Notes under the pieces: model-generated | The model's database searches: none | Told to the model about the DNA's origin: nothing | Seen by the model: only the letters and a program-made list of their open reading frames with translations | From: a virus | Length of the DNA: 24,144 nucleotides | Strand: one strand, 5' to 3' | IMG/VR virus record: IMGVR_UViG_3300035666_000159 | Location: 1-24,144 of that record | Program-made: the position numbers and the translations under genes | Shown: piece by piece, positions 1 to 24,144 of the stretch | Numbering within the stretch: position 1 is the stretch's first letter | Layout of the letters: each line of letters opens with the position of its first letter

Positions 1-729
1 GTCGCACAGATCAAACGCATTGGTCATAAGCGAATCACGGAAGATCTGCGTATAGTTCTGAGTGCCATCCTTCGCCACACGTGGGGTCTGAGCATCTGCA
101 AGCTTGTCACTCATGTGCTTCAACACATCATGAAGTCTCGTCCACAGGTCTTTCATCGCATCCTGTAACTTGTTATTGAATGATTCTTCGTATTGTTGAC
201 GCAGTTCATCGATCACTTGCTGACCGGCACGAAGGCGAAAGTCATTGGCAGTTGCAAGTGGCGTGATGTTGTAACGAAAGCGGAACTTTCCACGCAGTTG
301 TTCTGCATCGGGGTACTCGTCGCGGTCAAACAAATCGCCAAGCTGAAAGGCTGCTGCTGATACCAGTTGCGGATACTCTACTAAGAACTGATCCACCGCA
401 TCTTCAAATTGTTTTTTGTAGGCGTCGAGCGTCGGCTTGTACGTAAAGAAGTTAGCGAATGGCAACAGACGTGAGCCGCTGTCCGACCACAGCATCGTCT
501 GCTCATAGTGCCACGTGCGGATCGTACCGACGAGCTTGTTAAGTTCATCGAGCTTCTGCGTACCGGCAAGCAGGTGCTTGTTGTAGTTGCCTGCCTTGAC
601 CTTGGTGTTCTTGTTGTGGTCAACCTCCTGCGAGACTTTCTTATCAAGCTTACGTGCAGTCCACAGGCTGATGTTCAGATCGACAACGACTGCATCAGAT
701 ACATCGACAACCATAATATCGTTACTCAT
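1..729 (-). CDS. DUF3150-like protein, partial (3' end beyond the window)
   Basis: An open frame runs from ATG at 729-727 to the window edge, giving 243 residues without a stop; the C-terminus is missing. The start has a good ribosome site (AGGAGAGTG, then AT, then ATG), the same cassette used by the VWA and MoxR genes of this strand. The N-terminus reads VVVDLNISLWTARKLDKKV, which resembles the start of DUF3150 proteins as I remember them (a beta strand, then SxWxGRK or similar). The middle has LLPFANFFTYKPTLDAYKKQ, then a long charged helical stretch. DUF3150 has no known biochemical activity. Finding it near a MoxR ATPase and a VWA protein supports the assignment, because such genes tend to travel together. 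No membrane segment or signal peptide is visible. That the frame is coding is nearly certain; the family name is tentative. Confidence 0.6.
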   Translation of the reverse strand, partial: MSNDIMVVDVSDAVVVDLNISLWTARKLDKKVSQEVDHNKNTKVKAGNYNKHLLAGTQKLDELNKLVGTIRTWHYEQTMLWSDSGSRLLPFANFFTYKPTLDAYKKQFEDAVDQFLVEYPQLVSAAAFQLGDLFDRDEYPDAEQLRGKFRFRYNITPLATANDFRLRAGQQVIDELRQQYEESFNNKLQDAMKDLWTRLHDVLKHMSDKLADAQTPRVAKDGTQNYTQIFRDSLMTNAFDLCD

Positions 730-741
730 ATCACTCTCCTG

Positions 742-936
742 TTAGTAAAAGAATCTGTGCTGCATGGGTTTAGGGTCCATCAAAGCAATGATTGCCTTGA
801 ACTCTTCTTCATCGCTCCACGGGATAACAACTTCTCGTGCGTCGGTTACAGTCTTACGTAATAGTCGGTAGTGCTTCCTGTCATGTGCTATGTGGTGAAT
901 CTCCTCGATGATGTACTCGTACTCGGGATCGTTCAT
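742..936 (-). CDS. hypothetical protein, 64 aa
   Basis: Small acidic protein starting MNDPEYEYIIEEIHHIAHD and ending KPMQHRFFY. I do not recognise the family. The ATG overlaps the stop of the upstream gene by four bases (ATGA at 933-936), so translation is probably coupled. Its stop lies 12 bases before the next start, directly ahead of the AGGAGAGTG ribosome site of the DUF3150-like gene. Mostly helical and charged, with no membrane segment or metal motif. Reality is supported by the tight fit in the operon. Confidence 0.65.
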   Translation of the reverse strand: MNDPEYEYIIEEIHHIAHDRKHYRLLRKTVTDAREVVIPWSDEEEFKAIIALMDPKPMQHRFFY

Positions 937-1157
937 GACCGTCCCATCACTCTACCCAACGCCATAGCTTCTTCGTAGGTCATGCACTCGGCTAGTACCT
1001 CAACTTTAAAAAGTCTTTTTTGTTTCCAGTTGTAGACCTCACTCATCGGTACTACGCGTATTTGAGACACTTGGCTCACGGGAGATGCTTGGTTATTAAT
1101 TTCATCCCAATGCTCAACACGTATGAGTGCCTGATCTGGTTTGGTTAACCTACTCAT
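933..1157 (-). CDS. hypothetical protein, 74 aa
   Basis: Unknown small protein beginning MSRLTKPDQALIRVEHWDE and ending LGRVMGRS. I place the start at ATG 1157; a GTG directly before it (1160) is the alternative. There is no clear Shine-Dalgarno, but the start lies inside the 3' end of the upstream gene (stop at 1152-1150), so reinitiation or coupling is likely. The C-terminal half (FKVEVLAECMTYEEAMALGR) looks like a beta strand followed by a helix, the layout of small phage proteins that end in a 'YEEAMAL' type helix. No function can be given. Confidence 0.65.
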   Translation of the reverse strand: MSRLTKPDQALIRVEHWDEINNQASPVSQVSQIRVVPMSEVYNWKQKRLFKVEVLAECMTYEEAMALGRVMGRS

Positions 1158-1350
1158 CACGATTTGTTAAGTCGTACTTAACATCTCCGAGGATCTCCTT
1201 CTCAATAAACACGCGAGACATCAGCAGTACGAACTGCGTGTAGTTAAGATCAAGCCCTGTCTTTTCTTTGTACAAGCCCTTGGCTTTGTCGATTGACTTG
1301 CGAGCGTCGTCACGGATGAGTAGTGCTTTGTATGATTTTGCGCTTGGCAT
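1150..1350 (-). CDS. hypothetical protein, 66 aa, 3' end runs through a degenerate palindrome
   Basis: Lysine-rich, largely helical protein (MPSAKSYKALLIRDDARKS at the N-terminus, then IDKAKGLYKEKTGLDLNYTQF). The start follows the upstream stop closely: the TAA of the VWA gene lies 2 bases before the ATG, and TGAGGAC upstream is a plausible ribosome site. The size and the TQFVLLM segment recall ribbon-helix-helix type small DNA-binding proteins, but this is only a resemblance. The final residues DVKYDLT are encoded by a degenerate copy of the 17-bp repeat (1166-1182) in the orientation that lacks an in-frame stop, so the protein continues eight residues past the point where its relatives in this operon end in VK-stop. 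Confidence 0.7.
   Translation of the reverse strand: MPSAKSYKALLIRDDARKSIDKAKGLYKEKTGLDLNYTQFVLLMSRVFIEKEILGDVKYDLTNRDE
1166..1182. repeat. degenerate copy of the 17-bp palindrome, inside a gene
   Basis: GTTAAGTCGTACTTAAC differs at one base from the plus-strand GTTAAGTAGTACTTAAC form. It lies inside the 3' end of the gene at 1150-1350 and is read as sense codons for VKYDLT. Confidence 0.7.
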
Positions 1351-1352
1351 GA

Positions 1353-2552
1353 TTAGTCCTCAATATAAACAGATGTGCCAACGTCGGCAGTGATACTTCT
1401 TGTAGTGATACCCCACAACACAGGGCACGTCCAACCCACACCCCAGGTCGGCACATAGCCATCGGTCAGCACCACGCAGCACTCGGCCTTGATGTTCTGC
1501 TCCTTCATGTAGTCCACGATACATTGTGGGTTAGTGCCACCACCACCGTTAGGCTTAGTTGTTGTGAGCAGTGACTCGTACTGATCCGGTTCATACTTCT
1601 CGTGCTGACATACTTGTGTGTCCCAGTACAGCAGATCGATACCCTCGGGTGTCACGTTGCGACAGATCGCCGTAAGCTCACCAAGAAACTGTCCGATGTC
1701 CTCCACACCGATAGACCCTGACATATCGAGCGCGATCACAAGCCTACCAACAGACTCACCGATGAGCGAGGGCATGTAGATATCCCGATCAACCCACCGT
1801 CTGTTTGGCTTGCGCCACGTGGATACATCTTTATCTGCACAGTAAGATGTTATGAAGTCACGCAACACCTCACGCCAATTCACCTTGGGTTCCAGTGCTT
1901 CGGTAACCTCACGTGGGACGTTGCCTTTCATCTTCCCTGCTAGTAGGGCACCTTGTCGCAGAGCCTGCTCAATCTCTCGACCGAGAGCTTCTCGTTCTTC
2001 TCGGGACATCTCTTTTGCTTCATCCCATCCATGATCGTCGAGCACGTCCTGTCCACCCGCTTGCGAGCCATCCTGACCATCACTTGATGTCTGACCATCA
2101 CCTCCTCCGCCGTTATCTTTAAGTAATCGAAACACCGTCCCCGCGTCCATGCCACGATACTGCTCATCGAGCAGCCCACACGCTGGCACTCGCACCTCCA
2201 CACCTTTAGGGTCCGAGTCGTAGATCATGAGATTAATCACGTAATCGCAAGCGTAGTTAGCCCTGCGAGGGTTCTGCCTGTGAAGATCTTCCCAGATAGT
2301 CAGATGCCTGAACGCCTTGTGCATGTTCTCGTGCAGGATCAAACCCTTCAGCTCGGCATCGGTCAGCCCATCCACAAACTTGCGTCCATACCGCACGTTA
2401 CGACCATCGGTGTACGCAGTGGGACAACCCGTATCGAGCACCTCATTCTTACCCATAAGGAAGATGCCTGAGTACAGGCAGTACTTGGGGTTGTTCATCA
2501 AGGCAATGTGTGCCTTCTGTATACGCTGCTCAGCAGATAGTTTTTGTGTCAT
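1353..2552 (-). CDS. VWA-domain protein with N-terminal HExxH metallopeptidase-like domain (DUF2201 type)
   Basis: A 399-residue protein with two parts. Residues about 60-130 hold HENMH at 74-78, the HExxH zinc motif, with ANYACDYVIN downstream supplying D103 as a possible third ligand; this matches the peptidase-like N-terminal domain of DUF2201 proteins. A Gly/Asp/Gln-rich linker covers about 147-175. Residues about 268-399 form a VWA domain with a MIDAS: DMSGS at 276-280, a threonine near 340 and TD at 363-364. Such proteins partner with MoxR AAA+ ATPases (as in RavA-ViaA, CobS-CobT, NorQ-NorD), and the gene directly upstream here encodes one. The start is fixed by AAGGAGAGTGATATG. One palindrome copy (2565-2581) fills the gap to the ATPase gene. 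Whether the peptidase domain is active cannot be told from sequence. Confidence 0.88.
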   Translation of the reverse strand: MTQKLSAEQRIQKAHIALMNNPKYCLYSGIFLMGKNEVLDTGCPTAYTDGRNVRYGRKFVDGLTDAELKGLILHENMHKAFRHLTIWEDLHRQNPRRANYACDYVINLMIYDSDPKGVEVRVPACGLLDEQYRGMDAGTVFRLLKDNGGGGDGQTSSDGQDGSQAGGQDVLDDHGWDEAKEMSREEREALGREIEQALRQGALLAGKMKGNVPREVTEALEPKVNWREVLRDFITSYCADKDVSTWRKPNRRWVDRDIYMPSLIGESVGRLVIALDMSGSIGVEDIGQFLGELTAICRNVTPEGIDLLYWDTQVCQHEKYEPDQYESLLTTTKPNGGGGTNPQCIVDYMKEQNIKAECCVVLTDGYVPTWGVGWTCPVLWGITTRSITADVGTSVYIED

Positions 2553-2564
2553 ATCACTCTCCTT

Positions 2565-2581
2565 GTTAAGTACTACTTAAC
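2565..2581. repeat. 17-bp palindrome copy between MoxR and VWA genes
   Basis: Exact copy; the minus strand reads GTTAAGTAGTACTTAAC. Its first base on that strand is the G of the MoxR stop TAG, and it lies just before the VWA ribosome site. Confidence 0.95.
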
Positions 2582-3687
2582 TAAAATGCCCACTGATTTT
2601 TAACTGCCCATGCTTTGAACTTACTGTTACGAGCGAGGATGCCTTGCTTGGACGTGGACCGCATACCAGACTTGGCAAAGAGTGCCTGCATCTCCATCTC
2701 AAGCCGCTCGGCATAGTCGAGCCACGCATCGAGTGTCTTCTCGTCAACCCGTGTGAGTGCACTGAACACCACGAGAATCTTAGCCACCACGTCATGCTCC
2801 CCAGGCAGCTTAGCGTTCTTAGGGTTAGCGATGATCTGCTCCCACGTCGGCAGCTTGTCCACCACCGTAAAGAAAGCCTGCATGTCACGTGCTGCACTCT
2901 CACCGATAGTGCCTGCCATCAACGTCTGCGTAACCATGTCGCCCAAGTGATGCCGCTGCTTGGCAATGTCCGAGGCTTTCTCCAACGAGCGAGGTGTAAC
3001 AAACGCTGTCGTAGGTTTGGTCGGGTGAAAGATGTACTGATTCTCACGCTGTGCAGGGTCGGTGTAACTCTCAAGCGATTGGGGTGTCTGCTTAACCCAC
3101 GCAATAACTTCTGGTGCGATGTTGTTGTCCAATGCCCAGGCACCCCACGAGTCAGTGTCCACACTCCCATCTGCCGTAAACCCTGCGTGTGGCTTGCGGA
3201 CCTGCACAATACAAGCACGGTTACGAGCATGCGCTTCGAGCAGATCACCCACACCATCGGTTGATAAGTTAGTGGTACCGAACACAATAGAGTCTTTGTG
3301 CAGATAGTCCGAACCGATACGCTTCTCCAGCATAAGCGTAAGCAGCACGTTCTTAACAGACTTCATTGCCTTGCCGATCTCATCAAGCATAACGATCACG
3401 GGCTTGTTAGTGTGCAGCTTGAACCGTGCGTTAGGGGCGAACCGAGTAACCCGCACACCATTCTCCTCAACGGTAAAGGGCAGTGCAAAGTCAGACAGAT
3501 CGAGCAGGGTGCAGTCGATATACGCAGTCTCATACTCAGGCATGATGTCCTTGAGCGTACGCAACACACTAGACTTGCCAATCCCAGGCTCGCCTTGACC
3601 GATCACCGTAACATCTTTACCGACAGTTGCAACTGACAATGCAAACTCACGCAACGACAACGAATTACCTAAACTAATAGTAGCCAT
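2581..3687 (-). CDS. MoxR-type AAA+ ATPase
   Basis: A 368-residue cytosolic ATPase, the expected partner of the VWA protein downstream. Walker A is GEPGIGKSS at 32-40 (K38), Walker B is VIVMLDE near 97-103 (D102, E103), sensor 1 is FGTTN ending at N140, followed by GVGDLLEAHARNR, which carries possible arginine-finger residues. MoxR ATPases remodel or activate client proteins, often loading metals or cofactors through VWA partners. I start at ATG 3687 (MATISLG), because the in-frame ATG at 3699 is part of the ribosome site GGAGAGTGAT. The gene has a near-consensus promoter 60 bases upstream (3750-3778) and a palindrome copy (3703-3719) between promoter and start, so it begins a transcription unit. 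The TAG stop shares its last base with the next palindrome copy at 2565-2581. Confidence 0.92.
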   Translation of the reverse strand: MATISLGNSLSLREFALSVATVGKDVTVIGQGEPGIGKSSVLRTLKDIMPEYETAYIDCTLLDLSDFALPFTVEENGVRVTRFAPNARFKLHTNKPVIVMLDEIGKAMKSVKNVLLTLMLEKRIGSDYLHKDSIVFGTTNLSTDGVGDLLEAHARNRACIVQVRKPHAGFTADGSVDTDSWGAWALDNNIAPEVIAWVKQTPQSLESYTDPAQRENQYIFHPTKPTTAFVTPRSLEKASDIAKQRHHLGDMVTQTLMAGTIGESAARDMQAFFTVVDKLPTWEQIIANPKNAKLPGEHDVVAKILVVFSALTRVDEKTLDAWLDYAERLEMEMQALFAKSGMRSTSKQGILARNSKFKAWAVKNQWAF

Positions 3688-3702
3688 ATCACTCTCCATA
3701 AA

Positions 3703-3719
3703 GTTAAGTACTACTTAAC
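3703..3719. repeat. 17-bp palindrome copy in the MoxR leader
   Basis: Exact copy, G-centred on the minus strand. It lies about 25-40 bases downstream of the predicted transcription start of the promoter at 3750-3778 and just upstream of the MoxR ribosome site, an operator-like place. Confidence 0.95.
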
Positions 3720-3749
3720 AACGTTTCCCAATTCACATCTTATAACTAC

Positions 3750-3778
3750 ATTATAACACTAAATTCTGTCTATGTCTA
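3750..3778 (-). promoter_or_regulatory. sigma70-type promoter for the MoxR/VWA unit
   Basis: On the minus strand, -35 TAGACA (3778-3773), a 17-base spacer and a perfect -10 TATAAT (3755-3750). Predicted start near 3743, giving a short leader that contains a palindrome copy before the MoxR start at 3687. The -35 lies within the end of the upstream gene. Confidence 0.75.
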
Positions 3779-4617
3779 GTACCTACCTCGATGTCACGTG
3801 TGGTGTAGAAGTCTCTCTGCGTACGCACCACTGCACTGAACCATGTAGCCATGAAGTCAACAGGCACGTGATACCCTTTCGAACTTTTTGTAACGGTAGC
3901 GTTACCGTATCTCAGACGTTGTAAGAGTACGGCTTCCCACTTTGACTCATCCTGCAACAACTCAACCAATGTCTCGTAGCGATCACGCGTCGGCACATAC
4001 GTACGCTCAATCGCGTTCGATAGTTCTTGGTCTCTCACAGCTTCAAACACACGATCCCTTGCGACTAACCCATCGCTCAGGCTCAGCATCACACGGCAGT
4101 AATCGAGGAAGGGCTTCACCCGCTCGCGTTGTTCTTTAGCTAGCTTGCGATCCACCACCCACTGCTTAACGTGTAAGAACTTATCTGTTTTGTATTTACG
4201 TGACTCGGGGTCGTATTCAATCTCAAGGGGTTCTGAGTCCGGCATTGGCACGAAGGTATTGCATGTGCCATGAGCAGCGAGATACAACCATATCTTGTTC
4301 TTACTTATATGGGCAGATGTTACCGGACAGTGATTGTGAATAAACTCTCTCGTGGTCGGTGTGTGCCATCCATTCAAATTAAATATAACGTTACCATTTG
4401 GGCGAAACAGAAACACATTAGTGTTGTGAAACTTCCCACCGTACAGCACCTCACCCGTAACTCTATCCACCACACGCACCACTTGCTCCCAGTCCCTGCG
4501 TCTCGCACCGATGGGTCGCACATCGATAGACCGTCCACGTATGGGCTTGGTCCTCTCATACTTATCTTCTAGATTTTTGTAGTTGTGGTTAATTAATTTG
4601 TGGTTAGGTAATGTCAT
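3751..4617 (-). CDS. hypothetical protein, 288 aa
   Basis: The largest unknown of the left arm. It starts MTLPNHKLINHNYKN and is basic, with many Arg residues. A central part (DRVTGEVLYGGKFHNTNVF, then FNLNGWHTPTTREFI) looks beta-rich, followed by a helical charged region and a tail SSKGYHVPVDFMATWFSAV. The pattern 'FHNTNVFLFRPNGNVIFNLNGWHTPTTRE' resembles short beta-strand modules of phage proteins of unknown role that handle local substrates, but I cannot name a family. I prefer ATG 4617 because it lies six bases after AGGAG; ATG 4620 is only three bases after it. The 5' end overlaps the upstream gene by 14 bases. The 3' end contains the -35 element of the MoxR promoter. Confidence 0.8.
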   Translation of the reverse strand: MTLPNHKLINHNYKNLEDKYERTKPIRGRSIDVRPIGARRRDWEQVVRVVDRVTGEVLYGGKFHNTNVFLFRPNGNVIFNLNGWHTPTTREFIHNHCPVTSAHISKNKIWLYLAAHGTCNTFVPMPDSEPLEIEYDPESRKYKTDKFLHVKQWVVDRKLAKEQRERVKPFLDYCRVMLSLSDGLVARDRVFEAVRDQELSNAIERTYVPTRDRYETLVELLQDESKWEAVLLQRLRYGNATVTKSSKGYHVPVDFMATWFSAVVRTQRDFYTTRDIEVGTRHRQNLVL

Positions 4618-4813
4618 CATTCACTCCTATAGTTAATGTATGTAACGTTTTCATTTCTTCTTCAGTACCTCGGGCAACTTCTACCCACGCATCTAAGTGC
4701 TGCTCGTTAGGGTCATCGCCTAGTGGCACGACGATATATCCAGCGTATAAAACAGAAGGTGCTACCGAACCTTCAAGCAGCTCTCTCCATATCAGCAGTG
4801 CATGTGTATCCAT
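4604..4813 (-). CDS. hypothetical protein, 69 aa, start abuts a palindrome copy
   Basis: Acidic protein (MDTHALLIWRELLEGSVAPS at the N-terminus, ending IGVNDDIT). No family recognised. The ATG begins on the first base after the 17-bp palindrome (4814-4830), and there is no usual Shine-Dalgarno. The stop of the upstream gene lies inside the palindrome, eight bases before this ATG, so terminating ribosomes could restart here. This is inference from spacing. Confidence 0.6.
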   Translation of the reverse strand: MDTHALLIWRELLEGSVAPSVLYAGYIVVPLGDDPNEQHLDAWVEVARGTEEEMKTLHTLTIGVNDDIT

Positions 4814-4830
4814 GTTAAGTACTACTTAAC
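4814..4830. repeat. 17-bp palindrome copy at a gene junction
   Basis: Exact copy, G-centred on the minus strand. It supplies the last two codons and the TAG stop of the gene at 4822-5007 and touches the ATG of the next gene. Confidence 0.95.
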
Positions 4831-5007
4831 TTTCTCAACTAATTCCCACCCGTGTCGTATCAATCCAGCATCGCTATACACGTGATCGAACTTGTCGAAG
4901 ATACGCATAAACGCTTTAGCTTCACCAAGCGTCAGCCCAACGAACTTAATCAGGAACTCATTCCCGTCTTGGCACATCTGTACATGTGCTGTGTACTTGT
5001 CACTCAT
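4822..5007 (-). CDS. hypothetical protein, 61 aa, stop codon provided by the palindrome
   Basis: Small protein MSDKYTAHVQMCQDGNEFLI... with a beta-beta-helix look: the helix LTLGEAKAFMRIFDKFD follows two strands. Start chosen at ATG 5007, preceded by GGGGAAG and overlapping the upstream stop by four bases (ATGA at 5004-5007); a longer frame to 5037 would run back into the upstream gene. The last codons GTT AAG TAG (Val-Lys-stop) are the first nine bases of the palindrome copy at 4814-4830. Function unknown. Confidence 0.68.
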   Translation of the reverse strand: MSDKYTAHVQMCQDGNEFLIKFVGLTLGEAKAFMRIFDKFDHVYSDAGLIRHGWELVEKVK

Positions 5008-5168
5008 TTCACTTCCCCCATGCTTTCTATTTCCCAAATGGCATCGTTCAAAATTCTTTCCCTTTCTAAATATTCATAGGCTTTGTTCTCAGCGTCATCT
5101 TTGTTTTCCGCTTCGACCTCTATCGTCATCCAAGATATTTTCTTGAACTCAACTTCAAACTTCTTCAT
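5004..5168 (-). CDS. small beta-alpha-beta protein, 54 aa, DpnD/PcfM-like
   Basis: A 54-residue protein starting MKKFEVEFKKISWMTIEVEA, then a helix with ENKDDAENKAYEYLERER, then a final strand, ending in MGEVK. The plan (MK-x-FEV strand, second strand ending in (V/I)xAE, helix with DDAxxKA) matches small DpnD/PcfM-type proteins as I remember them and matches the 56-aa protein at 6129-6299 in this window, which also ends in GEVK. The start has an excellent site (AAGGAGATAGAT before ATG) and the stop overlaps the next ATG. DpnD/PcfM proteins have no clear function. Coding confidence is good; the family is tentative. Confidence 0.7.
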   Translation of the reverse strand: MKKFEVEFKKISWMTIEVEAENKDDAENKAYEYLERERILNDAIWEIESMGEVK

Positions 5169-5178
5169 ATCTATCTCC

Positions 5179-5649
5179 TTAAAAGTTACCTTCTGCTACC
5201 TGAAAACACGTCAACCCATTACGCCTCCACATGTCAACAACTTGCTGCCTGTCATCAAGCACAAACAGCACACGATCCTTGTCGATGTGCGCGTCGAGAA
5301 TCTCCTGCTTCACGACGTTGTCGGCACGGAAGTCGCCGTCCTTACGCATGAGTAAAGTGAACTCATAGATGTGGCACATGTCTACTATCCACGCTTCGGT
5401 ATCGGCACGGCAACGCTCAGGTCTACCTGTGCAAAAGATGAGGTTGTAAATCGCACCCTCATAAAACATAAACTTGTCTAACACGTGCAGCACGGGTACA
5501 TTCACTGTGTCCTCACGCACTCCTGCGTAGAACGCATCCCAGTTGGGCTTGCGTCTTAGTCCCGCACCATCTGTTTTCTGCACATGGTGCACACGGTGCT
5601 CGCAGTTAGCGAGCGTCCCATCTAAATCACAAACAATAATGTCTTTCAT
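5179..5649 (-). CDS. HAD-superfamily phosphatase, like the T4 Pnk 3'-phosphatase domain
   Basis: A 156-residue stand-alone HAD hydrolase. Motif I is CDLDGT (nucleophile D8, acid D10), motif II is FCTGR (T74), the motif III region is MRKDGDFRADNVVK (K103), and motif IV is FVLDDR (D132, D133). The segments MRKDGDFRADNVVK and FVLDDRQQVVDMWR closely resemble the C-terminal phosphatase domain of T4 polynucleotide kinase, which removes 3'-phosphates from nucleic acid ends before ligation. Here no kinase domain is attached. I chose ATG 5649 because AAGGAGATAGAT precedes it; the longer frame to 5802 lies over the next gene. A role in repair of nicked DNA or RNA is likely but a nucleotide phosphatase role cannot be excluded. 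Confidence 0.85.
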   Translation of the reverse strand: MKDIIVCDLDGTLANCEHRVHHVQKTDGAGLRRKPNWDAFYAGVREDTVNVPVLHVLDKFMFYEGAIYNLIFCTGRPERCRADTEAWIVDMCHIYEFTLLMRKDGDFRADNVVKQEILDAHIDKDRVLFVLDDRQQVVDMWRRNGLTCFQVAEGNF

Positions 5650-5659
5650 ATCTATCTCC

Positions 5660-5884
5660 TTAATCAAACTCAGCACCGTCATAGCATCCGGCAAAGAAGT
5701 GCGGACCAACGAAGGCTCGCACGTAACCCACAGCCCATCTGCGGGTTGGTTTAGGACAGTCTTGTCGCCACTCTTTGTCAGCGCGTGATGTAGGCCATTC
5801 ACGCTCGGGTTTCTGCAACGCCCATGCCAGCATCTTTCGCACCGTAGTACGTTTGTTTTTATAAAACGTTTTCTTGGTTCTCAT
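5660..5884 (-). CDS. hypothetical basic protein, 74 aa
   Basis: Strongly basic N-terminus (MRTKKTFYKNKRTTVRKML) followed by a Trp-rich middle (EREWPTSRADKEWRQD) and a C-terminus VGPHFFAGCYDGAEFD. The ATG overlaps the stop of the upstream gene (ATGA at 5881-5884), and its own TAA is just before the ribosome site of the HAD gene. No family recognised; the charge would allow nucleic-acid binding. Confidence 0.68.
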   Translation of the reverse strand: MRTKKTFYKNKRTTVRKMLAWALQKPEREWPTSRADKEWRQDCPKPTRRWAVGYVRAFVGPHFFAGCYDGAEFD

Positions 5885-6108
5885 TCTTCCCTCTCACCAA
5901 AAATAAGTTTCTCGCCATGCCTACTTGCGTAGGTGTTTGTGTTTCTTCTGGCGATCATCATGTAGTCAGCCATTTCGTAAGCTGCCTCAGCGAGGGATGG
6001 CATAGCCTCCTCATACCAATGTTCAAAGATGTCGTCCTCGTACATCTTTCGGAGTATGTCCATCATCGCTTGCATAGCAAGCCCCGCAAAGTGATCTCTC
6101 AGTTCCAT
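5881..6108 (-). CDS. small phage protein, 75 aa, 'RDHFAGLAMQA' type
   Basis: Acidic helical protein beginning MELRDHFAGLAMQAMMD and containing AAYEMADYMMIARRN. The opening (L-RD-x-FA-x-x-AMQ) and the later AYxMADxMMxAR recur in many small phage proteins that I know only as hypotheticals. The start follows AAGGAGAGAGAA. A palindrome copy (6121-6137) lies 13 bases upstream. Function unknown. Confidence 0.75.
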   Translation of the reverse strand: MELRDHFAGLAMQAMMDILRKMYEDDIFEHWYEEAMPSLAEAAYEMADYMMIARRNTNTYASRHGEKLIFGEREE

Positions 6109-6120
6109 TTCTCTCTCCTT

Positions 6121-6137
6121 GTTAAGTACTACTTAAC
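6121..6137. repeat. 17-bp palindrome copy at a gene junction
   Basis: Exact copy, G-centred on the minus strand. It supplies Val-Lys-stop of the gene at 6129-6299 and precedes the ribosome site of the gene starting at 6108. Confidence 0.95.
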
Positions 6138-6299
6138 TTCACCTTCGACGCGCACCTCCACGTCGTAATCATCTGCATCACGCATGATGATCTGCCCTAC
6201 ATCGTTCCACGCTTGCTTGTGTGCGTCCTCGATAGACTCAGCATCGATATAGACTGTGTAGTACTGCTGCGCCATCACTAATACTTCAAACGTTTTCAT
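6129..6299 (-). CDS. small beta-alpha-beta protein, 56 aa, DpnD/PcfM-like; stop codon in the palindrome
   Basis: Protein starting MKTFEVLVMAQQYYTVYIDA, then AESIEDAHKQAW, then a charged end with DADDYDVEVRV, finishing GEVK. The beta-strand, (V/I)xAE, helix, 'DADDY', strand order fits DpnD/PcfM-type proteins, and the gene is probably a paralogue of 5004-5168. ATG 6299 overlaps the upstream stop by four bases (ATGA). Its final GTT AAG TAG is contained in the palindrome copy at 6121-6137. The gene is short and easily missed, but the overlap pattern and paralogy make it convincing. Confidence 0.72.
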   Translation of the reverse strand: MKTFEVLVMAQQYYTVYIDAESIEDAHKQAWNDVGQIIMRDADDYDVEVRVEGEVK

Positions 6300-6643
6300 T
6301 TCAGCTCCTCCGGTATTTCAACTTCATCGCCAAGCTTTGATGCTACGTAGCAGCGCATGGCTGCGATCAGGGGTGTGGGGCCGCGCCAATAAACAAACGG
6401 CGTTTCAAGCCGCTTTCCGTCGCGTGCATCCCAAAATTCTCCCGTCATAGGGCTAAGAATTGCGATCTTCTCCCGCTCAATGATCGGCCCGCCTTGTGCC
6501 CAGTCGGTTGAGTAGTGGGTGTTGGGCCATGTGTACCAAGCCACGGCAAAGTTGTTCACCACTTCCGGCTCTTGCCGCCCTTCACACTTCGCTACTGCCC
6601 AATCAAGGGCAGCACCGCTTAACTCGTTTGTCTTTACTTTCAT
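6296..6643 (-). CDS. DUF2591 (NinX-like) phage protein
   Basis: A 115-residue protein starting MKVKTNELSGAALDWAVAKCEG, the typical opening of DUF2591 proteins, which are common in phage early regions (NinX of lambdoid phages belongs here). Further along are YSTDWAQGGPIIEREKIAI and TPLIAAMRCYVASKLGDEV, also typical of the family. Function is unknown. The start at 6643 is chosen by this match and by a four-base overlap with the upstream stop; a longer frame to 6781 would overlap the whole upstream gene. Length equals the family norm. Confidence 0.9.
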   Translation of the reverse strand: MKVKTNELSGAALDWAVAKCEGRQEPEVVNNFAVAWYTWPNTHYSTDWAQGGPIIEREKIAILSPMTGEFWDARDGKRLETPFVYWRGPTPLIAAMRCYVASKLGDEVEIPEELK

Positions 6644-6852
6644 TTCACCAACCCTCCTTTGTTGTTCAACCCTGTCAGCAGCTTGCGGTCGGTTATCAGC
6701 AGGTAGTTTGATTTGTGCATGGGGGCAACGCACCAGAGCTTGCGGGCTTCGATGCTGTTGAGTTCGCGGCAGTCCCAACAAAAGCCATTAAGCGTATCGA
6801 GCGGATCTAATAAGTCTGTACCGCAGTCGCGGCAGTGCATGTAACGAATCAT
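6640..6852 (-). CDS. small zinc-ribbon protein, 70 aa
   Basis: Two CxxC pairs (C7-C10 in HCRDCG and C25-C28 in FCWDC) are spaced as in a small zinc ribbon. The remainder is basic and hydrophobic, with SNYLLITDRKLLTGLNNKGG. GGGGTAAGAG precedes the ATG, and the stop overlaps the DUF2591 start. It may bind nucleic acid or a protein partner; no specific family recognised. Confidence 0.75.
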   Translation of the reverse strand: MIRYMHCRDCGTDLLDPLDTLNGFCWDCRELNSIEARKLWCVAPMHKSNYLLITDRKLLTGLNNKGGLVK

Positions 6853-6861
6853 CTCTTACCC

Positions 6862-7068
6862 CTATAAAACGAACAAATCCAAAAACTGAGCACGTTCACG
6901 CTTGCTCAGTGCTTCCCACGTGGGCTTGACGTACTGCACGTCGTACTCATACCCGCCGAATACGCGTCGCTGCACACGTCGCACCTCTACTTTAGGCACC
7001 GTCCGCACTTGGGGTTTGATGCTCTTGAGTTGCTCGGATAGGGTTTTGGGTGTGTTTCTCGTCGTCAT
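6862..7068 (-). CDS. hypothetical basic protein, 68 aa, first gene of the leftward operon
   Basis: Begins MTTRNTPKTLSEQLKSIK, continues with a basic stretch VEVRRVQRRVFGGYEYD and ends REAQFLDLF-like (KRERAQFLDLFVL). AGGAGAGTGAA precedes the ATG. No known family. It is the first gene after the long leader that starts near 7643, so it should be transcribed early and strongly if the promoter at 7650-7678 is used. Confidence 0.7.
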   Translation of the reverse strand: MTTRNTPKTLSEQLKSIKPQVRTVPKVEVRRVQRRVFGGYEYDVQYVKPTWEALSKRERAQFLDLFVL

Positions 7069-7139
7069 TTCACTCTCCTGATAGTTTGTTGTGGTGCATG
7101 TGCACCGGACAGGCAGCGGTGTTGTTTGAGGTGCCGTTT

Positions 7140-7156
7140 GTTAAGTAGTACTTAAC
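7140..7156. repeat. 17-bp palindrome copy in the leftward leader
   Basis: Exact copy, C-centred on the minus strand. Lies 72 bases upstream of the first operon gene (start 7068), inside the long leader. Confidence 0.95.
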
Positions 7157-7548
7157 TTTTATCTTTGCACCTAGCATCCACTACCTGTCCACTGCACACG
7201 CAGTGGTAGACCCTCTGCTCATTTATTGCAGTCCTGTTTGGGGTTCGGGTCGGGTGCATTGCTGTGCGTGACATATAGAAAGATGTTGGTGGGTGAACTC
7301 AACACAACAAACCCATCAAACCTAACTCGCACAACAAAGCACCGCAGAGATACTGCTAAGGTAGCAACGTGGGAGGGAGATGCGACCGAATTACATGCTG
7401 TGAATGTTGCAGCCCAATAAGATAGGGGTCAGCGGGACACGGCGATCCCATACAACACGCAAGCCTAAGCAAACCACAAGTAATCCAGACGTTATCTGTG
7501 CACCACGCACATCTTTACGCCTACTCTGCACCGTGTGGCACACAGCAT

Positions 7549-7565
7549 GTTAAGTAGTACTTAAC
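7549..7565. repeat. 17-bp palindrome copy in the leftward leader
   Basis: Exact copy, C-centred on the minus strand, about 80 bases downstream of the predicted start of the promoter at 7650-7678. Confidence 0.95.
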
Positions 7566-7624
7566 AAAGCCATCTACCACAATCGGCATTTCGTACAGAT
7601 TGTTAAGGAACGAGAGAGCGCGTC

Positions 7625-7638
7625 GGGAACGTATTCCC
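7625..7638 (-). promoter_or_regulatory. hairpin at the predicted 5' end of the leftward transcript
   Basis: GGGAA, four-base loop, TTCCC. It lies about five bases after the predicted start of the 7650-7678 promoter. A hairpin at the very 5' end can protect an mRNA or serve as an operator. Confidence 0.5.
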
Positions 7639-7649
7639 AACTAACCCCT

Positions 7650-7678
7650 ATTATCTCATAAGTCTATGACCTTGTCAA
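7650..7678 (-). promoter_or_regulatory. strong sigma70-type promoter of the leftward operon
   Basis: On the minus strand, perfect -35 TTGACA (7678-7673), 17-base spacer, -10 GATAAT (7655-7650). Predicted start near 7643. The next gene start on that strand is at 7068, so the transcript has a leader of about 575 nt. Sequence-only prediction. Confidence 0.75.
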
Positions 7679-7710
7679 TAGGCTGTCGTCGGGTTTGGCA
7701 CGTTTTTGAT

Positions 7711-7727
7711 GTTAAGTAGTACTTAAC
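7711..7727. repeat. 17-bp palindrome copy upstream of the main leftward promoter
   Basis: Exact copy, C-centred on the minus strand, ending 33 bases upstream of the -35 element at 7673-7678, a place from which a bound protein could affect RNA polymerase. Confidence 0.95.
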
Positions 7728-7989
7728 AAGGCATTTGTTCTGTATTGTTCCGGATTGTGTCGGCGAATGGAAAAATTGAAAACGTATTGAAATCATGATG
7801 TTAGGTGCGTTTGTGTCAACTTGTTCATTTGTTCCGTGAAAAATACCCCTGCCAAGCCGCTCTTTCTATGAGATTTATATAATAAAACGGGTGCACGTAT
7901 CATACATATCTAATAGAACATCAAGGGAAGCTGTGTATATATTTTGTTTTAGTGAACAATATATAGGAAAGTGCCACTTACACATTTAA

Positions 7990-8020
7990 AATCAATGACT
8001 TAGGATTGTGCTTTCATGTG
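7990..8020. repeat. 31-base direct repeat, copy 1
   Basis: Begins AATCAATGACTTAGG and ends CTTTCATGTG. Copy 2 at 8068-8098 is the same in 29 of 31 positions. The period is 78 bases. Confidence 0.9.
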
Positions 8021-8067
8021 GAACAATACGGAACAATTGACTGCAAAAAACGAAAAAAACAATTGAG

Positions 8068-8098
8068 AATCAATGAGTTAGGATTGTGCTTTCAAGTG
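8068..8098. repeat. 31-base direct repeat, copy 2
   Basis: Begins AATCAATGAGTTAGG and ends CTTTCAAGTG. Differs from copy 1 at positions 10 and 28. A GGAACAAT motif follows each copy (at 8020 and 8118). Confidence 0.9.
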
Positions 8099-8151
8099 CC
8101 CTTTTGTGTCACGGCACGGAACAATAGGTGAAATATAGTGCATGACGCGAT

Positions 8152-8168
8152 GTTAAGTAGTACTTAAC
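8152..8168. repeat. 17-bp palindrome copy in the intergenic region
   Basis: Exact copy, C-centred on the minus strand. It lies between the terminators of the 8429 gene and the GGAACAAT cluster. No promoter is obvious beside it. Confidence 0.95.
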
Positions 8169-8321
8169 AAACCCTCCCACTCTCTGCGGAACTGGTTTCC
8201 GACGCCGCGCAACACGTGTTAACACGTTTTTTCTATGTTTGCTTGGTCTCACTCACTCTCACTCACGCTCGCACCCACGCACAGATAAGAACTGGCATCA
8301 GAAAAAAGTTGACAGGGACGC

Positions 8322-8352
8322 AAAAAAACGTTATGCTGCATGCAGCATAACG
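8322..8352 (-). terminator. second intrinsic terminator, perfect 24-base palindrome
   Basis: Bases 8329-8352 form a perfect palindrome with half-site CGTTATGCTGCA, followed on the minus strand by T7 (8322-8328). It would back up the terminator at 8375-8422 and keep the lone gene's transcript out of the control region. A protein-binding palindrome is the alternative. Confidence 0.65.
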
Positions 8353-8374
8353 GTAAACGCAATAAAAAAGACAA

Positions 8375-8422
8375 CAAAAAACCCGCCGAAGCGGGTTGAA
8401 TTTAGTGGGGGGCAATGCCCCC
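8375..8422 (-). terminator. intrinsic terminator of the lone gene, with a preceding GC hairpin
   Basis: Read on the minus strand: after the stop at 8429, a GC hairpin (GGGGGC/GCCCCC, 8408-8422), then ACCCGC, TTCG tetraloop, GCGGGT (8381-8396) followed at once by a T tract. The UUCG-type loop and T run make a classic rho-independent terminator. Confidence 0.88.
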
Positions 8423-8428
8423 GATTGT

Positions 8429-8980
8429 TTACTTACCTTCAGCCTCATCGAGCGCGTCAATCAGAAATGCTGCGATTGGTGCAAATTTGTCGCTGCCCTT
8501 CAACTTGTTAGCGAAATCGCGCAACCTTTCGATTGCTTTGGCTTTGTCGTCTTTTGCGAGAATCTTGAGGTTGATATCCCCCGATTTTTCGGTTTTCGCT
8601 CCGGTTTTCTTGCCTGCCTTTTTTGCTTTGTTTTCATCGTAGGCTTGGCCGGTAGTGACTGCCTTGCGAAAGTGTGCAAGGTAGACTCGAATTGCACCGG
8701 CTGATTGTGCTTTGCCTTTGGCCCCATAATACTTACCGGCCTTAAAGGTAAACCGACCCGCAAGGAACCCGTCACAAATTGCCGACCCTTCAGCTAGTAA
8801 GCTTTTAACTGCGCTTGCGGGAATAAGCTTGTGTAACTTGGCAGCAATCGCATTGGCATGTTCGCGTGCGCTTTCGGCTGTTTTTTCCGATTGTCCAAAT
8901 TCTTTTGCGAGATTTACCATTTCAGCCGATGCAATAGGGGCTTCAGTAGTTGCGGGTTTTGTGATTTGCTTAGTTGCCAT
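8429..8980 (-). CDS. lone Ala/Lys-rich protein, 183 aa, possible DNA-binding regulator
   Basis: Starts MATKQITKPATTEAPIASAE, is helical and rich in Ala and Lys, with a low-complexity basic linker (KKAGKKTGAKTEKSG, about residues 121-135) between two helical parts. The first part has SGAIRVYLAHFRKAV-like sequence (AGAIRVYLAHFRKAVTTG) typical of DNA- or protein-binding helical domains; the second ends FLIDALDEAEGK. Family unknown. ATG 8980 is preceded by CGGAGTG; the longer frame to 9004 has no ribosome site. The gene stands alone: promoter at 9030-9058, palindrome just upstream of its -35, and terminators at 8375-8422 and 8322-8352. This arrangement suits a regulator or nucleoid-type protein, but that is inference. 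Confidence 0.8.
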   Translation of the reverse strand: MATKQITKPATTEAPIASAEMVNLAKEFGQSEKTAESAREHANAIAAKLHKLIPASAVKSLLAEGSAICDGFLAGRFTFKAGKYYGAKGKAQSAGAIRVYLAHFRKAVTTGQAYDENKAKKAGKKTGAKTEKSGDINLKILAKDDKAKAIERLRDFANKLKGSDKFAPIAAFLIDALDEAEGK

Positions 8981-9029
8981 TTGGTTCACTCCGTTTAGTG
9001 GCATCCGGTCGAAAAGTGACCGTAGACAA

Positions 9030-9058
9030 ATAGTCTCATATTTTTATTAGATTGTCAA
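9030..9058 (-). promoter_or_regulatory. probable promoter of the lone gene 8429-8980
   Basis: On the minus strand, -35 TTGACA (9058-9053), 17-base spacer, -10 GACTAT (9035-9030). The -10 is weak, but the block TATGAGA before it is shared with the promoter at 7650-7678. A palindrome copy lies six bases upstream of the -35. Confidence 0.55.
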
Positions 9059-9064
9059 GTCAAT

Positions 9065-9081
9065 GTTAAGTAGTACTTAAC
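9065..9081. repeat. 17-bp palindrome copy beside the promoter of the lone gene
   Basis: Exact copy, C-centred on the minus strand, six bases upstream of the -35 element (9053-9058). It is the rightmost copy; none follows in the structural genes. Confidence 0.95.
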
Positions 9082-9193
9082 AAATATGAGTTCTAGAACT
9101 TAAAGCACCCTCCGTTATTGAATCTGGCACGGCCAGACCCCACCGTACCCCCACCCCCCTAATGTGACCCTGTCAGACCCGCCCGCCTTCGCT

Positions 9194-9213
9194 GTGTAAT
9201 ATGCACATTACAC
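9194..9213. other. inverted repeat in the gap before the packaging genes
   Basis: GTGTAAT, six-base spacer, ATTACAC, in the 260-base non-coding gap 9082-9339. No T run follows, so an operator is more likely than a terminator. Another palindrome, GTTCTAGAAC, lies at 9090-9099. The rest of the gap is C-rich on the plus strand. Confidence 0.4.
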
Positions 9214-9261
9214 GCCACATATCCTCAAATTAATCTAATACAATTAATACCCCCTTCCCCC

Positions 9262-9290
9262 TTGCAAATTCTATAAAACACTTATAAGAT
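9262..9290 (+). promoter_or_regulatory. possible rightward promoter for the packaging genes
   Basis: -35 TTGCAA (9262-9267), 17-base spacer, -10 TAAGAT (9285-9290), or TATAAG with a 15-base spacer. Start near 9297, leader about 43 bases to the small terminase. Weak match, but it is the only candidate found by eye in the 260-base gap. Confidence 0.4.
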
Positions 9291-9339
9291 CGCGCCTTGA
9301 AACGCACCCCCCTTACTTTTCTGGAGTCCCGTTTCCTCC

Positions 9340-9957
9340 ATGCCTATATTTATTACGCCCGATACAGATATTCCGTTGCCGTTCGACCTGACCCCCGAGG
9401 AGGTTGTTGGTTTTCGTGAGAGGGCTAAAGCGGCATGCGCGTCCATCCAGGAACTGATTAGCGTCGGCGCAACCGTTGACGTTACAGACGAAGACTCAGT
9501 GCAAGCGCACACGGTTGTTTCTTCAGAAAACCTAAACGTTAAAGCGGAAACACCAGGAACAATTCTTAAGATCGAAGCATTGCTGACTAAGTATGACTAC
9601 GAGTTCTTAGAGGCTAATAGACGTATTGCTAATCTAGTAACCAACAAGTTGCTAGAAGAAGTAGAGAGCGAAGATCCTAAGATGAGGATGCGAGCCTTGG
9701 AGATGCTAGGCAAGCGCCGTGGTGTGAATTTATTTAGCGAGCAGATTGAAGTAACGATCAAACAAAAGCCGGTAAATGAAATTGAGGATGAGTTAACGCG
9801 TCTGTTGCAGCGGTATGTGGGTGATGCCATACCTGTGCAAGCCAAAGAGATTAAGACCGAAGAGAAGGAACCAAGTCTATTAGATATAGACCTTGATAAA
9901 GAGCTTGGACTAGGAGGGGATGATGCAGAACGATCTGCTGACAGCCCTGAGAAATAA
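9340..9957 (+). CDS. probable terminase small subunit
   Basis: A 205-residue acidic protein directly before the large terminase, overlapping it by 35 bases. Middle helices (ALLTKYDYEFLEANRRIANL, then DPKMRMRALEMLGKRRGVNL) look like the helical DNA-recognition and oligomerisation parts of small terminases, and the tail is very acidic (DIDLDKELGLGGDD). Small terminases bind the packaging site on phage DNA and hand it to the motor. The assignment rests on position, size and helical makeup rather than on a specific motif. The start ATG has only a weak, distant GGAG (9323-9326), so the exact start is uncertain. Confidence 0.7.
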   Translation: MPIFITPDTDIPLPFDLTPEEVVGFRERAKAACASIQELISVGATVDVTDEDSVQAHTVVSSENLNVKAETPGTILKIEALLTKYDYEFLEANRRIANLVTNKLLEEVESEDPKMRMRALEMLGKRRGVNLFSEQIEVTIKQKPVNEIEDELTRLLQRYVGDAIPVQAKEIKTEEKEPSLLDIDLDKELGLGGDDAERSADSPEK

Positions 9958-11449
9958 TCCAGCTTTATTAAAACGGATACCCGATGCGGTGAAACCCCGC
10001 GTGTTTACGCTATTGGAAGAGTTGGAGCAGCGCAAAGAAGCTGAACAAGCGCAGAAATCGTTCATGGCGTTTGTAAATAAGGTGTGGCCTAACTTTATTC
10101 ATGGGGCGCACCACGCAAAGATGGCTGCGGCGTTTGAACGAGTAGCGGAAGGTAAAACAAAACGCCTCATTATTAATATGCCGCCGCGTCATACCAAGTC
10201 AGAGTTTGCGTCTTATCTACTGCCATCTTGGTTTTTGGGCAAGTTCCCTAATAAAAAGGTGATTCAAACCTCGCATACGGCAGAGTTAGCGGTAGGTTTT
10301 GGTAGAAAGGTGCGAAATCTTGTCGATCAAGACATCTATAAAGAGATATTTCCAACAGTTGGCTTACAAGCGGACTCTAAAGCTGCTGGCAGGTGGGCGA
10401 CTAACAAGGGTGGAGACTATTTTGCTATCGGTGTGGGAGGTGCTGTTACGGGTAAAGGCGCGGATATTCTGATTATTGACGACCCGCACTCGGAACAAGA
10501 GGCTGCACAGGCTGAAACTAACCCAGAGATTTACGATAAAGCCTACGAGTGGTACACATCCGGGCCTCGGCAGCGTCTACAGCCGGGGGGTGCGATCATT
10601 ATTGTGATGACGCGCTGGTCAAAGAAGGATTTGACGGGTCAAGTGCTCAAAGCAGCGTCACAACGCAGTGGTGAAGAGTGGGAAGTGATTGAATTTCCAG
10701 CACTTTTGCCTAGTGGACGACCGCTGTGGCCCGAGTTTTGGCCTAAAGTTGAGCTTGAGGCACTGCAAAAAGAGCTTCCCCATGCGAAATGGATGGCGCA
10801 GTACCAACAAAATCCCACATCAGAGACTTCTGCCATCGTTAAGCGGGATTGGTGGAAAACTTGGGAAGATGATGAGGCTCCCAACTGCGAATTTACGGTG
10901 ATGTCGTGGGATACGGCGTTTGAAAAGAACAATCGTGCAGACTATTCTGCGATGACCTATTGGGGAGTGTTTTACAGACCCGATGAAAACGGTATAGCGC
11001 AGGCTAATATCATCCTGCTCAACGCATTTAGAGAGCGGATGGAGTTTCCGAGGCTAAAACAAGTGGCGCTCGACGAATATAAAGAGTGCAAACCTGACTC
11101 AATCATTATTGAGAAGAAAGCTTCTGGGGCACCGTTAATTTATGAGCTGCGGGCTATGGGTATCCCTGTGCAAGAGTTCACCCCAAGTAAAGGTAATGAC
11201 AAGATTGCACGGCTTAATGCGGTAGCAGATATATTTGCAAGTGGTCGGGTGTGGGCACCGAACACACACTGGGCAGAAGAGGTCATCGAAGAAGTTGCAA
11301 GTTTCCCTGCGGGAGATCATGATGACTATGTGGACTCGGTGTCTTTGGCGCTGATGCGCTTCCGTAAAGGTGGCTTTGTCCGCACGCTGCTCGACGAAGA
11401 GGACGAGCCTGTGTATTTCAAGGGGCGTCGGCAGTACGCCTACTATTAA
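9923..11449 (+). CDS. terL: terminase large subunit (packaging ATPase and nuclease)
   Basis: A 508-residue DNA-packaging motor. The ATPase half has a Walker A variant MPPRHTKS at about 86-93 and Walker B DILIIDDPH at about 181-189. The C-terminal RNase H-like nuclease half has SWD at D330, the strand SIIIEKKASG with E397, and GDHDDYVDS near 465-472 with the acidic residues for metal binding. It cuts concatemeric DNA and pumps it through the portal using ATP. AGGAGGGG lies five bases before ATG 9923; the ATG at 9920 is too close to it. Length fits the Terminase_6-type large subunits of P22-like and related phages. Confidence 0.96.
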   Translation: MQNDLLTALRNNPALLKRIPDAVKPRVFTLLEELEQRKEAEQAQKSFMAFVNKVWPNFIHGAHHAKMAAAFERVAEGKTKRLIINMPPRHTKSEFASYLLPSWFLGKFPNKKVIQTSHTAELAVGFGRKVRNLVDQDIYKEIFPTVGLQADSKAAGRWATNKGGDYFAIGVGGAVTGKGADILIIDDPHSEQEAAQAETNPEIYDKAYEWYTSGPRQRLQPGGAIIIVMTRWSKKDLTGQVLKAASQRSGEEWEVIEFPALLPSGRPLWPEFWPKVELEALQKELPHAKWMAQYQQNPTSETSAIVKRDWWKTWEDDEAPNCEFTVMSWDTAFEKNNRADYSAMTYWGVFYRPDENGIAQANIILLNAFRERMEFPRLKQVALDEYKECKPDSIIIEKKASGAPLIYELRAMGIPVQEFTPSKGNDKIARLNAVADIFASGRVWAPNTHWAEEVIEEVASFPAGDHDDYVDSVSLALMRFRKGGFVRTLLDEEDEPVYFKGRRQYAYY

Positions 11450-11458
11450 GGATAGATC

Positions 11459-13969
11459 ATGGCTACAAGCTTTTTTGACAAAGCACTAAATCAAGCTCCG
11501 ATGGGGTTGCAGAATGATGGTCTGGTCATGGAGCCAGACATCGAGATTGAGATCGAAGACCCTGAGTCTGTTGCTATTGGCTTGGGCGGGTTAGAGATTG
11601 TGATCGGTAAGGAAGATGAGGAAGATGGGTTTAACGACAACCTTGCCGAGAAGATGGATGCCAAGGAGCTAGCCACTCTTGCCGAAGATTTATGTAGTGA
11701 TTTTGAAGATGACATCTCATCCCGCAAAGATTGGATGCAGACCTACGTCGATGGGTTAGATCTGTTAGGACTTAAGGTTGAGGATCGGACGGAGCCTTGG
11801 CCCGGAGCGTGTGGGGTATACCACCCTCTGTTGACTGAAGCTGTAGTGAAGTTTCAGGCCGAGACCATCATGGAGACATTTCCAGCGCAAGGTCCGGTGC
11901 GTACCAAGATTATTGGTGAAGAAACTAAAGAGAAGAAAGAGTCTGCTGCGCGTGTGCAGGCAGATATGAACCACCAGCTTACCGATGTGATGATCGAGTA
12001 CAGACCTGAGCACGAGAAGATGCTGTGGGGACTAGGGCTGGCGGGTAATGCGTTTAAGAAAATCTACTTTGACCCAGGGCTTGATCGACAGACGGCGATG
12101 TATGTGTCGGCTGATGATCTTGTGGTGCCATATGGTGCTGCGAATATTGAGACAGCCGAGCGTGTTACGCATGTCATGCGTAAGACTAAAAATGAGCTAG
12201 AGCGGCTAATGGAGAGTGGGTTCTACGTTGATGTAGAGCTTGAAGATCCTAGCGATTCGCTTGATGAAGTAGAGAAAAAGATTGCAGAAAAGATGGGGTT
12301 CAGGGCGACAACCGATAATCGGTACAAGCTCTTAGAAATGCACGTAACCCTTGATCTTCCAGGCTTTCCTGACAAAGATGAAGATGGCAAAGAGACTGGG
12401 TTGGCTGTTCCGTACGTCATTACGATTGAGAAATCAAACAGTAAGATCTTAGCGATTAGGCGTAATTGGAACCCAGACGATGAGCTAAAGAAGAAGCGTC
12501 AGCACTTTGTTCACTACCCGTATATCCCAGGCTTTGGCTTTTATGCCTTTGGGCTTATTCATTTGATCGGCGGGTTTGCTAAGTCGGGTACGTCTATTCT
12601 TCGTCAGCTTGTCGATGCAGGCTCACTTGCCAATCTCCCAGGTGGATTTAAGACCAAGGGGATGCGTACTAAAGGTGATGACACACCGTTTGCTCCGGCT
12701 GAATGGCGCGATGTGGACATAGCCTCGGGTGCTCTCAAAGACAACATCATGCCGCTTCCGTACAAGGAGCCGTCGCAGGTGTTAGCTGCACTCATGGACA
12801 AGATCATCGACGAGGGTCGGAGGTTTGCGTCCGCAGCAGATCTTAAAGTTTCTGATATGTCGGCTCAGTCCCCGGTTGGGACTACGCTAGCGATCCTAGA
12901 GCGCACACTGAAGGTGATGTCGGCTGTTCAGGCGCGGATTCATTACTCGATGAAGCAGGAGTTCCGGCTCTTAAAAACCATCATCGCTGATTACACGCCT
13001 GAGTCTTACGACTACGAGCCAGTGGATGGTCGCCCCAGGGCTAAGAAATCAGACTACGACAACGTCGATGTGATACCGGTCAGTGATCCGAACGCAGCGA
13101 CAATGAGTCAGAAGGTGGTGCAGTATCAAGCGGTTATGCAGTTGGCTGCTACTGCGCCTCAGTTATATGACTTACCTTATCTTCATAGGCAGATGTTAGA
13201 GGTTCTTGGTATCAAAAACGCCGAGAAGCTCGTGCCGATGGAAGATGATATGAAACCGACCGATCCAGTGTCTGAGAACATGGACATGTTCCAAGGCAAG
13301 CCGGTCAAGGCGTTTATCTACCAGGATCACGCCGCACACATCACAGTGCACATGTCAGCACTGCAAGATCCAATCACTTCTCAAGTTCTTGGTCAGAGTC
13401 CAAACGCTCAGGCTATGCAAGCAGCATTTATGGCGCATATTGCCCAACACTTTGCCTTTCAATACCGTAAAAACATCGAAGACAAACTCGGGGTTCCCTA
13501 CCCTGCACCCAACGAAGAACTGCCCGAAGAGATGGAGGTCGAGATCTCCAGACTCGCTGCCGCAGGAGCACAGAAACTCTTGCAATCTAATCAGGCGATG
13601 GTTCAACAAGCCCAGGCTCAGCAGCAAGCACAAGATCCAATTGTGCAGATGCAGCAACAAGAACTTCAGCTCCAAGCTCAAGAATTGCAACGCAAAACCG
13701 CTAAAGATCAGATGGACGCTCAACTCAAAGCAGCCCAGATCGAAACTGAGCGTATGAGGATTCAGAACCAGTCTGAGATCGACGGTGCCCGACTGGGTGC
13801 CCAGATCGCCAAAGATCAGATGGAGCAGGAGTTCCAAGCAGGCGTTGAAGCCGTTCGCAATGAGATAGAGGGCACGCGGATTGGTGCTGATATAGCTAGG
13901 AATATTGCTGCGATGCAGCAACAACGTGAATCAGTAACTAAAAAAGCCGTTGGGGAAAGTAAAGAATGA
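11459..13969 (+). CDS. portal protein, P22 type
   Basis: An 836-residue portal. After an acidic N-terminus (DIEIEIEDPE) comes a conserved core, with WPGACGVYHPLLTEAVVKF and QAETIMETFPAQGPVRTKI, typical of P22-like portals, followed by GLGLAGNAFKKIYFDP and PYIPGFGFYAFGL. Residues from about 700 to the end are Gln-rich coiled coil and contain a repeated GARLGAQIAK / GTRIGADIAR motif, as in the long C-terminal barrel of P22-like portals. The dodecamer forms the DNA channel at one capsid vertex. P22's portal has 725 residues, so this one is longer. AAGGATAGATC precedes the ATG. Confidence 0.93.
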   Translation: MATSFFDKALNQAPMGLQNDGLVMEPDIEIEIEDPESVAIGLGGLEIVIGKEDEEDGFNDNLAEKMDAKELATLAEDLCSDFEDDISSRKDWMQTYVDGLDLLGLKVEDRTEPWPGACGVYHPLLTEAVVKFQAETIMETFPAQGPVRTKIIGEETKEKKESAARVQADMNHQLTDVMIEYRPEHEKMLWGLGLAGNAFKKIYFDPGLDRQTAMYVSADDLVVPYGAANIETAERVTHVMRKTKNELERLMESGFYVDVELEDPSDSLDEVEKKIAEKMGFRATTDNRYKLLEMHVTLDLPGFPDKDEDGKETGLAVPYVITIEKSNSKILAIRRNWNPDDELKKKRQHFVHYPYIPGFGFYAFGLIHLIGGFAKSGTSILRQLVDAGSLANLPGGFKTKGMRTKGDDTPFAPAEWRDVDIASGALKDNIMPLPYKEPSQVLAALMDKIIDEGRRFASAADLKVSDMSAQSPVGTTLAILERTLKVMSAVQARIHYSMKQEFRLLKTIIADYTPESYDYEPVDGRPRAKKSDYDNVDVIPVSDPNAATMSQKVVQYQAVMQLAATAPQLYDLPYLHRQMLEVLGIKNAEKLVPMEDDMKPTDPVSENMDMFQGKPVKAFIYQDHAAHITVHMSALQDPITSQVLGQSPNAQAMQAAFMAHIAQHFAFQYRKNIEDKLGVPYPAPNEELPEEMEVEISRLAAAGAQKLLQSNQAMVQQAQAQQQAQDPIVQMQQQELQLQAQELQRKTAKDQMDAQLKAAQIETERMRIQNQSEIDGARLGAQIAKDQMEQEFQAGVEAVRNEIEGTRIGADIARNIAAMQQQRESVTKKAVGESKE

Positions 13970-14166
13970 ATGAAACCGAGAAAGTTTTACGGCATTTGAT
14001 TAGCCGTTGTGTCGATGAACAGAAGCATTTAGCCGAAGTTCTAGCGCAGGGGCTGGCAAAGGACCACGCAGATTATCGCTTTCAATGCGGTGTGATGCGT
14101 GGAATCGCAATAGGGCAAGGATTTCTTGCTGACATGTTAGAAAGGATGAGTGACGACGATGAGTGA
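13966..14166 (+). CDS. hypothetical protein, 66 aa
   Basis: Helical protein MNETEKVLRHLISRCVDEQKH... ending MLERMSDDDE. It overlaps the portal stop by four bases (ATGA) and the next gene by eight. Small proteins of this kind (Cys in the first helix, then HLAEVLAQGLAKDHADYRFQ) follow the portal in related phages, but I know of no function. It could help portal or co-chaperonin steps only by position. Confidence 0.75.
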   Translation: MNETEKVLRHLISRCVDEQKHLAEVLAQGLAKDHADYRFQCGVMRGIAIGQGFLADMLERMSDDDE

Positions 14167-14560
14167 ACTCCTAGTAGGGTCTACAAGCGGCTCTGCAACG
14201 GTATTACCTGAAACCGCCGAAGAAAAAGCGCGACAACTCCCTGAGCCATCAGGTTATCGAATCTTGTGTGCAATCCCAGATATTGAAGACAAGTTTGATA
14301 ATGGACTCATTAAAGCTGATGTCACGATGCACCACGAGGAATTATTAACAACGGTGCTTTTTGTCATCAAGATGGGGCCGGATGCTTATAAGGACGAGAA
14401 GCGATTCCCATCAGGGCCGTATTGCAAAGTCGGTGATTTTGTATTGGTTCGCCCCCATGCAGGTACACGCCTGAAGATTCATGGTCGGGAATTTCGCATC
14501 ATTAACGATGACTCTGTCGAGGGGGTTGTAGAAGATCCTCGCGGTATTAGTCGCGCATAA
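14159..14560 (+). CDS. GroES-like co-chaperonin (Cpn10 fold)
   Basis: A 133-residue protein whose part from about residue 30 follows the Cpn10 pattern: PSGYRILCAIP (first strand), then GLIKADVTMHHEELL in the position of the mobile loop, then VLFVIKMGPDAYKDEKRFP, then CKVGDFVLVRPHAGTRLKI, and a final strand with IINDDSVEGVVEDP. Phage Cpn10 proteins such as T4 gp31 replace host GroES so that GroEL can fold the capsid protein. Its place between portal and scaffold supports that role. Start is ATG 14159 with AAGGA upstream; a GTG at 14150 is the alternative. It has an N-terminal extension of about 30 residues compared with bacterial GroES (about 97 aa). Confidence 0.82.
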   Translation: MSELLVGSTSGSATVLPETAEEKARQLPEPSGYRILCAIPDIEDKFDNGLIKADVTMHHEELLTTVLFVIKMGPDAYKDEKRFPSGPYCKVGDFVLVRPHAGTRLKIHGREFRIINDDSVEGVVEDPRGISRA

Positions 14561-14571
14561 GGAGTTTTAAA

Positions 14572-15489
14572 ATGGCTGAGCAGGAAACCGCCAACACCGA
14601 GTTTGAAATCGAGATCGAAGACGACACGCCTCCTGAAGATCGTGGGCGAGAACCCCTACCCAAAGAGCTAGTTAAGGAGCTTGAGGAAGACGAACTCGAA
14701 GAGTATTCCGAGAAAGTCAAAACTCGCCTCAAGCAGATGAAGAAGGTTTGGCACGACGAGCGTCGTGAGAAAGAACGTGCGTTACGTGAGCAGCAGACTG
14801 CGATTGAAATGGCGCAGCAGTTACAAAACGAGATTAAAACGCTACGTTCTAAAGTGACTGAAAACGAAGGACATTTAGTTAGTACAGCTAAAAATGCTGT
14901 GGAACTAGAGATTAAAAACGCTGAAAAAGCTTACAAAGAGGCTTATGAAGCGGGTGATTCTGATCGGTTATTAGAAGCTCAGAAGCAGTTAACTGAAGCA
15001 TCTTATAGACTTGAGCGGTTAAAAGGATACAAACCCCCTGTACAACCGCAAGAAACTGAAGTAAATTTACCTAATACGCAGCCCCAGGCTCCGAGATTAG
15101 ATCCTAAAACTGATTCATGGCGTAGACAAAATACGTGGTTTGGGTCAGATGATGAGATGACTGCTGCCGCACTTGGCCTAAACAACAAACTGCTTAGGGA
15201 ACGCGGTGCAGCATTTGAAGGATCTGATGAGTACTGGGAAATCGTCGATAAGACGATGCGTAAAAGATTCCCCGAGTATGAATGGGGTGACGAACCTGCT
15301 GAGCCTGAGACAAAATCAACTCCAGCACGTACAGAAAGACCAGCTACTGTTGTAGCTCCCGTTTCTCGTAGTACGACTTCCAAAAAAGTCAAACTTAGTC
15401 AATCCCAACTTAACGTCATCAAAAAGATGGGAATAACTCCTGAGCAGTATGTGAAGGAACAAATGAAATTGGAGCGAGCAAATGGCTGA
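14572..15489 (+). CDS. capsid scaffold protein
   Basis: A 305-residue, highly charged, mostly helical protein with an acidic start (EFEIEIEDDTPPEDR), a long coiled coil (about 35-165, with EYSEKVKTRLKQMKKVWHD), and a basic C-terminal helix after a Pro/Thr-rich linker, ending TPEQYVKEQMKLERANG. That basic helix end is typical of scaffolds, which bind the capsid protein during prohead assembly and then leave. AAGGAGTTTTAAA precedes the ATG. The assignment rests on composition, domain order and position between the portal and capsid genes. Confidence 0.85.
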   Translation: MAEQETANTEFEIEIEDDTPPEDRGREPLPKELVKELEEDELEEYSEKVKTRLKQMKKVWHDERREKERALREQQTAIEMAQQLQNEIKTLRSKVTENEGHLVSTAKNAVELEIKNAEKAYKEAYEAGDSDRLLEAQKQLTEASYRLERLKGYKPPVQPQETEVNLPNTQPQAPRLDPKTDSWRRQNTWFGSDDEMTAAALGLNNKLLRERGAAFEGSDEYWEIVDKTMRKRFPEYEWGDEPAEPETKSTPARTERPATVVAPVSRSTTSKKVKLSQSQLNVIKKMGITPEQYVKEQMKLERANG

Positions 15490-15931
15490 AAATCGTTTAT
15501 CTAGAGAAGTCGAGAACCGCGAGAAGTCTGCGCGTCCTAAACAGTGGAAACGTGCTGATGTTCTTCCCGAAATTGAACCGATGCCTGGATATGTACCCCG
15601 CTGGGTGCGCGTATCTTCGCTTGGTAAAGCTGACCCCAAGAATATCTCTGCCAAACTCAGAGAAGGATGGGAGCCAGTAAGGGTTGAAGAACAGCCAAAC
15701 CTAAAGTTTATGCGCGATGAGAACAGTCGGTTTAGAGACAATATTGAGATCGACGGATTGTTGCTCTGCAAAATGCCTGAAGAGTTCGTTAAACAACGTA
15801 CCGAGCACTTCAACAATGTTGCCAAAGCCAACATGGATGCTGTAGACAACAGCTTTATGAGAGAGAGCGATGCGCGGATGCCACTCTTTGCGGAGAAGCG
15901 ATCCAAAGTGTCGTTCGGTAGAGGAACTTAA
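15482..15931 (+). CDS. conserved head-region protein of unknown role, 149 aa
   Basis: Basic protein starting MAENRLSREVENREKSARPK, with WKRADVLPEIEPMPGYVPRW near residue 23 and LLLCKMPEEFVKQRTEHFNN in the middle. It overlaps the scaffold gene by eight bases. Proteins of this type (PGYxxRWVR followed by a helical rod) sit between scaffold and capsid genes in related aquatic phages, but their role is not known to me. The C-terminal SKVSFGRGT is a short basic tail. A minor head or internal protein is possible. Confidence 0.8.
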   Translation: MAENRLSREVENREKSARPKQWKRADVLPEIEPMPGYVPRWVRVSSLGKADPKNISAKLREGWEPVRVEEQPNLKFMRDENSRFRDNIEIDGLLLCKMPEEFVKQRTEHFNNVAKANMDAVDNSFMRESDARMPLFAEKRSKVSFGRGT

Positions 15932-15948
15932 CTTAAACGAGGTCAAAA

Positions 15949-16824
15949 ATGGCTTATCCTGTCATTGATGCTCCTTACGGTTTTAAAGCTATTAATGAAC
16001 TTAATGGCCTACCGTACGCTGGAGCAACGCGACAGTTCCCGATTGCCAGAAGCTATGGCACGGATCTCTTCTACGGGGATCTAGTACAGCTTCAGACAGA
16101 CGGAACTCTGATCAAAACGTCTTACTCCGCCGCTTCCAGCCCCACCTCGGTGATTGCTGGTGCAATTGGCGTGTTTGTTGGTTGTCAGTTTACGAACCCA
16201 ACGACTAAACAGCTTCAGTTCTCGCAGTACTATCCTGCCAGCACTGCTGCAAACGACATCTTGGCATTTGTCATTGATGATCCGTCTGCTGTGTTTAAAG
16301 TCGTCATGGTTGGTCAAACTTCCAGCGAAAGCAACACTGCTTCTACGGTTGGCTATGCTAACCAGTCATTCATCGGAACCAACGTGTACGCAATTACCGG
16401 CGTTGCTGGTAGTACAACCACGGGCAATTCTAAGATGGCTGTGTCTGGTGACGGTCCTACGGATGGCACAGGTAACGTTCGCGTTGCTAGCAATTCGTTA
16501 CCCTTCCGTGTAGTAGCTGTTGTGCCCGAGACTGCATACACGGTAGTTGGTACTGGCACTTCGGCTAGCACCACAATTACTTTGGATGCGGCTGTTACTG
16601 GACTTCAGGCTGGTATGGCTGTTGTTTGCGCCGCAGCTTCGGCTGGTGGGCAACCCGGTAACTACAACTATGTTACTAATGTTAACGGCACTACCGTTAC
16701 TGTAGCTAAGACGCTTACGGCTGCTACTGCGGGTTCTCAGTTTACCTTTATTGGGTATCCTGAAGTTCTCGTTAAGTGGAACCAAGGCTGGCATAGCTAT
16801 CAGTACGCTACTGCGCTTGCGTAA
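15949..16824 (+). CDS. virion structural protein, probable head decoration or minor capsid
   Basis: A 291-residue Ser/Thr/Ala/Gly-rich, beta-rich protein. It starts MAYPVIDAPYGFKAINELNG and continues GATRQFPIARSYGTDLFYGD, the opening I associate with structural proteins placed next to the capsid gene in aquatic phages. The end is EVLVKWNQGWHSYQYATALA. No enzyme motif. GAGG lies about ten bases before the ATG. It could be a decoration protein on the capsid surface; a distant major capsid homologue is less likely because the next gene fits that role better. Confidence 0.78.
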   Translation: MAYPVIDAPYGFKAINELNGLPYAGATRQFPIARSYGTDLFYGDLVQLQTDGTLIKTSYSAASSPTSVIAGAIGVFVGCQFTNPTTKQLQFSQYYPASTAANDILAFVIDDPSAVFKVVMVGQTSSESNTASTVGYANQSFIGTNVYAITGVAGSTTTGNSKMAVSGDGPTDGTGNVRVASNSLPFRVVAVVPETAYTVVGTGTSASTTITLDAAVTGLQAGMAVVCAAASAGGQPGNYNYVTNVNGTTVTVAKTLTAATAGSQFTFIGYPEVLVKWNQGWHSYQYATALA

Positions 16825-16836
16825 AGGGGAAACTAA

Positions 16837-17745
16837 ATGGCTATTTCACGCGCACAACTACTGAAAGAGCTTCTCCCCGGCCTGAACGCATTGTTCGGCT
16901 TGGAGTACGCTCGCTATGGCGAAGAGCACAAGGAAATCTACGAGACCGAGACTTCCGAGCGTTCGTTTGAAGAGGAAACCAAACTGTCTGGCTTCTCCGC
17001 CGCTCCGGTGAAGAACGAAGGCAGCGCGATGGCCTACGATAACGCGCAAGAAGCTTGGACCGCTCGTTACGTCCATGAGACTATCGCTCTGGGATTCTCG
17101 CTGACCGAAGAGGCTATCGAGGACAACCTGTACGACAGTCTGGCTAATCGCTACACCAAAGCCTTGGCTCGCGCTATGGCATATACCAAGCAGACCAAAG
17201 CTGCTTCGGTCCTGAACAACGGCTTTAACACTGCCTACACGGGTGGTGACGGAGTTGCTTTGTTCTCGACAGCACATCCTTTGATCTCTGGTGGCACCAA
17301 CAGCAACACGCCAGCAGTTGCGGCTGACCTTTCTGAAACATCGTTGGAAGCAGCGGTTATTCAGATTGCAGCTTGGACTGACGAACGTGGTCTGTTGATT
17401 GCAGCTCGTCCGAAGAAGTTGATCATCCCGTCGGCATTGCAGTTCGTTGCAACTCGTATTCTGGAAACGGAACTTCGCGTTGACACGGCAGACAACACGA
17501 TCAACGCCTTGAAGAATAATGGTTCGATCCCCGAGGGTTACGCCATTAACCACTTCTTGACTGATACGGATGCTTGGTTCCTTACGACTGACGTACCCAA
17601 CGGTATGAAACACTTTGTCCGTGCACCTTTGACACAGGGAATGGATGGCGATTTCGACACTGGGAACGTTCGTTATAAGAGCCGCGAGCGTTATTCGTTC
17701 GGTTGGTCTGATCCGCTTGGGATGTTCGGTTCGCCCGGAGCCTAA
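16837..17745 (+). CDS. major capsid protein (Mu gpT-like, HK97 fold)
   Basis: A 302-residue protein with features of Mu gpT-type major head proteins: LPGLNALFGLEYARYGEEHK near the start, then ALGFSLTEEAIEDNLYD, then VALFSTAHPLISGGTNSN ahead of a spine-helix region, then GLLIAARPKKLIIPSALQF, and a C-terminus with RYKSRERYSFGWSDPLGMFG. It would form the icosahedral shell. AAAGGGGAAAC precedes the ATG. The gene uses more C-ending codons (TTC, AAC, CTG) than its neighbours by eye, which fits high expression. It is followed by a strong terminator. Confidence 0.92.
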   Translation: MAISRAQLLKELLPGLNALFGLEYARYGEEHKEIYETETSERSFEEETKLSGFSAAPVKNEGSAMAYDNAQEAWTARYVHETIALGFSLTEEAIEDNLYDSLANRYTKALARAMAYTKQTKAASVLNNGFNTAYTGGDGVALFSTAHPLISGGTNSNTPAVAADLSETSLEAAVIQIAAWTDERGLLIAARPKKLIIPSALQFVATRILETELRVDTADNTINALKNNGSIPEGYAINHFLTDTDAWFLTTDVPNGMKHFVRAPLTQGMDGDFDTGNVRYKSRERYSFGWSDPLGMFGSPGA

Positions 17746-17757
17746 ACGGTACGAAGA

Positions 17758-17783
17758 AAGGGGGTTGCAAAACCCCCTTTTTT
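17758..17783 (+). terminator. intrinsic terminator after the major capsid gene
   Basis: Stem AAGGGGGTT, loop GCAA, stem AACCCCCTT, then a T run reaching 17783. It lies 12 bases after the capsid stop and ends the packaging/head transcript or limits it. Confidence 0.92.
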
Positions 17784-17792
17784 ATTTATACT
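17765..17792 (+). promoter_or_regulatory. possible promoter for the block after the capsid gene
   Basis: TTGCAA (17765-17770), 16-base spacer, TATACT (17787-17792). The -35 overlaps the terminator hairpin of the capsid gene. It would start transcription near 17799, so that the pseudoknot-like leader (17814-17871) is included in the transcript. Confidence 0.4.
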
Positions 17793-17813
17793 AGGTGTAT
17801 TCCGGGGTTAGCC

Positions 17814-17871
17814 CGGTGTATTAGACAGTCCCGGCTGACGACATGCAGACTAATACACCGATATCGCATGT
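17814..17871 (+). promoter_or_regulatory. possible H-type pseudoknot in the leader of the fibre-like gene
   Basis: CGGTGTATTAG (17814-17824) pairs perfectly with CTAATACACCG (17850-17860). In the loop, ACATGC (17841-17846) pairs with GCATGT (17866-17871) downstream, which makes an H-type pseudoknot ending one base before GAGG, the ribosome site. An alternative hairpin, CCGGG (17802-17806) with CCCGG (17812-17816), competes with stem 1. Such a structure could control translation of the gene at 17881. No known riboswitch family recognised. Confidence 0.45.
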
Positions 17872-17880
17872 GAGGATCTA

Positions 17881-18381
17881 ATGGCGAATACAACCTTTAG
17901 TGGCCCAGTTACATCTGAAAATGGGTTTATAGGTGCGATTACTGGTAATGTGACCGGTAATGTGACTGGTAATGTAACGGGTAGTGTTACTGGCGCTTCC
18001 GCAAATTCTGAGCTTACCGCAGTCGGGTCAGTTACTGCTGCACAGTCTGGTACTACATTCTTTTTAAACTCAGCTACTGAGTTTGCAACCACACTCCCTG
18101 CCCCTGCTGCCGGTTTACGTTACACGTTCATCGTTAAAGCAGCTCCATCAGGTGCTAACTACACAATCGTTACGGCTTCTAGCGCCAACATCATCAAAGG
18201 TCAGGCATATCCGGCTTCTGGGGATGCGGGTGATACGGGAACTGCTGATGACACGATTAGTTTTGTAAGCGCCCAATCAGTTGCCGGAGACCGTGTAGAA
18301 CTGTACTGTGATGGTACAAGCTGGTTTGCTTATGCGTACTGTGCAGTTGCTGCGGGTGTGACTTTCACACAAGCTTCCTAA
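17881..18381 (+). CDS. fibre-like virion protein with TGNV repeats
   Basis: A 166-residue protein. The N-terminus (MANTTFSGPVTSENGFIGAI) leads into four TGNV/TGSV tetrapeptides (about residues 21-36), a repeat that builds triple-stranded beta spirals in phage fibres. The rest is Ala/Ser/Thr-rich with a beta sandwich look (LRYTFIVKAAPSGANYTIVT, ending CDGTSWFAYAYCAVAAGVTF). A head fibre or decoration trimer is the best guess. It starts a new transcript after the MCP terminator, with GAGG at 17872-17875 set directly after a potential pseudoknot. Confidence 0.75.
   Translation: MANTTFSGPVTSENGFIGAITGNVTGNVTGNVTGSVTGASANSELTAVGSVTAAQSGTTFFLNSATEFATTLPAPAAGLRYTFIVKAAPSGANYTIVTASSANIIKGQAYPASGDAGDTGTADDTISFVSAQSVAGDRVELYCDGTSWFAYAYCAVAAGVTFTQAS
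17941..17988 (+). repeat. 12-base tandem repeat, four units
   Basis: Four imperfect 12-base units (type ACTGGTAATGTG) encode TGNV, TGNV, TGNV, TGSV in the fibre-like gene. Differences are almost all at third codon positions, so the protein repeat is under selection or the units are old. Confidence 0.9.
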
Positions 18382-18393
18382 TAGGAGGTTCGC

Positions 18394-18705
18394 ATGGCAT
18401 CCATGCAATATGATGTCTTTGCGACCAAACCGCTAACATCTACTGGGGATTTTTTAAACCAGAACAACTTAGCGGTTCCTCGCGCAAGGATTAAGACAAT
18501 CTACGCAGTAAATGGGACTGATGCTGGGTCTGTCGTTATTCGTGATGGCAGCTCTACAGGACCGGTTCTTCTCACGGTCAATACGTCTTCAAGTTCTACT
18601 GCTGGCTACACCATCATCCCGCTTCCTGGCGAAGGTATATTGGCTTCTACTGGGCTTCACGGCACGGTTACCAATACAACTTCGATGGTGATTTTCTATG
18701 GCTAA
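18394..18705 (+). CDS. small beta-rich virion protein, 103 aa
   Basis: Starts MASMQYDVFATKPLTSTGDF, then LAVPRARIKTIYAVNGTDAG, VVIRDGSSTGPVLLTVNTSS and LPGEGILASTGLHGTVTNTT. This strand-rich pattern resembles small decoration or fibre-knob type proteins. A strong site, AGGAGG at 18383-18388, precedes the ATG. It overlaps the next gene by eight bases. No enzyme motif, signal or membrane segment. Confidence 0.75.
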   Translation: MASMQYDVFATKPLTSTGDFLNQNNLAVPRARIKTIYAVNGTDAGSVVIRDGSSTGPVLLTVNTSSSSTAGYTIIPLPGEGILASTGLHGTVTNTTSMVIFYG

Positions 18706-18952
18706 GACACCGGCTTGGCAACGCAAAGAAGGTAAAAACCCAAAAGGTGGTTTGAACGCCAAGGGTAGAGCTTCCTATAACGCTGCTAATCCGGGTAAGC
18801 CTGGACTTAAGGCTCCACAACCTGAAGGTGGACCTCGCAAGAAGTCATTTTGTGCCAGGATGACCGGCATGAAAAAGAAGTTGACTTCTGAAAAAACAGC
18901 CAACGATCCAAATAGTAGGATCAATAAATCTCTCCGTGCATGGAAGTGTTGA
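18698..18952 (+). CDS. small basic protein, DUF6321-like, 84 aa
   Basis: Basic, Gly/Lys-rich protein starting MAKTPAWQRKEGKNPKGGLN, then AKGRASYNAANPGKPGLKAP and RKKSFCARMTGMKKKLT. 'AWxRKEGKNPxGGLNAKGRASYN' is the signature I associate with the phage family DUF6321; family name from memory. The charge and position suggest contact with DNA inside the virion, but this is inference. The end SLRAWKC is also seen in relatives. Confidence 0.8.
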   Translation: MAKTPAWQRKEGKNPKGGLNAKGRASYNAANPGKPGLKAPQPEGGPRKKSFCARMTGMKKKLTSEKTANDPNSRINKSLRAWKC

Positions 18953-18953
18953 G

Positions 18954-19226
18954 ATGGCGCAAGATAAATATGAAATGGTAAAAAACGTGGCAGATATTGT
19001 CTCGGTATTTGCCACTATTGGATCTTTTTTACAGGTGATTACGCCGTTTTTCGGGTTAATTGGTGCTATCTGGACATTGATGCGTATCGCAGAAATGATT
19101 ACCGGCAAGCAGTTTCACGAGATTATTGGCCGAAAGAAAGGTGAATCTGATGCCAGCAGTCAGCGAGAAGCAGAGAAGGTTCATGCAAGCAGTAGCGAAC
19201 AATCCGAAGTTCGCAAAGAAAGTTGA
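18954..19226 (+). CDS. membrane protein, possible holin
   Basis: A 90-residue protein with one long or two short hydrophobic segments: VADIVSVFATIGSFLQVITP (about 12-31) and FFGLIGAIWTLMRIAEMITG (about 32-51). A short charged N-terminus (MAQDKYEMVKN) and a very hydrophilic tail follow the holin layout: short, two membrane spans, charged C-end. No other lysis gene lies in the window to support it. It overlaps the next gene by 77 bases, which is unusual in this genome and makes the tail less certain. ATG 18954 follows GGAAG. Confidence 0.55.
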   Translation: MAQDKYEMVKNVADIVSVFATIGSFLQVITPFFGLIGAIWTLMRIAEMITGKQFHEIIGRKKGESDASSQREAEKVHASSSEQSEVRKES

Positions 19227-19443
19227 TGTCCCTCAATCCGTTGGAAAGGAATTTACGATGAAAAAGATGAAAATGGGCGGTATGGCTGAGTCCAAAATGG
19301 GCGCTGTAAAAACTGCCGCTCCTAGCCGTGATGGTGTTGCTATGAAGGGTAAAACCAAAGGCACCATGATTACGATGGCTGGTAATAAAGGCATGAAGAA
19401 GGGCGGTAAGGTCAAGAAAATGGCTTACGGCGGGAAGTGCTGA
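19150..19443 (+). CDS. small basic protein, 97 aa, Lys/Met/Gly-rich
   Basis: N-terminus MPAVSEKQRRFMQAVANNPK then FAKKVDVPQSVGKEF, a helix plus linker known to me from phage proteins that begin 'SxKQxRFMQAVAxNPKFAKKV'. The rest is low-complexity Lys/Met/Gly (MKKMKMGGMAESKMG) ending KMAYGGKC. I choose ATG 19150 because the conserved part starts there; AAGGTG is upstream. Probably a virion-internal or DNA-binding protein, by charge. Confidence 0.7.
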   Translation: MPAVSEKQRRFMQAVANNPKFAKKVDVPQSVGKEFTMKKMKMGGMAESKMGAVKTAAPSRDGVAMKGKTKGTMITMAGNKGMKKGGKVKKMAYGGKC

Positions 19444-19444
19444 G

Positions 19445-19723
19445 ATGATGGCTTCACGCGGCATGGGGGCCATACGTGCCTCCAAGATGCCTAAACCTGT
19501 AACCAAACCTCGTCGGGACGATACTGACTTTACGATGTTTGCTAAAGGCGGTATGTCGCGTGTGAACGAAGCTGGCAACTACACCAAACCTGGAATGCGT
19601 AAATCGTTATTCAACAGCATCAAAGCTGGCGGTAAAGGTGGTGCGCCGGGGCAGTGGTCAGCCCGCAAAGCTCAAATGCTTGCCTTGAAGTACAAGCAGA
19701 AGGGCGGGGGTTACCGCGATTGA
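19445..19723 (+). CDS. small basic protein with DUF5872-like C-terminus, 92 aa
   Basis: Starts MMASRGMGAIRASKMPKPVT, then DDTDFTMFAKGGMSRVNEAG, and ends PGQWSARKAQMLALKYKQKG. The last part (GQWSARKAQ...YKxKGGGY) matches the core of DUF5872 as I remember it, a short basic domain found in phages and in some large eukaryotic viruses. Function unknown. ATG 19445 and ATG 19448 are both possible; GGGAAG is upstream. The stop is overlapped by the next gene. Confidence 0.75.
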   Translation: MMASRGMGAIRASKMPKPVTKPRRDDTDFTMFAKGGMSRVNEAGNYTKPGMRKSLFNSIKAGGKGGAPGQWSARKAQMLALKYKQKGGGYRD

Positions 19724-19965
19724 AGGCACCGCAGAAAAGTCTAAAAGACTGGACTGACCAGAAATGGAGGACCAAGAGTGGCAAACCTAGCACACAGGGT
19801 TCAAAAGCAACTGGCGAACGGTATCTCCCATCGGCGGCAATCAATGCTCTTACACCTGCAGAATACGCTGCGACAACAAGAGCTAAACGCGCTGGAAAAC
19901 GCTCAGGTAAACAATTCGTCAAGCAACCAAAAGGCATTGCTGCTAAGACCGCGAGGTACAGATAA
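19720..19965 (+). CDS. small basic protein with a TTG start, 81 aa
   Basis: Starts at TTG 19720, overlapping the previous stop (TTGA) and following GGGCGGGGG. The sequence reads (M)KAPQKSLKDWTDQKWRTKSG, then ATGERYLPSAAINALTPAEY and AAKTARYR at the end. SLKxWTxQKWRTKSGKPS and ATGERYLPxxAIxALTPAEYAATTRAKR are motifs I know from small proteins of aquatic phages and some eukaryotic viruses. An ATG in frame exists only at 19654, deep in the previous gene, so TTG is the better start. Function unknown; likely nucleic-acid contact. Confidence 0.75.
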   Translation: MKAPQKSLKDWTDQKWRTKSGKPSTQGSKATGERYLPSAAINALTPAEYAATTRAKRAGKRSGKQFVKQPKGIAAKTARYR

Positions 19966-20222
19966 TGGCTAAAAAGTTTCCTGATTTAACAGGCGATGGG
20001 GATGTAACCAGAGCGGACATCCTCAAAGGTCGTGGTGTAGAGGGATTTAAGAGCGGTAAGTTTATTCAAGCTGCGATTAAGAAACCGGGAGCACTTCGTG
20101 AACAGCTTGGTATTAAAGGTAAAAAGCCGATTCCTGCGAAGATGCTTGATAAAGCTACTAAGGCTCCAGGCAAACTTGGGCAAAGAGCTAGACTTGCTAA
20201 AACGCTTCGAGGGATGAAGTGA
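19965..20222 (+). CDS. small basic protein with EF-hand/dockerin-like loop, 85 aa
   Basis: Starts MAKKFPDLTGDGDVTRADIL. Residues 7-18 (DLTGDGDVTRAD) fit the DxNxDGxVTxxD calcium loop of EF-hand or dockerin motifs, with Thr in place of Asn. A basic, Lys-rich helical tail follows (IPAKMLDKATKAPGKLGQRA) and ends KTLRGMK. Start overlaps the previous stop by one base (TAATG) and the stop overlaps the next start. One loop alone may bind a metal weakly or act structurally. No family name can be given. Confidence 0.75.
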   Translation: MAKKFPDLTGDGDVTRADILKGRGVEGFKSGKFIQAAIKKPGALREQLGIKGKKPIPAKMLDKATKAPGKLGQRARLAKTLRGMK

Positions 20223-20929
20223 CCACAACTTCAGGTACGACAGCCTTTAATCTCGATCTAAACGAGATTATTGAGGAGTCATTTGAGCGGTGCGGAATTG
20301 AGGTGCGTACTGGGTACGAACACCGTACGGCACGTCGTTCTATGAATTTGATGTTTACTGAGTGGGCCAACCGAGGGATTAACCTGTGGACGATTGAGCA
20401 GGGTCAGATTGCCATGACCACGGGCACAATTGTTTATAACTTACCAGTAGATACAGTAGATCTCATCGAGCAGGTTATTCGTACGCAGACTGGGATACCA
20501 CAGACTGACATCAACATCAGCCGTATCTCGGTGGATACTTATGCCACGATACCAAACAAGAACGCTCAAGGTAGACCGATTCAAGTTTGGATCAACAGGC
20601 AGTCAGGGGTACTAACACCTACTGGGATTGCGTACCCTACGATTAACGTCTGGCCTGCGCCAGACCAAGACAATTACTACACTTTTGTGTACTGGCGATT
20701 GCGCCGGATGCAGGATGCTGGTGGCGGGGCCAATATTCAGGATGTGCCATTTAGGTTTATTAACTGCTTGGCTGCTGGATTAGCGTACTACTTATCGTTA
20801 AAGATACCCGAGGCCGCGCAGCGCATACCCATGCTGAAAGAGATGTATGACGAGCAGTTAAGGCTTGCGCTAGACGAAGACCGCGAGAAAGCACCGTTGC
20901 GTCTCGCACCACGGCAGTTGTTCTACTGA
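20219..20929 (+). CDS. head-tail adaptor protein, P22 gp4-like
   Basis: A 236-residue protein starting at GTG 20219 after GAGGG. Core: EESFERCGIEVRTGYEHRTA, then RRSMNLMFTEWANRGINLWT, then YNLPVDTVDLIEQVIRTQTG. The helical start followed by a beta domain matches the tail accessory or connector proteins of the P22 gp4 group as I know them from aquatic podovirus-like phages. The product would bind the portal ring and close the head. GTG is used because no in-frame ATG lies before the conserved part. Its place after the capsid block and before a second adaptor gene agrees. Confidence 0.72.
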   Translation: MTTTSGTTAFNLDLNEIIEESFERCGIEVRTGYEHRTARRSMNLMFTEWANRGINLWTIEQGQIAMTTGTIVYNLPVDTVDLIEQVIRTQTGIPQTDINISRISVDTYATIPNKNAQGRPIQVWINRQSGVLTPTGIAYPTINVWPAPDQDNYYTFVYWRLRRMQDAGGGANIQDVPFRFINCLAAGLAYYLSLKIPEAAQRIPMLKEMYDEQLRLALDEDREKAPLRLAPRQLFY

Positions 20930-20930
20930 T

Positions 20931-21353
20931 ATGCCTAATCGGTTTGCATCAGGTAAGTGGGCAATATCGCAGTGCGATAGGTGTGGCTTTCGGTACAAAC
21001 TGAAAGAACTTCGTGAGATTGTTATTAAGACTAAGAACGTTAATATCTTAGTCTGTCCTACGTGTTGGGAACCCGATCAACCGCAGTTGCAGCTTGGTAT
21101 GTATCCTGTGGATGACCCACAGGCATTGCGTAATCCCCGTCCTGATACGACATATCGCGTTGCAGGTTTAAATGGATTGCAGATCAACACAACGACTACG
21201 CAACTAGGTAGCGGAGATCCCTCTGGAGGTAGTAGAATTATCCAGTGGGGATGGGCACCTGTAGGTGGGGCAAGATCCTACGACACAGGACTAACGCCGA
21301 ACAATCTTGTGCTGGGCATCACGCTAGGCACTGTTACTGTGAACGTCACATAG
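20931..21353 (+). CDS. zinc-ribbon protein of the head-tail region, 140 aa
   Basis: N-terminal ribbon with CDRCGF (C15, C18) and CPTCWEPD about 28 residues later, then QLQLGMYPVDDPQALRNPRP, a Gly/Thr-rich beta part with IIQWGWAPVGGARSY, and a VTVNVT end. This type of protein is common in aquatic phages next to the adaptor gene; its function is not known. Two CxxC pairs and the beta domain would suit a structural joint between head and tail. The start lies one base after the previous stop. Confidence 0.82.
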   Translation: MPNRFASGKWAISQCDRCGFRYKLKELREIVIKTKNVNILVCPTCWEPDQPQLQLGMYPVDDPQALRNPRPDTTYRVAGLNGLQINTTTTQLGSGDPSGGSRIIQWGWAPVGGARSYDTGLTPNNLVLGITLGTVTVNVT

Positions 21354-21362
21354 GAGCCTATG

Positions 21363-21569
21363 ATGGACAAGAAAGACTTAGCTCAAGACAAGAAAATGGT
21401 TGCTGGTGCTGTGCATAAGCATGAGAAAGCCAAGCATAAAGGTCAGCCACTGACCAAACTTCGCAAAGGCGGTAAGACTAACGCCGAAATGAAAACGTTG
21501 GGTCGGAACATGGCGAAGATTGCTAACCAGAAGTCACCTTCCTTCAAATACAAGATGGGGGCAAAATGA
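21363..21569 (+). CDS. small very basic protein, 68 aa
   Basis: Starts MDKKDLAQDKKMVAGAVHKH, then EKAKHKGQPLTKLRKGGKTN and MKTLGRNMAKIANQKSPSFK. Lys makes up roughly a fifth of it. I choose ATG 21363, six bases after AGGAG; ATG 21360 is only three away. Known to me as a recurring hypothetical in aquatic phages (KKDLxQDKKMxxGAVHKHE). It overlaps the next small gene by four bases. Confidence 0.72.
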   Translation: MDKKDLAQDKKMVAGAVHKHEKAKHKGQPLTKLRKGGKTNAEMKTLGRNMAKIANQKSPSFKYKMGAK

Positions 21570-21712
21570 AACACAGCAAAATGCCAACGCCTGTGCCTGT
21601 TAAAGACACGCACAACGGTTATCCCAACAATGTACCTAACACCCAAACAGTAAAAGTCCGAGGAACCGGATGTGCTACAAAGGGTACGGGTGCTTCTAAG
21701 AAGATGGGCTAA
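21566..21712 (+). CDS. small basic protein with RGTGxATKG motif, 48 aa
   Basis: A 48-residue protein below the size usually called: MKHSKMPTPVPVKDTHNGYP, then VRGTGCATKGTGASKKMG at the C-terminus. RGTGxATKGT is a motif I know from the ends of small phage proteins in aquatic viruses. The start overlaps the previous stop (ATGA) and the stop overlaps the next start (TAATG), so it fits exactly into the operon. The C-terminal KMG also ends its neighbour (YKMGAK). Confidence 0.75.
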   Translation: MKHSKMPTPVPVKDTHNGYPNNVPNTQTVKVRGTGCATKGTGASKKMG

Positions 21713-22395
21713 TGAACTACTCGACCCTTTTTTCGACGATTCAAGGCTATTTAGAGAACGATTTCCCATCGTTTACTGGTGCTGATTCGTCTGGGTCGGG
21801 CACAGCTACGCTGACTGCTAAGCAGCAGATCGATACGTTCATTAAGCAAGCTGAACAACGAATTTACAACTCAGTTCAGTTCCCGCAGTTTAGAAAGAAC
21901 CAAACAGGCACGATGACCGGGGGTAACAAATACCTTGCTATGCCTACTGATTTTTTAGCGGTTTATGAGTTAGCGGTAACTAATCCGACAACGAGCGAGT
22001 ATGAGTACTTACTCAATAAGGATGTTAGCTATATTCGCGCTTCGTATCCCAATCCAACAACGACTGGGATTCCTAAGTATTACGCGCTTTTTGACGAAAA
22101 TACGTTGATTCTTGGACCTACACCTACTTCAAACTACGCTGTAGAGATCCATTACTTCTATTACCCAGAGTCAATCACTACAGCAAACACGACTTGGCTT
22201 GGCGATAATTTTGATTCGGTGCTTCTCTATGGTTCTTTGGTTGAGGGTTATACCTTTATGAAGGGTGAGGCTGATGTTATTGCCAATTACGCCAAACGAT
22301 ATGAAGAAGCCATGATTCTTGCTAAGCGTCTTGGTGATGGTATGGACCGCCGCGATGCTTACAGGTCTGGTCAGGTCAGGATGTCGGTGAACTAA
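21712..22395 (+). CDS. phage adaptor protein, SU10-adaptor-like
   Basis: A 227-residue protein: MNYSTLFSTIQGYLENDFPS, then IDTFIKQAEQRIYNSVQFPQ, FRKNQTGTMTGGNKYLAMPT, DFLAVYELAVTNPTTSEYEY and LLNKDVSYIRASYPNPTTTG. This sequence pattern is that of the SU10-type adaptor, which attaches to the portal and to the tail in short-tailed phages, similar in role to T7 gp11. Start overlaps the previous stop by one base and the stop overlaps the next start. The presence of such an adaptor is the best hint here that the phage is short-tailed. Confidence 0.85.
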   Translation: MNYSTLFSTIQGYLENDFPSFTGADSSGSGTATLTAKQQIDTFIKQAEQRIYNSVQFPQFRKNQTGTMTGGNKYLAMPTDFLAVYELAVTNPTTSEYEYLLNKDVSYIRASYPNPTTTGIPKYYALFDENTLILGPTPTSNYAVEIHYFYYPESITTANTTWLGDNFDSVLLYGSLVEGYTFMKGEADVIANYAKRYEEAMILAKRLGDGMDRRDAYRSGQVRMSVN

Positions 22396-22826
22396 TGGCC
22401 TTTACTGGAAACTACACATGCAACTCCTTCAAGCAGCAATTGTTTGAGGGAGATTTTGATTTTTCTTCGGGTACGACACAGACTTTTAAAATTGCGCTGT
22501 ACACCAACAATGCTACGCTTGACCAGACTACTACGACTTACACGGGTACGACTGGCGAGGTTGTGGCTACAGGTTATACGGCAGGAGGAGAGGCTATCAC
22601 TCCTTCACTTGCTATTGATAGTTCCACAGGTATTGCTTATATTGACTTTTCTGACGCTTCTTGGAGTGGTGCTTTTACTGCTAGGGGTGCTTTAATATAT
22701 AGAGTTACAACTGGAAACCCCGCAATCTGCGTATTGGATTTTGGTTCAGATAAGACTTCGACAACTACGTTTGTCGTTGAGTTTCCTCCCAATACCAGCA
22801 CCGGCGCACTAATAAGGCTTGCATGA
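22395..22826 (+). CDS. beta-rich virion protein, 143 aa (paralogue 1)
   Basis: Starts MAFTGNYTCNSFKQQLFEGD, then FKIALYTNNATLDQTTTTYT, TGEVVATGYTAGGEAITPSL, TARGALIYRVTTGNPAICVL and FVVEFPPNTSTGALIRLA. This pattern is familiar to me from virion proteins of marine and freshwater phages. The order of motifs (FKIALYT, EV-ATGYxxGG, ALIYR, VVEFPPNTS) is repeated in the gene at 23700, so the two are paralogues. Translation probably depends on the previous gene, as no clear ribosome site is visible. Confidence 0.8.
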   Translation: MAFTGNYTCNSFKQQLFEGDFDFSSGTTQTFKIALYTNNATLDQTTTTYTGTTGEVVATGYTAGGEAITPSLAIDSSTGIAYIDFSDASWSGAFTARGALIYRVTTGNPAICVLDFGSDKTSTTTFVVEFPPNTSTGALIRLA

Positions 22827-23698
22827 TGGGCACTCCTGTTGGATTTTTCTCCGAACCACCGACTGTTGTAATTGCTCCAATTCCGCCCAAGGATGATGAA
22901 ACTTGGGTTGCTGCTGAAGAAGTGGAGATGGAGGGGTCGTTAAATATAGACTTGGAAGTTCTTAAAACTAACGTAGCACACAACATCAAATTAGGGTTTC
23001 AGCAAATTGCTCCCCATCCTACGAACGATGTTGAGGTCATGATTGTTGGAGGCGGACCCTCACTTGCCGAACATATAGGCACAATCAAACAGCTACGGCA
23101 ACAAGGCGTAAAACTTATTACGTTAAATAATGCGTATCAATTTTGTATTGATCACGGTCTTCTACCTTCTGCTTATTTTATGGTTGATGGTCGTGAGTTC
23201 AACAAACGCTTTTTAACATCGATCATTCCGACCTGTAAGTATTTTCTTTCCTCACAGTGCCACCCGTCTGTGTTTGAAGGTATGCCTAAAGAGCAGACTT
23301 ATATTTGGCACACCAGTGCAGAAGAGATTCAAGAGATTTTGGCAACCGAATACAGAAATTGGTATGCGGTGCCTGGGGGTTCGACAGCATTGCTTCGAGC
23401 CATCCCTATGTTTAGAATGTTAGGGTTTAAGCGGTTTCACATCTTTGGATGCGACTCCTGTTTAGAAGACGGTAAGCATCACGCTTACGCGCAAGCAGAA
23501 AACGACGGTCTTCCTGTTGTGCCGGTAAAAGTTGGTGGAAAGCTCTTTTACTGTCATCCTTGGATGGTCTCGCAAGCAAGGGAGTTTATCGACCTGATTA
23601 AGTTCATGGGTGATGTCATGGAGCTTCAGGTTTACGGTGGGCTTCTCCATCAAATTTTAGTGACTGGGGCGTCAAACGCCGATATTAAGGAGTATTGA
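22823..23698 (+). CDS. DUF115 / MptE-like protein (6-hydroxymethylpterin kinase-like or Maf-like)
   Basis: A 291-residue protein with a Rossmann-like core: VMIVGGGPSLAEHIGTIKQL near residue 72, then GVKLITLNNAYQFCIDHGLL, then AYFMVDGREFNKRFL, and GGSTALLRAIPMFRMLGFKR followed by FHIFGCDSC. This matches DUF115 (PF01973), which includes archaeal MptE (6-hydroxymethylpterin diphosphokinase) and the flagellin-modifying Maf proteins that transfer nonulosonic sugars. A sugar- or nucleotide-related transferase acting on a virion or host surface component is likely, but substrate is unknown. It overlaps the preceding gene (ATGA) and lies between two virion paralogues. Confidence 0.82.
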   Translation: MMGTPVGFFSEPPTVVIAPIPPKDDETWVAAEEVEMEGSLNIDLEVLKTNVAHNIKLGFQQIAPHPTNDVEVMIVGGGPSLAEHIGTIKQLRQQGVKLITLNNAYQFCIDHGLLPSAYFMVDGREFNKRFLTSIIPTCKYFLSSQCHPSVFEGMPKEQTYIWHTSAEEIQEILATEYRNWYAVPGGSTALLRAIPMFRMLGFKRFHIFGCDSCLEDGKHHAYAQAENDGLPVVPVKVGGKLFYCHPWMVSQAREFIDLIKFMGDVMELQVYGGLLHQILVTGASNADIKEY

Positions 23699-23699
23699 A

Positions 23700-24144
23700 A
23701 TGGCCGCTTCCGCATGGCAACTCTACAACGACGCCAAACGTTATATTGGCAATGGAACGATTCAGCTTGGTGTTAACAACTTTAGGATGGCGCTTTTTAC
23801 AAGCGCAAGTAATACCTCAACGTTTACGCTGAGTACCTTTGGTTCACTGACTAGCGAGATTGCAGCTACTGGGGGTTATGTCTCTGGTGGTAAAGCACTC
23901 GTACCGGCGACGGGGCAGTGGACAACTGGAGCGTCTGCTAAGCAGATGAAGTTTACTTACTCAACGATTGGACTGACATTCACGGCTTCTGGTGCTTCGT
24001 TAACCAACGTTAAGTATGCTGTAATTTTCCAATCGGCTGCTACGTTAGCCAACGGTAAACTTGTGTGCTTCTGCCAGCTTTCTTCGACTCAGTTTACGGT
24101 TTCTTCCCCCAACACGTTGACGGTGCTTCCTGCTGCAACGGGTG
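23700..24144 (+). CDS. beta-rich virion protein, partial (paralogue 2; 3' end beyond the window)
   Basis: Open frame from ATG 23700 to the window edge, 148 residues without a stop: MAASAWQLYNDAKRYIGNGT, then NNFRMALFTSASNTSTFTLS, EIAATGGYVSGGKALVPATG, VKYAVIFQSAATLANGKLVC and SSPNTLTVLPAATG. AAGGAGTATTGAA precedes the ATG. It follows the motif order of the gene at 22395 (FxxAL(Y/F)T, E(V/I)xATGxYxxGG, A(L/V)I(Y/F), C-terminal TSPNT-like strand), so it is probably a paralogue and a virion component. Confidence 0.78.
   Translation, partial: MAASAWQLYNDAKRYIGNGTIQLGVNNFRMALFTSASNTSTFTLSTFGSLTSEIAATGGYVSGGKALVPATGQWTTGASAKQMKFTYSTIGLTFTASGASLTNVKYAVIFQSAATLANGKLVCFCQLSSTQFTVSSPNTLTVLPAATG

Follow-up and report, generated by a model that had tools for sequence, protein, structure and literature searches.

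What reads a family of 17-bp palindromes confined to the leftward and control region of a phage genome, and to what effect? The question is raised by a 24-kb fragment from an uncultured freshwater phage, analysed here over its full 24,144 bases (hereafter the window). The original prediction offered operator-like sites for a phage or host regulator that sets early expression, or short hairpins acting in RNA. Judging from sequence comparison, the palindromes are probably symmetric operators of a phage-encoded regulator, most likely the product of the monocistronic gene 8429-8980, which lies next to the early/late divergence; we give this reading a probability of about 0.68.

The array itself is far from random. 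Exact copies had been located at 2565, 3703, 4814, 6121, 7140, 7549, 7711, 8152 and 9065, together with a one-mismatch copy at 1166, and all of these coordinates are right, as is the claim that the 15 kb of rightward genes hold none. Ten copies compare with 0.06 expected by chance in 24,144 bases, none of 100 shuffled sequences contained ten, and allowing up to three mismatches revealed no further sites elsewhere in the window. The placement of exact copies at gene junctions holds with two refinements: at 2565, 4814 and 6121 the palindrome shares bases with the stop codon of the leftward ORF upstream, and the 1166 copy, conserved in the relatives L007/L026 and L027, lies inside a small gene. 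The sites are perfect palindromes, as are those of relatives. Their centre base is C in the left four exact copies and G in the right five, a polarity that is not kept in relatives, where it is mixed. The features of the region are as follows.

1166-1182: palindrome copy with one mismatch (GTTAAGTCGTACTTAAC), in the 3' end of gene 1150-1350
2565-2581: putative operator between the stop of the MoxR-like ATPase gene and the Shine-Dalgarno sequence of the VWA/metallopeptidase gene
3703-3719: putative operator at about +32 of the leftward promoter 3778-3750, the MoxR-like gene starting 15 nt further on
3750-3778, minus strand: predicted leftward promoter, TAGACA-17-TATAAT, upstream of the MoxR-like gene
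4814-4830: putative operator spanning the stop of one ORF and abutting the start of the next
6121-6137: putative operator at a gene junction within the leftward operon
7140-7156: putative operator upstream of gene 6862-7068
7549-7565: putative operator at about +86 of the main leftward promoter
7650-7678, minus strand: predicted main leftward early promoter, TTGACA-17-GATAAT, with the 7711 and 7549 operators on its flanks
7711-7727: putative operator at about -76 of the main leftward promoter
8152-8168: putative operator in the non-coding control region
8380-8397, minus strand: predicted intrinsic terminator after the candidate regulator
8429-8980, minus strand: candidate regulator of 183 aa (C39 family), with a variable N-terminal domain, a Lys-rich linker and a conserved C-terminal domain
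9029-9057, minus strand: promoter inferred for the candidate regulator, TTGACA-17-GACTAT, immediately downstream of the operator at 9065
9065-9081: putative operator between the candidate regulator and terS, centred at about -50 relative to the inferred start site of the candidate, whose start codon follows 84 nt further on

Copies had also been described as close to promoters at 3750, 7673 and 9053. The first two are strong consensus matches (11/12, with an extended -10) and the third is weaker; the terminator after the candidate is consistent with a monocistronic gene. With transcription starts taken from consensus matches, and with the counted promoters homologous across relatives and hence not independent, 70 of 230 sites (30%) lie within 100 bp of a strong-promoter start, compared with 7.4% of random positions. 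Only one of these 70 is centred between -40 and +20. The promoter-flanking sites occupy +24 to +98 or -46 to -100 of strong sigma-70 promoters and avoid the cores, an arrangement that suggests control by roadblock or looping. Many others lie inside operons with no strong promoter close by.

Comparison with relatives shows what is kept and what changes. In the complete IMG/VR relatives (about 60-66 kb) the late genes are free of copies, which stay within a single early region spanning about 8-18 kb. Conservation of the motif in relatives with the same gene order is found only in part: positions and palindromy are kept, whereas the sequence is lineage-specific (GTTAAGTA, GTTAAGTC, CTCAAGTC, TTATAGTC, ATACTGTC, ATAATGTC, CTTCACAC and others including TTACTGTC). 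Within each genome the copies are symmetric and share one palindrome; equivalent arrays in which each lineage has its own shared symmetric palindrome are expected of one trans-acting factor reading DNA. An exception to early confinement is the cultured Planktothrix phage Pag-Yong1, a distant relative with 39 genome-wide copies of another palindrome, CGGTTCAG-N-CTGAACCG, 15 of them outside the early-strand part; there the protein predicted to bind the palindrome is that of the first leftward gene, UMO76074.1. The array was absent from the parts read of the other closest TerL isolates (DSL-LC04, HTVC027P and 023Pt_psg01). Likewise, no prophage array of the window motif was seen in 84,980 prokaryote genomes, whose 13 single matches do not exceed chance for 257 Gb.

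The C39 family (56 ORFs, 30 unique sequences) is found beside the early/late divergence, and in nearly every large genome a site lies 76-114 nt upstream of the start codon of the candidate or of its positional counterpart, including genomes in which an apparently unrelated family fills that position. The candidate has no Pfam, PHROG, PDB or fold match, and tblastn against 50,697 phage records gave none either. AF2 models it with only moderate confidence (pLDDT 75), again without a match, and AF2 combined with Foldseek gave no significant match for C39 or a second positional family. By hhalign, C39 is not linked to the families in the same position of distant genomes (C81, C143, C147, C372 and C516), which link to each other. 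An obvious HTH regulator common to the genomes was sought with Pfam and PHROG among 88 early-strand proteins, and none was found.

Co-variation provides further evidence. Operator distance correlates with distance of the candidate's N-terminal domain when the C-terminal domain is controlled for (partial r 0.64, Mantel p 0.0005), and not with the C-terminal domain under the reverse control (partial r -0.03, p 0.65). Individual pairs point the same way. L031/L036 and L033/L138 have C-terminal domains 88-94% identical and differ in both N-terminal domain and operator, while L048/L052 combine the operator and N-terminal type of the ATACTGTC group with a C-terminal domain resembling that of the ATAATGTC group; L031/L036 and L048/L052 are natural domain swaps. 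Between L066 and L067, which share about 78-89% DNA identity and other core genes that are 86-97% identical, all eight syntenic sites have changed (typically 6/17 identical), and the N-terminal domain, 42% identical, has switched along with them. Sites and regulator therefore appear to change together across relatives, much like the repressor/site pairs of temperate phages. Mutual-information positions are spread over residues 11-40, 61-80 and 91-100 of the N-terminal domain, and a single recognition helix could not be named from them. An unbiased scan of early gene families against operator distance did not single out the candidate, because phylogeny dominates.

The operators might instead belong to another protein, such as C44 (1150-1350) or C18 (3751-4620), with 8429-8980 co-evolving only by linkage. 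C44 is small, reads as ribbon-helix-helix-like, is widespread (44 ORFs) and carries the 1166 site in its gene; C18 is very divergent between the window and L029 (43%), a pair in which the candidate, at 61% in its N-domain, is not the most divergent gene. In L066/L067, however, where all eight operators differ, C18 is 86% and C44 68% identical, against 42% for the candidate's N-domain. The predicted strand of C44 is nearly the same in both (YKALLIRQDAR vs YKALLIRKDAR), and its residues are common to the A and D lineages, yet their operators differ. We consider such a substitution unlikely. A host regulator, the other option originally raised, is also unlikely because the entire set of sites switches from one close relative to another in step with a phage gene. 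If the candidate does read the sites, it might still activate early and late promoters, or regulate them in both directions, instead of acting as a roadblock repressor. Its own-promoter sites, upstream of -35 and centred at -46 to -72, have a typical activator position, but the majority of the other promoter-associated sites are downstream (+24 to +98), where activators rarely act, and the many sites within operons also argue against activation, which seems improbable.

Readings that dispense with an operator fare worse. In RNA the palindromes could fold into a 7-bp stem closed by a 3-nt loop (-3.7 to -7 kcal/mol), and several sites lie 12-24 nt ahead of start codons, as might suit translation control, processing or N-like antitermination. 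On the transcribed strand, however, broken pairs comprise 34 A.C and 13 G.U, so RNA pairing is not preserved, and the hairpin was rejected on these pair types. The inferred transcription start lies downstream of several sites, the palindromes of one lineage are even, without a centre base, those of others have a 2-bp centre, and there is no Rfam match; an RNA role is very unlikely. Partition, packaging or nucleoid-organising sites come to mind since dispersed palindromes serve as centromeres in phage-plasmids such as N15 and the Pag-Yong1 copies are genome-wide, but no ParA-like ATPase occurs in 16 relatives and the sites are tied to early-region promoters and gene junctions, which makes this explanation highly implausible. 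Finally, promoter hairpins of the phage N4 kind, used by a virion RNA polymerase, were suggested by the MoxR-like ATPase, several of whose best isolate matches are phages we take to be N4-like, and by two large virion proteins with weak matches to the PHROG 'virion RNA polymerase'. The matched parts of its 3406-position profile are short, neither protein matches a solved structure, the N4 polymerase included, the palindrome centre base varies (A 92, T 68, C 28, G 22), and the sites avoid promoters rather than forming them, strong sigma-70 promoters being present. This idea was rejected as well, and its chances are close to nil.

The preferred reading, in which a phage regulator sets early expression through these operators, thus draws on co-variation, the fixed upstream site and the promoter-flanking geometry. 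The candidate protein presumably binds the sites as a dimer, with repression as the probable effect. Such a dimer would occupy the symmetric palindrome adjoining its own promoter, those flanking the main early promoters and also the junction sites inside the leftward operon. Early transcription would then be damped or switched off through blocked elongating RNA polymerase, looping or both, and not through covered promoters.

The original prediction knew no match for the motif, which is not quite right: the inverted repeats of phiC31 and the stoperators of L5 are close analogues. Streptomyces phage phiC31 carries CIRs, intergenic inverted repeats of about 17 bp across its early region, and its repressor binds them and regulates itself. 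The window similarly has dispersed early palindromes, one beside the promoter of the putative regulator gene. Unlike them, phiC31 is a temperate phage that encodes a serine integrase, and its repressor is larger. Searching with the candidate gave no match in the phage records (tblastn) or in PHROGs. The C1 operators of P1, a temperate plasmid-prophage, may be likened to the sites here in being 17-bp repressor sites dispersed around the genome, but they are asymmetric. Cluster A mycobacteriophages (L5, Bxb1) have up to about 30 short dispersed repressor-binding stoperators, mostly outside promoters and reported to block elongation, whose motif co-evolves with the repressor between lineages (PMC6550527). 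The window's sites resemble them in being many, dispersed in non-coding DNA and mostly outside promoter cores, and apparently in co-varying with the candidate. Stoperators, however, are asymmetric, 13 bp long and mostly in one orientation, and are bound by a monomer (PMC9283540, PMC6550527), whereas these are 17-bp perfect palindromes, the candidate lacks a recognised domain, and neither an integrase nor parA was found. By analogy, the system may work like L5 stoperators or phiC31 repeats without being of the L5 type. In Cluster K mycobacteriophages, repeats at many gene starts include 17-bp inverted repeats (PMC3203893). Of these elements, SAS overlaps the ribosome-binding site and is a 13-mer without symmetry, and ESAS comprises two 17-bp repeats separated by a spacer. 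The sites here, by contrast, are single compact palindromes upstream of the ribosome-binding site, in promoter flanks or far from starts.

Tyrosine integrase, serine recombinase and ParA were not found in 16 relatives with working controls, nor a tyrosine integrase in Pag-Yong1; the phages show no sign of an ability to integrate, or of the integrase or partition genes that go with temperate immunity. Tentatively, and with less than even odds, they could be apparently non-integrating aquatic phages with a diversified immunity-like operator/regulator system, in which at least two regulator families without a recognised fold have an exchangeable DNA-reading domain that co-diversifies with the whole operator set. 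Such diversification could perhaps have arisen because phages shut down one another's early genes during mixed infections, and not through lysogeny.

The analysis provides a predicted early-gene control circuit for an uncultured but widespread aquatic phage family and names as its likely regulator a protein family so far without annotation. The cultured Pag-Yong1, with the same architecture, makes the prediction testable, and the natural domain/operator swap pairs offer a ready-made set for working out how the candidate would read DNA. If the phages are truly non-integrating, immunity-like specificity that diversified without lysogeny would be unexpected, and could explain which related phages are able to share one cell.

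Ten copies of the 17-bp palindrome lie in the window, nine exact and one with a single mismatch at 1166. A motif scan confirmed all positions of the original prediction and found no additional site with up to three mismatches in the 24,144 bases scanned; the chance expectation from shuffled sequence is 0.06 sites. The window makes up an entire IMG/VR virus record; since relatives measure 60-66 kb, it is a fragment. Its leftward genes encode a DUF3150 protein, a VWA/metallopeptidase, a MoxR-like ATPase, a polynucleotide-kinase-type phosphatase and NinX, and its rightward set opens with terS, terL and portal and contains the capsid gene.

Features of the window and palindromes of its relatives
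1-729, 1353-2552 and 2581-3687, minus strand: module of DUF3150 protein, VWA/metallopeptidase and MoxR-like ATPase
8429-8980, minus strand: candidate regulator, 183 aa, with an intrinsic terminator downstream
Palindrome of the window: GTTAAGTA-N-TACTTAAC
Half-sites in other lineages: GTTAAGTC, CTCAAGTC, TTATAGTC, ATACTGTC, TTACTGTC, ATAATGTC, CTTCACAC
Palindromes in more distant genomes: TTAACA-NN-TGTTAA, CTAACA-N(N)-TGTTAG, GTTACA-N-TGTAAC, GTTATCA-NN-TGATAAC

The ribosome-binding context GGAGAGTGATATG recurs at several leftward genes (730-742, 2553-2564 and 3688-3702, minus strand). The 1.3-kb non-coding control region contains two 37-nt direct repeats, 89% alike (7984-8020 and 8062-8098), accompanied by inverted CGGAACAAT words at 7744, 8029 and 8117; these elements are kept in the related contigs L006 and L027 and may represent an origin or a non-coding RNA. 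A perfect 24-bp palindrome, CGTTATGCTGCATGCAGCATAACG (8329-8352), precedes a T run on the minus strand and overlaps a rightward promoter-like match; it also occurs in contig L111.

Seven IMG/VR contigs contain the exact window motif, in eight stretches with up to nine copies each, and 13 prokaryote genomes have it once apiece, not above chance for 257 Gb. Protein searches retrieved numerous contigs belonging to this phage family, and when repeated palindromes were sought de novo, each lineage proved to have its own, with none found in one 63.4-kb genome (G015). The predicted confinement to the early region held in the large and complete genomes, where copies are limited to the early-strand stretch: 12/12 fall within 52.8-60.8 kb of a 64.7-kb genome and 13/13 within 44.2-53.6 kb of a 66.5-kb one, while in another 2 of 14 lie farther down the early strand. 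It failed in the cultured Planktothrix phage Pag-Yong1, a distant relative in which 15 of 39 copies of CGGTTCAG-N-CTGAACCG (up to three mismatches) lie outside that part. Pag-Yong1 shares the layout of the window (VWA and ATPase leftward, terL and capsid rightward), with a leftward gene annotated as the anti-CRISPR AcrVA2 at about the DUF3150 position. Between 29.6 and 39.6 kb all 13 copies lie at gene junctions of the gene table, one of them 57 nt ahead of the first leftward gene. No tyrosine integrase was found in Pag-Yong1, and neither tyrosine integrase, serine recombinase nor ParA in 16 relatives, some represented by fragments (controls worked); gene content thus suggests a non-lysogenic lifestyle for the relatives.

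Almost all large genomes have, as the early-strand gene closest to the early/late divergence, one whose product of about 160-240 aa matches nothing in the databases; in the window this is the candidate regulator. Its family (56 ORFs, 30 unique sequences) aligns as an N-terminal part that varies and a C-terminal part that is conserved, joined by a Lys-rich linker. Among 27 unique members, operator distance correlates with N-terminal distance when controlling for the C-terminal part (partial r 0.64, Mantel p 0.0005), and not with C-terminal distance in the reverse comparison (-0.03, p 0.65). C-terminal parts have been exchanged between N-terminal types, and the operator goes with the N-terminal part. 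When early gene families were scanned without bias, the candidate did not stand out, since operator classes follow phylogeny. At its position, G008, G009, G010, G011, G014, G016 and G017 carry one or more other families (C81/C516, C143/C372, C147), and these distant relatives have their own palindromes; the AF2 model of C81 is confident (pLDDT 90.6) and has no PDB match.

The clearest case is a close pair with switched operators. Contigs L066 and L067 share 78-89% DNA identity where alignable (MoxR 95%, terL 95%, DUF3150 97%), yet their eight palindromes, syntenic in order and spacing, have all changed from the TTACTGTC to the CTTCACAC type, and neither contains the other's motif within three mismatches. 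Their candidates are 42% identical in the N-domain and 80% in the C-domain. In two more discordant pairs N-domain identity falls to 27% and 32%, whereas every other gene compared scores 63-94%. Between the window and L029, family C18 (3751-4620) is more divergent than the candidate. L029 and L027, close relatives of different operator class, come from one sample (3300035670), as expected if classes coexist. C44, a putative DNA-binding, ribbon-helix-helix-like protein of 66 aa (1150-1350, minus strand; 44 ORFs in relatives), might be considered as partner instead, but its predicted strand is nearly unchanged where operators differ. The product of 8429-8980 is the likely partner of the palindromes.

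In the genomes examined, one site lies 76-114 nt ahead of the start codon of the candidate gene, or of whichever gene takes its position, upstream of the -35 element of the inferred promoter and, in most candidate-family members, centred at -46 to -72. Over 230 sites at 25 loci, 70 (30%) lie no more than 100 bp from a strong sigma-70 promoter, compared with 7.4% of random positions; start sites are inferred, and the counts are not independent since promoters are homologous between relatives. Promoter-associated sites group in two intervals, +24 to +98 and -46 to -100, only 1/70 being centred between -40 and +20. In the window, sites at -76 and +86 stand on either side of the main early promoter (7678-7650). 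Such spacing points to control by roadblock or looping rather than by covering the promoter, a tentative mode of action.

The 17-mer could form a 7-bp hairpin, and action in RNA had been proposed as an alternative. Broken pairs in imperfect copies are, on the transcribed strand, mostly A.C (34) rather than G.U (13), which means that base pairing has not been maintained in the transcript and disfavours a role in RNA. Hairpin promoters of the N4 type were considered because the MoxR-like ATPase matches N4-like phages. We regard them as extremely improbable: the centre base of the palindrome is free, and the large virion proteins resemble the virion-polymerase family only partially and match no solved structure. 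An operator nature, as originally suggested, is well supported by comparative data, namely lineage-specific palindromes that go with the candidate N-domain and the promoter-flanking geometry.

By form, the nearest analogue is the conserved inverted repeats of phiC31. In manner of working the array resembles the stoperators of L5; these are dispersed, lie for the most part away from promoters and evolve together with their repressor (PMC6550527). The sites of the array are symmetric and therefore not of that type. It is also distinct from the start-associated repeats of Cluster K (PMC3203893). The array is real, conserved and regulatory, a variation on already known dispersed-operator arrangements.
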